Shown piece by piece: positions 1 through 64,000 of a stretch of DNA of 64,000 nucleotides. Within the stretch, counting starts at the first letter, position 1, and the number at the start of each line of letters is the position of its first letter. The DNA comes from Prochlorococcus marinus str. MIT 0919. GTDB taxonomy: Bacteria > Cyanobacteriota > Cyanobacteriia > PCC-6307 > Cyanobiaceae. The notes under the pieces were generated by a model. It ran no database searches. It worked only from the letters and a program-made list of their open reading frames with translations, and was not told the origin of the DNA. Where the stretch lies: contig NZ_CP114779.1 of assembly GCF_027359375.1 (NCBI RefSeq), positions 1,054,001-1,118,000 on the forward strand, read 5' to 3'. The position numbers and the translations under genes are program-made.

Positions 1-799
1 AGAAAAACTGGCACCTGAAATATTTAGTGCTTGCAAATTAGCTCTTAATTCTGAAGTTAAAGATTTAGATTTTTTAAGACCCAATAAAAAGGAGTTTATT
101 AAGTCTCCAAATTTATCAATAGATGTGGCAGTCATGGAAAAAACAAGTCTTGGTTCTGTTATTCCACTTGATGCGGGATGGAGTGATGTAGGGAATTGGC
201 GATCATTATGGGAATCTTCTAAGAAAGATCAAGATGGAAATGTTGTCAAAGGGAAAGTAATTGCAAAAAATTGCAAGAATACTTACTTAAGAAGTGAGAA
301 GAGATTAGTAGTTGGTTTAGGTATAGAAAAATTAATAATTGTTGAAACTGATGATGCAGTACTCGTTGCAAATCAAAAAGAAGCAGAAAATATAAAAAAT
401 ATAGTTAAGGAACTTGAAAGAGACAACGTAGCTGAAAGCAAAGCGCACCGCAAAATCTATAGACCCTGGGGACATTACACTTCAATAGTTAAAGGGAATA
501 GATGGCAAGTTAAAATAATTGAAGTTAAGCCTGGTGCATTTCTATCACTGCAAATGCACCATCATAGAGCAGAGCACTGGGTTGTAGTGAAAGGAACAGC
601 TTTAATTCAGAGAGATGGTAAAGAAGAGTTATTAGGTGAAAACCAAAGTACATACATACCATTAGGTTGTAAACATCGTCTTGGCAATCCTGGTAAAATG
701 CCCCTGGAACTAATTGAGATTCAAAGTGGTGCATATATAGGAGAAGATGATATTTTACGAATTGAAGATGAATATGGAAGGGTAGATAAGAATACGTAA
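1..799 (+). CDS. manC: Mannose-1-phosphate guanylyltransferase / mannose-6-phosphate isomerase, 3' part
   Basis: The reading frame is open from base 2 and continues beyond the left edge, so only the last 265 residues are visible. They contain the end of the nucleotidyltransferase domain (AVMEKT, then LDAGWSDVGNWRSLWE) followed by a C-terminal type II cupin (KPGAFLSLQMHHHRAEHW), the arrangement of bifunctional CpsB/ManC enzymes that make GDP-mannose for polysaccharide synthesis. Family members are about 470-490 residues, so slightly under half is missing. An internal ATG at 125 could be mistaken for the start, but it lies inside the conserved domain. The gene is convergent with glmS and ends 6 bases from it. 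Whether both catalytic activities are kept cannot be judged from this fragment. Confidence 0.9.
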   Translation, partial: EKLAPEIFSACKLALNSEVKDLDFLRPNKKEFIKSPNLSIDVAVMEKTSLGSVIPLDAGWSDVGNWRSLWESSKKDQDGNVVKGKVIAKNCKNTYLRSEKRLVVGLGIEKLIIVETDDAVLVANQKEAENIKNIVKELERDNVAESKAHRKIYRPWGHYTSIVKGNRWQVKIIEVKPGAFLSLQMHHHRAEHWVVVKGTALIQRDGKEELLGENQSTYIPLGCKHRLGNPGKMPLELIEIQSGAYIGEDDILRIEDEYGRVDKNT

Positions 800-805
800 A
801 TTTAA

Positions 806-2710
806 CTATTCAACAGTTACACTTTTGGCTAGATTTCTTGGTTGATCAACATCCAAACCTCTCTGAGCCGCAATATAATAACTCAACAATTGCATAGGAA
901 TTACTGTCAATAAAGGACTCACCCATTCACTCACTTTAGGAATAGGCAATAAATAATCAAAAACTTCAGTTTCAGGTGCTTTCGGGCCAATCCCAATTAA
1001 CTTTGCATCCCTTGCTTTAGCTTCTTGAGCATTACTTAAAACCTTTTCGTAAACCACACCCTGAGTAGCTATTGAAATAACAGGCACTCTTTGATCTAGC
1101 AAGGCAATAGGGCCATGCTTCATTTCACCAGCTGGATACCCCTCAGCATGGATATAACTAATCTCTTTAAGTTTCAATGCTCCCTCAAGTGCAATTGGAT
1201 AATTAATACCCCGCCCCAAAAAGATCACATCTTCAGTCTCTGAAAAACGATGAGCTAATTCCTCAGCCATTTGGTTATGTTGCTTTACTAGATCTTTTAA
1301 CTGATCTGGAATAGCTCTCAATTCCTTACATAAATTTTGTATTTCTTCAGATGATCTACTCTTTCTACGAGTAGCAAAACTAATAGCTAATCCATAAAAA
1401 GCTAATAATTGTCCTAAAAAAGTTTTAGTAGCTGCAACTCCAACTTCTATACCTGCTTCAATATCAAGAATATTAGAAACTTGCAAACCTAACGAACTTT
1501 CAGGACTATTAGTAATCCCAAGCTGGACAGAAGCAAAATCCTCATCATTCAAAGCTGTCCGTCGTTGATGTTCCATTGCCAAGGCAGCAAGAGTATCTGC
1601 GGTCTCTCCTGATTGAGTTACGCCAATAGTCAATGTGTGAGGTGAAACAGGAGGAGGTGCGTAGCGAAATTCACTAGCAAAGAACACAGAAGTTCTAATA
1701 CCAGCAAATTGTTCTAAAAGATATGCCCCAACAAGTCCTGCATGCCTACTAGTTCCACAAGCTAAAATCTGAATTTGATCTACAGATTCATAAACAGATA
1801 AGTCATATGGAGATGCCACTGGGCTTTCACTTGGTAAATCAACTGGCAAATATTTAGATAGCCATAACTCAACAGTTTCTGGTTGTTCATGAATTTCCTT
1901 GAGCATGAAATGACGGAAATTTCTTTTATCGATAACTTGATCAAGGCCACTTAGGAACAAAGGACTCCTATTTTTACGATTGCCTTGAATGTCATAAAGC
2001 TCAATGCCTAGAGGGGTTAAAAGAGCAACTTCTTCATCCTCCATTGGAAGAATTGTTCTTGTAAAGCCAGCTAAAGCAGGCATATCACTTGCACAAAGAA
2101 ACTCTCCTTCGCCCAAACCAATAACCAAAGGAGCTTGTTTTTTTGCAACAATTAATGCATCAGGAGTTGCAGACCAAACAATTGCAATTGCATAAGCACC
2201 TTCTAAAAGGTCTAAGACTCTTCTTACTGCATCTAACAAAACTGAACTACTTGGAGTTCTACCTTCCTTTATAAACTTTTCGAGTTCCTTGGCAATTAAA
2301 TGAGGAATGACTTCAGTATCAGTTTCAGAAACAAAGCTCACCCCTTGATTTTCTAAGTTCTTACGTAAAGAAGTGTGATTTTCAATGATTCCATTTTGAA
2401 CAACAGCAACTTGTCCTGAATTATCTCTATGAGGATGGGCATTACGTTCTTCTGGCTTCCCATGAGTAGCCCAACGAGTATGACCAATACCTAAATAGCC
2501 CGGTGTTCCCTCTTTTTCAATTAACCCTGCAAGGTTCACGAGTTTACCTTTAGCCTTTTTACAGGTAACAAAGCCAACTGGGGAATTTTTTTGCTGAGTA
2601 ACCGTAGCTAAACCCGCGGAATCATAACCACGATATTCAAGCTTCCTTAAACCATCTAATAGAAGTGGTGAGGCTTCTCGAGATCCAACAAAAGCAACAA
2701 TCCCACACAT
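806..2710 (-). CDS. glmS: Glutamine--fructose-6-phosphate aminotransferase (isomerizing)
   Basis: This 634-residue enzyme makes glucosamine-6-phosphate from fructose-6-phosphate and glutamine, the first step toward UDP-GlcNAc for peptidoglycan and lipid A. The N-terminal MCGIVAFVG places the catalytic cysteine at position 2, exposed after Met removal. The glutaminase domain fills about residues 1-230 (GHTRWATHG visible), followed by two SIS domains (CGTSRHA; LGRGINYPIALEGALKLKE) and the canonical C-terminal AKSVTVE. Length is a little above the usual 610. It lies downstream of psaC on the same strand with a 75-base gap holding a weak hairpin. That gap is too short for a glmS ribozyme and I see no such motif. 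Confidence 0.97.
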   Translation of the reverse strand: MCGIVAFVGSREASPLLLDGLRKLEYRGYDSAGLATVTQQKNSPVGFVTCKKAKGKLVNLAGLIEKEGTPGYLGIGHTRWATHGKPEERNAHPHRDNSGQVAVVQNGIIENHTSLRKNLENQGVSFVSETDTEVIPHLIAKELEKFIKEGRTPSSSVLLDAVRRVLDLLEGAYAIAIVWSATPDALIVAKKQAPLVIGLGEGEFLCASDMPALAGFTRTILPMEDEEVALLTPLGIELYDIQGNRKNRSPLFLSGLDQVIDKRNFRHFMLKEIHEQPETVELWLSKYLPVDLPSESPVASPYDLSVYESVDQIQILACGTSRHAGLVGAYLLEQFAGIRTSVFFASEFRYAPPPVSPHTLTIGVTQSGETADTLAALAMEHQRRTALNDEDFASVQLGITNSPESSLGLQVSNILDIEAGIEVGVAATKTFLGQLLAFYGLAISFATRRKSRSSEEIQNLCKELRAIPDQLKDLVKQHNQMAEELAHRFSETEDVIFLGRGINYPIALEGALKLKEISYIHAEGYPAGEMKHGPIALLDQRVPVISIATQGVVYEKVLSNAQEAKARDAKLIGIGPKAPETEVFDYLLPIPKVSEWVSPLLTVIPMQLLSYYIAAQRGLDVDQPRNLAKSVTVE

Positions 2711-2764
2711 ATATTCTTTAAAGGCTAATTAGATAGCCAGGCTTTTTTTATATGACAAAACTAA

Positions 2765-2783
2765 CTTAAGAATGAGTCTTAAG
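2765..2783 (-). terminator. Weak hairpin just after psaC
   Basis: Two CTTAAG arms separated by seven bases begin two bases beyond the psaC stop codon on the minus strand, and are followed by a T-rich stretch (TTAGTTTTGT). This could end psaC transcripts before glmS. The stem is only six pairs and AT-rich, so a processing or 3'-stability role is equally possible. Confidence 0.35.
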
Positions 2784-2785
2784 CA

Positions 2786-3064
<279 letters not shown>

Positions 3065-3166
3065 TTACTCAATTTGGTTCAACATAAAGAGATTCATGCA
3101 TCTGGCTTCACTCTTGTTAACTAGAACCCATTAGCCCGTAAGATGCAGTTCGGATCTAAATAATGT

Positions 3167-3409
3167 ATGTCTCAGGACACAATCCTCGAAAAAGTTCGTT
3201 CTATCGTTTCAGAACAACTCAGTGTTGATGCAGGCGAAGTCAAGCTTGAATCAAATTTTCAAAACGACCTTGGAGCCGACTCTCTCGATACTGTTGAGTT
3301 GGTAATGGCTCTTGAAGAGGCTTTTGACATCGAAATCCCAGATGAAGCCGCGGAAGGTATCGCCACCGTTGGTGATGCCGTCAAGTACATAGACGAAAAG
3401 CAAGGTTGA
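3167..3409 (+). CDS. acpP: Acyl carrier protein
   Basis: This small acidic protein (80 residues) carries growing acyl chains for fatty acid synthesis on a 4'-phosphopantetheine arm. The attachment serine is Ser39 in the motif [15 protein letters not shown]. It is followed after 7 bases by fabF, the condensing enzyme that uses it, so the two are almost certainly one operon. The start ATG is the only one compatible with the family N-terminus. Confidence 0.98.
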
Positions 3410-3416
3410 GGATCTC

Positions 3417-4664
3417 ATGATGGAGAATCTCCATCGAGTTGTTATCACTGGGCTCGGCGCTATTACCCCAATTGGAAATACCGTCGAGGAATATCTTGCA
3501 GGTCTGCAATCTGGAGTAAATGGCGTTGGTCCAATTACTCTATTTGATGCATCTAACCATGCCTGCCGTTTTGGTGCTGAAGTCAAAAACTTCGATCCAA
3601 CTGGCTTACTCGAGCCAAAAGAATCGAAAAGATGGGACAGGTTTTCTAAATTCGCAGTAATTGCTGCAAAGGAAGCCATATCCAACTCAGGTTTATCTAT
3701 TAATGAACACAATGCATCACGCATTGGAGTCATTATTGGATCTGGAGTTGGTGGTTTATTGACTATGGAAACCCAGGCTCAAGTCCTTAATGTCAAAGGT
3801 CCAGGAAGAGTTAGCCCTTTTACTGTTCCTATGATGATCCCAAACATGGCGACAGGTCTAACGGCTATTGCACTGGGTGCTCAAGGCCCTAGTTCGGCCG
3901 TTGCCACTGCATGTGCGGCAGGTTCGAATGCAATTGGAGACTCTTTCCGCTTGCTTCAGCTTGGGAAAGCAGACGCCATGATTTGTGGAGGAGCAGAAGC
4001 AAGTATTACGCCCCTTGGAGTTGCTGGTTTTTCCAGCGCAAAAGCCCTCTCATTCAGAAATGAAGATCCATTAAGCGCTAGTAGACCATTTGATGCTGAG
4101 CGTGATGGATTTGTCATTGGAGAAGGAGCAGGTGTACTAGTTTTAGAAACCCTTGAGCATGCTAAAAAACGTAATGCTCCTATCTACGGAGAAGTTATTG
4201 GTTACGGAACCACCTGTGATGCTCATCACATTACATCTCCTACACCTGGTGGCTTAGGTGGAGCTAAAGCTATGAAAGAAGCTCTTTCAGACGCCCAAGT
4301 CAACCCCAATGAAGTTGATTACATTAATGCGCATGGAACTAGCACTCCAGCAAATGACAGTAATGAAACTTCTGCCATCAAAACTGCACTAGGAGAAAGA
4401 GCTAAGCAGATACCTGTGAGTTCAACAAAATCAATGACAGGTCATCTACTTGGCGGGTCTGGAGGCATTGAAGCGGTAGCATGTGTTCTCTCTATTCAGC
4501 ATGGAGTAATCCCACCTACTATCAACTATTCCAACCCAGATCCAGCTTGTGATTTGGACTATGTCCCCAACTCTGCTAGAGAAAATAAATTAAATATTGT
4601 ACTTTCCAATTCATTTGGATTTGGAGGTCACAATGTTTGCTTGGCCTTTAGAAAATTTTTCTAA
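3417..4664 (+). CDS. fabF: 3-oxoacyl-[acyl-carrier-protein] synthase II
   Basis: FabF condenses malonyl-ACP with acyl-ACP to elongate fatty acids. The 415-residue protein has the thiolase-fold catalytic triad: Cys166 in TACAAGSNA, His306 in NAHGTSTP and His343 in TGHLLGGSGG. The C-terminal SNSFGFGGHN motif is also present. Two adjacent ATG codons (3417 and 3420) are possible starts; a GAGG sequence around 3408-3411, inside the end of acpP, could serve as ribosome binding site for either. It forms an operon with acpP. Assignment to FabF rather than FabB rests on length and overall similarity. Confidence 0.97.
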   Translation: MMENLHRVVITGLGAITPIGNTVEEYLAGLQSGVNGVGPITLFDASNHACRFGAEVKNFDPTGLLEPKESKRWDRFSKFAVIAAKEAISNSGLSINEHNASRIGVIIGSGVGGLLTMETQAQVLNVKGPGRVSPFTVPMMIPNMATGLTAIALGAQGPSSAVATACAAGSNAIGDSFRLLQLGKADAMICGGAEASITPLGVAGFSSAKALSFRNEDPLSASRPFDAERDGFVIGEGAGVLVLETLEHAKKRNAPIYGEVIGYGTTCDAHHITSPTPGGLGGAKAMKEALSDAQVNPNEVDYINAHGTSTPANDSNETSAIKTALGERAKQIPVSSTKSMTGHLLGGSGGIEAVACVLSIQHGVIPPTINYSNPDPACDLDYVPNSARENKLNIVLSNSFGFGGHNVCLAFRKFF

Positions 4665-4714
4665 AAGAATCCAACACCCAATCAGAAAGAAACTTCTAAT
4701 CACTCTTTAACACA

Positions 4715-6724
4715 ATGGTCGCTGCGCCCGCTTCACTCGATACTCTTTGCATTAACAGCATTCGAATGCTGGCTGTTGATGCAGTTAATAAATCCAAAAG
4801 CGGACATCCTGGATTACCTATGGGATGTGCACCAATGGGATATGCCCTTTGGGACAAGTTTTTAAACCATAATCCTAAAAATCCCAAATGGTTCAATCGA
4901 GACAGATTTGTTCTTTCTGCTGGTCATGGCTGCATGTTGTTATATGCCCTATTACATCTAACTGGGTACGATTCAGTAACTATTGAAGATATCAAACAAT
5001 TTAGGCAATGGGGCGCAAAAACTCCTGGGCACCCTGAGACTTTTGAAACAGCTGGTGTAGAAGTTACTGCAGGTCCTTTAGGAGCAGGAATCTCAAATGC
5101 AGTTGGACTAGCAATTGCAGAATCACATCTAGCAGCAAAATTCAACAAACCAAATCTTTCTATTGTTGACCATTTCACCTACGTCATCATGGGAGATGGA
5201 TGCAATCAAGAAGGGGTTGCATCAGAAGCATGTTCTTTAGCTGGTCATTTAAAGCTTGGAAAACTTATTGCTTTATATGATGACAATCACATAACTATTG
5301 ATGGCAGAACAGATGTTTCTTTTACCGAAGATGTACTGAAAAGATATGAATCATATGGATGGCATGTCCAGCATGTAAAAGATGGGAATTCCGATGTAAA
5401 TGCAATTTCTCAGGCTATAGAAACAGCTAAAGCCGTAACAGATAAACCTTCAATCATTAAAATAACAACCACTATTGGATATGGATCTCCCAACAAAAGC
5501 GATACTGCTGGAGTTCATGGAGCACCTCTAGGCGAAGAAGAAGCTGATCTAACCAGAAAATCGTTGAATTGGCCTTATGGTCCTTTTGAGATACCTCAAG
5601 AAGCTTATGAGCAATACAGGAAAGCAATAGATAAAGGTTCCAAGTTAGAAAGCAATTGGAATGACTTGCTTGCAACATATCGATCTAAGTATCCAAATGA
5701 ATCAAAGGAATTTGAAAGAATGTTGCGAGGCGAGCTACCGGGAAATTGGGACCAAAATTTACCGACTTATTCATCAGAAGACCAAGGGTTAGCCACAAGG
5801 AAACATTCCCAAATCTGTTTAGGCGCTCTCGGACCAAATCTGCCAGAACTCATTGGAGGTTCTGCAGACTTAACTCATTCAAATTACACTGATATCAAAG
5901 GGGAGACAGGATCATTCCAGCCTGAGACTAGGGAAAAGCGCTATTTGCATTTTGGAGTAAGGGAACATGCAATGGCAGCTATTCTTAATGGCATTGCCTA
6001 TCACGACAGCGGACTAATTCCCTATGGAGGAACATTCTTAGTATTTGCTGACTATATGAGAGGCTCAATGAGACTTTCAGCTCTCAGCGAGCTCGGAGTG
6101 ATTTATGTTTTAACTCACGACTCAATAGGCGTGGGAGAAGATGGACCAACTCACCAACCAATAGAAACTATTCCTTCCCTTAGAGCAATGCCAAATATGC
6201 TTGTCTTTAGGCCAGGAGATGGGAATGAGACGACTGGCTCTTACAAGCTGGCGATCAAAAATAGGAATCGGCCTAGTTCCCTATGCCTAAGTAGACAAGG
6301 AATGCCGAATCAAAGAAATTCCTCTAGCGATAAAGTTGCATTTGGAGGGTATGTTCTTGAAGATTGCGAAGGCACACCTGAATTAATAATGATTGGTACA
6401 GGTAGTGAACTAAATCTTTGTGTTGAAGCAGCGAAGGAATTAAAAAATAAGGGTAAAAAAGTTCGTGTTGTTTCTATGCCATGTGTTGAACTATTTGAAG
6501 AGCAAAGTAGTTCTTATAAAGAAGAAGTTTTACCAGTTAATGTAAGAAAACGTCTAGTTGTAGAAGCAGCCGAAACTTTTGGATGGCATAAATATATTGG
6601 ACTTGATGGTGACAGCGTCACAATGAATGGATTTGGCGCATCTGCCCCTGGTGGGACTTGTATGGAAAAATTTGGCTTTACCGTTGAAAATGTTCTCAAC
6701 AAAGCTACTAAACTTTTAGGTTAA
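4715..6724 (+). CDS. tktA: Transketolase
   Basis: Transketolase moves two-carbon units between sugar phosphates and serves both the Calvin cycle and the pentose phosphate pathway. The 669-residue length is typical. The thiamin diphosphate motif starts at MGDGCNQEG about residue 160. The N-terminal domain shows [10 protein letters not shown] and the central pyrimidine-binding domain shows [14 protein letters not shown]. The C-terminal domain is complete. It lies 50 bases after fabF on the same strand and could be co-transcribed. It depends on the thiamin cofactor whose synthesis genes thiC and thiG are also in this window. Confidence 0.97.
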
Positions 6725-6757
6725 ATATTTTTTAAGAGTTGATAGTGCTATGAACTC

Positions 6758-8170
<1,413 letters not shown>

Positions 8171-8187
8171 TTAAAGGAGAACCCGAA

Positions 8188-8203
8188 CTGGCTTTGATCA
8201 CAC
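8188..8203 (-). promoter_or_regulatory. Potential anti-aptamer strand of the thiC riboswitch
   Basis: On the minus strand this segment reads GTGTGATC-AAA-GCCAG. It is complementary to CTGGC-TGA-GATCACAC inside the TPP aptamer (8250-8265), giving 8 pairs, a 2x2 mismatch and then 6 pairs. The paired aptamer segment includes the invariant CTGAGA pyrimidine-binding core, so this helix and the ligand-bound aptamer are mutually exclusive. I infer that it is the switching strand of the expression platform. Confidence 0.6.
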
Positions 8204-8209
8204 AAAATG

Positions 8210-8296
8210 CACTTTCCTTCGCCGGAATAACCCGAATCAGGTTCAGAGGGTGTGATCTCAGCCAGAGAAGCTTTCGCTTTTAGGCACCCCTAGTGA
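8210..8296 (-). ncRNA. TPP riboswitch (THI element)
   Basis: Read on the minus strand, the element begins CACTAGGGGTGCC, has the invariant CTGAGATCACACCC, then GAACCTGATTCGGGTTATTC and ends CCGGCGAAGGAAAGTG. These are the conserved THI-box blocks in order. P1 can close through CACT (8295-8292) with AGTG (8213-8210). It sits 55 bases upstream of thiC and senses thiamin diphosphate. Confidence 0.95.
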
Positions 8297-8341
8297 TATT
8301 CGTAAAATAGCTAAATTTTCAAAAAAAACTTAAATATCAAA

Positions 8342-8572
8342 TTAAGAGTTATTAGTTTCTTCCATCTGATTTAACTTAAGAAACAGTTTTTTTCTTCTCT
8401 GATGACGCTCTACAAATCCTGTACAAATGAAACCTATCCCAATCAGTAAGGCAGGTAAAGCTTGTACACGATCATTGCCCTTTCTTTGATAGAAGCCAAA
8501 AATAGCAATTACTACTAATAATGGAGCGGCTATTCTGATCAAAGTTTTGCTAGAAGGCTTGCCTAGTTTCAT
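8342..8572 (-). CDS. Small membrane protein, DUF3188-like
   Basis: This 76-residue protein has two hydrophobic segments, about residues 11-27 (IRIAAPLLVVIAIFGFY) and 37-53 (LPALLIGIGFICTGFV), joined by a short charged loop, with a basic then acidic tail. It resembles the cyanobacterial DUF3188 family, whose function is unknown; that recognition is from memory. I chose the ATG at 8572 because it overlaps the stop of the upstream peptidase gene as ATGA, a typical coupled start. A longer frame to 8617 would start inside that gene. The gene is the last of the ruvB-TPR-peptidase run. Confidence 0.7.
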   Translation of the reverse strand: MKLGKPSSKTLIRIAAPLLVVIAIFGFYQRKGNDRVQALPALLIGIGFICTGFVERHQRRKKLFLKLNQMEETNNS

Positions 8573-9744
8573 TGGGTTTCGTTCATCCAAGACAAAAGAG
8601 TTCTTGCTAAAAGGCAAATACCAATTTCTAAAGCACTTTCATCTGGAGAAAAGTATCCACTATGAAGTGGCGCACATCCCTCCAAACCACTAACTCCTAA
8701 TCTAAACATTGTCCCAGGGACATCTTTCAAAAACTCTGCGAAATCCTCAGCCCCTAAGGAAGGTTGTTCCAATCTCACAACATTTGAAGATTCGAGTAAA
8801 GAAATCGCAGATTTCTCAAGCAAGGAACTCAAGTAAGGATCGTTATAAACTGGTGGTGCTATTGCGCGATAATGAACTTTAGCCTCAGCTCCTAAATTAG
8901 AGGCAATTCCTTGAACGGTATTTGCAATCCAATCAGGCAAAGTTTCATTTAATTGAGGATCTAAACACCGAACTGTTCCTAACAACATCACTCTGTCAGC
9001 AATAACATTAAAAGCTTGACCACCTTGTATTTTCCCAAAACTAATAACCACTGGAGAAAGAGGGTCTAAACATCTGCTAATTGCCTCTTGAATGCCCGTA
9101 ATAACTCTTGCCCCTATCCATATTGGATCTATCGCTTGATGTGGTCTAGCTCCATGCCCTCCTTCTCCAATAATCTCTATTTCAAGTTCTCCGGCTGCAG
9201 CTGTTAATACTCCACTTTTGACTCCTATTTTGCCAACGGGCAAATCAGGATATACATGAACACCAAACAGTGCATCCACTCCATTCAAAGCCCCATCAGC
9301 TTTCATCCATCGTGCTCCGGAAGCAATTTCTTCAGCTGGTTGAAATAAAATTCTCACCCCATTTATTTGATTAGAATTTTGAGCCAACATTCTTGCTACA
9401 CCTAAACCAATACAAGTATGTAAATCATGACCACAAGCATGCATAACACCTTGGTTGAGAGAGGCAAAACTTAAACCCGTTTTTTCTTCTACTGGCAAAG
9501 CATCCATATCAACTCTTAACCCAACAAGTGAGCCAGAAATATCTCCTAAATCAGCGATTAATCCTGTTTTCCCTACAGCTTCTTTAACCTTCCATCCATA
9601 TTTTTTTAATTCTCCAGAAATCAATGCAGCAGTCTGATACTCCTGGCCACTTAATTCAGGATGAGAATGAAAATGCCTCCTTAAGTCAATTAATTCTGGC
9701 ATTAAGGTTTTAAGTACTTCCTTTTCTTGATTTAATAGATTCAT
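8569..9744 (-). CDS. M20 family amidohydrolase (N-acyl-amino acid / IAA-amino acid hydrolase type)
   Basis: This 391-residue zinc hydrolase belongs to the M20D/hippurate hydrolase group. Seen motifs are RRHFHSHPELSGQE near the N-terminus, DMDALPVEE, MHACGHDLHTC (metal ligands) and QPAEE. The C-terminal SLGAEDFAEF contributes a further ligand. Such enzymes split acyl or peptide groups from amino acids; the substrate cannot be read from the sequence. Its start ATG overlaps the stop of the preceding TPR gene (TAATG), and its stop overlaps the next start (ATGA), so it sits inside a translationally coupled run downstream of ruvB. Confidence 0.9.
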   Translation of the reverse strand: MNLLNQEKEVLKTLMPELIDLRRHFHSHPELSGQEYQTAALISGELKKYGWKVKEAVGKTGLIADLGDISGSLVGLRVDMDALPVEEKTGLSFASLNQGVMHACGHDLHTCIGLGVARMLAQNSNQINGVRILFQPAEEIASGARWMKADGALNGVDALFGVHVYPDLPVGKIGVKSGVLTAAAGELEIEIIGEGGHGARPHQAIDPIWIGARVITGIQEAISRCLDPLSPVVISFGKIQGGQAFNVIADRVMLLGTVRCLDPQLNETLPDWIANTVQGIASNLGAEAKVHYRAIAPPVYNDPYLSSLLEKSAISLLESSNVVRLEQPSLGAEDFAEFLKDVPGTMFRLGVSGLEGCAPLHSGYFSPDESALEIGICLLARTLLSWMNETQ

Positions 9745-10541
9745 TAATATGTCAAATCTATAAAAGCCAATAAGTCTTCAAAGGGATCTGGAGGCCAACG
9801 CAGAGATTCTAGAAGCCAAGCTTTTTGTGAATATTGATTATTTAAACCAACTACAGCCACCCAATTACTTTTGGCTTCTCCAATAAACCCCTGCCTCCAT
9901 AAAAGAGCAGTTAAAGCTGCTCTGCAATCAACAAACATTGGATACTTTCTAATAATTGAACGAAGCTCTGATTCAGCCTGAGCATATTCCTTTAATTGAT
10001 AATTAGCCAAAGCTTTACTAAGACGAGCCCCATAAAAGTTCGATTCAAAGATTTGAGCTTTATTAAATAAAACCGCAGCTTCTTTCCAATGACCTTGTGA
10101 ACCATCAACCCAACCCAAGCTGTATAAAGCGGATGCATTTTCGGCGTCTCTATCAAGAATCCATTTGTAATCTTGTTCAGCTTCTTCCCATCTTTGTAAA
10201 CTCTCTTCTGCAATGCCTTTATTGAAATGAGGGTCTAGCTCATTAGGCATTAATTCTATTGCCTTTTGCTGATCCAAGATCGCACCTTCAGGATCGCCTA
10301 AAGCTAAACGAACATTGCCGCGATTACTATATGCAACTCCATTTTCAGGAGCAAGGTCAATAAATCTATTCCATGTTTCTAAAGCTTTTGCAAAGTTTCC
10401 TGCCTTACTTTCTAAAAGACCTTCTTGAAAAATCATATTCAAGGACTCGTCAGCTTGAACTGAGCCTGCAGTGCAGCACAAAGCAAAACAAGCACAGATA
10501 ACTATGCAAGTGATTTTTTCTTTCATCGAAACAAGATTCAT
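9744..10541 (-). CDS. Exported TPR-repeat protein
   Basis: The 265-residue product starts with a signal-peptide-like segment ([21 protein letters not shown]) followed by several tetratricopeptide repeats between about residues 33 and 215 (for example [19 protein letters not shown] and [20 protein letters not shown]). It is probably exported to the periplasm or thylakoid lumen and works as a protein-protein scaffold. Two starts are possible: ATG at 10541, which overlaps the ruvB stop, and ATG at 10526, which gives a shorter and cleaner signal peptide. The cysteines near the signal end could hint at a lipoprotein, but no clear lipobox is seen. Its partner is unknown. Confidence 0.8.
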
Positions 10542-11599
10542 ATTTTCTTATCACCATTGATATGATTTCGACCTTTAGTGGTTATCACCCTCCCTCTTGG
10601 CGTTCTCTTGATAAAACCAATTTGCAAAAGATATGGTTCAACTACCGACTCCAATGTTCCAGAGTCTTCTCCCAATGCAGCAGCAAGAGTATCTAGTCCT
10701 ATTGGTCGACCTTGATCTTCTGCGAAAAGTTCTAATAAAAAATTTCTATCTAATTGATCCAATCCACAATCATCGACACGATGTAATTTCAGGGACGCAT
10801 CAACCAAAGGTACATCAATAGATTTGTTTTTACCTTGAACAGTTGCAAAATCTCTAACTCTTCGAAGAAGTCTATTGGCAATCCTTGGTGTACCTCTACA
10901 CCTTCGTGCAATTTCTAAACTTGCATCACCTATCAATGATAAGCCAAAGAAACTTGCAGAGCGTTCAACAATGTTTTTTAAATCTTGCAGATTATAAAAT
11001 TCAAATCTTTGAGTAATACCAAACCTGTCGCGCAAAGGTGAGCTTATTGCAGCAGGTCTTGTAGTAGCCCCAATCAAAGTAAATCTAGGAATATCAATCG
11101 CTCTAGTTCTTGAACTTGTACCTTTACCAACTGTTAAATCAAGGCGAAAATCTTCTAATGCTGGGTACAAAAGCTCTTCTGCAGAATTCGTAAGTCGATG
11201 AATTTCATCTATAAATAACATCTCATCAGGTGACAAATTCATTAAAAGTCCAACAATATCTCGTGGCCTATCTAATGCTGGAGCACTGGTAATTCTGCAT
11301 TTAACACCTAGTTCTTGGGCAAGAACTAAGGCCATTGTTGTTTTGCCTAAACCAGGAGGTCCAAATAGCAATATATGATCCAAAGACTCTTTTCTATGCA
11401 ATGCAGCCTTAACAGATATATTTAAAACAGTTTTCAACTCTGATTGGCCTATAAATTCATTCAAATTTTTAGGTCTCAATGAATCGTGCTTTATTGTTTT
11501 TTCTTCTTCCTTTAATGGAGAAGGATCAATGTACCTAGGTTTTCCCTTAAACTTTTTAAGGGAATCATACTGATCAAAACCAGAAGACACTATTGCCAT
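10538..11599 (-). CDS. ruvB: Holliday junction branch migration ATPase RuvB
   Basis: RuvB is the hexameric motor that, with RuvA, moves Holliday junctions during recombination repair. The protein shows Walker A GPPGLGKT (residues 80-87 from the chosen start), Walker [10 protein letters not shown], sensor [19 protein letters not shown] and the C-terminal winged helix ending [12 protein letters not shown] place the start at ATG 11599 (MAIVSSG), giving 353 residues. A longer frame to 11671 would overlap the divergent smpB start and adds sequence unlike RuvB. It leads a minus-strand run with the TPR, M20 and DUF3188 genes. Confidence 0.95.
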
Positions 11600-11649
11600 A
11601 TAGGGAAGGATAAGGCCCTTATGAAGTTTTACATTAGTGATTAGATGAA

Positions 11650-12150
11650 ATGACCAAGCCAAAAGAGACAAAGAAGGCTAAATCATCACGATTGAAAGCT
11701 AACCGTCGGCTAGCTGAAAATCGCCTTGCAAGACATCAATATGAAATTTTAGAAACACTTGAAACTGGTATAGAACTTTTAGGTACAGAAGTAAAGTCGG
11801 TCAGAGCAGGCAATGCAAATTTAAGAGATGGTTTTTGCCTCATTCGCCAAGGTCAGCTGATTCTCCATAATGTACATATCTCACCATTAAACAACGTAGG
11901 TAATTTTTTCAATCATGACCCTTTAAGAACAAGAAAGCTTCTGGCACATCGCAAAGAAATTAATAAATTGGAAACCAAAATAAGTAAAAAAGGGTTAACT
12001 CTCGTACCTATAAGTATTCATTTAAAAGGATCATGGATAAAAATCATGATAGGTCTAGGAAAAGGTAGAAAGATACATGACAAAAGAGAGCATGAAAAAA
12101 AGAAAGATGTCAATAGAGAAGTAAAATCAGTACTAGCTAGATATAAATAA
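11650..12150 (+). CDS. smpB: SsrA-binding protein SmpB
   Basis: SmpB binds tmRNA and takes it to stalled ribosomes for trans-translation. The 166-residue protein has the expected RNA-binding beta barrel ([28 protein letters not shown]) and the basic C-terminal tail ([16 protein letters not shown]) that mimics the mRNA path. It is divergent from ruvB with about 50 bases between starts. No tmRNA gene was recognised in this window. ATG 11650 fits the family; an ATG at 11645 meets a stop at once. Confidence 0.96.
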
Positions 12151-12181
12151 CTTTAGAAAATACAAAAAATGACTATTTCTT

Positions 12182-12430
12182 ATGAGCAGAGAACAGCAAC
12201 TAAAGCTTTTAAAAGATAAAAGAAAAGCAATCATTCAAGACTTAGAGATTTTTTATCAAAATGCTTTTAATGAAATCTCTAAGCTTAATGTTGCTGAAGG
12301 CGATATTGCCAAGCTATGTCAATTATTACTGCTATCTAAAGAAGCAGCTTTAGGCCCTATGCAAAAAGAAATAGAAAGACCTTTAATCACAAATCCTGCG
12401 AATGACGTCCGTGAGTCAAAATTAAACTGA
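12182..12430 (+). CDS. Small hypothetical protein, 82 residues
   Basis: I do not recognise this protein. It is short, hydrophilic and probably mostly helical, with a lysine-rich N-terminal helix (EQQLKLLKDKRKAIIQDLE) and leucine-rich middle (IAKLCQLLLLSKEAAL). There is no membrane segment or signal peptide. It lies 31 bases after smpB on the same strand and may be co-transcribed with it. Codon use matches its neighbours, and the frame is clean from ATG to stop, so it is likely real. Confidence 0.55.
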   Translation: MSREQQLKLLKDKRKAIIQDLEIFYQNAFNEISKLNVAEGDIAKLCQLLLLSKEAALGPMQKEIERPLITNPANDVRESKLN

Positions 12431-12487
12431 ATTGCATAATCTAATAAATCAACTGCTAATTGACTAAAAAGTGCAAAATATACTTTT

Positions 12488-12548
12488 GTTCCTTAAAGAA
12501 GGAACTGTGAATTAAGCAATAGCAATCTCTAAGCATTCTCAGATGCTT
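12488..12548. repeat. Two short inverted repeats in a convergent gap
   Basis: The 139-base gap between two convergent small genes holds two perfect dyads: arms GTTCCTT/AAGGAAC around AAAG at 12488-12505, and AAGCAT/ATGCTT around TCTCAG at 12531-12548. Neither is followed by a clear T tract on either strand. They may help end or protect transcripts from both sides; nothing else is visible in the gap. Confidence 0.4.
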
Positions 12549-12569
12549 ATCGAACATGATGAGATGTAC

Positions 12570-12830
12570 TTATTTTTGCGAAGGAGGTTCCAAGCTGACG
12601 TTTTCAGGTGGGGGTGTTGGATCTGGATCAGCAATCAACATATGCTGAAGCACTATTTCGGGACGTTCACTATCCCGCCATCTAATGCGATATGCAGGCA
12701 TCTTTGTACCCCTACTGGTTGTTTGTTCAACTGGCTCCATTACCCAGCCACGCCTTGAACGACCCTGCGGATTACGCTTGACCACAGGATCAGCATGCTT
12801 AAAACGGAAACCGACTCGCTCTCCACTCAT
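12570..12830 (-). CDS. Conserved-looking small hypothetical protein
   Basis: The 86-residue product (starting MSGERVGFRFKHADPV) is basic in its N-terminal half, has RWRDSERPEIVLQHMLI in the middle and a proline-rich acidic tail (PDPTPPPENVSLEPP). It looks like a compact beta-rich domain plus a disordered tail. I do not know its function. I prefer ATG 12830 over a TTG at 12857 that would extend it by nine residues. It lies 56 bases downstream of lysS on... the upstream side: lysS ends before it in coordinate but is transcribed after it on the minus strand, so it precedes lysS and may share its transcript. Confidence 0.6.
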   Translation of the reverse strand: MSGERVGFRFKHADPVVKRNPQGRSRRGWVMEPVEQTTSRGTKMPAYRIRWRDSERPEIVLQHMLIADPDPTPPPENVSLEPPSQK

Positions 12831-12885
12831 CTGAAGATTACATTCATACTCGCTCAATTATCCACTTTGATGGTGCATTTTCCGA

Positions 12886-14400
12886 TTACTGAGAACCGGA
12901 CCCAGGACGAAGTAACGGAAAAGCAATTACATCTCTAATAGAAGGACTATCAGTTAGGAGCATTACCAAACGGTCAATTCCGATGCCTAGGCCTCCTGTT
13001 GGAGGCATTCCCACCTCAAGAGCATTTACAAAATCTTCATCAATTAAGTGAGCCTCAAGATCACCTGCTTCCCTTCGAGATTGTTGCAAAAGAAGACGTT
13101 CGCGCTGATCTACAGGATCGATAAGTTCACTAAAAGCATTCGCTGTCTCTCGCCCTGCAATAAATAATTCAAATCTTTCAACCATCCCATCCTTACTTCG
13201 GTGTTTCCTGGCCAAAGGTGAAATCTCAATGGGGTAATCAACAACAAAAGTAGGTTGAAATAAATTTGCTTCTACCCTTTGTTCGAAAGCAGAATTTAAC
13301 AATCTCCCAACACTATCCAAATTATCTGGAACCTCAAGTCCAACTTTTGTCATTGCTTTAGCTGCCTTTTCTCGATCTTTTCCAAAAGTGTAAAAATCAA
13401 TACCAGTAAATTCAAAAACCAACTCATTCATTGACACTCTTTTCCATGGAGGGGTGAGATCTATCTCTTTACCTTGATAAGTGATCTTTGTTAAACCACA
13501 AATTTCTAAACAAACTGCTGCAATCATCTCCTCAGTCAAATTCATCATATCGGTGTAGTCAGCAAAAGCCTGGTAAACCTCGACTGAGGTGAACTCAGGA
13601 TTATGCCTTGTACTTATACCTTCATTTCTAAATATTCTTCCGAGCTCATAAACTCGCTCAAAACCTCCAACTACTAATCGTTTGAGATGAAGTTCGGTGG
13701 CAATTCTCAAATAAAGGGGTAAGTCGAGGGTGTTGTGATGAGTAACAAAAGGTCTAGCATCAGCACCCCCTGCTTCTGATTGAAGTACAGGAGTTTCAAT
13801 TTCCAAAAAATCTCTTTCGTCAAGCCATCTACGAATTGCACTAACCATCAAAGCCCTTCTCCTAAAGGTTTTACGAGACTGAGGGTTGACAATCAAATCT
13901 ACATAACGCTGCCTATAGCGCTTTTCAACATCGGCAAGCCCATGCCATTTATCAGGCAATGGTTGTAATGATTTGGACAACATTTCCCAAGAAAAAACTT
14001 TTATAGATAATTCCCCGCGATCTGTTCGCCTCAGAATTCCTTTAACTCCAATCCAATCTCCAGAATCAACTAATTCTGTAAGTTGCTTAAAAGATAAACG
14101 CACATTATCAGCATCATTTGGATCAACATTGTCCAAAGTGGCTTTCTCTAAAAAAAGCTGAATTGAACCCGTTTCATCTGCCAAGGTAAAGAAAGCAAGC
14201 TTTCCCATAACTCGACGAGTAATCACTCTTCCCGCTAAAGCAACATCAACTTGTCGCTCTTGCCCATTAGGCAAATCTTCATGATCAGACTGCAAAGAAG
14301 CTGCTTTATGAGTCGGTTCAAACCGTATTGCATAAGGACCATTCCCAAGATCTTGCAAGGTTCTGGCCTTGTCCAAACGGGTTTCTCTTAGATCAGCCAA
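12886..14400 (-). CDS. lysS: Lysyl-tRNA synthetase, class II
   Basis: LysS attaches lysine to tRNA-Lys. The 504-residue protein has an N-terminal OB-fold anticodon-binding domain (about residues 55-160, [18 protein letters not shown]) and a class II catalytic core with motif 1 ([10 protein letters not shown]), motif 2 ([18 protein letters not shown]) and motif 3 ([11 protein letters not shown]). The first codon of the frame is TTG at 14400 (MADLRETRL); there is no in-frame ATG before the OB fold, so a TTG start is likely. It is followed on the minus strand by the small gene at 12570-12830, whose end is downstream of lysS, and preceded by the response regulator gene. Confidence 0.95.
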
Positions 14401-14464
14401 CGAAGAATAAATTCAAATTATCTTGAGGTTAGATAGACATTTGAGTTAATCAAACCTTCCATTT

Positions 14465-15271
14465 TCAAGCAACAACAGTTGGGAATTCCCCTACTCTTTG
14501 GGAGGAATAACCAATACCTCTAACAGTAAGAATTAATTCTGGGTTTCTAGGGTCAGGTTCTAACTTCCCTCGTAATCGAGCAACATAAACATCTACTACT
14601 CTTAAATCAGCTGCTCTTCTAGGGGGGTAACCCCATAGCTGTTCAAGAATTTCTGCGCGAGGTACAACTTTGCCCGGATCACGAAATAGCAATTCCAACA
14701 AACTAAATTCTGTATAAGTTAATCCAATCCTTTCTCCAGCACGACTTACTTGTCTCCTGTTTGTATCTACAACTAAATCGCCAAGCTTCATCACACCTTG
14801 CCCAACCGGTATTTCCCTAGGCTCAGCAACAGAAGCACCAGGACCCATTCGCCGTAGGATTGTCGCTATTCGAGCCTCTAGCTCCTTTGGACTGAATGGT
14901 TTGGATAAATAATCATCAGCACCCAAGTCAAGCCCTGCTACGCGCTCTGAGATAGCCTCGAGGGCGCTTAAGAAAATAATTGGAACTATCGATTCCCCTC
15001 TAATGCGTCTACAAACCGCAAAACCATCAAGTTTTGGAAGCATTACATCCAATACAACTAAATCTGGTGATTCTCTATGAAACAACTCAAGAGCCTCTTC
15101 TCCATCCTTAGCTGAAATCACTTGATAGCCAGCAAGTTCTAGACGGGTAACCAATACTTTCAACACTGCTGGTTCGTCATCTACAACAAGAATTGTTGCC
15201 TTTGAACCATAGGAAGCCTTTAAAACAGGCCCACCAGTGCTTTCAAGCTTGGATGAACCTCCTGCACGCAT
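14465..15271 (-). CDS. OmpR-family response regulator, Ycf27 (RpaB)-like
   Basis: The 268-residue protein has a receiver domain at about residues 25-140 with acidic pocket Asp31-Asp32, phosphoacceptor Asp75 (VVLDVMLPKLDGF) and Lys124 (LSKPFSP). A winged-helix DNA-binding domain follows (LTYTEFSLLELLF, RVVDVYVARLRGKLE, LTVRGIGY). A 23-residue extension precedes the receiver. The C-terminal half resembles cyanobacterial Ycf27/RpaB regulators that control photosynthesis genes under light stress, but it differs from canonical RpaB at several places and I leave the symbol blank. No sensor kinase gene is adjacent. It lies between mreBCD and lysS, 64 bases upstream of lysS. Confidence 0.85.
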   Translation of the reverse strand: MRAGGSSKLESTGGPVLKASYGSKATILVVDDEPAVLKVLVTRLELAGYQVISAKDGEEALELFHRESPDLVVLDVMLPKLDGFAVCRRIRGESIVPIIFLSALEAISERVAGLDLGADDYLSKPFSPKELEARIATILRRMGPGASVAEPREIPVGQGVMKLGDLVVDTNRRQVSRAGERIGLTYTEFSLLELLFRDPGKVVPRAEILEQLWGYPPRRAADLRVVDVYVARLRGKLEPDPRNPELILTVRGIGYSSQRVGEFPTVVA

Positions 15272-15339
15272 GAACCAAATTTATGTAGGTGGAAATGCAA
15301 CCATAACCTTCCAACCGAAACTAAGACCAACAATTTGCC

Positions 15340-15360
15340 AAAAAAAAGCGGATTTTTTTT
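15340..15360 (-). terminator. A/T hairpin downstream of mreBCD
   Basis: Eight A residues (15340-15347), a five-base loop and eight T residues (15353-15360) form a perfect inverted repeat. On the minus strand it would read A8-TCCGC-T8 downstream of mreD, an A:U-only hairpin that ends in a T run and could stop mreBCD transcripts. The absence of GC pairs in the stem makes this weak. Confidence 0.3.
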
Positions 15361-15379
15361 GTTTTTTTTAAGATTTTAC

Positions 15380-15416
15380 GAGTACTTACACCTAGGTAAA
15401 TCTACTCATTTTTTTT
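15380..15416 (+). terminator. Terminator-like hairpin on the plus strand
   Basis: Arms GAGTA (15380-15384) and TACTC (15403-15407) enclose inner arms TTAC and GTAA around ACCTAG, and the hairpin is followed by eight T residues (15409-15416) on the plus strand. It looks like a Rho-independent terminator, yet the flanking genes are both on the minus strand, so a plus-strand transcript, if any, is unannotated. Confidence 0.4.
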
Positions 15417-15516
15417 ATTTTTCTGCATTTTTTTAAATTAAGTTTGATGAGAGAGATGGCACTTAAGAGCTGAAAAAATTAAAAGAATTTAAGTTGAAAT
15501 CCATTATTTGCAATTG

Positions 15517-16026
15517 TTATCTATTTCGCTGGCGGAAAAAATATAAAAACATCCACGAACAAATCATTGGGGCCAATAAGGCAGTGACAATTGCTTGAGC
15601 GAACAATGCGTAAAAAAAGCCATTATGAAAGAAAAAAGTCTTACTCTCACTAATAAAAAAGATTTTTTGAAGCCATATAGTCAGTCCAATAACGCATGTA
15701 CCAAGCCACGCAAGCAAGCCCAAGCTGAAGCTATTTGTAATGGTAGGGGCTTTTCTGCCTAAGAGGCCCCACCAAAACCCAAGAAGCATTAAAGATGGGA
15801 TTTGGGTTGCGCCATTAATATGAATTGCATCTAAAAGCATTCCTAAACAAAGCCCGGCAAAAGTTCCTGCAAAAGCACCTTCTTGGAGAGCCCAGGGAAG
15901 CAGCCAAAAAACCGACCAATTTGGACCTACATTAGAAATAGCAATCCAAGATGGGCTTAAGAAAGAAAGAAATGGAACAAGTAAAGCTAAAAGTAAATAT
16001 CCAATTCTTCTAGAAGGAGTTTTCAT
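15517..16026 (-). CDS. mreD: Rod shape-determining membrane protein MreD
   Basis: MreD is an inner-membrane member of the elongasome that builds the lateral cell wall. This 169-residue protein is strongly hydrophobic with about five membrane segments (IGYLLLALLVPFLSFL, VFWLLPWALQEGAFAGTF, SLMLLGFWWGLLG, LGLLAWLGTCVIGLTIW, ALFAQAIVTALLAPMIC). Family sequence is poorly conserved, so the call leans on topology and its place after mreC. I use ATG 16026, which overlaps the mreC stop as TAATG; the longer frame begins with TTG at 16050. Confidence 0.88.
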   Translation of the reverse strand: MKTPSRRIGYLLLALLVPFLSFLSPSWIAISNVGPNWSVFWLLPWALQEGAFAGTFAGLCLGMLLDAIHINGATQIPSLMLLGFWWGLLGRKAPTITNSFSLGLLAWLGTCVIGLTIWLQKIFFISESKTFFFHNGFFYALFAQAIVTALLAPMICSWMFLYFFRQRNR

Positions 16027-16769
16027 TACAAACCAATTATCTCTACCCAATCAATTGCCTCAGGATGAGCAAGAAGCTGTACGAAGCCATATGGTGAAGG
16101 TAAATTTTCTGCATTTATAAATTTGATTACCCCTATTGGTTCGTTAGGAGGAAGCAAAGTGCTTGCAGAGGAAGTGCTCACAATATCTCCAACTTTTGTT
16201 TCAGAACTTTTATCTAGAAAATTTATCTGAGGACGATTATTCCCATTACCAACCAATATTCCATGAACCTTAGTTCGTTCAACCCATACTCCTATTTTGC
16301 TTTGAGGAGAAGTAAGTAATCGAACTCTTGAGGTTGTTGGAGTTGTTGAATCAATAATTCCCAAAACACCCCCAGGTCCTAAAACTACATCACTAGTTTT
16401 TATGCCTGATTTCGAACCCTTATTAATATCAAGCTGTTGCCAAAAACCACTTGTTTTTCGAGAAATAACTACAGCAGGTATACGATTTTCACCAGATGAT
16501 GCTTTTAATTCAAGTAAATTTCTTAGGCGCTGATTATCTTTCTGAAGCAAAGTTAACTTTATTTGTTGTTCTAAATTCGCACTACTCTGTATCCATTCTT
16601 TCTGAGCAATGCCAGGAGTAAAGGGACTAACGATCAATGAGTATATATCAATTAAATATGCGCCTTTTGCAAAACGAATAGCACTAAAAAGTATAGAAAT
16701 CCCAACCCAAAACCATAAACTCTTCTTATTCCACCAACGAAAAGAAGCATCCCGTCGGAAACTACCCAT
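16026..16769 (-). CDS. mreC: Rod shape-determining protein MreC
   Basis: MreC is a bitopic scaffold that links cytoplasmic MreB to periplasmic wall enzymes. The 247-residue product has an N-terminal membrane anchor (LWFWVGISILFSAIRF), a coiled-coil stretch (about residues 65-90, LEQQIKLTLLQKDNQRLRN) and the periplasmic beta domain (VVISRKTSGFWQQLDINKG, VVLGPGGVLGIID, VERTKVHGILVGNG). ATG 16769 is preferred; the frame extends one codon to a TTG. It sits between mreB and mreD, with coupling to mreD by a one-base overlap. Confidence 0.95.
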   Translation of the reverse strand: MGSFRRDASFRWWNKKSLWFWVGISILFSAIRFAKGAYLIDIYSLIVSPFTPGIAQKEWIQSSANLEQQIKLTLLQKDNQRLRNLLELKASSGENRIPAVVISRKTSGFWQQLDINKGSKSGIKTSDVVLGPGGVLGIIDSTTPTTSRVRLLTSPQSKIGVWVERTKVHGILVGNGNNRPQINFLDKSSETKVGDIVSTSSASTLLPPNEPIGVIKFINAENLPSPYGFVQLLAHPEAIDWVEIIGL

Positions 16770-16773
16770 CAAA

Positions 16774-17856
16774 TCAATCCCTTACTGCATTTCTGGCAAA
16801 TTCAGGAGTATCAACTACTCTCTTTAATCTCTTGAAGTTATCTAAAACTTTCCCACATCCATTAACCACACAGAGCAAAGGTTCTTCTGCAACATGGGTG
16901 AAAATACCTGTTTCATGACTCACTAAATCACTAATACCCCTAACTAAAGCTCCTCCTCCTGCCAACATAATGCCTCGGTCAACAATATCTGCTGCTAATT
17001 CTGGAGGAGTACGTTCTAAAACTCTTTTCACCGCATCAACTATTTTGTTTAGAGGATCAGACATGGCGTCACGTAGCTCACCAGCATTCAAATTGATAGA
17101 TCGTGGCAAACCAGATAGCAAATGCAATCCTCTTACATCCATACTTTGATGATCAAACTCATCATTAGGAAAAGCTGATCCAATACGAATTTTAATTTCT
17201 TCTGCTGTTCTTTCGCCAACAACCAAGTTGTGAACCTTTTTTAAATAAACAGCAATTGAATCATTGATCTCATCACCTGCCACACGTACAGACTCACTTA
17301 ATACAGTTCCGCCCAAACTCAAAACTGCAACTTCCGTAGTACCTCCACCAATATCAACAATCATTGTCCCGATTGGTTCTGTAACAGGAAGATCAGCCCC
17401 TATTGCAGCAGCTACAGGTTCGTCAATTAAATGAACTTCTCTAGCGCCAGCAAGACCTGCTTCTCGAACTGCTCTTCTTTCAACACTTGTAACGCCACTT
17501 GGAATACCTACAACTAAACGCGGTGCAATGATCCCACGGCCTTCATTACACTTTTGTATAAAAGTTTTCAACATCTGCTCAGCTGCATCAAAATCAGCAA
17601 TTACACCATCCCTTAAAGGCCTAACTGCTCGAATATTGCCTGGCGTACGACCCAGCATTAATTTTGCGTCTTCACCAACTGCCAAAGGTTCTCCTTCCTC
17701 TAAATCCATTGCTACAACAGATGGCTCTTCAAGAACTATTCCTTTGCCTTGTACATAAATCAACGTATTTGCCGTCCCTAAATCAATCCCTATATCTCTG
17801 GAAAGTCTCAAACGTCTAAAAAACACTTTTTTAATTTGAATATGAGTTTGAATCAT
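16774..17856 (-). CDS. mreB: Rod shape-determining actin homologue MreB
   Basis: MreB is the actin-like ATPase that forms membrane-associated filaments guiding wall synthesis. The protein has the phosphate-1 motif (IGIDLGTANTLIYV), phosphate-2 (MIVDIGGGTTEVAVLSLGG) and adenosine motif (IMLAGGGALVRGI). The ATG at 17856 gives 360 residues, but similarity to MreB proteins begins at FFRRLRLSRDIG, so an in-frame GTG at 17826 (350 residues) is an attractive alternative; neither has a clear Shine-Dalgarno. It is the first gene of mreBCD and is divergent from ssb across about 108 bases. Confidence 0.95.
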   Translation of the reverse strand: MIQTHIQIKKVFFRRLRLSRDIGIDLGTANTLIYVQGKGIVLEEPSVVAMDLEEGEPLAVGEDAKLMLGRTPGNIRAVRPLRDGVIADFDAAEQMLKTFIQKCNEGRGIIAPRLVVGIPSGVTSVERRAVREAGLAGAREVHLIDEPVAAAIGADLPVTEPIGTMIVDIGGGTTEVAVLSLGGTVLSESVRVAGDEINDSIAVYLKKVHNLVVGERTAEEIKIRIGSAFPNDEFDHQSMDVRGLHLLSGLPRSINLNAGELRDAMSDPLNKIVDAVKRVLERTPPELAADIVDRGIMLAGGGALVRGISDLVSHETGIFTHVAEEPLLCVVNGCGKVLDNFKRLKRVVDTPEFARNAVRD

Positions 17857-17964
17857 AAGAGCTGTTGCGAGATATACAACACCACCGCGTAAGACTCTGG
17901 ACCACCTTTTATAGAGGCCTATTAAGATTGCTGCATTATTAAAATTACTTGATCAGTAAAAACT

Positions 17965-18351
17965 ATGAGTGTTAACTCTGTAAGCCTAGTTGGCAGAGCT
18001 GGTAGAGACCCAGAAGTACGCTATTTCGAATCTGGTTCAATTGTCGCGAACCTGACTTTAGCGGTCAATCGCCGAAGCAAACAAGATGAGCCTGATTGGT
18101 TTAATTTAGAAATTTGGGGCAAACAAGCTCAAGTTGCAGCAGATTATGTAAAAAAAGGATCTTTAATAGGCATTACTGGTAGTTTCAAACTAGACCAATG
18201 GAAAGACAAAAACACAGGTGAAGAGCGACAGAAACCTGTTGTTCGAGTAGATAGGTTAGAACTCTTAGGGACAAGGAGAGATGATGAGAGTAGATTTAAT
18301 AATCAACAACAAAATATGCCACATACCAATGAAGAAGATATCCCATTTTAA
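17965..18351 (+). CDS. ssb: Single-stranded DNA-binding protein
   Basis: SSB coats single-stranded DNA in replication and repair. The 128-residue protein has the OB fold from residue 1 to about 105 (NSVSLVGRAGRDPEVRYFESG, WFNLEIWGKQAQVAADYVKKG, RLELLGTR). It then has a short linker and an acidic tail ending NEEDIPF, which matches the DDDIPF-type tip that recruits partner proteins. It is divergent from mreB and convergent with the dedA gene, with only 6 bases between the two stop codons. Confidence 0.96.
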   Translation: MSVNSVSLVGRAGRDPEVRYFESGSIVANLTLAVNRRSKQDEPDWFNLEIWGKQAQVAADYVKKGSLIGITGSFKLDQWKDKNTGEERQKPVVRVDRLELLGTRRDDESRFNNQQQNMPHTNEEDIPF

Positions 18352-18357
18352 AAAATA

Positions 18358-19020
18358 CTAATGCAATTTATTTTTATGCTTTATTAAAGATCTAACTAAC
18401 AACCAAATAAATAATGTTATAAGAATAATTACAAGAGTGATTTTAATTATTTCTGAGAAAGGGTCAAGCCAACTAGCAACTTGCCTATAGCTTTCTCCTA
18501 GAAATATTCCAGCAATAGTTAATAATATTGTCCAAATTAAACTTCCTGCTGTTGTCCAAATAGTAAAAGGAGCTATTGGCATTAACTCAACTCCAGCAGG
18601 TACTGAAATCAATGTTCTTATTCCAGGGACTAATCGTCCCCAAAACACCAAAGACTTTCCATAGCGTGAAAACCACATTCGACTTCGAAAGAGTTCTTCT
18701 GGACTAATACCTATCCAACGTCCATATTTTCTAAGCCAATTTTCAAGTTTTTCTTCATTAATTAGGCGCCCAATTCCATACCATGGGAATGCACCTAAAA
18801 CTGTTCCAATAAGACCTGCTAAAACAACAGGTATGAAATTCAGTTGACCAGTATAAACATAATATCCACCTAAAGGCATTATTAATTCTGAAGGAATAGG
18901 TGGAAATATATTTTCTAAAAACATTGCTATCAATATTGCTCCATAACCAATCCACTGATTTGCTTCTACTGAATCACCAATGAAATTTATTAATCCTGTT
19001 ACTATGTTAGAGATTTCCAT
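18358..19020 (-). CDS. DedA family membrane protein
   Basis: The 220-residue integral membrane protein belongs to the DedA/SNARE-associated family. It has the conserved ENIFPPIPSELIMPLGGYY near the N-terminus and GRLVPGIRTLISVPAG in the middle, with about five hydrophobic segments and a basic C-terminus. Family members act in lipid carrier recycling and membrane homeostasis; the precise role here is not evident. It follows ahcY on the minus strand after 15 bases and is probably co-transcribed with it. Confidence 0.88.
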   Translation of the reverse strand: MEISNIVTGLINFIGDSVEANQWIGYGAILIAMFLENIFPPIPSELIMPLGGYYVYTGQLNFIPVVLAGLIGTVLGAFPWYGIGRLINEEKLENWLRKYGRWIGISPEELFRSRMWFSRYGKSLVFWGRLVPGIRTLISVPAGVELMPIAPFTIWTTAGSLIWTILLTIAGIFLGESYRQVASWLDPFSEIIKITLVIILITLFIWLLVRSLIKHKNKLH

Positions 19021-19035
19021 AGAAAATTATAATAA

Positions 19036-20466
19036 TCAATACCTATATTGATCAGATTTATAAGGCCCTTGAACCGGTACATTTATATAATTTGCTTGCT
19101 CTTGAGTAAGATCTGTCAACTTTGCGCCAATTTTTTCCAAATGGAATCTTGCAACCATTTCATCTAAATATTTTGGTAAAATGTAGACTTGATTAGTATA
19201 TTTATGAGCTTTTGTATATAACTCTATCTGCGCCAAGACTTGGTTAGTAAACGAGTTACTCATCACAAAGCTAGGGTGTCCTGTAGCACATCCTAGGTTA
19301 ACCAATCTACCTTCAGCTAAAAGAATAATCTTATTACCACTTGGTAAAGTTATATGGTCTACCTGAGGCTTTATGTTTTCCCATTGATAAGACTTTAAAG
19401 AAGCAACATCAATTTCATTATCAAAATGACCAATATTACATACAATTGCTTCATCTTTCATGCGAATTAAATGCTGGTGAGTGATGACATTAAAGTTACC
19501 TGTCGCAGTAACAAAAATATCTACATTTTCGACAACATCATCCAGTCGTACTACACGATATCCCTCCATCGCTGCCTGCAAAGCGCAAATAGGATCGATC
19601 TCAGCAATCATCACTGTTGCTCCTAAGCCTCTTAAAGATTGAGCTGAGCCCTTGCCAACATCTCCATAACCCATTACTAATGCCACTTTCCCTGCAACCA
19701 TTACATCAGTGGCTCGTTTAATACCATCTACTAACGATTCTCTACATCCGTAAAGATTATCAAATTTGCTCTTCGTCACAGAATCATTCACATTAATTGC
19801 TGGGAAAGGCAAGTCCCCATTCTTCTGCATCTGATATAACCGAGCCACACCTGTTGTTGTCTCTTCTGTAACTCCTTGAATCGAAGATTTAATACGAGAA
19901 TAAAAAGTGGAATCCTGGGAAAGCTTTTTGCGAATAGAGGCATATAAAGCAATCTCTTCCTCATTGCAGGGAGCATCAAGAACGCTTTTATCTTTCTCAG
20001 CTTTACTGCCCAGAATTACCAACCCAGTAGCATCGCCACCATCGTCCAAAATCATATTAGGCCCATCATTAGAGTTCCATTCAAGTATTCGATGGGTATA
20101 AGCCCAATACTCATCTAAAGTTTCACCTTTCTTCGCAAAAACAGGTATGCCCGTGCTTGCTATGGCTGCTGCTGCATGATCTTGGGTAGAAAAAATATTG
20201 CATGAAGCCCATCTCACCTCAGCTCCCAAAGCCACTAAAGTTTCAATCAATACTGCTGTTTGAATAGTCATATGAAGACTTCCTGCAATTCGTGCACCTT
20301 TTAAAGGTTGCTCTTTTGAATACTTTGCTCTCAGGGACATTAAACCTGGCATTTCCTTTTCAGCTATATCAAGTTCTTTACGGCCAAATGCAGCAAGTTC
20401 TAAATCTGAAATTTCATAATCAGCTTTTTTATCAAATTGTTGCGTTGAGGCAGATGCTGCGATCAT
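19036..20466 (-). CDS. ahcY: Adenosylhomocysteinase
   Basis: AhcY hydrolyses S-adenosylhomocysteine to adenosine and homocysteine, clearing the product of methyltransferases. The 476-residue protein shows the substrate region [15 protein letters not shown], the [17 protein letters not shown] segment with the NAD-binding [17 protein letters not shown] that follows it, and the C-terminal KSDQYRY ending. The size, about 40 residues above the shortest members, agrees with the insertion-containing type. Its start lies only 21 bases from the divergent tsaE start, leaving no space for an SAH riboswitch. Confidence 0.97.
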
Positions 20467-20487
20467 GATTAGGAATTAATTAAAAAT

Positions 20488-20976
20488 TTGCAAAGGAACA
20501 TCTTCAAAAATATCAAAGTTCCTGAGTCAATCGTCTGGCAATCTAACCAATCAGGGTGGCTTCTAAATAATCTTGAGGCAACAATTGCATTTGGCGAAAT
20601 ACTAAGTCAAAAGATCCAAAGCTCCAAAATACTGTTGCTTGAGGGGCCACTAGGGTCTGGGAAAACAAGCCTAGTAAAGGGAATTGCGAAAGGTCTTCAG
20701 ATCTTGGAACCAATTACGAGTCCTACTTTTCCTTTATCTCAACATTACTTAAAAGGAAAAAGAGCGCTTATTCATTTAGACCTATATAGATTAGACAGTG
20801 CAGATTCTGCAAACGAATTATTTATTCAAGAAGAAGAAGAAGCAAAAGATCTCAAAGCACTTATGGTTATTGAATGGCCTTCACGTTTAAAGATTGATCT
20901 TGAGGATGCTTGGCATGTGAACTTGACTTATACCCAAGATAACAAGAGATTAATAAAACTTTTTTCTCCTTATTGA
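20488..20976 (+). CDS. tsaE: tRNA threonylcarbamoyladenosine biosynthesis ATPase TsaE
   Basis: TsaE is the ATPase that works with TsaB and TsaD to make t6A37 in tRNAs that read ANN codons. The 162-residue protein has Walker A GPLGSGKTSLVKG (P-loop at residues 53-60), TSPTFPLSQHY and the HLDLYRL block. The frame starts with TTG at 20488; there is no in-frame ATG before the P-loop. It is divergent from ahcY at 21 bases, so its promoter probably lies in the ahcY coding region. Its 3' end overlaps the convergent sugar kinase gene by 7 bases. Confidence 0.93.
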   Translation: MQRNIFKNIKVPESIVWQSNQSGWLLNNLEATIAFGEILSQKIQSSKILLLEGPLGSGKTSLVKGIAKGLQILEPITSPTFPLSQHYLKGKRALIHLDLYRLDSADSANELFIQEEEEAKDLKALMVIEWPSRLKIDLEDAWHVNLTYTQDNKRLIKLFSPY

Positions 20977-21965
20977 GCAGATAGAAAGTTTTCTACTTGA
21001 TTAGAAGTGGGTTGAGGTTCAATTGCACCTAAACCCCCACATACCAAAGCTCCACATGCCGCAGCAAACTTCACTGCATTTTCACAATCAGTATAAGTAT
21101 TTTCGTCAAAGGAAGAATTTACAAGTTGCGAAAGTAAACCAGCTGTAAAAGCATCTCCAGCTCCTGTTGTATCTACAATTACTTCAGGAGAAAATGGCTT
21201 TAAACTGCCTAAATATCCATTCAAAAACCAATGAATTGTTTTAGCACCATCTGTTACTATAACTGAAGGCTTTAAAGAAAGTAATTCAGAAATTTCTGCT
21301 GGATTATTGGTATTAAAAAAAGCAATTGCTTCTTCATCAGCAAGTTTTAAAAATGCTGCATTTTCTAAAAATCTTCTAATTAATAATTTAATTTGTTTGC
21401 TTGGAAGTGAATTTGAATGAAATGTCTTATCCCAAAAAGTGGGACGCCAATTTAAATCAATTGCTACTTTTAGATTATGATTTTTAGCATATTTGGTCAT
21501 CCAGAAGATTGCATTTCTTGAGTTAAGTGTTGCCAATGAGATTGTTCCAGTCAACAACCAATTGGCTTCTATTGCAATTTCTGGGAATGTTTTCTTCAAA
21601 GAATTTAAATCTAAACTTTGATCAGCAAAACTATTTTCAAAACCTCCTATAAAACCACCAAAACTTCTTTCCCCAGACGAATCTCTTTGAACAAGAACAA
21701 CTCGACTAGTATGTCTTGAATGAAGCTGCAAACCAGAAATGTCTACCCCTCTAGTAACAAACAATTTTTGGAACTGCTCTCCAATGCGATCTTCACCAAG
21801 GCAACCAACAAAAGCTGTTTTCACACCTAATCTTCCCAACCCTGCTGCAACATTCGCCGGAGCACCTCCCAAGCAATCCTCAAATTGATTTTCAAAAGCA
21901 TTGTCTTGGCCACAAGGTCCCAAACGGTCAACCAATGCTTCACCTGTGCAAATAACTTTTGCCAT
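20970..21965 (-). CDS. PfkB-family carbohydrate kinase (fructokinase-like)
   Basis: The 331-residue protein has both ribokinase-family signatures: GGAPANVAAGLGRLG near residue 33 and the ATP/anion-hole motif DTTGAGDAFTAGLL with the catalytic Asp near residue 270. It probably phosphorylates a sugar in the cytoplasm; similarity in the N-terminal ALVDRLG and CLGGAPANVA blocks favours fructokinase, but the substrate is not certain. It follows mutY on the minus strand after about 34 bases and overlaps tsaE end to end by 7 bases. Confidence 0.88.
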   Translation of the reverse strand: MAKVICTGEALVDRLGPCGQDNAFENQFEDCLGGAPANVAAGLGRLGVKTAFVGCLGEDRIGEQFQKLFVTRGVDISGLQLHSRHTSRVVLVQRDSSGERSFGGFIGGFENSFADQSLDLNSLKKTFPEIAIEANWLLTGTISLATLNSRNAIFWMTKYAKNHNLKVAIDLNWRPTFWDKTFHSNSLPSKQIKLLIRRFLENAAFLKLADEEAIAFFNTNNPAEISELLSLKPSVIVTDGAKTIHWFLNGYLGSLKPFSPEVIVDTTGAGDAFTAGLLSQLVNSSFDENTYTDCENAVKFAAACGALVCGGLGAIEPQPTSNQVENFLSAQ

Positions 21966-21999
21966 TCAGATGCTCACATAATATCTTTTTTATTCTCTT

Positions 22000-23181
22000 T
22001 CATAAAAGCAAATATGTTTTGAGAGCAGCAATGATTCGCAAGTTTGCTTTTGGGAAAGGATATTTAGATAATTCTTGAATTTTAACCCATCTGACTTCTT
22101 GACTGGATAGAGGTTTCGGAACTCCAGACACTAAGCTACATAAATGAACAATAAAGTTTAATTTTTGATGTGAATATAAATGTTCAAAAGCAATTAACTG
22201 CTTTTCCACGTTCACAACAACACCTAATTCTTCTAACAATTCTCTTGAAATAGTTGTTTCTATCGCTTCACCTTTTTCTTGTTTTCCACCGGGGAATTCC
22301 CACATTCCACCCATTTTCACATGATCCAATCTCTTATCAATAAGGACTTCGTTAGATTCATTCAGAATCAATCCAATACCAATTACAAATTTAGACACAG
22401 AAAATACAGAAAGTTTTGCAGGGAACTTGGTTGGTTCATTTAAACTATAAGCAACACAATAATCTTTCAAAGGGCACTGTATACAAATTGGCTTGTGATT
22501 AGTGCAAACAGTTGAACCTAAATCCATTAAAGCCTGATTAAAATCTCTTGGTCTATGAGGGTCTAATAATGCAACAGCACAGTCCCATAATCTTGCTGAA
22601 TTTCTTTCCGGTGGTATAGAAGTACCTATTAAACGCACCAAAATTCTTTTAACATTTGCATCTAAAATGGCAGTAGGCAGATTGAATGCAGAAGAAATAA
22701 TACTGCCTGCTGTGCTTCGACCTATACCAGGCAAAGAAGTCCAAGTATTTAAATCATCTGGCCATCTTGATGAATCTGTTGATCGAGATGGTCCAATCAT
22801 AGAAAAAAGCATTTTAGAAGAAGTATGCAATCTTCTTACACGGGAGTAATAACCTAAACCCTGCCAAACAAGCAAAGTCTCACTCTCATCTGCAACTACC
22901 AAATCATCAATTGATGGGAAAGCTAACATCCATCTTTCCCAATAAGGCAAAGCAACTTTTAATTGAGTCTGTTGAAGCATTACTTCTGCAACCCAAATAG
23001 GATATACAGGTAAACATTCATTAGGAGTTGGTACAGTTCCTTCTGCTGTTAACTTCCAAGGTATTGAATGACGTCCATTATCTTGAAACCATGTAAGCAA
23101 ACTAATACGAATTGCATTTATTTGCTTATCATTATTTAAAAATTGATCCAGGTATTTCTCTTGACTAAGAATAACATTCAT
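22000..23181 (-). CDS. mutY: A/G-specific adenine glycosylase MutY
   Basis: MutY removes adenine mispaired with 8-oxoguanine. The 393-residue protein has the glycosylase domain (WVAEVMLQQTQ with the catalytic Glu, helix-hairpin-helix LPGIGRSTAGSI), the [4Fe-4S] motif C-x6-C-x2-C-x5-C (CTNHKPICIQCPLKDYC) and a C-terminal NUDIX-like domain with a full Nudix box (GGKQEKGEAIETT then RELLEELG). I choose ATG 23181; the frame extends to a TTG at 23190. Its 5' end overlaps the divergent hydrolase gene, which is unusual. Confidence 0.94.
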   Translation of the reverse strand: MNVILSQEKYLDQFLNNDKQINAIRISLLTWFQDNGRHSIPWKLTAEGTVPTPNECLPVYPIWVAEVMLQQTQLKVALPYWERWMLAFPSIDDLVVADESETLLVWQGLGYYSRVRRLHTSSKMLFSMIGPSRSTDSSRWPDDLNTWTSLPGIGRSTAGSIISSAFNLPTAILDANVKRILVRLIGTSIPPERNSARLWDCAVALLDPHRPRDFNQALMDLGSTVCTNHKPICIQCPLKDYCVAYSLNEPTKFPAKLSVFSVSKFVIGIGLILNESNEVLIDKRLDHVKMGGMWEFPGGKQEKGEAIETTISRELLEELGVVVNVEKQLIAFEHLYSHQKLNFIVHLCSLVSGVPKPLSSQEVRWVKIQELSKYPFPKANLRIIAALKTYLLL

Positions 23182-24072
23182 TGTTGGCAATGGAATGAGT
23201 TAAATGTTAGCTGGAAAGTCGAAGGTTATAATCCAAGATCATCTGTTGTTACTGTTCTGATTCATGGTTTTGGAGCATCTAAAGAACATTGGAGAAAAAA
23301 TCAAATATTTCTAGGAAACATAACTCCATCATACTCATTAGACTTAATTGGTTTTGGGGACAGTAGTCAACCCATAGCAATACTTCCCGGAGAGAAAAGT
23401 TTTACTAAAGGTTTTTTATATAATTTTGATAATTGGGGATTACAAGTATCAGAATTTTGCAGGTTAGTAATTAAAAAACCTGTTATTTTCATTGGTAATT
23501 CCATTGGAGGCGTTGTAGCTCTAAGAGCAGCAAGAAGCCTCCAAGGCAGTTGTAAAGGTGTAATTCTAATTAATTGTGCGCAAAGAACAATGGATGACAA
23601 AAGACTCTCTCAACAAACTAAAGTTGTACAATTAATAAGACCCTTCTTGAAAAATATAATTAGAAAAAAATGGCTTAGTAAAAGTCTATTTCAGAATGCA
23701 GCAAATCCAAATTTTATAGAAAAAATACTCAAACAAGCCTACCCAAGTGGTCAACATTTAGATAAGGAATTAATCAACTTAATATATTCACCAACTCAAC
23801 GTGAAGGAGCAGCGGAAGCATTTCACGGCTTCGTAAATATTTTCAATGATCACCTAGCACCGGATTTAATGAAAAATCTAAATGTACCAGTCGACTTAAT
23901 TTGGGGAGATAGTGATCCATGGGAAGCTCTTTCAGAAGCTAGACAATGGCTTGCTTCTATTAAATGCATAAGATCTTTAGAGATAATTAAAGGTGCAGGG
24001 CACTGTCCTCACGATGAAGCGCCTGAAAAAGTCAATGGGTTTTTAGGCAAAATAATTCAACAAGCCACATAA
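23143..24072 (+). CDS. Alpha/beta hydrolase
   Basis: The 309-residue protein has the alpha/beta-hydrolase fold: oxyanion HGFGAS (residues 41-46), nucleophile elbow GNSIGG with Ser120, acid loop WGDSDPWE and the catalytic His in GAGHCPHDE. The substrate is unknown; cyanobacterial relatives are usually annotated only as esterase/lipase-like. The first start candidate is TTG at 23143, with TTG at 23161 as an alternative; no ATG occurs before the fold. It overlaps mutY head to head by about 39 bases and the sigma factor gene tail to tail by 16 bases. Confidence 0.85.
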   Translation: MIQVFLLTKNNIHCWQWNELNVSWKVEGYNPRSSVVTVLIHGFGASKEHWRKNQIFLGNITPSYSLDLIGFGDSSQPIAILPGEKSFTKGFLYNFDNWGLQVSEFCRLVIKKPVIFIGNSIGGVVALRAARSLQGSCKGVILINCAQRTMDDKRLSQQTKVVQLIRPFLKNIIRKKWLSKSLFQNAANPNFIEKILKQAYPSGQHLDKELINLIYSPTQREGAAEAFHGFVNIFNDHLAPDLMKNLNVPVDLIWGDSDPWEALSEARQWLASIKCIRSLEIIKGAGHCPHDEAPEKVNGFLGKIIQQAT

Positions 24073-25091
24073 GCTTCTACGAATTCACCATTACTTCGTA
24101 AGCCTTTCAAAGCATCTCGCTGAAGTTTCCGTACTCGATCACGACTAATACCAAGTACTCGGCCAATTCCAGTAAGACTCATTGGTTCCTCTCCATCTAT
24201 GCCATATCTCATTCTTAAAACTGTATTTTGCAATTCTGGTAATTTCCCTAAAAGTGTTTCTAAATCGCCCTTCATGCAATCCATCTCAATATTTTGCTGA
24301 GGTAAATCATTGTCACTTGAAAGCAAATCAAGTAATACAGAATCCTCAGCATTTCCAACTTTCATTTCTAGGCTTAGTGGTTGACTTGCTCGGCACATCA
24401 AATCTTTTACTTCCTGAAGTGGGAGATCCACATAATCTGATAGCTCTTTCATGGAAGGGGTTCTCGACAATTCTTGACTCAATTCTCGTTGTCCTTTTTT
24501 CAACTTATTTAGCATCTCGGTTATATGAATAGGCAATCGAATAGATCTGCTTTTTTCTGCAATTGCCCTAGTAATTCCTTGCCTGATCCACCAATATGCA
24601 TACGTAGAAAACTTATATCCCCTAGCAGGATCAAATTTTTCAACACCTCTCACTAAACCAATAGTGCCTTCTTGAATTAAATCTAAAAGTTCCATATTCC
24701 TTTTCGTATATTTCTTGGCAATACTTACAACTAAACGCAAGTTTGCTGAAACCATTCTTTCTTTAGCTTTTTCACCAAGCCTTAATTTCCTATTTAAAAC
24801 AGTAAGAGTAAGATCAACTGATTGAGCCAACTCTTGTCGAGAAGGTTTGCACCCATTACGCAGTTGCAATTCCTTTTCAACATTTTCTATTGTGACCAAC
24901 TCTTGGACTTGCCTACCCAAAGTTATCTCTTGGTCTGTAGATAAAAGAGGTACTCGTCCGATATCTCTTAAATAAGAGCGAACTAGATCACTATCTGAAC
25001 ATGACTGAGACTTTGAATCTTTCAAGACCTTTCTTGAAGAGAGCGCTTGATCTGTCATCAATACTCTATTGAGTTTTGTAAAGCATATCAT
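24057..25091 (-). CDS. RNA polymerase group 2 sigma-70 factor
   Basis: The 344-residue protein is a non-essential-type sigma-70: it has region 1.2 (DLVRSYLRDIGRVPLL), region 2 with the core-binding and -10 elements (LDLIQEGTIGLVRGVEKF, KFSTYAYWWIRQGITRAI), region 3 and the region 4.2 helix-turn-helix (SLTGIGRVLGISRDRVRK). It lacks the large region 1.1 of the primary sigma factor. Cyanobacterial group 2 factors respond to light, nutrients and circadian cues; which subgroup this is cannot be decided here. A second in-frame ATG at 25058 could be the true start. Confidence 0.93.
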   Translation of the reverse strand: MICFTKLNRVLMTDQALSSRKVLKDSKSQSCSDSDLVRSYLRDIGRVPLLSTDQEITLGRQVQELVTIENVEKELQLRNGCKPSRQELAQSVDLTLTVLNRKLRLGEKAKERMVSANLRLVVSIAKKYTKRNMELLDLIQEGTIGLVRGVEKFDPARGYKFSTYAYWWIRQGITRAIAEKSRSIRLPIHITEMLNKLKKGQRELSQELSRTPSMKELSDYVDLPLQEVKDLMCRASQPLSLEMKVGNAEDSVLLDLLSSDNDLPQQNIEMDCMKGDLETLLGKLPELQNTVLRMRYGIDGEEPMSLTGIGRVLGISRDRVRKLQRDALKGLRSNGEFVEAYVAC

Positions 25092-25160
25092 TAAGAAGTG
25101 TGAAGAAGCTATTTTCCAAACGGATTTATAATTTTTTAAGTATTAATGCCTAGAAGTCGC

Positions 25161-26573
25161 CTAAGTATGAATATGAGTCAACAGCCAAGAAGCAGTTCTC
25201 AAGTAAATAAAAACGCCCGCAACATCTGTTGCAGTAGTGATAAAAGGAGCTGACATAAGTGCAGGGTCAAGGCCCATTCGATCAAATATCAAAGGCAATG
25301 CTGCACCAGCAGTTGCCGCCAAAGTTGTAATCGCCAACAAACTAATGCCAACTGCAGCACCAACCAAAGGCCCTTCACCTTGCCACCAAGCAAAAGGAAC
25401 AACAAACAAAAGCATCAATAAGCCTAATAAAGCGCCTGCGAAGGCTTCTCTAAGGACAGATCTCCAGAGACCTAAATTTTGAATGCGCTGGGTACTTAAT
25501 CCTCGAATAACAACCGTGGAACTTTGCGCGCCAACGTTACCTCCTGTTCCAATTAATAAAGGAATAAAAGCTGCTAATAAAACTACTTGCTTTAAAACAT
25601 CGTCATTCATTGCAATCACTTTTGTTGTCAATCCGTTGGCCAAAACCAAAACAAAAAGCCAAACAACTCTTCTTCTAGCAACAACAAAAAGATTGCTTTG
25701 GAAATAATCATCTTCATCGCCTGCCTGAACTGCCCCAGCCGCATATAGATCCCTTGTCGCTTCTTGCTCAATAACATCTATGACATCATCGACTGTAACT
25801 ATTCCTACCAATCTCTTCTCAAGATCAACAACAGGCAAAGCTAAAAAATCATATCTTTGAATGGCTCTTGCTACTTCCTCTTGATCAGTATCAGTTCTTA
25901 CATTAACCACATCTTTAGTCATCACATCTCCTATCAGAGACTCTGGGTCTGCAGTCACTAAATCTCGCAAAGAAAGTATTCCAGTCAAATGTCTTTCGCG
26001 GTCTGTGACATAAAGGCTATAAATTGTTTCTGTAAAAGGAGCCTGTCGTCTAACAATTGTTAAAGCCTGAGCCGCACTATGAAATTCCTTAAGGTCAATA
26101 AATTCATTTGTCATTAATCTGCCAGCAGTCTCAGGTTGATACCCAAGCATTTGCGCAGTAACACTTCTTTCTTCTGGGCTTAGTTCAGCTAATAACCTTC
26201 TAACAACCTTGGCGGGCAATTCATCAAAAAGTCTTACTCGATCATCCGGAGACATTCTTTCAACTAATTCCAAAACTTCGCCTGAGCGCAACCGATCAAG
26301 CAAGCTTTGTTGAACTGCTGGATCTAAATATTCATAAACTTCTATAGCTTCATTTTTAGCCAGCAACCTAAAAGCCAATGCCTGCAAAATTAATGGCAAG
26401 CTTCCAATGGCTTCCGCAATATCTACGGGCTGAACAGGTTCAAGCAAAGTCTTGACCCCGTCATAATTGCCTGCTGACAGCATTGCTTCCAGCTGCCCAG
26501 CTACAACATCAGCTAATTGCGATCCTTTAAAAGGAGAAGGAGCCTGTGCAGATGCCCCGATTGCCTCATTCAT
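25161..26573 (-). CDS. mgtE: Magnesium transporter MgtE
   Basis: MgtE is a homodimeric Mg2+ channel. The 470-residue protein has the MgtE N domain (about residues 35-140, superhelical repeats such as LAELSPEERSVTAQMLGY), paired CBS domains (about 140-270, MTKDVVNVRTDTDQEE, LVGIVTVDDVIDVIEQ) that sense Mg2+, and a C-terminal membrane domain of about five helices with the pore segment LPLIFDRMGLDPALMSAPF. I use ATG 26573 because the longer frame begins at TTG 26594. It lies 36 bases after the tandem crcB genes on the same strand; no Mg2+-sensing leader fits in that gap. Confidence 0.95.
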   Translation of the reverse strand: MNEAIGASAQAPSPFKGSQLADVVAGQLEAMLSAGNYDGVKTLLEPVQPVDIAEAIGSLPLILQALAFRLLAKNEAIEVYEYLDPAVQQSLLDRLRSGEVLELVERMSPDDRVRLFDELPAKVVRRLLAELSPEERSVTAQMLGYQPETAGRLMTNEFIDLKEFHSAAQALTIVRRQAPFTETIYSLYVTDRERHLTGILSLRDLVTADPESLIGDVMTKDVVNVRTDTDQEEVARAIQRYDFLALPVVDLEKRLVGIVTVDDVIDVIEQEATRDLYAAGAVQAGDEDDYFQSNLFVVARRRVVWLFVLVLANGLTTKVIAMNDDVLKQVVLLAAFIPLLIGTGGNVGAQSSTVVIRGLSTQRIQNLGLWRSVLREAFAGALLGLLMLLFVVPFAWWQGEGPLVGAAVGISLLAITTLAATAGAALPLIFDRMGLDPALMSAPFITTATDVAGVFIYLRTASWLLTHIHT

Positions 26574-26609
26574 TGACGCATAAATAGGGCACAAACATCT
26601 TAATGTCTA

Positions 26610-26972
26610 TCAGGGTGCGATTGATCCCTTAATTCTTCTTCCCAGCAAAAAACCACCACATATTGATGACAATGAAACGATTAGCAAGAGAAAAACATAT
26701 GCAAAGCTTCTGAGATACATTCCCATTTCCAACAACTCTAAGACCTCTACCATCCATCCACTAAAAGTAGTAAAAGCACCGCAAAAACCAAAAATGAGAA
26801 ATAATTGAACTCTAGGAGTGAGGTCTAGACCCATCAACAAGCCTAAAAGTGCGGTTCCAAAGATATTCACAGCAAAATCATTGCCAATTAACCAACGAGC
26901 CAACCCTCCTGGGAAAGCACCCATTCCGACCCATAAAACTTTCTCTAAAGTCAATAAATCCTTCTTAAGCAT
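26610..26972 (-). CDS. crcB: CrcB-family fluoride ion channel, copy 1
   Basis: This 120-residue protein has four membrane segments and the Fluc signatures GGLARW (residues about 22-27), NIFGTALLG and GFCGAFTTFSGWMVE. Fluc proteins are small antiparallel dimeric channels that expel fluoride. Start ATG 26972 overlaps the end of the second crcB gene by 8 bases; a longer frame to 27014 begins within it. Its neighbour is a divergent relative, so the two proteins may pair as a heterodimer. Confidence 0.88.
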   Translation of the reverse strand: MLKKDLLTLEKVLWVGMGAFPGGLARWLIGNDFAVNIFGTALLGLLMGLDLTPRVQLFLIFGFCGAFTTFSGWMVEVLELLEMGMYLRSFAYVFLLLIVSLSSICGGFLLGRRIKGSIAP

Positions 26973-27360
26973 TACCCAATTTATAACCTGCAAATGCAAA
27001 CAATAACCCTCCAAAAATTGATACGGCAGTAATAAAAAAAGTTTTAAACCAATATTTCTTCCTAATATTGAAGAAAATTTCCCATATAAAAGATGAAAAA
27101 GTACTTAGGCTGCCTAGTAAACCTACAATTATAAAGAGTAAAAACTTTTCATTTAAAAAATTAGTGGAACTATTTTTCTCAAAAGAAATAATTAAACCAA
27201 GGAAAAAGCTAGCCAGGCAATTTACAAAGAAGATTGGTATAAATCTCGGGACATGGAATTCTTTCAATTGCGTAGTAATTTTAAATCTAATTAAAGAACC
27301 AATTATTGAACCTGAAGAAACTAAAAAGACAGCCAACAGAACTTCAATTAAGTCAGACAT
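26965..27360 (-). CDS. crcB: CrcB-family fluoride ion channel, copy 2
   Basis: This 131-residue membrane protein is the partner of the gene just downstream. It has GSLIRFK near the N-terminus, VNCLASFFLGL, and GLLGSLSTFSSFIWE, the equivalents of the channel motifs of copy 1, but it is far more lysine-rich and only distantly similar. Start ATG 27360 overlaps the stop of the SH3 gene by 8 bases; the frame extends to a GTG at 27372. The overlaps suggest translational coupling along SH3-crcB-crcB-mgtE. Confidence 0.85.
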   Translation of the reverse strand: MSDLIEVLLAVFLVSSGSIIGSLIRFKITTQLKEFHVPRFIPIFFVNCLASFFLGLIISFEKNSSTNFLNEKFLLFIIVGLLGSLSTFSSFIWEIFFNIRKKYWFKTFFITAVSIFGGLLFAFAGYKLGNA

Positions 27361-27670
27361 TAACCCAACCACGATAGGGCTTTGAAGAAGATTTTGCTAA
27401 AGGCAGTGATGCACTTTGTACTAATAACCATTGTTTTCGATCAAAATCCTGCCAACTACTAATAATCCTTAAAGGAGTGCCTATTGGCAACAAGGTCAAC
27501 ACCGAAGATTCCAAGTTGGGCGAAGTTCTTAAATAACAATTTGTACCTGCATACTTTCTTCTTGAAAGTTCTAATTGAAGAATGCCAGGGTTTTTATAAG
27601 TAAGCCCACCGGCAGGCAAGTCTAAAGGCCCTAAAAGACCAAAGAATAATAAAACCCAACTCCAGCGCAT
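27353..27670 (-). CDS. Small exported protein with an SH3-like domain
   Basis: The 105-residue protein starts with a hydrophobic signal-like segment (WSWVLLFFGLLGPLDLPAGG) and then has a bacterial SH3-type fold, recognisable by CYLRTSPNLESSVLTLLPIG followed by LRIISSW and WLLVQSA. Such domains bind peptidoglycan or peptides outside the membrane. ATG 27670 is chosen over a TTG at 27685. It lies 20 bases downstream of gyrB and overlaps the next crcB gene, so it is probably part of that transcript. Its role is unknown. Confidence 0.7.
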   Translation of the reverse strand: MRWSWVLLFFGLLGPLDLPAGGLTYKNPGILQLELSRRKYAGTNCYLRTSPNLESSVLTLLPIGTPLRIISSWQDFDRKQWLLVQSASLPLAKSSSKPYRGWVNV

Positions 27671-27690
27671 AAAAAAAGTGACCAAGACTA

Positions 27691-29736
<2,046 letters not shown>

Positions 29737-29801
29737 CTAAATTTAACACTGGCATTGAAAAAAGGCTCTTAAAAAGTTTCTATAAAAGCATTAAAAAATT
29801 T

Positions 29802-30701
29802 ATGTCACGATCTAAACCTCTAATAATTGCTCTGATAGGCCCTACAGCAAGTGGAAAAACAGAACTAGGCATTGAAATTGCTCAAAAACTTGATCTGGAA
29901 ATCCACAATATTGACTCTCGCCAGATTTATATGGATATGGACATAGGAACAGCAAAACCAACAAAAGCACAACAACAAAAAATCAGGCATTTTTTGATTG
30001 ATTTACAACCCCCAAATCAACAAATCACCATGCATGAATTCAAAAGCATTGCCATGAAAAGCATTGAGAGGGGTCTCAAAAAAAAGCAAATAGGATTACT
30101 AGTAGGAGGAAGCGGTTTGTATCTAAAAGCAATCACTAGGGGATTATGTCCCCCAGCAATTCCTGCCCAATTAAGTTTTAGAAAACAACTTAAGGAACTT
30201 GGACAGAAAGAATGCCATCAACTTCTAAAACACTGTGATCCAATTAGTGCAAAATCCATATCAGTCTCTGATTATCCCAGAATCATTAGAGCTTTAGAAG
30301 TCTTTTATGCTTCTGGGCAATCCATACATTCTCTGAGAAAATTCCATCCCCCAGAATGGGACATCATCGAAATCGGACTTAATCCAAGCAATCTGCATGA
30401 AAGAATAAACAAACGTACTCATTCCTTGTTTGATTGCGGCCTAATTGAAGAAACCCAGAACCTTATCTCTAAGTATGGAAGCACTCTGCCTTTGCTTAAA
30501 ACAATTGGGTATGAGGAAGCATCGCAACTAATTAATGGCAAGATTGGTTTAGATCAAGCTATAACTCAGATAAATCAAAGAACTAATCAGTTTGCAAAAA
30601 GACAAAGAACTTGGTTTCGAGGCCAACACGATCCAAAATGGTTAAATGAGAAAAATCCTCTTTGCGAAGCTCTCTCGTTAATCCATAACGTTATAGGGTG
30701 A
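29802..30701 (+). CDS. miaA: tRNA dimethylallyltransferase MiaA
   Basis: MiaA adds a dimethylallyl group to A37 of tRNAs that read UNN codons. The 299-residue protein has P-loop GPTASGKT (residues 13-20), the conserved DSRQIYMDMDIGTAKPT, LVGGSGLYLKAITRGL and RQRTWFRGQ motifs. Its length is at the short end of the family. It is followed 62 bases later by infC on the same strand; the gap is short and both are translation genes, so co-transcription is possible. Confidence 0.96.
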   Translation: MSRSKPLIIALIGPTASGKTELGIEIAQKLDLEIHNIDSRQIYMDMDIGTAKPTKAQQQKIRHFLIDLQPPNQQITMHEFKSIAMKSIERGLKKKQIGLLVGGSGLYLKAITRGLCPPAIPAQLSFRKQLKELGQKECHQLLKHCDPISAKSISVSDYPRIIRALEVFYASGQSIHSLRKFHPPEWDIIEIGLNPSNLHERINKRTHSLFDCGLIEETQNLISKYGSTLPLLKTIGYEEASQLINGKIGLDQAITQINQRTNQFAKRQRTWFRGQHDPKWLNEKNPLCEALSLIHNVIG

Positions 30702-30763
30702 ACCAAGTAGATATAAAATCAGGTTTTACTTGTTTGCTCTGCTCTATTCCTTCATCACACTGA

Positions 30764-31372
30764 ATGCCACCTCGTCCCCGTTTTGATCGTCGCGCTCCAG
30801 TCAGAGAGCTTCCAAACATAAATGACCGTATCAAATATCCAAAGCTTAGGGTAGTTGATGCAGATGGAGCTCAGCTAGGGGTCATTGACCGTGAAGAAGC
30901 ACTAACAGTAGCTCAAGAAAGAGAACTTGATCTTGTACTAGTTAGTGAAAAAGCTGATCCACCAGTTTGCCGAATTATGAATTATGGCAAATTTAAATTT
31001 GAACAAGAAAAAAAAGCAAAGGAAGCAAAGAAAAAATCTCACCAAACTGAAGTTAAAGAAGTCAAAATGCGTTACAAAATTGATAAGCATGACTATGAAG
31101 TTCGCATAAATCAGACAACTCGATTTCTAAAAGCTGGAGACAAGGTTAAATGCACAGTCATATTTAGGGGTAGGGAAATTCAACATACAAATCTTGCAGA
31201 ATCTCTTTTATCAAGAATGGCAAAAGATTTAGAAGAGCAAGCAGAGATTCAGCAAGCCCCTAAAAGGGAAGGGAGAAATATGATCATGTTTTTAACCCCT
31301 CGTAAAACTCCGTTAATAAAAAATGAAAAAGAGACACGACCCTCTTCCAAAGCAGAGCGAACTATCTCATAA
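30764..31372 (+). CDS. infC: Translation initiation factor IF-3
   Basis: IF-3 binds the 30S subunit, keeps it apart from 50S and checks start-codon pairing. The 202-residue protein has the N-terminal domain ([39 protein letters not shown]), a lysine-rich linker and the C-terminal domain ([28 protein letters not shown]). An acidic/basic extension of about 25 residues follows. It starts with ATG, not the AUU used in some bacteria for autoregulation. It is not linked to rpmI-rplT, which lie 30 kb away. Confidence 0.97.
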
Positions 31373-31538
31373 ACCTAGGTATAACTTAAGTATGAAGAAA
31401 CTCAGTAGTAAGTGAATCTATAAAAGTTTCTCTACTTTTTGTTAAAATATGACCGTCACAAGATCTTAGGCCAAAGAAATAATTGTCACTTGAGCTTTAA
31501 TTAATTATGTTGGTCACATTCAGACCTGGCATAAAGGC

Positions 31539-32525
31539 GTGAGATTCCATATCCAGCAGGAAAGTGATATTCCTGCATCCAGTCAACTTTATAATCAGAT
31601 TTGCTTTGCAATAGCAGCTAGGCATTACCCGCCTGGACACAGGCTTCCTAGCACTCGTCAACTCGCAATGCAGACTGGACTGCATAGGAATACTATTAGT
31701 AAGGTATATCGACAATTAGAAACTGACGGGGTAGTAGAAGCAATAGCTGGTTCAGGGATATATGTTCGAGATCAACAAAAACAACGCGAAGTCAAAACTT
31801 CTTCCAATTATAGAAATAAAGGTGTTATTGATATAGATCAAGAGGTGAGGAAATCTGTTGATGGTCTCCTAAATGCTGGGTGCACACTTCAGCAAACAAG
31901 AGAGCTATTTGTGAAAGAAATTGACTGGCGGTTGAGATGTGGTGCCAGGGTATTGGTAAGTACTCCTAGAGAAGATATTGGGGCTTCAATGCTTATAGCC
32001 GAAGAACTTGAACCTAACTTAAATGTTCCAGTAGAGGTAGTTCCCATGGAAGAATTAGAAAGTGTACTTGAAAGTTCTAACAATGGAACAGTAGTAACTA
32101 GTCGTTATTTTCTTCAACCACTTGAAGAATTAGCTAAGCAGCATGGAGTAAGAGCAATTGCAGTAGACCTTAGTGATTTTCGAAATGAATTATCAATGTT
32201 AAAAGAACTGAGAGCAGGTAGTTGTGTTGGAATTGTGAGTATTAGTCCTGGCATTCTCAGAGCTGCGGAAGTAATTCTTCACAGCATGAGAGGCAATGAA
32301 CTACTACTAATGACAGCTAATCCTGATGTAGGCAGCAGATTACTTGCTCTTTTAAGAGCAGCTAATTACGTCTTATGTGACAGCCCAAGCCTTCCACTAA
32401 TTGAACATACACTTAGACAAAACAGATCTCAACTTATGCGAATGCCACAAATACATTGTGCTGAAAATTATCTCAGTGAATCAACTATTGAACAACTTCG
32501 AAAAGAGATAGGCCTTATCAAATAA
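31539..32525 (+). CDS. GntR-family regulator with an uncharacterised C-terminal domain
   Basis: The first 75 residues form a GntR winged helix-turn-helix (SQLYNQICFAIAARHYPPG, LPSTRQLAMQTGLHRNTISK, GSGIYVRDQ). The remaining 250 residues look like an alternating alpha/beta sensing domain (VVTSRYFLQPLEELAKQHG, GSCVGIVSISPGILRAAE) without the aminotransferase fold of MocR types; I cannot name a ligand. The start is GTG at 31539 as no in-frame ATG is near. cysE follows after 27 bases on the same strand and probably shares the transcript, suggesting but not proving a link to sulfur or serine metabolism. Confidence 0.8.
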   Translation: MRFHIQQESDIPASSQLYNQICFAIAARHYPPGHRLPSTRQLAMQTGLHRNTISKVYRQLETDGVVEAIAGSGIYVRDQQKQREVKTSSNYRNKGVIDIDQEVRKSVDGLLNAGCTLQQTRELFVKEIDWRLRCGARVLVSTPREDIGASMLIAEELEPNLNVPVEVVPMEELESVLESSNNGTVVTSRYFLQPLEELAKQHGVRAIAVDLSDFRNELSMLKELRAGSCVGIVSISPGILRAAEVILHSMRGNELLLMTANPDVGSRLLALLRAANYVLCDSPSLPLIEHTLRQNRSQLMRMPQIHCAENYLSESTIEQLRKEIGLIK

Positions 32526-32552
32526 CCAACTAATTATTTTCCCTTTGAGCAA

Positions 32553-33284
32553 ATGCTTAAAGCCATCAAATCAGACATAGCAATCATTCGAGAAAGAGAT
32601 CCTGCAGCTAGAGGACTACTCGAAATTATTCTTTGCTACCCAGGCTTTCAAGCCATCTTTCTTCATAGAATTAGTCATCGGATATGGAAGTTGGGAATTC
32701 CTCTTCTGCCAAGACTGCTTAGCCAAGCAACACGATCATTAACGGGTATTGAAATACATCCAGGAGCTCAAATTGGTAAAGGAGTTTTTATCGATCATGG
32801 AATGGGAGTAGTAATAGGGGAAACAACTGAAATAGGCAATAGATGTCTGCTATACCAAGGTGTTACTCTTGGTGGTACCGGCAAAGATCACGGCAAAAGA
32901 CATCCCACATTGGCAGAAAATGTAGTAATAGGTGCTGGTGCCAAAGTACTAGGAGCTATAAAAGTCGGGACTAATACCAGAATAGGTGCTGGCTCTGTTG
33001 TAGTGAGAGATGTAGAAGCTGATAGTACAGTTGTAGGAATCCCAGGCCGAGTTGTCCATCAAAGTGGAGTACGTATTAATCCTTTAGCTCACTCTGCTTT
33101 GCCTGATACAGAAGCAAACGTCATAAGAAACCTTATGGAAAGAATTGATTATCTCGAAGGCCAAGTCAATGCTATGAATAACGCCTTGAAAGTTCTTGTT
33201 GACGATAATAATTCTAATAATGTTTCTCCTGGCAAAGCTCAGAGTTTAAAGGACAAGGAAATTATTGAATTTTTAGGAGATTAG
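32553..33284 (+). CDS. cysE: Serine O-acetyltransferase
   Basis: CysE acetylates serine with acetyl-CoA to give O-acetylserine, the direct precursor of cysteine. The 243-residue protein has an N-terminal helical domain (IIRERDPAARG-like segment at residues 9-20) and the left-handed beta-helix with hexapeptide repeats (IDHGMGVVIGETTEIGNR, LGGTGKDHGKRHPTL, VVIGAGAKVLGAIKVGTN). The catalytic His is in DHGMG. It follows the GntR gene by 27 bases and is convergent with secA after 10 bases. The C-terminal tail is longer than in minimal forms. Confidence 0.95.
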   Translation: MLKAIKSDIAIIRERDPAARGLLEIILCYPGFQAIFLHRISHRIWKLGIPLLPRLLSQATRSLTGIEIHPGAQIGKGVFIDHGMGVVIGETTEIGNRCLLYQGVTLGGTGKDHGKRHPTLAENVVIGAGAKVLGAIKVGTNTRIGAGSVVVRDVEADSTVVGIPGRVVHQSGVRINPLAHSALPDTEANVIRNLMERIDYLEGQVNAMNNALKVLVDDNNSNNVSPGKAQSLKDKEIIEFLGD

Positions 33285-33294
33285 GTTAGAAGAA

Positions 33295-36141
33295 TTATTT
33301 TTGATCCGATGCAGGGGCTGGCTGGAACATAAACATAGAATAAATAACATTTCTACGCATATTTGTCATCATTTCAAGGAACATATCATAACCTTCATTT
33401 TTATATTCAATTAAAGGATCTTTTTGCCCATACCCTCTCAGTCCAACTGATTCCCTTAACGCATCCATAGCTTGTAAATGTTCTCTCCAAAGAGTATCAA
33501 TCTGTTGAAGAATGAAAAATCTTTCTGCTTCACGCATTAATCCAGGCCTCTGCTCCTCAATTTGCGCTTCCTTAACATCATAAGCATTACGTAATTGCTC
33601 TTGGAGAAATGCTTTTAACTCATCAATATCTAGTCCATCTAAATCATCAGGTTTCAAATCACCCAGCAAATTAACAAACTCTTGAACTTTTCCAACTAGT
33701 TGAGCCAAGTCCCATTCCTCAGAAGGCAAGTCTGGATTGACATAAGCATAAACAATTTCCTCCATAGTCTTTTCTCCATAGCCAATAACTTGTCTTTTTA
33801 AACCAACACCATCTAAAACTCTTCTTCGTTCAGAATAAACAGCACGTCGTTGATTATTCATAACTTCATCATATTCAAATACTTGTTTTCTAATATCATA
33901 ATAATAAGTTTCTACTTTCTTTTGAGCACTCTCTAATGATCTAGTTAACATCCCGGATTCAATAGGCATGTCTTCATCAACTTTAAAAGCGTTCATTAAT
34001 CCAGCGACTCTTTCACCACCAAAAATACGGAGCAAATTATCACCTAGAGATAAAAAGAACCTTGTACTTCCCAAATCACCTTGCCTACCAGCCCTACCTC
34101 TTAATTGATTATCTACTCGACGAGATTCATGCCTTTCAGTACCAATAACATGCAAACCTCCAGCTTCACGAACATGAATTTCTTCCTTTTCAACAACTAC
34201 ATCATATTCAGATTTAACTAATGCAATTGCTTCTCTCAGAGATTGTATTAGCAAATCATCAGTTGGTGCCTTCTCAGCAGCCGTAGATATGCGATCCTCC
34301 AACTCAATAGATGTAAAAGTTCTATCTCCCCATTCTTTAACTAATTTGCGCTCTAAATCTATAAGTACTTTCTGAGTTTCTTCTGTAAGCACACATGGGT
34401 ATAAGGTGCCTATTGCACTAGCTTCGCTAGGAGGCTTGCTCTTAATAATTGTTGCATTTGGATCTTCATCTTTTCCAAAACCACCAGGAGATTCCTGACG
34501 ACGCTGCAAAGGCACAGGTGGCTTGTGGCCTGCTTCAGGCTTGACTAGTTTTGGTAAAAGAACCTCTCTTAATTTTAATCTCGCCATATAGTCACTATTT
34601 CCCCCAAGAATGATGTCCGTACCTCTCCCAGCCATATTGGTAGCAATTGTCACAGCACCGGCTCTCCCCGCTTGAGCAACAATTTCTGCTTCTCGTTCAA
34701 CATTTTCCGGCTTAGCATTTAATAAATTATGTGGAATCTCTTGATCGGCTAATAAGGCACTAAGAAGTTCACTTTTTTCAACACTAGTAGTACCAACCAA
34801 AACAGGTCTTCCTTGCTTATGAATACCTGCCGTCTCATTAGCCACTGCTCTCCATTTACCATCTTCAGTTTTATAAACCTGATCTACCCAATCTTTTCTT
34901 GAGCGAGGCCTATTTGTAGGAATAACAGTTGTTTCAAGCTTATATGTTTTTTCAAATTCAACTTCTTCAGTTTTTGCAGTTCCAGTCATACCCGCTAAGC
35001 GTGGATACAACAGAAAGAAGTTCTGATATGTAATAGAAGCCAATGTTTGTGTCTCTGGTTGAATATTTAATTGCTCTTTTGCTTCAATTGCTTGATGCTG
35101 TCCATCACTCCATCTGCGTCCTGGCATCACTCGGCCAGTAAACTCATCAACAATAACTGCTTCTCCATTTCGTACTATATAGTTAACATCTTTAATAAAT
35201 AATTCTTTTGCTTTTAACGCATTAGTTATGTAGTGAGCCCATGGATCTTTTGGATCATATAAATCACTAACTTTAAGTAATTGTTCAGATTTAGAAAACC
35301 CTTCATCTGTCAAAGTACAAGTTCTTTGCTTCTCATCAACCTCATAGTCCCCTTCAGGGTCAATACCATCTTTTCCCATTTCAGCAGCTCTATTTAAAGA
35401 GTAAACAACCTCTGCAGCCTTTTCATACTTTTCTTGTGGCCTTTCTACTTGACCTGAAATAATTAGTGGTGTTCGTGCCTCATCAATCAAAATTGAATCA
35501 ACTTCATCAATAATACAGAATTGAAAATCTCTTTGAACTATTTCATTAAGGTCAGCAGCCATATTATCTCTCAAATAGTCAAAACCTAATTCAGAATTAG
35601 TTGCATAAGTAATATCACATTCATAATTTTTACGTCTTTCTAATGGGTCCATATCCTGCTGAATCAAACCAACGGTCAAACCAAGAAATCGATGCACTTG
35701 CCCCATCCATTCAGCATCTCTTCGTGCCAAATAATCATTCACAGTCACTACATGAACACCTCTGCCAGTTAAAGCATTTAAAAAACTTGGCAAAGTTGCA
35801 ACCAAAGTTTTGCCTTCTCCAGTTTTCATTTCGGCAATTTGACCTTCATGTAAAACCATCCCCCCAATTAATTGCACATCAAAATGACGCATTCCTAATA
35901 CTCGTTTACTAGCTTCTCTAACTACTGCAAAAACTTCTGGAAGAAGCTCATCCAATAATTCTCGCTGTTTTTCTAGACCTGAAACATTTCCTACACGAGT
36001 TCGAAAATCAACCGTTTTAGAACGTAATTGATCATCACTCAAAGGCGATATCACCTCTTCTAAGAGATTGATATCACTTACAATTGGCTGGTAACGCTTG
36101 AGCTTTCTGGCGTTGGGGTCTCCCAGCAAAAGCTTGAGCAT
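33295..36141 (-). CDS. secA: Preprotein translocase ATPase SecA
   Basis: SecA drives protein export through SecYEG into the periplasm and thylakoid lumen. With ATG 36141 ([19 protein letters not shown]) the protein has 948 residues. It shows Walker A MKTGEGKT, the DEAD-like [28 protein letters not shown], and [12 protein letters not shown] cyanobacterial-type insertion of about 100 residues lies between the last two. The C-terminal zinc-binding CxCxSGxxxxCH is absent; it ends [11 protein letters not shown] longer frame to 36192 adds 17 unlikely residues. It is divergent from the acetyltransferase gene. Confidence 0.97.
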
Positions 36142-36288
36142 GGTCAGCAAGTCGAAAATATACTTATTAAGCCTAACAACGACCAAGATCAAAACTTAGT
36201 AGAAAAATATTAAGCGCTATAAAACAACTATTAAATTATCCAATCAAAAAGAAACCTTTTTCATCCAAAAAGGATTTAATTTATTTGC

Positions 36289-36759
36289 ATGACATCCTTA
36301 AAGCTCATTAAACATGCATCAGGAGCTCCTGGGTTGCGTTGGCTTGGGTTAGGTCCACATCTAATACCCAAAAGAGGTTTATTCGAATTAAAAAGGCTGC
36401 TAGATACTCATGCTTTTTGGGCTCAGAATAGAAGCTACAAAAATCTTCGTAAATTATTGGCAAAAAGTACTGTTGTAGTTTCGATTTGGGACGGTCAAAG
36501 AATGGTTGGATTTGGAAGAGCCATCAGTGATGGTGTCTATAGAGGTGTCCTTTGGGACGTAGTTGTAGCAGGTGACCTACAAGGACAAGGGCTAGGGAGA
36601 ACCGTTGTAGAAGCCCTTGTATCATCCCCTTCAATGAAAGGGATAGAAAAAATATATTTAATGACCACTCATCAACAAGAGTTTTATAAGCAAATTGGCT
36701 TCAAACTTTGTGCCGACCAGGATTTACTAATTAAAGTTAATAAAGCAAAGTCTTTCTAA
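36289..36759 (+). CDS. GNAT-family N-acetyltransferase
   Basis: The 156-residue protein has the GNAT fold, with the acetyl-CoA pyrophosphate loop DLQGQGLGRTVVEAL and the preceding beta strand LWDVVVAG. It is similar in layout to the plastid/cyanobacterial Ycf52-type acetyltransferases, but the substrate is unknown. The N-terminal 40 residues carry no recognisable domain. It lies divergently from secA across about 147 bases and ends just before the tRNA-Gly gene of opposite strand. Confidence 0.75.
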   Translation: MTSLKLIKHASGAPGLRWLGLGPHLIPKRGLFELKRLLDTHAFWAQNRSYKNLRKLLAKSTVVVSIWDGQRMVGFGRAISDGVYRGVLWDVVVAGDLQGQGLGRTVVEALVSSPSMKGIEKIYLMTTHQQEFYKQIGFKLCADQDLLIKVNKAKSF

Positions 36760-36771
36760 GAATTTTAGAAA

Positions 36772-36842
36772 GCGGATGAAGAGATTCGAACTCTCGACCC
36801 TCTCCTTGGCAAGGAGATGCTCTACCACTGAGCTACATCCGC
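36772..36842 (-). tRNA. tRNA-Gly (GCC)
   Basis: On the minus strand the 71-base sequence begins GCGGATGTAGCTCAGTGG and ends TTCGAATCTCTTCATCCGC. The 7-bp acceptor stem GCGGATG/CATCCGC closes it, the anticodon loop is TTGCCAA with anticodon GCC, and the T arm has TTCGAAT. The 3' CCA is not encoded, as is usual in this group. It lies 82 bases downstream of ribH on the same strand. Confidence 0.98.
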
Positions 36843-36924
36843 GAGAAAGGTTTTAACCCTTTATGAAGAGCATGCCTTAAAAAAGGGGAAATGGTCAATC
36901 CAATAGTTAATTAATAATGATTTA

Positions 36925-37401
36925 TCAACTCAATACTTTCATTAATGAAGCCATTTCTAGAGCTTGCAAAGCATAATTCCAGCCAAGATTGCTTTTGATA
37001 CCGGCCCTTTCTAAAGCTTGCTGCATTGTGTCAGTAGTTAAAACACCAAAAATAATTGGTATGCCAATTTCCCTAGCAACGGAAGCAATCCCTTTACTAG
37101 ATTCATTAATAACTACTTCAAAATGTGGCGTGTCTCCTCGAATAACAGCACCAAGAGTTATTAAAACGTCATACTTCCCACTTTTTGCCAAAGACTGACA
37201 AATTAGGGGTAACTCCATAGAACCTGGCACCCATACTAAATCTATCTGAGAGCTTGATTCAGAGGTATCTAACCCATGTCTTTGAAGACAATCAAGGCAA
37301 CCACTTAATAATTTACTAGTTATTAAATCGTTAAATCGCGCAATCACGATCCCTATACGAAAATTAGACGCTTCATTAAAGCGCCCTTCAATTGAAACCA
37401 T
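36925..37401 (-). CDS. ribH: 6,7-dimethyl-8-ribityllumazine synthase
   Basis: RibH condenses the ribityl-aminopyrimidine with dihydroxybutanone phosphate in the penultimate step of riboflavin synthesis. The 158-residue protein has the substrate-binding FN (residues 23-24 in [10 protein letters not shown]), [23 protein letters not shown] with the catalytic His93, and [16 protein letters not shown]. It follows psbZ on the minus strand after 55 bases and may be co-transcribed. Downstream is tRNA-Gly. Confidence 0.96.
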
Positions 37402-37456
37402 TGCTTATTAGCAAAATGCCTAATTACTCCTACCTTCGCACGGAGAGGGATGAAGT

Positions 37457-37654
37457 TCAAACAAAGTAAGAAAGCAAACCATTTACTAATACAAGGTGAA
37501 ACCAAACTCCACCAATAATCTCAATTTTTTTAATTTCTCCATTGCGCCGATCTGCTGGATCTGATTGGGTCATATAGAGAACTGGAACACCAATAACCAA
37601 CATTAAAGAAGCAAAGAGAAGTGCGTTAATAGCAACTGAACTAATGACCTGCAT
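37457..37654 (-). CDS. psbZ: Photosystem II reaction centre protein Z
   Basis: PsbZ (Ycf9) is a two-helix protein at the PSII-antenna interface. With ATG 37654 it is 65 residues long, close to the family length of about 62. It has two membrane helices (VAINALLFASLMLVIGVPV and GVWFHLVLVNGLLSYFV) joined by a charged loop (SDPADRRNGEIKKIE). A frame extending to 37684 adds 10 residues before the conserved start and was not chosen. It is divergent from mutS. Confidence 0.93.
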   Translation of the reverse strand: MQVISSVAINALLFASLMLVIGVPVLYMTQSDPADRRNGEIKKIEIIGGVWFHLVLVNGLLSYFV

Positions 37655-37811
37655 AGGGAATGGAGCGATGGAGCAAATGCTCACTTCATGATCTAATTGT
37701 CACATGAGACAAGTTAGTTTCTGACAAAGATTACAAGGTTGTCGCGAGCCTTCACATCCAAAATTAAAAATCGCCCTTACGATGCCATCATTTCGTTAGC
37801 AGAAAAGTTCT

Positions 37812-40541
37812 ATGGCTGACGAGGTTATCCCAGTTCAAGGCAGCTTCTTTGATCAAATTCAAGGATCAACTGCACCAGCAAAAGGTTTACAAAGAAGTGC
37901 TTTTGAAAAAGACGAAAAATTTTCTGATGAAGATATTAAAAAGGCAGCTAAGGAAAGACCTCGCCTAAGAAAAGGCTCAGAGGTAACAAAAGATATTGAA
38001 CAAACTGGAGTCACTTCATACTCGAACAAGGTTCCACCATCACATCATCATCACGATGAAATTGATATTACAAAGCTACCACCAGTTCTTAGACACTATG
38101 TAGAGCTCAAACAACAAAACCCAGCAAGGATTTTGCTTTATAGGCTGGGTGATTTTTTTGAATGTTTCTTTGAAGATGCCATCCTCTTGTCGCAAACTTT
38201 AGAGCTAACCCTCACGGGAAAAGAAGCTGGAAAAATCATAGGAAGAGTTCCCATGGCTGGAATTCCTCATCATGCAGCTGAAAGGTATTGCTGCACACTT
38301 ATCCAAAAAGGATTTTCAATCGCTTTATGTGATCAACTGGAAAGCAGCCAAAACAAAGAAGGGAAATTACTTAAAAGAGGTATTACAAGAATATTGACCC
38401 CTGGAACAGTTATTGAAACAGGTATGCTCCAAGCAAAAAAAAATAATTGGTTAGCAGCAGTATTAGTAGAAAAAGAATCCAATCAAGCATTAGCCAAATG
38501 GGGTTTAGCTAATGCAGATATCAGTACAGGGGAATTTTTTGTAAAAGAAGGGTTGGGGCTAAATGCTCTAGAGCAAGAACTCTCAAGAATTGAAGCCTCA
38601 GAAGTTATCTGCGAAAAATTAGAGGAAGACCACAATGCTAAGCAATGGTGTCCTGAAAAAATACAGTTAACCCAACTATCCAAAACATCTTTCAATCTTC
38701 ATGAAGCAAAAGCTGCTCTAAAAAGTCATTACAAAATAACAACAATTAATGGTCTTGGAATTCATGAATATGTCATGGCTTTAAGAGCAGCTGGAGGCTT
38801 ATTAGCTTATTTGAACGAAACTAATCCTATTAATCAATCGGAAAAATATTTCACTAAGATTCCATTGGAAATGCCGAAAATTTGCTTTACAAAAGAAGCC
38901 TTAATACTTGACGCTCAAACTCGTAGAAATTTGGAAATAGTGTCCACTCAAAAAGACGGAAAGTTTCAGGGATCCCTTTTATGGGCAATTGACAGAACAC
39001 TGACAGCAATGGGAGGAAGGTGTTTGCGAAGATGGTTAGAGAACCCTCTAATTGATCCACAAAAAATTATTGCTCGACAGGAGATAGTTAGTTATCTAGT
39101 TGAAAAAAGAAATGTAAGGAAAAGTCTAAGGCAATTACTAAAAGCAATGGCAGATTTAGAAAGGTTATCTGGGCGCGCTAGTACAGGACATGCTGGAGGA
39201 AGAGACTTGGTAGCAATTGCCGATGGAATCGAGCGTCTTCCTCTATTTGCAACAACCCTAAAAAATATTCCAGGAAGTGCGCCACGTTGGCTCATTAGTC
39301 TACAAAAAATAGACAAAGACTTATTAAAAGTTGCAAGTCTAATTAGAAAAATATTAATCAATAATCCTCCTTTAAGTCTTAGTGAAGGGGGATTAATTCA
39401 TGACGGTGTTGACCCTATCCTAGATGGCTTAAGGAATATGATAGATGATCAAAATGATTGGTTAAATAGCCAAGAAATTTTAGAAAAAAAAATGAGCAAT
39501 ATCCAAAATCTTAAACTGCAATATCACCGAACATTTGGATACTTTCTTTCAGTAAATAAATCAAAAGCACAAAACGTTCCATCACACTGGATTAGAAGGC
39601 AAACTTTATCTAATGAAGAAAGATTTATAACTCCAGACTTAAAAGCTAGGGAGGGTAAAATCTTTCAATTGAAAGCTAGGTCTGCACAAAGAGAGTATGA
39701 ATTATTTTCAGAGCTTAGGCAAATAGTTGGTGACAAGGCCCAGGAAATTCGCAAAGCAGCAAAATCAGTTGCTGGGTTAGATGCTCTAACAGGTCTTGCC
39801 GAACTAGCAGCAGCAGCTAATTATTGTGCACCAACAATACTAGAAAAAAAATCAACTTTAAGGAAGATACATATTGAAGATTCTAGGCACCCTGTAGTGG
39901 AGCAAATGCTCGTAGAAAGTAAATTTCAACCCAATGATATTCGTCTTGGAGAAAAGACTGATCTAATTGTTCTAACTGGACCAAATGCTAGTGGGAAAAG
40001 TTGTTTCCTAAGGCAAATTGGATTAATTCAATTACTTGCACAAATTGGAAGTTGGATTCCTGCTAAAGAAGCATGTATTAGTATTGCAGATAGAGTTTTC
40101 ACTCGAGTTGGAGCAGTCGACGATCTAGCGGCTGGGCAATCTACTTTTATGGTTGAAATGACAGAGACAGCTTACATATTAAACCAAGCGACAGCAAAAT
40201 CATTAGTATTATTAGATGAAATTGGTAGAGGCACATCAACATTTGATGGTCTATCTATTGCGTGGGCAGTAAGTGAATTTCTCGCAAAAGAAATAAAAAG
40301 TAGAACGATTTTTGCAACTCATTATCATGAACTCAATTCACTTTCCAAAGAATTCAATAATGTTGCAAATTTTCAAGTATTGGTAAAGCAAAGTGGCAAA
40401 GAAATACATTTTCTACATAAAGTTGTAGAAGGTGGGGCAAATAAAAGTTATGGAATAGAAGCGGCTAGACTAGCTGGGGTACCAAACCAAGTGATTAAAA
40501 AAGCAAAAGAAATACTTTTGTTAATGGAAAAGAAGAAATAA
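37812..40541 (+). CDS. mutS: DNA mismatch repair protein MutS
   Basis: MutS1 recognises mismatched bases. The 909-residue protein has the mismatch-binding domain starting at [20 protein letters not shown] and [14 protein letters not shown] (equivalent to the GDFYE region), a clamp/lever region, and an ATPase with P-loop GPNASGKS at residues 723-730, [28 protein letters not shown] and the helix-turn-helix near the C-terminus. An extra N-terminal segment of about 80 residues precedes the family core; it is charged and has a His-His-His-His stretch. It is divergent from psbZ. Confidence 0.96.
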
Positions 40542-40569
40542 TTTCACTCAATTTCTACAATAGAATCAT

Positions 40570-41226
40570 TTAGTTTATAGCTGCTCGCAACAAAGCATTT
40601 ACCGAAGCTGCAGCCAATGCAGCCCCTCCACGATTACCTTCAAGCCGAATTTGGGGTACTAAGGTATTAGATAGCAACCTTTTACTTTCTAATACACTAA
40701 TAAAACCGACAGGCATCCCAATAACCAAGCTAGGTACAAATTTACCTGCAGATATCAACTCTATAAGTGCAATCAAAGCCTTTGGAGCACTACCTATAAC
40801 AACAATAGGCGATTGGTGCCCAACCCATTTTTTTGAAAGATCATTACAGGCGGCTAGCATCCCAGAAACAGTTCTAGGAATATCAGTCAATTCTTTTTCA
40901 GATGGAGCCCAATCAAGTGCACAATGAAGTGATGGTTGCAAAGTTTTCCTTGCCATGGTTCCTATTCCTACCTGAGCCATAGTTGTATCGGTAATAATCG
41001 GAGCACCATTCTTTAAAGCCAAGATTCCTTTCTGGCAAGCATCGGGAGAAAATTTCAACAAGTTTTGAATACTAAAATCACCACTAGTATGTATTAATCT
41101 TTCTAGAACTTCTTGCTCTAACGGTTCCAATCGTGTATTACCAAGCTGGGCTTGGATATAACGAATACTTTGTTGAAAAATTGGATGATCAATAGTTGTC
41201 AATTTTTCACTCAATAAAAGGATCAT
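40570..41226 (-). CDS. cobH: Precorrin-8X methylmutase
   Basis: CobH/CbiC moves a methyl group on the corrin ring to give hydrogenobyrinate or cobyrinate in cobalamin synthesis. The 218-residue protein has the catalytic His46 in LIHTSGDF, IITDTTMAQVG, IGSAPKALIALIE and IGMPVGFISVLESK, all typical of the family. It is convergent with mutS and divergent from holA over 37 bases. No cobalamin riboswitch fits upstream. Confidence 0.93.
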   Translation of the reverse strand: MILLLSEKLTTIDHPIFQQSIRYIQAQLGNTRLEPLEQEVLERLIHTSGDFSIQNLLKFSPDACQKGILALKNGAPIITDTTMAQVGIGTMARKTLQPSLHCALDWAPSEKELTDIPRTVSGMLAACNDLSKKWVGHQSPIVVIGSAPKALIALIELISAGKFVPSLVIGMPVGFISVLESKRLLSNTLVPQIRLEGNRGGAALAAASVNALLRAAIN

Positions 41227-41263
41227 TTAGGCATCATCTATATAAAAAAACCTCTGATAGACA

Positions 41264-42274
41264 ATGCCAATACATTTAATTTGGGGTGATGATTACGGAT
41301 CTAGTGATCGCGCAATTGAAAAGCTTATTAAAAGCATCATTGATCCAACTTGGATAAGCATCAATCTTAGTAGGTTGGATGGTCAAGATCTTTCACAGGC
41401 AAGTAAAGCTCTTGAAGAAGTGCAAACTCCTCCTTTTGGGAATGGTGGCAGAGTGGTTGTGTTAAAACACAGTCCTTTCTGCAATGGATGCTCTTCTGAA
41501 CTATCTTTTCAATTTGAAGCAACCTTACAGCATATACCCAATACAACACATCTGGTGCTAAACAATTCAAATAAACCAGATAAAAGATTAAAGACCACAA
41601 AGTTAATTCAAGGCCTTATTAAATCCAAACAAGCAACAGAAGAAAAATTTTTGTTACCTGCCTTTTGGGATGAAGCCGGAATGAAAGTTTTAGTAGAAAG
41701 AACTGCTCTAGCAATGAATATTGACCTTGAAGAAGAAGCAATTTATGCTCTAATTGAAGCCATTGGTGCTGATACAACAAGGTTAATCAGCGAACTAAAT
41801 AAACTCTCTTTACTCGAAAAAGCAAAAACAAAGCAAATAAATAACACAGAAGAAAGAGTTCTAATTACTAAAAAATCTGTACATGGACTATTACAAGGTC
41901 TCTCCACAAACTCTTTAGAAATTGGGAATTACCTATTAGAAGGCAATTTTGGAGAAGCAGTTACTAGAGCAAATAGTTTAATAGATTCTGGAGAACCAGC
42001 TCTAAGAATTATTTCAACACTCACAGGACAAATACGCGGGTGGTTATGGGTCCATTTACTAGAAAAAGATAATCAACAAGATATTTCATTTATTGCAAAA
42101 CAAGCAGGGCTTGCCAACCCCAAAAGAGTTTATGTAATCAGAAAACAAATCAAAAATAAATCCACTGACTTTTTGATTGACCTACTCAAAAAACTATTAA
42201 AAATAGAAATACTGGTAAAACAAGGGACTAATCCAAAACATGCATTTGCTGATGGACTTCTAATATCATGCTGA
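41264..42274 (+). CDS. holA: DNA polymerase III subunit delta
   Basis: The delta subunit of the clamp loader opens the beta clamp. The 336-residue protein has the clamp-loader fold without a P-loop: an N-terminal MPIHLIWGDDYG, a variable centre, and the domain III region (LLEGNFGEAVTRANSLIDSG, ALRIISTLTGQIRGWLW). The family is poorly conserved, so the call depends on overall pattern. It is followed after 48 bases by lysC, on the same strand. Confidence 0.85.
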   Translation: MPIHLIWGDDYGSSDRAIEKLIKSIIDPTWISINLSRLDGQDLSQASKALEEVQTPPFGNGGRVVVLKHSPFCNGCSSELSFQFEATLQHIPNTTHLVLNNSNKPDKRLKTTKLIQGLIKSKQATEEKFLLPAFWDEAGMKVLVERTALAMNIDLEEEAIYALIEAIGADTTRLISELNKLSLLEKAKTKQINNTEERVLITKKSVHGLLQGLSTNSLEIGNYLLEGNFGEAVTRANSLIDSGEPALRIISTLTGQIRGWLWVHLLEKDNQQDISFIAKQAGLANPKRVYVIRKQIKNKSTDFLIDLLKKLLKIEILVKQGTNPKHAFADGLLISC

Positions 42275-42322
42275 ATTATTTGCCTAAACACTGAAATAAT
42301 CAAAATGATTCCACATAAATAA

Positions 42323-44086
42323 ATGAGTCTTCTTGTCCAAAAATTTGGAGGCACATCTGTTGGCAGCATCGAACGAATTCAGTCAGTAGCCAAAAGGATT
42401 GCATGCAGCCACGAAGCCGGTCATCAACTGGTCATAGTTGTTTCTGCAATGGGTAATACAACTAATGATCTAAATAATCTTGCTCAATCAATTAGCAATA
42501 ACCCTCCTCCAAGAGAACTGGATATGCTTTTGTCAACTGGGGAACAGATTTCTATTGCCTTGTTATCGATTGCACTAAATGAGCTTGGAGTTCGAGCAAA
42601 ATCGATGACAGGTTCTCAAATAGGCATAGTGACTGAATCGTCACATGGGAAAGCAAGAATTCTGGAAATTAAAACGGAGCGTATTGAAAGTCTGCTCGAA
42701 GAAGAGCAAGTCGTAATCATTGCTGGCTTCCAAGGTACCAGCTTAGGCAGCGGGGGGACGATGGAAATTACGACCCTTGGCAGAGGCGGATCTGACACCT
42801 CTGCAGTCGCATTAGCAGCAGCACTTAAAGCAGAGGCATGCGAAATTTATACAGATGTTCCTGGGGTACTAACAACTGACCCTCGCAAAGTTAGAGAAGC
42901 AAAACTAATTCAGGAAATAACCTGTGATGAAATGCTAGAACTTGCGAGCCTTGGAGCAGCAGTGCTGCATCCAAGAGCAGTTGAGATAGCAAGAAATTAT
43001 GGCGTAAAGCTAATAGTTCGCTCTAGCTGGGACAATGACACTGGTACAACCCTCACTAGTCAGGCTAATCGTGAAATTGGGAAGGAAGGTTTAGAGCTAG
43101 GAAGACCAGTGAATGGTGCAGAATTATTAGAGAACCAAGCAGTTCTAGGACTCTCACATATTCCTGATCAACCTGGAATAGCAGCAGATTTATTCGAAAC
43201 TCTTTCTAAAGGAGGTGTAAACGTAGATCTAATAATTCAATCGACTCATGAAGGAAAGAGTAATGATATTGCCTTCACAATTGCACAAAATGATCTGGGA
43301 AAAGCAAAATCACTATGTGAGAAATTAATCAAAACCTTAGGAGGTAAATTATCTACGCAAAGTGAAATGAGTAAACTTAGTATTAGAGGAGCTGGAATAA
43401 TGGGACGCCCAGGTATTGCAGCAAAATTGTTTGAAACCATCTCAAAAGCTGGTATTAACTTAAGATTAATTGCAACTAGCGAAGTAAAAGTAAGTTGTGT
43501 AATTGATTCCAAAATGGGCAGTAAAGCTCTGCGTGCAGTTTGTGAAGCCTTTGAAATTAATCAACAACAAACTCAAATAAATCCCAAACCAATACCTACT
43601 TCAGAACCTGCTGTAAGAGGAGTTGCATTAGATAACAATCAAGTTCAAGTAAGTGTGGTAAATATACCTGACAAACCTGGAACTGCGGCAACTATTTGTA
43701 GAACACTGAGTGAGAATGGAATCACTCTAGATACAATAGTACAATCAGAAAGAACGCAGAAAAATGGTGGTAGGACTATCAGCTTTACAATGAATAAAGA
43801 TGATAGGAAAAAAATAGACAATGCTATATATCCCCTACTTAAAAGTTGGCAAGGTTCTGCACTTGAGGATGGTATGGCGATTGCTCGCATTAGCAGTGTT
43901 GGTGCAGGAATGCCAGAAACAATTGGTACCGCTGCTAGAATGTTTAGAGCATTAGCAGCAAATCAAATAAATATTGAAATGATAGCAACAAGTGAAATTA
44001 GAACTACATGTATTGTTTCTGAAAAAGATGGAACAAAAGCCCTAGAAGCTGTACATCAGTTTTTTAATTTACACCAAGATAAATAA
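42323..44086 (+). CDS. lysC: Aspartate kinase with four ACT domains
   Basis: LysC phosphorylates aspartate, the first step to lysine, methionine and threonine. The 587-residue protein has the kinase domain (KFGGTSVG at residues 7-14, GRGGSDTSAVALAAAL, DVPGVLTTDPR, HPRAVEIARNYG) and four ACT repeats in two pairs (IPDQPGIAADLFETLSKGG; RPGIAAKLFETISKAG; IPDKPGTAATICRTLSENG; MPETIGTAARMFRALAANQ). The four-ACT form is cyanobacterial and allows feedback by lysine and threonine. It is convergent with uvrB after 9 bases. asd and dapA lie 7-8 kb away on the minus strand. The gap upstream is too short for a lysine riboswitch. Confidence 0.97.
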   Translation: MSLLVQKFGGTSVGSIERIQSVAKRIACSHEAGHQLVIVVSAMGNTTNDLNNLAQSISNNPPPRELDMLLSTGEQISIALLSIALNELGVRAKSMTGSQIGIVTESSHGKARILEIKTERIESLLEEEQVVIIAGFQGTSLGSGGTMEITTLGRGGSDTSAVALAAALKAEACEIYTDVPGVLTTDPRKVREAKLIQEITCDEMLELASLGAAVLHPRAVEIARNYGVKLIVRSSWDNDTGTTLTSQANREIGKEGLELGRPVNGAELLENQAVLGLSHIPDQPGIAADLFETLSKGGVNVDLIIQSTHEGKSNDIAFTIAQNDLGKAKSLCEKLIKTLGGKLSTQSEMSKLSIRGAGIMGRPGIAAKLFETISKAGINLRLIATSEVKVSCVIDSKMGSKALRAVCEAFEINQQQTQINPKPIPTSEPAVRGVALDNNQVQVSVVNIPDKPGTAATICRTLSENGITLDTIVQSERTQKNGGRTISFTMNKDDRKKIDNAIYPLLKSWQGSALEDGMAIARISSVGAGMPETIGTAARMFRALAANQINIEMIATSEIRTTCIVSEKDGTKALEAVHQFFNLHQDK

Positions 44087-44095
44087 TTATCCAGG

Positions 44096-46138
44096 TCAAC
44101 TAGAGCGAACCAATTTATTTCTCAATTTTTTTATTCGATCTCTTAATTTTGCTGCTAGTTCAAAGTCCAGATCTTTAGCTGCTAAATTCATCTTAACCTC
44201 TAATTTATGTATTACTTCAGGCAATGTATCCATAGCTATGCCCATATCCTCTGAATCTTGTAAATCCTTAATTGCTGTATTTGTTATATCTACAAGATCA
44301 TTACTATTACCATCATTTTGTAATTTTCTAGAAAGTTCTAAAAAAGATAATATTGAATTTGTTGCCTTCTTACCAGCTGGCATAGGGGTTATACCATGCT
44401 TTTTATTAAAAGCATCTTGTATGTTCCTCCTACGATCAGTCTCATGAATTGCTTTAGACATTGAATCAGTTAAATTATCTGCATAAAGCAATGCGCAGCC
44501 ATCAACATGTCTTGCCGCTCTTCCTATTGTTTGTATTAAAGATCTTTCTGCTCTAAGAAAACCTTCTTTATCAGCATCAAGAATTACCACAAGGGAAACT
44601 TCAGGAAGGTCCAAACCTTCTCTAAGTAAATTCACACCAACTAAAACATCATATTCACCTATTCTAAGATCTTGAATAATCTCAATTCTTTCTATAGAGT
44701 GAATTTCTGAATGAAGATAGCGGACTTTAACTTTATTTTCTTCAAGATAATCACTCAAATCTTCTGCCATCCTTTTCGTTAAAGTCGTTATCAAAACTCT
44801 TTGGTTTCTTTTAACCCTTACTCTAATTTCATCTAATAAGTCATCTATCTGACCTTTTGTTGGTCGAACTTCTACTAGAGGGTCTAGAACGCCTGTTGGC
44901 CTTATGACCTGTTCAACAATTGAACTTTCACTAATATCTAATTCCCAATTACCTGGTGTCGCACTGATAAAGATAGTTTGTTTTGCTTTTTGCCAAAACT
45001 CATCTGACTTTAAAGGCCTATTATCTGCAGCACTTGGCAATCTAAAGCCATGTTCTATGAGAACCTTTTTCCTTGATTGATCTCCGTTATACATAGCTTG
45101 TAATTGAGAGCAAGTAACATGGCTTTCATCTACCACAAGTAGCCAATCCTCTGGAAAATAATCAATTAAACATTCGGGAGGAGTTCCTTCATTTCTACCT
45201 GATAAATGTCGAGCATAATTCTCAACCCCATTACAATATCCCACTTCTCGGAGCATTTCTAAGTCATATTTTGTTCGCTGCTCAAGTCTTTGAGCTTCTA
45301 ATAATTTACCTTCATTATTAAACAAATTTAATTGATGATTTAACTCACTCTTGATAGCTTCAATTGCTATTTTTAATCTAGTTTTAGGAGTAACAAAATG
45401 TTTTGCAGGATAAATATTTATGGCATTAAGAGATTCAATTATTTCGCCAGTTAAAGGGTCAACATATTTAATAGTTTCGATTTCATCGCCAAACAATTCT
45501 ATTCTTACAAGTCTGTCATCATATGCAGGTCCTATTTCTAAAACATCGCCCTTAAGACGAAAATTACCACGGCCAATGTTCGTATCATTACGAGTATATT
45601 GATTATTAACTAAATCTCTTAATGATTGGCGTAAATCAATAGTACTTCCTCGCTCGAATTTAACAGACGCTTTTAAATATTCGCTAGGTATACCTAAGCC
45701 ATAAATACAACTAATAGATGCAACAACAATTACATCTCTACGTTCAAATAAAGAGCGCGTTGCTGAATGCCTTAGCATGTCAATCTCTTCATTGATTGAT
45801 GATGTTTTAGCTATATAAGTATCACTAACAGGTACATAAGCTTCTGGTTGATAGTAATCATAATAAGAAATAAAGTATTCGACTGCATTTTCAGGAAAGA
45901 ATTCTCTTAATTCATTACATAATTGAGCCGCAAGAGTTTTATTATGAGCCAGCACTAAGGTAGGCCGACCAGTCTTTGCAATCACATTCGCAATAGTAAA
46001 AGTTTTGCCTGTACCAGTTGCGCCTAGCAAAGTTTGAAATTGCTTTCCTAAGTCTACCCCTTTCACGAGTTGAGCAATTGCTTTTGGTTGATCACCTTTA
46101 GGTGAATATGGAGAAAAAAGCTTATATTTATTCATCAT
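44096..46138 (-). CDS. uvrB: Excinuclease ABC subunit B
   Basis: UvrB verifies DNA damage and loads UvrC in nucleotide excision repair. The 680-residue protein has Walker A GATGTGKT (residues 39-46), the beta hairpin ([12 protein letters not shown]), LVVDESHVT, helicase motif [24 protein letters not shown] and the C-terminal UVR motif ([21 protein letters not shown]) that binds UvrC. Two adjacent ATGs (46138 and 46135) are possible starts. It follows the Ycf23-like gene by 88 bases. Confidence 0.97.
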
Positions 46139-46226
46139 TGATAACGACTAAAGATAAACCATAAAAAGCAACTATAAATATTTCTAATTAACTTTTACTA
46201 GTCATAGGATTACTAAAGATTGTATA

Positions 46227-47045
46227 TCAAGCTGTCTGTGGAACAAAAAGAGGAGAATAATCTATTGATTCTCTCAGAGTTTTAATCATTGCGATCATCT
46301 CTATCTCGCTTGATAAACGATTAACAGCAGAACCGATGCCCACACCTGATGCGCCAGCTGCTATTGCCAAGGGAGCAGTGACTGCGGAAAGACCAGAAGC
46401 ACACATAATCGGTATTTGGCAATCAGCTCTTGAGAAGGCTTGCGAGATTGTATGAACTGCTGCCAATGTTGGAGCTGCCTTCTCAATTAAACCTCTCACT
46501 CCTGGATTGTGAGGTGTTGAACTTTTACCGCCTTCAGTTTGAATCAAATCAGCTCCAGCTTCTACTAAATCCAATCCAAGTTGAGCTTGTTGATCTAAAG
46601 GTAAAAAGTGCGGAACAGTAACTGATAGAAAAACATCAGGTATCAAGCGCCTTGTCTCAGTTGTTAATGCAAGAACTTCCGCGGATTCAAAAAAACGTCC
46701 TTTGGCATAAAAAGAATCAAAATTACCTATTTCAATCAAAGAAGCGCCTGCCTCAACAGCAGAAGGGAATAATTGTGGGTCTACAGCACTCACACATACA
46801 GGTAATGAGGAAACTTGAAGGGCTGCCTTTACTAAGCCAGCATCACAAGCAATATCTATCAAATCCCCTCCCCCTAAAGCAGATGCTTTTGCAATGTTGA
46901 CTACAGAGTCTTCATCAAAATTATCTAATCCTCCAATAATTTTTAAAAGCGAGCCTTTCTTTAAACTCTTTTGAAGAGAAAATGGCAATTTTTGTAAACG
47001 CGACATCAAATCAAGAACAGATATTCTGATTGTGCCATTCTTCAT
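46227..47045 (-). CDS. ycf23: Ycf23 / DUF561 family protein
   Basis: The 272-residue protein resembles the Ycf23 family of cyanobacteria and algal plastids. It has a TIM-barrel look: alternating strands and helices with IIGGLDNFDEDSV, VSAVDPQLFPSAVEAGASLIE, IGNFDSFYA, SVTVPHFLPLDQQ, DLIQTEGGK and GASGVGIGSAVNRLSSEIEM. Function is not established; a role in phosphate-containing metabolite handling would fit the fold but is only inference. It is divergent from tilS with 43 bases between starts. Confidence 0.8.
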   Translation of the reverse strand: MKNGTIRISVLDLMSRLQKLPFSLQKSLKKGSLLKIIGGLDNFDEDSVVNIAKASALGGGDLIDIACDAGLVKAALQVSSLPVCVSAVDPQLFPSAVEAGASLIEIGNFDSFYAKGRFFESAEVLALTTETRRLIPDVFLSVTVPHFLPLDQQAQLGLDLVEAGADLIQTEGGKSSTPHNPGVRGLIEKAAPTLAAVHTISQAFSRADCQIPIMCASGLSAVTAPLAIAAGASGVGIGSAVNRLSSEIEMIAMIKTLRESIDYSPLFVPQTA

Positions 47046-47088
47046 GAGAAAGAACTATGAAAATTAATCAGTTGTCCTCGTAATTCAT

Positions 47089-48105
47089 ATGACACAGCCT
47101 TCCAAGAGTGAAATGCCTTGGGGTCCATGGCATACAAGACTTCACAAAACTCTTATCAAAAAAAAGAATTTATTACCTGCTGGTTCTGGTCTTATCCTTT
47201 CTGTTTCTGGCGGGCAAGATTCTATGGCCTTACTGAAATTAATAATCGATCTAAAAAGGCTTTATCACTGGGAAATACATGTTTGGCATGGAGATCATGG
47301 ATGGCATAAAGACTCATCTAAAATCGCTAGCGAATTAGGAGAATGGTGTAGAAGCAAGAAAATAAATTTTTATTCTGAAAGACTTAGCAGTACAAAGTTG
47401 CAAACTGAAGAAGCTGCTAGAAATTGGCGCTATCAAAGAATTGTTGATTATTTACAATCCCTAAAGCAAAAATATCAATCAATCTCTTTTCAATGTGTAC
47501 TCACAGGACATACAAGTACTGACCGTACAGAGACTCTTCTACTCAATCTTGCAAGAGGTGCGTATATAGGAGGCTTAGGAAGCCTTAGATACTCTCGAAC
47601 CTTAAAAGGTTCAATAAAACTAATTAGACCTTTATTACCCTTTAGCCGAGATGACACAGCAGAAATCTGTAAAGAAATGAATTTACCAATTTGGATTGAC
47701 CCTTCAAATTCAAATATGAATTTTAGTCGCAACAGAATTCGCAAAGAAGTCCTGCCTGTATTAGAAAAACTTCATCCTGGAAGTACCATACGCATTGCTT
47801 CGCTTGCCGAAAGACTTTCTAATTTACAAGATGATAGAGAAGCCCTTACAAGTCTTGCTATAGAAGCGATTTCGAAACTTAATGGGTTATCCAGAAAAAA
47901 ATTAATCGAACTTCCAACACAGACAAGAGAAACAATTTTTGCAAAATGGCTTGATATAAATGGAGTACCTCATGTAAAAGCTTCTCAACTAGCTGAAATT
48001 AGTCAAAGTATTAATAAGGGCATGCCTCCTGGGTCTAGAGATCTTGCACAAGGTTGGAAAATTGTATGGGATCAAGAGTGTGTACAAGTCTTTTGTACAC
48101 AATGA
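47089..48105 (+). CDS. tilS: tRNA(Ile)-lysidine synthetase TilS
   Basis: TilS changes C34 of tRNA-Ile (CAT) to lysidine so that it reads AUA. The 338-residue protein has the PP-loop SGGQDS at residues 40-45, HGDHGWH, LTGHTSTDRTETLLLNLARG and RPLLPFSRDDT. It has the catalytic core with a short C-terminal extension, like other cyanobacterial forms. It is divergent from the ycf23-like gene and convergent with rnj after 9 bases. Confidence 0.94.
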   Translation: MTQPSKSEMPWGPWHTRLHKTLIKKKNLLPAGSGLILSVSGGQDSMALLKLIIDLKRLYHWEIHVWHGDHGWHKDSSKIASELGEWCRSKKINFYSERLSSTKLQTEEAARNWRYQRIVDYLQSLKQKYQSISFQCVLTGHTSTDRTETLLLNLARGAYIGGLGSLRYSRTLKGSIKLIRPLLPFSRDDTAEICKEMNLPIWIDPSNSNMNFSRNRIRKEVLPVLEKLHPGSTIRIASLAERLSNLQDDREALTSLAIEAISKLNGLSRKKLIELPTQTRETIFAKWLDINGVPHVKASQLAEISQSINKGMPPGSRDLAQGWKIVWDQECVQVFCTQ

Positions 48106-48114
48106 ATACATCAA

Positions 48115-50103
48115 CTAATTAACAGCTGATCTACGTCTTCTAGTACGACCAGGTGTCATTTCTACGTTTATTGACTCGTCTGGCATTTCACCCTTGGGAC
48201 TTGACGAATTATTTATTGGCTGAGGAGATCTAGAAGATGCTAAGTTTTTAGTTTCTTTAGATTGATTATTAGAAGGTAAGTTTCTATTTCTTTCATTAAC
48301 TTTAGGACTAAATTCTTCATCACTTCTACCTTTGTAGACAGGTGTTCCAGAAGGGGCAGGCTGAACTAAGCACAAAATTAATGGCTCAACTTGAAATTCT
48401 CTTCGCATCCTTCTGGCTAAGCCAGATTCAACTTCTCTTTGAAAACCAATCCAATCTACTTCGACTGAATTACTACTCACTTGTCTTGAAAGTTGCTTCC
48501 AACGGTTTTCTAAAACCCAATTAATTTCTTTTTCAGTCCAGAAAGACATTTTCTTAGGTTCAGCTGAAGTTATTACTCCGCGCAAATTAACTCTAGGTGG
48601 AGCAACCATGGCACCATCAGTGCTGACAGCAACTAAAAGCGTAATCACTCCATCCTCAGCCAATTGTTGGCGTTCTTTTAAAACACGCGCATCAACAATC
48701 CCATTTCTAGAAGCATCTAAAAGCTCTATACCAGCCTTTACAGGCTGTCCTTTTTTAAGTGAATCTGGTGTGAGCTCTACAACATCTCCATTCTCAAGAA
48801 TCAGAATATTATTTTCCGGAACTCCCATTGTCTGAGCACTTTTACTATGACAAACAAGCATTCTGTGTTCACCATGAACGGGGACGAAATATTTTGGCTT
48901 GGTTAAAGCAAGCATTAACTTTTGATCTTCTTGAAAACCATGACCCGAAACATGAATACCTTCTCCTTTTCCATAAACAACTTTTGCACCTAGTTTCATA
49001 AGGCGGTCAATTGTATTTACAACGGAAATGGTGTTACCGGGGATAGGGCTGGCTGAAAAAATTATTGTGTCACTTGTTTTTACTTGAACATGTTGATGAT
49101 CTCCTCGCGATATACGACTTAAAGCAGCCAATGGTTCTCCCTGACTACCAGTCATTAATAGAAGTGTTTCTCTGTCAGGCATGTCACGAATTTGCTTAAT
49201 TGGAACAAATAATTCATCTGGAGCCTTCATATATCCAATTTCTCTTGCTTTCGCAATTACGTTCAACATGGATCTACCCAGTAAACCAACCTTGCGGCCA
49301 TGCTTTAAGGCAAGCTCCAAAATCATTGCAACACGATGAATTGAACTGGCAAATGTAGTAATAATTACTCGTCCTTGAGCATCTTCCAGATGACGCTCTA
49401 AGGCTGGGAAAACTGTTCGTTCTGAGGGACACCAACCTGGCACCTCAGCATTAGTCGAATCACTAAAAAGACATAAAACACCTTCCTCTCCATGATGAGC
49501 TAAACGTGCTAGATCAAAGTGCTCTCCATCTACTGGTGTGTGGTCAAACTTAAAGTCACCTGTAAAAATTATTGTGCCAACAGGAGTTTTTATTGCCAAT
49601 GAAAAGCTATCAGCCATGGAATGTGTATTCCTAATAAACTCGACTGAAAAAGATTGGCCTACTTTGACAACATCTCTTGGACCGACCGTTTGAATTGTTG
49701 TTCGATCTGACACGCCTGCTTCTTCCATTTTTCCTTGCAACATTGACATCGCCAAACGAGGTCCATAAATAACTGGAATATTAAAATGCTTCAAATGATG
49801 AGAAATTCCGCCTATATGATCCTCGTGTCCATGAGTGACAATCATTCCCCTCATACGATGCTGGTTTTCTTTTAAATAACTTGTATCTGGCATTACAACA
49901 TTGACTCCATGCATTCCATCACTTGGAAAAGCAAGGCCTGCATCAACCAACATCAAGTCATCACCATATTCAAAAACACATGTGTTTTTTCCTATTTCAT
50001 GTAGTCCGCCCAGGGGAATAACTCTAAGCATTGGTTGTTTGTTCATAGGAAGTCTGGAAGAATTATTAGTGGAAGTAGAAGAATGTGAAAAGCTAGTCGA
50101 CAT
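48115..50103 (-). CDS. rnj: Ribonuclease J
   Basis: RNase J is a 5'-3' exo- and endoribonuclease of the metallo-beta-lactamase superfamily. The 662-residue protein has the motif HGHEDH at residues 91-96, FTGDFKFDHTP, the beta-CASP LFSDSTNAEVPG and TSGxx-like MTGSQGEPLAALSRI, and the C-terminal region (KPKYFVPVHGEHRM). It then has a polar, low-complexity tail of about 80 residues (NERNRNLPSNNQSKETKN), rich in Ser, Asn and Pro. It follows dapA by 82 bases on the same strand. Confidence 0.96.
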   Translation of the reverse strand: MSTSFSHSSTSTNNSSRLPMNKQPMLRVIPLGGLHEIGKNTCVFEYGDDLMLVDAGLAFPSDGMHGVNVVMPDTSYLKENQHRMRGMIVTHGHEDHIGGISHHLKHFNIPVIYGPRLAMSMLQGKMEEAGVSDRTTIQTVGPRDVVKVGQSFSVEFIRNTHSMADSFSLAIKTPVGTIIFTGDFKFDHTPVDGEHFDLARLAHHGEEGVLCLFSDSTNAEVPGWCPSERTVFPALERHLEDAQGRVIITTFASSIHRVAMILELALKHGRKVGLLGRSMLNVIAKAREIGYMKAPDELFVPIKQIRDMPDRETLLLMTGSQGEPLAALSRISRGDHQHVQVKTSDTIIFSASPIPGNTISVVNTIDRLMKLGAKVVYGKGEGIHVSGHGFQEDQKLMLALTKPKYFVPVHGEHRMLVCHSKSAQTMGVPENNILILENGDVVELTPDSLKKGQPVKAGIELLDASRNGIVDARVLKERQQLAEDGVITLLVAVSTDGAMVAPPRVNLRGVITSAEPKKMSFWTEKEINWVLENRWKQLSRQVSSNSVEVDWIGFQREVESGLARRMRREFQVEPLILCLVQPAPSGTPVYKGRSDEEFSPKVNERNRNLPSNNQSKETKNLASSRSPQPINNSSSPKGEMPDESINVEMTPGRTRRRRSAVN

Positions 50104-50185
50104 TTGGATAAGTATTCGAGAAACAAACTCGTTTTTGAGTGAGACAAATCACTGTGCAAAGCCAATTTAAATAGAAAGCTTTTTA

Positions 50186-51094
50186 TTAAATTTGTCCTAA
50201 GGATTTAATTATATCCATTAGGTCTTCTTTCATTTGTTTTTTTAAAGGAACCAAGGGGCTTCTAGGTGGTCCTACAGGCCATCCAATTAACTCAAGGGCT
50301 GCCTTAACCGGTATTGGATTAGTAGTGGCAAAAAGCGCCTGAAAAATTGGCTGTAACTGCTCATGATAACCAAGAGCTATTTCAACATTTCCAAATAAAT
50401 ATGCATCAATCATTCCTTTGATTTGTCTGCCTACAATATGACTAGCAACACTTACGACTCCCACTGCACCAACTGACATCATTGGTAAAAGGAGTGCATC
50501 ATCACCACTGTAAATAGATAAGCTTGCGCCACATTGCATTCTTAAATCAGTTACTTCGCCAACGTTCCCGCTAGCCGCCTTGAAACTAATAATATTAGAG
50601 CAACTCATCAAACTTTTAACAGTTCTTGGCAGCAAAGAGCATCCTGTTCTACTGGGTATGTTGTAAAGCATTAAAGGCATTTCAGGTGCTGCGTTAGCAA
50701 CAGCTCGAAAATGTGCCTCCAATCCTTCCTGAGGAGGTTTGTTGTAATAAGGCACAACCACCAAAGCCCCATCCGCACCCATATTGGAGGCTTTGGCAGT
50801 CGCTTCTATAGCTTCACTTGTGCTGTTGCTTCCTGTCCCAGAAAGGACTTTGATATTTTCTCCAACGGAGTACTTAACAGTTTGAAGAAGTTGGTATTGC
50901 TCATCCCAGCTCAATGTTGGAGATTCTCCTGTAGTTCCACAAACAACAATTCCATCGGATCCTTGTTCAACAAGAAAAGAAGCTAACCGCCCAGCCAAAT
51001 TAAAATCAACATGGCCTTCTTGATCAAATGGAGTGACCATTGCAGTTAATAGGCGGCCAAAAGGGGCTGGAGATAAATCAGATTTTAAAATCAT
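50186..51094 (-). CDS. dapA: 4-hydroxy-tetrahydrodipicolinate synthase
   Basis: DapA condenses pyruvate with aspartate semialdehyde, entering lysine and diaminopimelate synthesis. The 302-residue TIM barrel has GTTGESPTL, the catalytic Tyr144 in LYNIPSRTG and the Schiff-base Lys172 in ISFKAASGN. Its start overlaps the asd stop by one base (TAATG), so the two enzymes that act in succession are made together. rnj follows on the same strand. Confidence 0.97.
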
Positions 51095-52122
51095 TAACTT
51101 GGTAATAAAAGTTCAGCGATTTGAATTGCATTCAATGCAGCACCTTTACGAATTTGATCACCACAAAGCCATAACTCCAAGCAATTTTCATTGCTTATAT
51201 CCTGACGAATTCTGCCTACAGCAATTGAATCCTTACCCGTCACATCTATAGGCATAGGGAATCTATTAGCTTGATAATCTTCTATTAATTCAATTCCTTT
51301 AGCTTCAGCAAGGGCTTTTTTAGCAATTGCTACATCCAAAGGTTTCTCAAATTCAATATTTACAGCCTCAGAATGTGCTCTTAAAACTGGGACTCGAACA
51401 CATGTTGCTGTGAGTGGCAATTGAGGTACACCCATAATTTTGCGAGTTTCATTAACCATCTTCATTTCCTCTTCACAGTAAGAATTTGCTGCTAAAGGTG
51501 AATTATGAAGAAAAAGGTTAAACGCTAAAGAATATGGAAGTACCTCACTTTTAACTTCTTTGTCATTCAAAACCTTTTGAGTTAAGTTTTTAAGTTCTGA
51601 CATTGCTTTAGCACCAGCACCACTAGCAGACTGATATGTAGAAAGAACAACTCTTTTAATAGGAATCAAATCTGATAATGGCTTCAAAACAACAGTGAGC
51701 AAAATAGTTGTGCAATTAGGATTTGCAATCAAGCCCTGATGATTAAATGCATCTTCTGGATTAACTTCTGGAACAATTAAAGGAACATCATTATCCATTC
51801 GAAACGCACTGGAATTATCAATAAGAATTGCTCCGGAATCTTTAATAGCTTCTCTCCATTGCCTTGATATTGATCCACCGGCAGAGGCAAAAACCAGATC
51901 CAAACCGTTAAAACTACTCACTGCAACCTCTTCAATACTGAGAACTTGCGCTTTCCAAAACCTTTTTTCACCAGCCGATCGAGAAGAAGCAAGCAATCGT
52001 AAATTATTAATCGGAAAAGATCGGGCCTCTAACAAATCCAATAATTCCTGCCCAACCGCACCAGTAGCCCCTAGTACAGCAACGTTCAAAGGTCGATCAG
52101 GTAAACAATTTTTCAAAGACAA
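51094..52122 (-). CDS. asd: Aspartate-semialdehyde dehydrogenase
   Basis: Asd reduces aspartyl phosphate to the semialdehyde that DapA and homoserine dehydrogenase use. The 342-residue protein has the NADP motif [15 protein letters not shown], active-site Cys137 in [23 protein letters not shown] and the catalytic His in [14 protein letters not shown]. The first codon is TTG at 52122; no in-frame ATG is near. The leader on the minus strand holds a terminator-like hairpin. It is coupled to dapA and divergent from tig over about 161 bases. Confidence 0.96.
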
Positions 52123-52153
52123 ATGTGGTAGAACGAAAATTTTTGATGAACTT

Positions 52154-52188
52154 AAAGATAAAAATCTTTGAAAAAACCACTCAAAGAT
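52154..52188 (-). promoter_or_regulatory. Competing hairpins in the asd leader
   Basis: On the minus strand, ATCTTTGA (52188-52181) pairs perfectly with TCAAAGAT (52171-52164) over a 9-base loop, and is followed by TTTTATCTTT, which resembles a Rho-independent terminator. The 3' arm can instead pair with ATCTTT (52159-52154) over a four-base loop. The asd start is about 31 bases downstream. It may attenuate asd-dapA, but the stem is AT-rich and could be chance. Confidence 0.35.
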
Positions 52189-52283
52189 CTTCAGAAAATC
52201 TATAAAGGAACGATAGCTTTTAATAGTTTGCCTAACTCTTTCTTAATGTAATGAGCTAATGGGCTTCGTTTCTTAGTTAACCA

Positions 52284-53696
52284 ATGAGCAATTCAACAGT
52301 AAAAGTAACAACCAAACCCCTGCCAGAGAGTCGATTAGCTGTTGAGCTGGAAATTCCTGCAGAACAATGCCAAAACAGCTTTAAAGAAGCTTTGTCGAGA
52401 TTAAGCAGATCAGCCAACCTTCCAGGGTTTAGAAAAGGCAAAGCACCACAAGCAGTTCTGCTTCAGCAAATTGGAACAAAAAGAATCCAAGCATCGGCTT
52501 TGGAAAAACTGCTAGAAAGTGTCTGGAGCAAGGCTTTGAAAGATAACGATATAGAGCCTTTATGTGAACCTGAATTAGTTGGAGGTTTTGAGGCTTTATT
52601 AAATGGTTTTAACCCCAACTCAAATCTTTTGGTCACCTTAGAAACTGATATATCTCCAATCCCAAAGCTAAAAAATACCAAAGGACTCTCAGCGGAAGCA
52701 GAAACAATTGTCTTTGACGAAAAAAAAATTGACGAGATTTTAAAGCAATCTCAAAAACAGCTTGCAACCCTAATTCCAATTGAAAGTAGAGCGGCAAAAG
52801 CAGGTGATATTGCTGTAGTTAGTTTTGAAGGGAGCTTCGTAGATAATGACAATCCAATTGAAGGGGGTAAAAGTGAGTCTATGGATATTGAGTTAGAAAA
52901 AGGAAAAATGATTCCAGGGTTTATAGAAGGAATTATAAATATGAAAATAGATGAAAAAAAAGAAGTGACATGTGAATTCCCTAAAGATTATCCCCAAGAA
53001 GATGCAAAGGGAAGGAAAGCGAGTTTTAAAATTCATCTTAAAGCTTTAAAAGAAAGGGAGTTGCCACCCTTAGATGATGCTTTTGCAAAACAAACTAGTG
53101 AAAAGTCCAATATGAAAGATCTAAGGATTGAGCTAGAAGAAAGGCTAAAAAAAGATGCTATTAAAAAAACTTCTCAAAACCGTCAAGAAGCGCTTTTAAA
53201 TGAACTTATTAAAGAACTAGAAGTGGAGCTTCCGAAAACACTTATCAATCAAGAGATACGCAATCTCATTGAACAAACAGCCAGGAACTTTGCGGAACAA
53301 GGAATAGATGTGAAGTCAACTTTTACCAGTGAACTTGTAAATAAATTAATGGATTCTTCAAAACCTGAAGCTATCGATAACCTTCGTCGTCACTTTGCAT
53401 TAAATGCACTGGCAAAACAAGAGAGAATTGAAATTTCTGATCAAGAAGTAGAAAAGAAGTTCAAAGAAGTTCAGCGTGACTTAGCTAAAGAGAAAAATAT
53501 AGACTTAAAAAGATTAAAAGACGCAGTATCTGAAGATCTACTTCATGAAAAACTCTTACTTTGGCTTGAGGAAAACAACACAATCATTGAAAAGACCTCA
53601 GACAAACCATCAAAAGCTAAGAACTCTAGTTCCAAATCCAGTGAAGGAAAAAGCTCAAAATCAAAAATAAAGGCTGATAAATCTCCTAATTCATAA
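52284..53696 (+). CDS. tig: Trigger factor
   Basis: Trigger factor is the ribosome-bound chaperone and prolyl isomerase that meets new chains at the exit tunnel. The 470-residue protein has the ribosome-binding signature LPGFRKGKAPQAV (residues about 47-60), an FKBP-like domain (AGDIAVVSFEGSFVDNDNPIE to about residue 255) and an all-helical C-terminal domain with a lysine/serine-rich tail (KPSKAKNSSSKSSEGKSSK). It is followed by clpP and clpX on the same strand, an order that is widely conserved. Confidence 0.96.
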   Translation: MSNSTVKVTTKPLPESRLAVELEIPAEQCQNSFKEALSRLSRSANLPGFRKGKAPQAVLLQQIGTKRIQASALEKLLESVWSKALKDNDIEPLCEPELVGGFEALLNGFNPNSNLLVTLETDISPIPKLKNTKGLSAEAETIVFDEKKIDEILKQSQKQLATLIPIESRAAKAGDIAVVSFEGSFVDNDNPIEGGKSESMDIELEKGKMIPGFIEGIINMKIDEKKEVTCEFPKDYPQEDAKGRKASFKIHLKALKERELPPLDDAFAKQTSEKSNMKDLRIELEERLKKDAIKKTSQNRQEALLNELIKELEVELPKTLINQEIRNLIEQTARNFAEQGIDVKSTFTSELVNKLMDSSKPEAIDNLRRHFALNALAKQERIEISDQEVEKKFKEVQRDLAKEKNIDLKRLKDAVSEDLLHEKLLLWLEENNTIIEKTSDKPSKAKNSSSKSSEGKSSKSKIKADKSPNS

Positions 53697-53756
53697 TGTA
53701 GGTTTTAGATTATTTCCATTCAATCATCAAAACCATTCACCCGGCCCACTAAGAAA

Positions 53757-54389
53757 ATGAAGCATCCTATAAATAATTTTTGGCAAGGAGTGTATCCATT
53801 ATCAGGCCCTGGAGTACTGCCAACTGTAGTCGAGCAATCTGGCAAAGGTGATAGAGCCTTTGATATTTACTCTCGCCTTCTCAGAGAAAGGATCATTTTT
53901 CTTGGAACTAATGTAAATGATCAAATTGCTGATGCATTAGTTGCTCAAATGCTTTTTCTTGAAGCTGAAGATCCAGAGAAAGATATTCAACTCTACATAA
54001 ATTCTCCGGGAGGTTCTGTAACAGCGGGGCTAGCTATCTACGACACAATGCAACATGTTAATCCTGACATAGTTACTATCTGCTATGGCTTAGCCGCAAG
54101 CATGGGTGCTTTCTTATTGTCTGGGGGAACTAAAGGTAAAAGGATTTCTCTACCAAACTCAAGAATAATGATTCATCAACCTTTAGGCGGTGCACAAGGA
54201 CAAGCAGTAGAAATTGAGATTCAAGCCAAAGAAATTCTTTTTCTTAAAGAAACCTTAAATCAACTCCTTGCAGAGCACACAGGTCAACCAATCGATAAAA
54301 TTTCTGAAGACACTGACAGAGACCACTTTCTTTCCCCGCAAGAAGCGGTTGAATATGGCCTGATAGACAAAGTAATTAACAGCAACTAA
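53757..54389 (+). CDS. clpP: ATP-dependent Clp protease proteolytic subunit
   Basis: ClpP forms the barrel-shaped serine protease that degrades proteins fed in by ClpX. The 210-residue protein has the catalytic triad Ser115 (AASMGAFLL), His140 (MIHQPLGG) and Asp189 (DRDHFL), matching positions in E. coli with an offset of four. It is one of several paralogues usual in cyanobacteria; linkage with clpX suggests it is the copy that partners ClpX. It lies 60 bases after tig and 113 before clpX. Confidence 0.97.
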
Positions 54390-54502
54390 CTAAATAGGAA
54401 TCATTAAGGAAAGCTGACGAAGCAGCAATTACTAACGATCCTATAAATAGGAGCTAACTTACTAGTCAGATCCTTTAACACTTTCAAACTCTTCTATTCT
54501 CG

Positions 54503-55864
54503 ATGGCAAAATTTGAAGCCCATCTAAAATGTTCTTTTTGCGGAAAATCCCAAGAACAAGTTAGAAAGTTAATTGCAGGTCCAGGGGTATACATCTGCGA
54601 TGAATGCATAGACCTTTGCAATGAGATCTTGGATGAAGAGTTAATCGATAATCAAGGGAAAAATAGGGAAACAGTTAATGCATCTAATAAAAATCAACCC
54701 GCAGTATCAAATACCAGTAAGCCTGCACCTACATTGGCTTCTATTCCCAAACCAATAGAAATCAAGGATTTCTTAGATAAGCAAGTGGTTGGGCAAGAAG
54801 TCGCCAAGAAAATACTTTCGGTAGCTGTCTACAATCATTACAAGAGACTTGCTTGGCAAGGGGATAGTCCAGACGAAAAAGACCTCACTACAACAAGATT
54901 GCATAAATCCAATATTTTGCTAATTGGTCCTACTGGTAGTGGTAAAACCCTTCTTGCTCAAACACTTGCAGAACTATTAGATGTTCCATTTGCTGTTGCA
55001 GATGCCACTACATTGACGGAAGCAGGTTATGTCGGAGAGGACGTTGAAAATATTCTGCTGAGGCTATTACAAAAAGCGGACATGGATATTGAACTTGCTC
55101 AAAGAGGAATTATTTATATTGATGAAATAGATAAAATTGCCCGTAAAAGCGAGAATCCATCAATAACAAGAGATGTATCAGGCGAAGGAGTTCAACAAGC
55201 TTTACTAAAAATGCTAGAGGGAACAGTTGCCAATGTTCCTCCTCAAGGTGGCAGAAAGCATCCATACCATGACTGCATTCAAATTGATACAAGTCAAATA
55301 CTATTTATCTGTGGAGGGGCATTTGTTGGCTTAGAAGATATCGTCCAAAAAAGATTAGGGCGCAATTCAATAGGTTTTATTTCAACTGATAATCGGGGTC
55401 AAACTAATTTAAATAGAGAAATGGAATTAAATCAGACTCTTAACAATCTAGAACCTGATGATTTGATTCGTTATGGACTTATTCCTGAGTTCATTGGAAG
55501 AATGCCTGTTACAGCAGTTTTAGAGCCATTAAATTCAAAAGCACTTGAGGCAATTTTAAAAGAACCAAGGGATGCAGTAATTAAACAATTTAGAACTCTA
55601 ATGAGTATGGATAATGTGAAATTAGATTTTGATGAAAGTGCTGTATCTGCAATTGCCAGCGAAGCTTTTAGAAGGAAAACTGGTGCACGTGCATTAAGAG
55701 GAATTGTCGAGGAATTAATGGTTGATCTTATGTATAAACTCCCATCTGAAAAGAATGTCAGTGATTTTACAATTACAAAAAAAATGGTGGATGAAATGAT
55801 TACAGGTGGGAAAGTATTAAAGCTGCCTTCAAAAGAAGGAATCAATCATAAAGAGTCTGCTTAA
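54503..55864 (+). CDS. clpX: ATP-dependent Clp protease ATP-binding subunit ClpX
   Basis: ClpX unfolds substrates and feeds them to ClpP. The 453-residue protein has the N-terminal zinc-binding domain with Cys10, 13, 32 and 35 ([18 protein letters not shown]), Walker A GPTGSGKT at residues 142-149, Walker [12 protein letters not shown], and the sensor 2 region [13 protein letters not shown]. The pore loop region ([12 protein letters not shown]) is present. It lies between clpP and dnaX. Confidence 0.97.
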
Positions 55865-55882
55865 TTAAAAATCCAACAATGC

Positions 55883-57625
55883 ATGAGCAATCATTATTTA
55901 CCTCTGCACCAAAAATATCGGCCTCAACGTTTTGATGATTTAGTTGGTCAGGAATTAATAGCGACTACGCTCAAGCAAGCACTTATTAGCAAAAAAATAG
56001 CTCCTGCATACCTTTTTTGTGGTCCAAGAGGTACTGGGAAAACCTCTAGCGCAAGAATTCTTGCCAAGTCACTTAATTGCCTTAATGGCGATCAACCAAC
56101 TATTTCTCCTTGTGGAAGTTGCAACTTATGCAAAGCAATCTCTAATGGGAATGCTCTAGATGTCATTGAAATTGACGCTGCTTCTAATACGGGAGTAGAT
56201 AATATTCGCGATCTAATTGAAAAATCTAAATTTGCTCCAGTTCAAGCGAGATGGAAAGTTTATGTTATTGACGAATGTCATATGCTTTCGACCGCAGCAT
56301 TTAATGCTTTACTAAAAACACTAGAAGAACCACCCACAAGAGTTGTTTTCATATTAGCCACTACTGATCCGCAACGTTTGTTAGCAACAATAGTCAGTAG
56401 ATGTCAAAGATTTGATTTTCGTCAAATCTCACTTGAAAACTTAATACAACATTTACAAGTAATAGCTGATAAAGAAGAAATCAGAATAGATGAAGAATCC
56501 ATTTCATTAATAGCTAAACGTTCACAAGGAGGTTTACGAGACGCTCAAAGTCTTCTTGATCAATTAAGTCTCTTAACTCAACCTTTAACAATAGAATCTG
56601 TATGGGAGTTTCTTGGAGAAGTTCCAGAAGAAAAGTTATTAGATCTTACTTGTTCAATCACAAATAATGACCCAGTAAGATTATTAAAGACTTCTAAAGA
56701 AATGCTAGATAATGGCAATGAGCCTATGGCAATTCTCCAGGGCTTAACATCGATCTTAAGGGATTTAATAATACAAATTACTTCCTCTAAACATCAATAT
56801 TTATGCACGATATCTAAAGAATCTATTCCAAGACTTGAAGAAGTTGCCAGTCAAACTAATTTAGAAAAAGCATTACAATGGCAATTACATTTAAAAGGAG
56901 CTGAGACTCAACTTCGTCACAGTGCTCAACCACGACTTTGGCTAGAAGTAATTCTCTTAGGGATGCTTGCTAAGCAAGTTGAAAAAACTGGAGAAGTCAA
57001 AAAAGATTTGTTACCCAGGAAATTTAAGCAGCAAGAAAAATCATTATCAATAGACACACACGAAAAAAAGAATCCGATTGATAAAGACATGAATGATACA
57101 TATGAATCTCCTATAGAGAAAACAGATGAAGCAATTAATCCATCAGTTCCCAGTCAAAATATAAAAGAGATTTGGGAAGAAATTCTTGCACAAATTGAAT
57201 TGCCATCAACAAGAATGCTTTTATCACAACAAGCAGAATTAATTCACTTATCAGAAAATCAAGTAGAAATTAGGGTATCAAATAATTGGCTGGGGATGAT
57301 ACAGAGTCGCAAGAAGGTTTTAGAAAAATCAATCCTGAAAGTTTTAGGTGACTCAAGACAAATCATATTAAGTTCACAACAAGTGACAGCAAAGCCTATC
57401 GAATCAAGAGTTGAAAAGGATAAAAATGTAAATGTTAATAATCAGCAATTAATAGTTAAAAAAGAAATTAAAAATACTGATTCCAAAATTAATTCAAATT
57501 ATTCTAAAAATGACCTTACAAAGAATTACAAAAAAAATCCTGATTATGATAATAATATTGATAGCAGCACAGAGCAATTTGCAAATTTCTTTAATGGCGA
57601 AATTATAACTGTAGAAGAAGACTAG
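55883..57625 (+). CDS. dnaX: DNA polymerase III subunits gamma/tau
   Basis: DnaX is the ATPase of the clamp loader. The 580-residue protein has P-loop GPRGTGKT (residues 47-54), a zinc motif with Cys66, 77, 80 and 83, VIDECHMLSTAAFNALLKTLEEPP, and domain III to about residue 365. The remaining 210 residues are polar, lysine/asparagine-rich and variable, as in tau C-termini. At codons 394-396 (57062-57070, GAA AAA AAG) an in-frame A AAA AAG heptamer is followed by -1-frame TGA TAA, so a shorter gamma-like product of 399 residues may form. No intein is present. It follows clpX by 18 bases. Confidence 0.95.
   Translation: MSNHYLPLHQKYRPQRFDDLVGQELIATTLKQALISKKIAPAYLFCGPRGTGKTSSARILAKSLNCLNGDQPTISPCGSCNLCKAISNGNALDVIEIDAASNTGVDNIRDLIEKSKFAPVQARWKVYVIDECHMLSTAAFNALLKTLEEPPTRVVFILATTDPQRLLATIVSRCQRFDFRQISLENLIQHLQVIADKEEIRIDEESISLIAKRSQGGLRDAQSLLDQLSLLTQPLTIESVWEFLGEVPEEKLLDLTCSITNNDPVRLLKTSKEMLDNGNEPMAILQGLTSILRDLIIQITSSKHQYLCTISKESIPRLEEVASQTNLEKALQWQLHLKGAETQLRHSAQPRLWLEVILLGMLAKQVEKTGEVKKDLLPRKFKQQEKSLSIDTHEKKNPIDKDMNDTYESPIEKTDEAINPSVPSQNIKEIWEEILAQIELPSTRMLLSQQAELIHLSENQVEIRVSNNWLGMIQSRKKVLEKSILKVLGDSRQIILSSQQVTAKPIESRVEKDKNVNVNNQQLIVKKEIKNTDSKINSNYSKNDLTKNYKKNPDYDNNIDSSTEQFANFFNGEIITVEED
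57064..57081 (+). promoter_or_regulatory. Candidate -1 ribosomal frameshift site in dnaX
   Basis: The in-frame heptamer A AAA AAG lies at 57064-57070. A -1 shift would add GAA TCC GAT and then stop at TGA (57079-57081), followed at once by a second stop TAA. The heptamer and the near-immediate stop match the E. coli dnaX arrangement. I see no strong downstream stem-loop or upstream Shine-Dalgarno stimulator, and the A7 run could also permit polymerase slippage. Confidence 0.45.
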
Positions 57626-57631
57626 TTTTAA

Positions 57632-58945
57632 TTAAGCCCCACTATGGTTTGTTTTACTCCAAACCAATACCTTTGGCATTAAAGCCATCTTAATGGAAAC
57701 CCAGGGTATCACTATAAACCAATGAACCAAATATATAACAGCAGCAACTAGACGAAAAAATCTCGGTGATGGTAACTCTGGTCCCTCAACTTTTCGTCTA
57801 CAGCCACGAAAATAAGCAACACCTGAAACTGTAAATGCAATTAAAGAAAAAGGCCAGTACAAAGGCATTGAGCTTTTTAAAAAAGCAATAATTAAGTCAA
57901 AGAAAGAGACTATAGGTAAAACATATTGCAAGGAAAAAAAGCAAAATAAATCAAGCTTTTTAATAAAGTTTATTTTAGTTGAAATAAGGAATGGAAAATA
58001 ATCAAAAAATCTTTGCAAACCTCCCTCTGCCCATCTATTTCTTTGTAACCAAAGAGAGGAAATAGTTTCCACTGCCTCTTCTTGAATAGGTGGGTTCCAA
58101 AGCAAACCCACATTAGCTCCAGCAATCAATAATCGGAAACTTAAGTCAAGGTCATCAGTAACAGTATCTTCATTAAAGCCACCACAATTATTCAACATAT
58201 TTCTATTTAAAAGTTGACCATTTCCTCTTAATTCAACAACTCCTCCAGAGAATAAACGTCCTTGCTGGATAACAGCATCCATTGCCATCTCCATAGATTG
58301 GCAAAGAGTAAGTAGATTATTTTTGGCATTAGTGACTGACTTTCTCAATTGAACTGCTGACCATCCATGTTGTCTTGCAAAAGGAACAAGCCTTAATAAA
58401 ATATCGACGTCAAATTGAGCATCTGCATCTAGGATAAAAACCCAATCCCCTCTTAATTGCGATAATGCTTCATTGAGAGCACCTGACTTGCCACCACCAG
58501 AAGATCGCGAACGATTTAAAACCTTTAAATCTGGGAAAGATTTCTTCAGTTGAATCAATAAAACAGCAGTCTTATCTTTACTACCATCATCAACAATCAT
58601 GATTGTTAGCTTATCTTTTGGATACCTAATATTCATCAACCTCTTAACTAATCTATCAACAACATTTTCTTCATCTCTTGCAGATATTAATACATCAACA
58701 GAAGGAAGCGATGCATAATCATCTTCATCAAAAGGCATTAACTGCGACTCATAAAACCGTTGATCTTTTTGTTTTAAAACAATTCCTATAGCATATATCC
58801 CTAAAAAAAGAGCAATCAAAATTGCAGGCAATAATCTTATTGATGAAGGAATCAAATAAGGGATTAAACCCACAACAAAACAACAAGACAAGAACAAGAC
58901 AGTCTTGTACCGGCGGTTTCCTTCATTAACAGCAGCAAAGGCCAT
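57632..58945 (-). CDS. Family 2 glycosyltransferase, membrane-bound
   Basis: The 437-residue protein has two N-terminal membrane segments (about residues 15-55), a GT-A catalytic domain (PSVDVLISARDEENVVDRL, IVDDGSKDKTA, FILDADAQFDVD with the metal-binding DAD, TVTDDLDLSF) and the QRNRW motif typical of processive-type enzymes, followed by several C-terminal membrane helices. It probably makes or decorates a glycan or glycolipid; the substrate is unknown. It follows the SpoIID-like gene after about 45 bases on the same strand and may be co-transcribed, suggesting envelope work. It is convergent with dnaX after 6 bases. Confidence 0.85.
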   Translation of the reverse strand: MAFAAVNEGNRRYKTVLFLSCCFVVGLIPYLIPSSIRLLPAILIALFLGIYAIGIVLKQKDQRFYESQLMPFDEDDYASLPSVDVLISARDEENVVDRLVKRLMNIRYPKDKLTIMIVDDGSKDKTAVLLIQLKKSFPDLKVLNRSRSSGGGKSGALNEALSQLRGDWVFILDADAQFDVDILLRLVPFARQHGWSAVQLRKSVTNAKNNLLTLCQSMEMAMDAVIQQGRLFSGGVVELRGNGQLLNRNMLNNCGGFNEDTVTDDLDLSFRLLIAGANVGLLWNPPIQEEAVETISSLWLQRNRWAEGGLQRFFDYFPFLISTKINFIKKLDLFCFFSLQYVLPIVSFFDLIIAFLKSSMPLYWPFSLIAFTVSGVAYFRGCRRKVEGPELPSPRFFRLVAAVIYLVHWFIVIPWVSIKMALMPKVLVWSKTNHSGA

Positions 58946-58990
58946 GGAAATACCGCATCTACATGGTGACTTTAAGTGCTCTTTTCATAA

Positions 58991-60535
58991 CTACCTGAAA
59001 GATTCATAAGTTGTTCCTGGGTAATAATGCTGAAGGATTTTCTGTGTAGACCAACCTCTAAGAGCCAAATCAATTGCCCCAGCTTGAGATAAACCTGAGC
59101 CATGACCAAATCCTCCACCGAGGAATTGCCAACCACCTTCTCGTTGGTTGTCAACAATAAACAGTGTACTTGGCAAACTTTTCAAAGTTCTCCTAATAGC
59201 ATCGAGTTTTAAAACTATCGAACTATTCCTTTTCATTCCTATAATTTCCATCTCAAGAACTCTCCCGCTAGGACCTCTTTTGAGAACATTAATTTTTTGA
59301 GGTAACCCAAAATTAGGTTTGATAAGAGTCAAAGCTTTTTTTAAATCATTAGGAGACAAATTTCTTCTCCATCTAAATAAATAATGATTATTTCCATAAG
59401 CGCCATCTCTTTTAGCCAAAAAGCTTTTCACAAGTGATCTCTGATTAAGTGGCATAGAAAATTGTTTCTTCCACCTTTGAGAACCATCTAAATTCGATTT
59501 TAAATATGGGACAGACCCAACTGCCCAAGCTTCATTGGCTGACGCCATCACTCCACCATTAGTTGCATGATAAACAGCACTAATAGGCCTACCTTCCCAA
59601 GTCAATACCTTTCCAGAGGTCTTAGAAATAGCTTGAGCGAGCTCAATATCAGCGTGATTAGGATCCTTATAAACCTGACACTGAGTGTCACTACACAAAT
59701 GATATCCATCAATTGCGAATCGGTTGGCGTTAGCCAATGCCCATGTTCTGGCTAAGACTGCTTGAGAAGCTAAAGCAGCAAAAGGGGCACTTGGTCCAAT
59801 CTCATGCGGTACAACCCCAAGTAAATATTGCTCAAGAGGAACTTCTTCAACTAATGTCCATGTTCTATATGCATCTGGTTTCACAAAAAATGGACCTTGA
59901 TATAAACCGCCTTTCCATCGCAAACCATCTGGCGCATCAATCTTCAATAAACCAGACAAAACAATATCGCTAGCATCTAATCTCAAAACAGGTCTGATCT
60001 CATAATCTATCTTTTCAGTAAAATTTTTTGACTTTATCTTCTCTGGAAGTTTGATTCCATCTGGTACCCAAACCTCCCAATCCAAAGGGTGTGCAACCTT
60101 ACTTTTAACTCCTTGTTTATCCAAAAAATGCAAAACTGTTTGCGCTGACTCAAAACTGGCAAAAGGCCCAATAACTTGTCTTGAAAATTGTTTCGAAGAG
60201 CTTAAAAAAACTTTCTTCCAACCAATGGTTATGTTCGCCGACTTATGAACTAAACCTGATTGATCTGTCAATATCAATTTACGTCCGCCACTAACCAACT
60301 CTAAATCTATAGATCGGTCATCTTCCAACAGAGTTCTGCCCAAATAAGGCTTTAATGCAACCAAAATGCGGTCATTACTAGAAGATAAAGGATGAGGGGG
60401 TTTTACTAGTGAATGAGTCGGAATCTCAAGAGCATTGACCAAAAAGTCATTGGCTCTATAGGTATCAAATAATTGAGATGCTAATAGAGGCATCCCCAGT
60501 ACAAAAAATCTAAGTGGGAATAAATTCCTAATCAA
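58991..60535 (-). CDS. SpoIID/LytB domain protein
   Basis: The 514-residue protein has an N-terminal signal-like segment (PLRFFVLGMPLLASQLF), a variable middle with an SPOR-like region (QVIGPFASFESAQTVLHFLD), and a SpoIID domain in the C-terminal half (VPLEQYLLGVVPHEI, ALASQAVLARTWALAN, YHATNGGVMASANEAW) ending GGGFGHGSGLSQAGA and YPGTTYESF. In spore formers SpoIID cuts denuded peptidoglycan; in cyanobacteria related proteins probably act in wall remodelling. The first codon is TTG at 60535; ATG 60493 is possible but would cut the signal segment. Confidence 0.85.
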   Translation of the reverse strand: MIRNLFPLRFFVLGMPLLASQLFDTYRANDFLVNALEIPTHSLVKPPHPLSSSNDRILVALKPYLGRTLLEDDRSIDLELVSGGRKLILTDQSGLVHKSANITIGWKKVFLSSSKQFSRQVIGPFASFESAQTVLHFLDKQGVKSKVAHPLDWEVWVPDGIKLPEKIKSKNFTEKIDYEIRPVLRLDASDIVLSGLLKIDAPDGLRWKGGLYQGPFFVKPDAYRTWTLVEEVPLEQYLLGVVPHEIGPSAPFAALASQAVLARTWALANANRFAIDGYHLCSDTQCQVYKDPNHADIELAQAISKTSGKVLTWEGRPISAVYHATNGGVMASANEAWAVGSVPYLKSNLDGSQRWKKQFSMPLNQRSLVKSFLAKRDGAYGNNHYLFRWRRNLSPNDLKKALTLIKPNFGLPQKINVLKRGPSGRVLEMEIIGMKRNSSIVLKLDAIRRTLKSLPSTLFIVDNQREGGWQFLGGGFGHGSGLSQAGAIDLALRGWSTQKILQHYYPGTTYESFR

Positions 60536-60611
60536 AATGTTAAAAATTAATTTGGCTTAAAGCGCTATGAGGAAGTAGTGTAATGGATTGTATTTGTGTG
60601 TTTGCCAAGAG

Positions 60612-60809
60612 ATGCCTAAACTAAAAACCCGCAAAGCTGCCGCTAAGCGGTTTAAAGCTACTGGCACTGGCAAGTTTATGCGACGTAGAGCTTTCAGAAA
60701 TCATTTGCTTGATCACAAGAGCACAAAGCTAAAGCGTCATCTAGCTACTAAAGCAGTTGTTGATGATCGCGATGCGGATAACGTCAGCCTAATGCTTCCA
60801 TACAGCTAA
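60612..60809 (+). CDS. rpmI: 50S ribosomal protein L35
   Basis: L35 is a small basic protein of the large subunit. ATG 60612 gives 65 residues beginning [20 protein letters not shown] after Met, the family N-terminus. A frame reaching back to 60588 adds eight unlikely residues. It is followed by rplT, the usual L35-L20 pair, after 44 bases. The leader has a TTTGGC (60551-60556) that can pair with GCCAAG (60604-60609), just before the start codon. Confidence 0.97.
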
Positions 60810-60853
60810 TTAAATAGACCAATTCTCAGAAATTCCTTCATCTCAAATTTCTC

Positions 60854-61201
60854 ATGTCACGTGTAAAAAGAGGCAATGTTGCTAGAAAAAGGAGAAACAA
60901 GATTCTTCGCATAGCCCGGGGTTATCAGGGTGGAAGTGGAAGTTTATTTCGCACAGCAAATCAAAGAGTCATGAAAGCTCTTTGCAATGCTTATAGAGAT
61001 AGGAAAAGACGCAAACGTGACTTCCGAAGATTATGGATAGCACGTATTAATGCTGCAGCAAGACTTAATGGGGTTAGCTATAGCAAATTAATGGGTAACT
61101 TTAAAAAAGCAGATATAAAGATAAATCGGAAAATGTTAGCGCAACTTGCATTAATAGATCCAAAGAGTTTTGAAAATATTTTAACAACGGTGAAAAAATA
61201 A
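60854..61201 (+). CDS. rplT: 50S ribosomal protein L20
   Basis: L20 binds 23S rRNA early in 50S assembly and can regulate its own operon in several bacteria. The 115-residue protein starts [20 protein letters not shown] and has the globular domain ([20 protein letters not shown]). It forms an operon with rpmI. infC, often in the same operon elsewhere, is separate at about 30.8 kb. Confidence 0.97.
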
Positions 61202-61234
61202 ATACTTATCATTGTTAAAATCCAATATTTTCCC

Positions 61235-61252
61235 AAAAAATAATAATTTTTT
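61235..61252 (+). terminator. A/T hairpin after rplT
   Basis: AAAAAAT (61235-61241), a four-base loop and ATTTTTT (61246-61252) form a perfect A:U stem that ends in a T run, 34 bases after the rplT stop. It may stop rpmI-rplT transcripts, though a stem without GC pairs is weak evidence. Confidence 0.3.
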
Positions 61253-61276
61253 TAAGCTAGCAACTCTAAATAATAT

Positions 61277-61295
61277 AATATTAGATTCTAATATT
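61277..61295. repeat. Perfect 9-bp palindrome upstream of the Ycf37-like gene
   Basis: Arms AATATTAGA and TCTAATATT flank a single T, centred on 61286, 36 bases before the gene start. The symmetry suits a dimeric DNA-binding protein, but in AT-rich DNA it could be chance. An AAGGA ribosome binding site (61306-61310) follows and can fold into a small AGGA/TCCT hairpin. Confidence 0.4.
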
Positions 61296-61321
61296 GACAC
61301 AGTGAAAGGATTTATCCTGTA

Positions 61322-61879
61322 ATGAACCTATCCCTTCCTCAAACATATCTCATAGGCCTTAGTGGCTTATTACTAATAATTGCAATTTTAGTTGGGAGAC
61401 AAGTGCTAAGAGTTAGAAAAGATGAGGCAGAGCTAATGAAATTGGAAAAGAGTGGAAATAGTGATTCTACTGATGCGGCAAAATTATACGAGCTTGGATC
61501 TGTTCAGTTAAGGAAAAGGTTATATCCCCAAGCAACTGGGACATTAAAAAAATCTCTTAAGATGCTAAAAGACGAACCAAGTGATGCAAAGGCAATCATA
61601 GAAAATGCCCTTGGTTTTGCACTTGCAGCTCAAGATAATTTTAAAGAGGCTATAAATCATTACCAAAAAGCAATTCAATCTAAGCCAAATTACCCAGTAG
61701 CATTAAATAATCTTGCTTTTGCAAAGCAGAAATTAATGGAAGAGAATGAAGCTTTAGAATTATATCAATCAGTTTTAAAAATAGATTCTAAGAATAAAAC
61801 AGCTCTAAAACAAAGTCAAAAAATTATAAGGAGAAAAGAAGGAACTTCATCTAACATAGTTTATAAGAAAGGTTTCTAA
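61322..61879 (+). CDS. ycf37: Ycf37-like TPR protein (photosystem I assembly)
   Basis: The 185-residue protein has an N-terminal membrane helix (TYLIGLSGLLLIIAILVG, residues 9-26), a basic stretch and about three TPR repeats (AKLYELGSVQLRKRLYPQA, ALGFALAAQDNFKEAINHY, ALNNLAFAKQKLMEENEAL). This layout and the beginning MNLSLPQTYLI resemble Ycf37, a thylakoid protein that helps assemble or stabilise photosystem I. The match is from memory. It lies between rplT and thiG; thiG follows after 22 bases and could share the transcript. Confidence 0.65.
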   Translation: MNLSLPQTYLIGLSGLLLIIAILVGRQVLRVRKDEAELMKLEKSGNSDSTDAAKLYELGSVQLRKRLYPQATGTLKKSLKMLKDEPSDAKAIIENALGFALAAQDNFKEAINHYQKAIQSKPNYPVALNNLAFAKQKLMEENEALELYQSVLKIDSKNKTALKQSQKIIRRKEGTSSNIVYKKGF

Positions 61880-61901
61880 ATCTATTTTCTACTAATTAGT
61901 A

Positions 61902-62705
61902 ATGACAAGTAATCTAAAAATAGGTCATAAAAGTTTTTCAAGTAGGCTCTTCACTGGAACTGGTAAGTATAAAAGTACTGCCGTAATGAAAGAAAGTCTA
62001 GAAAAATCAAAATGCGAGGTTGTGACAGTAGCTATAAGAAGAGTTCAATCATCAGAAAGTGGCCATGAAGGCCTCATGGAAGCTATAGATTGGCAAAGGT
62101 TTTGGATGCTACCTAATACTGCTGGTTGTACAAATGCCGAAGATGCAATAAGAGTTGCAAGATTAGGCAGAGAACTAGCGAAACTATCTGGTCAAGAAGA
62201 TAATAATTTCATTAAGCTAGAAGTCATTCCTGATAAAAAATATCTATTGCCTGATCCATTTGGAACTCTTGAAGCCGCAGAACAACTTATTAAAGAAGGC
62301 TTTGAAGTTCTTCCTTATATAAATTCTGACCCTTTATTAGCAAAAAGGCTCGAAGAAATTGGTTGTGCGACAGTAATGCCTCTAGGCTCAGCAATTGGTT
62401 CTGCTCAAGGAATTCGCAATACAAGCAATATTCAGATAATTATTGAAAACGCAAAAATTCCCGTCATCGTCGATGCAGGAATTGGGGTGCCAAGTCATGC
62501 GGCCGAAGCCATGGAGATGGGCGCTGATGCTGTTCTGATAAACAGTGCAATTGCTTTGGCTCAAAATGCACCTTTAATGGCAGAAGCTATGTATAAAGGC
62601 GTAGAAGCAGGCAGACAAGCGTTTCTTGCCGGTCGACTAGAAGAGAAAGAAATCGCCTCAGCAAGCTCACCAAAAATTGGAATTATTTCAAATCAAGATT
62701 CTTAA
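61902..62705 (+). CDS. thiG: Thiazole synthase
   Basis: ThiG makes the thiazole half of thiamin from deoxyxylulose phosphate, dehydroglycine and ThiS thiocarboxylate. The 267-residue TIM barrel has the Schiff-base Lys105 (FIKLEVIPD), MLPNTAGCTNAEDA, ATVMPLGSAIGSAQGI and VIVDAGIGVPSHAAEAMEMG. thiC is in the same window at 6.8-8.2 kb. No riboswitch is seen before this gene. It is preceded by the Ycf37-like gene. Confidence 0.97.
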   Translation: MTSNLKIGHKSFSSRLFTGTGKYKSTAVMKESLEKSKCEVVTVAIRRVQSSESGHEGLMEAIDWQRFWMLPNTAGCTNAEDAIRVARLGRELAKLSGQEDNNFIKLEVIPDKKYLLPDPFGTLEAAEQLIKEGFEVLPYINSDPLLAKRLEEIGCATVMPLGSAIGSAQGIRNTSNIQIIIENAKIPVIVDAGIGVPSHAAEAMEMGADAVLINSAIALAQNAPLMAEAMYKGVEAGRQAFLAGRLEEKEIASASSPKIGIISNQDS

Positions 62706-62781
62706 ATTGCGTAAAGCTACGTAACAGAATCCCTAAGAACCCTGATTAAGTCCATAAGGTCCGCCGAGAGGTTTTTAGAAA

Positions 62782-62949
62782 ATGACAGTTACTGAAGAAA
62801 GTGGTGGTCGCCTGAATGCATTTGCAAAAGAACCACAAATTGAAGTAATTAACCCAAAAACTAGTTACAACAATCGCTTTCAACCATTGATACTTGTTGG
62901 AAGCATACTTTTGATTGGTATTATTGGATTTTATTTGATCATTAAGTGA
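62782..62949 (+). CDS. psb34: Psb34 / high-light-inducible-like small membrane protein
   Basis: This 55-residue gene is translated from ATG 62782. It has a soluble N-terminus (MTVTEESGGRLNAFAKEP) and one C-terminal membrane helix (PLILVGSILLIGIIGFYLI). GGRLNAFAKEP resembles the conserved N-terminus of Psb34, a Hli-like protein that binds a photosystem II assembly intermediate, but the helix lacks the chlorophyll-binding motif of true Hli proteins. The identification is from memory. It sits between thiG and sqdB. Confidence 0.65.
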   Translation: MTVTEESGGRLNAFAKEPQIEVINPKTSYNNRFQPLILVGSILLIGIIGFYLIIK

Positions 62950-63009
62950 AACCCTTGTAGTAGCTTTCTATTATCGGTTTTATTTTGATCTTTCCTTCGG
63001 GAGTTTTGG

Positions 63010-64000
63010 GTGAAAGTATTTGTTCTTGGTGGTGACGGCTTCTGTGGTTGGCCTTGTTCTGTGAACTTGGCTGATCATGGTCATGATGTTCTAATCATTG
63101 ACAATCTCAGCCGACGCAAAATAGATGTTGATCTAGAAGTGGAGTCTTTAACTCCAATTGCATCTATAGGAGAACGTTTAAAAGCGTGGGAAGAAGTCGG
63201 GGGTAAACCTATGCGGTTTATCAACCTTGATGTTTCTCGCGAATATCAACGTTTACTTGATTTATTAATCGAGGAAAAACCAGATGCAATAGTTCATTTT
63301 GCCGAACAACGAGCTGCACCATATTCAATGAAAAGTAGCTCCACAAAGAGATATACCGTAGATAACAATGTAAACGGGACTCATAACCTCTTAGCAGCGA
63401 TCGTGGAATCAAAGATGGATCCCCATGTGGTTCATTTAGGAACCATGGGTGTATATGGCTATGGATCTCATAGAGGTGCAACTATTCCGGAAGGTTATTT
63501 AAAAGTTGAAGTGCCCCAACCTGATGGAACAAGATTTGAAGAAGAAATACTCCACCCCGCTAGTCCTGGAAGCGTTTATCACATGACCAAAACGCTTGAT
63601 CAATTGTTATTTCTTTACTACAACAAAAATGACTTAATTAAAATTACTGACTTACATCAAGGCATTGTTTGGGGTACCAATACAGAAGCAACTCTCAAAG
63701 ATCCTCGTCTAACTAATAGATTCGATTATGACGGAGATTATGGAACAGTATTAAATAGATTTTTAATGCAAGCAGCGATCAATTACCCACTCACTGTGCA
63801 CGGAACTGGAGGACAAACAAGAGCGTTTATTCATATAAGAGACTCTGTAAAATGCGTACAACTTGCTTTGGAAAATCCTCCTGATAAAGGGGAGAGGGTC
63901 AAGATATTTAATCAAATGACTGAAAGTCATCAAATAGGAGATCTTGCTAAAAAAGTTGCATCTTTAACTGGTGCAGAAATTAATTACCTTCCAAACCCCC
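63010..64000 (+). CDS. sqdB: UDP-sulfoquinovose synthase, 5' part
   Basis: SqdB makes UDP-sulfoquinovose from UDP-glucose and sulfite for the sulfolipid SQDG, a major thylakoid lipid that saves phosphate. The visible 330 residues have the NAD-binding VFVLGGDGFCGWP, FAEQRAAPYSM, LGTMGVYGYG, and the catalytic YHMTK with Tyr and Lys, then RAFIHIRDSV. The frame runs to the right edge. The start is GTG at 63010 with GGGAG about 8-10 bases upstream; there is no earlier in-frame ATG. Full-length SqdB has about 395-400 residues. Confidence 0.96.
   Translation, partial: MKVFVLGGDGFCGWPCSVNLADHGHDVLIIDNLSRRKIDVDLEVESLTPIASIGERLKAWEEVGGKPMRFINLDVSREYQRLLDLLIEEKPDAIVHFAEQRAAPYSMKSSSTKRYTVDNNVNGTHNLLAAIVESKMDPHVVHLGTMGVYGYGSHRGATIPEGYLKVEVPQPDGTRFEEEILHPASPGSVYHMTKTLDQLLFLYYNKNDLIKITDLHQGIVWGTNTEATLKDPRLTNRFDYDGDYGTVLNRFLMQAAINYPLTVHGTGGQTRAFIHIRDSVKCVQLALENPPDKGERVKIFNQMTESHQIGDLAKKVASLTGAEINYLPNP

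Follow-up and report, generated by a model that had tools for sequence, protein, structure and literature searches.

The leader of thiC in Prochlorococcus marinus str. MIT 0919 is probably (we would put it at about 0.6) a translational OFF switch responding to TPP, in which one short strand of the linker between aptamer and gene has two alternative partners, the ligand-binding part of the aptamer and the context of the start codon. Comparison of leader sequences documents that these complementarities exist, how well they are conserved and how far they extend phylogenetically. In the leader of the window (the whole stretch of DNA analysed, 64,000 nucleotides of contig NZ_CP114779.1, in whose coordinates all positions are given) the anti-aptamer half of the model is strong, and the start pairing, which there rests on wobble pairs, is weakly supported.

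From these complementarities we infer TPP binding, two states and a block of the ribosome by pairing at the start. Without TPP, linker GUGAUC would pair with aptamer GAUCAC (where the CUGAGA core ends, together with the P2 side). In many species a second helix, formed by linker CCCCUNGG with aptamer CUAGGGGU, would assist in dismantling the aptamer, and the start codon would be left free (ON). With TPP bound, GAUCAC would be locked in the ligand pocket and the strand released, which would then pair with GAUCAUG, or a variant of it, and cover the start codon (OFF). The start codon would be covered directly because the leaders that carry the strand (group A, defined below) are mostly without a Shine-Dalgarno sequence.

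The aptamer (THI element, 8197-8301, minus strand, as are all leader features given here) matches RF00059, its 3' tail included, with a covariance-model score of 65.9 bits (gathering cut-off 54.3), and is the sole TPP match found across the whole genome. It lies upstream of a thiamin gene, thiC (6758-8155, minus strand, ATG at 8155-8153), the regulated open reading frame, whose product matches PF01964 (E 7.4e-189) and from which it is separated by a linker of 54 nt. Among the named matches to the window thiC, the best is from Prochlorococcus sp. AG-363-M21, at 93% identity. A transketolase gene (4715-6724, Pfam matches) converges on thiC, and transketolase is itself a TPP-dependent enzyme.

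The anti-aptamer strand GTGTGATCAAAGCCAG (8188-8203, minus strand) is complementary at 14 of 16 positions to the aptamer side CTGGCTGAGATCACAC (8250-8265, minus strand), the conserved inner GTGATC being located at 8201-8196 and its target GATCAC at 8257-8252. A preliminary description had proposed this pairing of 8203-8188 with 8265-8250, through eight pairs, a 2x2 mismatch and six pairs; its coordinates are right, the eight pairs are Watson-Crick pairs, the CTGAGA that it placed in the target is located at 8262-8257, and the observation of complementarity is confirmed. As many matches recur in only 2 of 2000 dinucleotide-shuffled linkers, and the core-linker duplex has an energy of -23.9 kcal/mol compared with -12.1 +/- 3.3 for 100 shuffles (1 as low; p 0.02). 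The helix is present in the unconstrained minimum-energy fold of the leader; the 167-nt leader is not unusually stable overall, 20 of 200 shuffles folding at least as well (z -1.27).

The interpretation given in that description is partly supported. Its proposal that the helix excludes the TPP-bound fold is borne out insofar as a downstream strand is complementary to essential aptamer bases and its inner six base pairs are conserved. These inner pairs (GUGAUC/GAUCAC) are a feature of the lineage, whereas the outer six Watson-Crick pairs, at that spacing, are found in the window genome only (1 of 93 group-A leaders, or 2 of 93 counting G-U). Pairing of the 3' flank of the strand is mildly favoured more widely (mean z -0.92 over 35 genera; below 0 in 30 and below -1 in 14 of them). 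An 8-base copy, TTCGGGTT, is present as described at 8236-8229 and 8187-8180, but its suggested role as a competitor strand was rejected as probable chance, since an 8-mer shared with the aptamer arises in 79 of 2000 shuffled linkers and TTCGGGTT is missing from the linkers of both congeners of the window genome. Two features had been missed, namely the second anti-aptamer helix and, in many relatives, a thiC start context that is complementary to the strand.

Of 201 genomes of the family that were searched, 179 contained TPP elements, and thiC leaders were read from 152 of these 179 genomes; one of the leaders has the same sequence as the leader of Prochlorococcus sp. AG-363-M21. Group A comprises the 93 leaders selected for a TGATC-like strand shortly after the aptamer (38 of 50 genera), and group B the remaining 59. 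For the tests of the second helix (helix X) and for the tree, three leaders with an odd strand offset (one each in genera g31, g45 and g48) were removed, which left 90, and the tree was built on 89 thiC sequences after removal of one further short sequence. From the 90 leaders, 66 were aligned; those left out belong to g9 and g18 (9 each), the two worst-fitting genera, and to g35 and g56 (six further members). The genus of the window is g1, with G078 and G039 as congeners, and g18 is presumably high-light Prochlorococcus of the MED4 group. Sixteen further named picocyanobacterial leaders, none identical to the 152, were also considered.

The strand stands out by its conservation from the linker around it. 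It reads exactly GTGATC in 75 of 93 group-A leaders and lies at an offset of 5-8 after the aptamer in 90 of them, and on the 89-tip thiC tree its six bases changed 2, 0, 0, 1, 1 and 3 times, compared with 16-33 times at neighbouring linker positions. The inner six pairs with GATCAC are formed in 99.0% of the cells of the 66-leader alignment (g9 and g18 excluded), compared with at most 40.4% when the strand is slid by 1-3 columns. Pairing with the aptamer is complete in 79 of 93 group-A leaders and reaches 5/6 in 13, counts that are not independent of the selection of the group by its strand; over all 152 leaders, the core-linker duplex beats shuffles in 56. Compensatory changes in close relatives, by which the preliminary description had proposed to judge the helix, were looked for in the alignment: only two double-change cells were found, and neither partner showed covariation in excess of column shuffles (66 aligned leaders), a result which is undecided because the strand nearly never changes. 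In g18 (9 high-light leaders) the aptamer has GATCAT and the strand is TTGATC (5/6 pairs); among the further named high-light loci, one has ATGATC facing GATCAT, which restores 6/6, and another has GTGATC, with 6/6 including one wobble. A TGATC strand is found in 13 of the 16 further named leaders, and 3 are without it. The fixed GATCAC was rejected as evidence of pairing: it varies in other cyanobacterial families, but group B mostly keeps it without the strand. A variant arrangement was observed in L038 (G043), where the aptamer has GATTAAACCC and the linker has GGGTTTA, which is complementary to it over seven bases at a position displaced by a few bases, and where a GATC-type start context is absent.

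The second possible partner of GTGATC is the start context at -4 to +2 (GGTTAT of GGTTATG; 8154-8159, minus strand), which in the window leader offers 6/6 formal pairs, three of them G-U. Taken over the whole of group A (93 of 152 leaders), the start region is complementary to the released strand: the thiC starts are GATCATG or close variants (exactly GATC in 24 of 93), and with one leader per genus (38) the frequencies at -4 to -1 are G.76, A/G.92, T.87 and C/T.95. The 48 open reading frames of the window, taken as background, include none with GATC before the start, and their preferred base at -1 is A. The leaders had not been selected for strand-start pairing. This pairing is 6/6 in 42 and 5/6 in 27 of the 93 leaders, and its genus mean is 5.40 of 6 in the true register, compared with 0.74-3.50 at 21 other slides; for the four non-coding start positions alone the values are 0.77 and 0.17-0.53 (89 leaders), and in the 66 aligned leaders, which exclude g9 and g18, 92.2% of cells pair, compared with at most 48.0% when slid. 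The pairing falls to 3-4 of 6 in g18 and to 2 in g9 (9 leaders each), and 9 of the 16 further named leaders are high-light ones with a weak start context. The start-duplex energy beats shuffles at p<=0.05 in only 13 of 93 leaders. Position -1 tolerates either pyrimidine and position -3 either purine, keeping the pair with the strand, and at these wobble-tolerant positions transitions make up 25 of 35 inferred changes, against a background of 229 of 658. This argument is weakened because position -4, which does not tolerate wobble, is also rich in transitions (11 of 15 inferred changes, 12 of the 15 breaking the pair).

In fold models, forcing the aptamer lowered the accessibility of the start (-4 to +3) from 0.53 to 0.30 as genus means, compared with 0.48 to 0.44 when the linker was shuffled, and the modelled strand-start pairing was 0.42, against 0.10 with shuffled linkers. 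A drop of more than 0.2 was predicted in 20 of 38 genera (g31, represented by an odd-offset leader, among them), compared with 2 of 38 for the shuffle means, G028 and G055 being clear examples of a start closing in the aptamer fold. The other 18 genera include that of the window (0.36 to 0.19), in which the predicted strand-start pairing is only 0.04; in G078, a congener, it is other pairs that close the start in the modelled OFF state. In the model of the window genome itself the strand-start helix does not form and no closing of the start is seen in the aptamer-bound fold, the AUG being 0.52 unpaired and GGGUUCUC pairing with GAGAGCUU in both modelled states. Since the start pairing of the window leader rests on wobble pairs it is uncertain, and the OFF state there may use a different local structure. 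The modelled energies of the window leader are -40.1 kcal/mol for the aptamer fold and -49.6 kcal/mol for the anti fold, the latter being favoured without ligand by 6.8 kcal/mol as the mean of the genus; this gap suggests that the ligand would have to act while the leader is being transcribed and that control may be kinetic.

The possible second anti-aptamer helix joins, in the window, the aptamer 5' side TAGGGGTGCC (8283-8292, minus strand) and the linker side GGGTTCTCCTT (8174-8184, minus strand). It is weak there (-10.0 kcal/mol compared with -7.8 for shuffles, p 0.13), and 8184-8177 is predicted to pair with 8153-8146 (the G of the AUG and the following codons) in both modelled states. A linker stretch resembling CCCCUNGG and complementary to aptamer CUAGGGGU recurs among the relatives, with p<=0.05 in 28 of 90 leaders, a genus mean z of -1.32 and a mean z below -1 in 24 of 35 genera. 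In L032, from the window congener G039, the linker GCACCCCCC has two possible partners, aptamer GGGGUGC (p 0.025) and the GGGG before the start codon, and may be a second strand of the two-partner kind.

The leaders of other cyanobacterial families were compared using 64 loci, 56 of them with a core found by sequence pattern (a few cores, e.g. L171, L184 and L189, being visibly misplaced) and 32 with a start called by pattern. In 28 of these 32 leaders the aptamer is followed by the ATG at a distance of 19-32 nt, and SD-like bases are present at -20 to -4 in 31 of 32, compared with 10 of 93 group-A leaders (9 of g9 and 1 of g18; none in the window's genus g1). Group-A linkers measure at least 41 nt (median 57), and with its 54-nt linker the window leader is not of this SD-proximal design (SD-like bases and an ATG within about 32 nt of the aptamer). 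TGATC/T occurs within the first 25 linker bases of 8 of 55 other-family leaders, five of these cases sitting, by eye, in an unrelated TTGATTGAGG stretch.

Group B linkers contain a CUCAG/CUCGG-type motif in 47 of 59 cases and G[CU]UGCG[CU], complementary to codons 2-3, in 24 of 59; in g6, g10, g24, g31, g45 and g59 the linker has GCUGCGC, which can pair with thiC codons 2-3 (AUG-CGC-AGC) either exactly or with wobble. A two-partner design is not claimed for this group, as neither partner clearly beats shuffles: longest-run tests on the 59 leaders barely exceed them, with genus means of 6.49 vs 6.23 and 5.93 vs 5.65. Within group A, g9 (L072, L088, L102 and others) is the only genus with a common SD-like site (CAGGAT), and it is without GATCATG. 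Its strand carries an extension AUCCUG (6 of 9 leaders, by eye) complementary to the CAGGAU site; this pairing was rejected as a candidate, its duplex energies beating shuffles in 0 of 9 leaders.

These data also bear on readings in which the start codon is not a partner of the strand. The strand might form the anti-aptamer helix only, as an ON lock competing with the aptamer, the OFF state being reached by another route such as local start hairpins, Rho-dependent termination or decay of the mRNA; the GATCATG-like context would then be incidental. The near-invariance of the aptamer pairing beside the looser start pairing fits this, as do the absent or weak start pairing in g9, g18 and the window's own leader and the other pairs used by G078; however, the start context is strongly shifted away from background and towards the complement of the strand, in exactly one register, and we consider this reading unlikely.

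It is quite improbable that the GATC palindrome at aptamer, strand and start has been kept as a DNA motif, that is, as a protein-binding element or a translation context. Such a motif would fit with the self-complementarity of GATC, with a strand that varies so little and with covariation no greater than in shuffles. However, many starts carry G at -3 or T at -1 (GGTTATG, GATTATG, GGTCATG), keeping the pairing and losing GATC, and the reverse complementarity to aptamer GATCAC extends over the longer strand GTGATC. Likewise, of the three genera with the strand GTGATT, two have AATCATG and the third GTTCATG. An intrinsic terminator platform, for which the T-rich run found just before the start in many relatives might speak, or the lack of any regulatory role, is the least probable of these readings: 0 terminator-like sites (a GC stem followed by a T run) were found in 8050-8450 of the window, to which the scan was confined, in agreement with the preliminary description, which had claimed no terminator control, and the strong conservation of the strand argues for a function.

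On the preferred reading, a strand with two partners, a wider proposition can be put forward, on which we would take an even bet: the picocyanobacterial thiC start would have come to imitate the TPP pocket (GAUCAU-G for GAUCAC), the six-base strand, near-frozen across 38 genera, would arbitrate between pocket and start, and this layout would have taken the place of the SD-proximal design when the Shine-Dalgarno sequence was lost. If true, it would be a riboswitch platform built for SD-independent initiation, and it suggests a route for rebuilding such a platform once that signal is lost. The model is concrete and testable, for the one TPP riboswitch found in the genome and in a group with few Shine-Dalgarno sequences, and it opens thiC control in very abundant ocean phototrophs to simple compensatory-mutation tests.

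Several published accounts frame this result. Direct translation attenuation is given as frequent in Cyanobacteria in the account of PMC2258182, Prochlorococcus marinus is tabled among SD-scarce organisms in PMC10783764, and according to PMC3766115 no gene other than thiC is regulated by TPP in the cyanobacteria studied. A putative TPP riboswitch before thiC in marine picocyanobacteria (cluster 2), excluded from the experiments, is listed in PMC1242208; this is the same element in sequenced picocyanobacterial genomes, and its expression platform is undescribed in that account. Among the matches listed in the open-licence literature, a scope outside which most subscription papers fall, no paper on this expression platform was found. 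What is known is thus the aptamer and its site before thiC in marine picocyanobacteria, and what is new is a variant of an anti-aptamer, start-hiding platform.

The start-proximal TPP riboswitches of other cyanobacteria share the aptamer upstream of thiC and the translational logic, and differ by an ATG 19-32 nt from the aptamer with SD-like bases, whereas group A has a longer linker in which such bases are rare. The thiC TPP riboswitch of E. coli, as far as the account in PMC5234074 goes, shares both ligand class and gene with the leader described here: in its ligand-free state an alternative (anti-P1) stem excludes the aptamer, and in its ligand-bound state the ribosome-binding site and the start are hidden, as would likewise be the case here; action of the ligand during transcription has also been proposed there. 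In E. coli, according to the same account, the competing stem opens P1 and it is a ribosome-binding site plus start that is hidden, whereas the strand of group A is directed at the last part of the CUGAGA core together with the P2 side, and the site that it would hide is mostly without a Shine-Dalgarno sequence, the AUG context itself being the partner.
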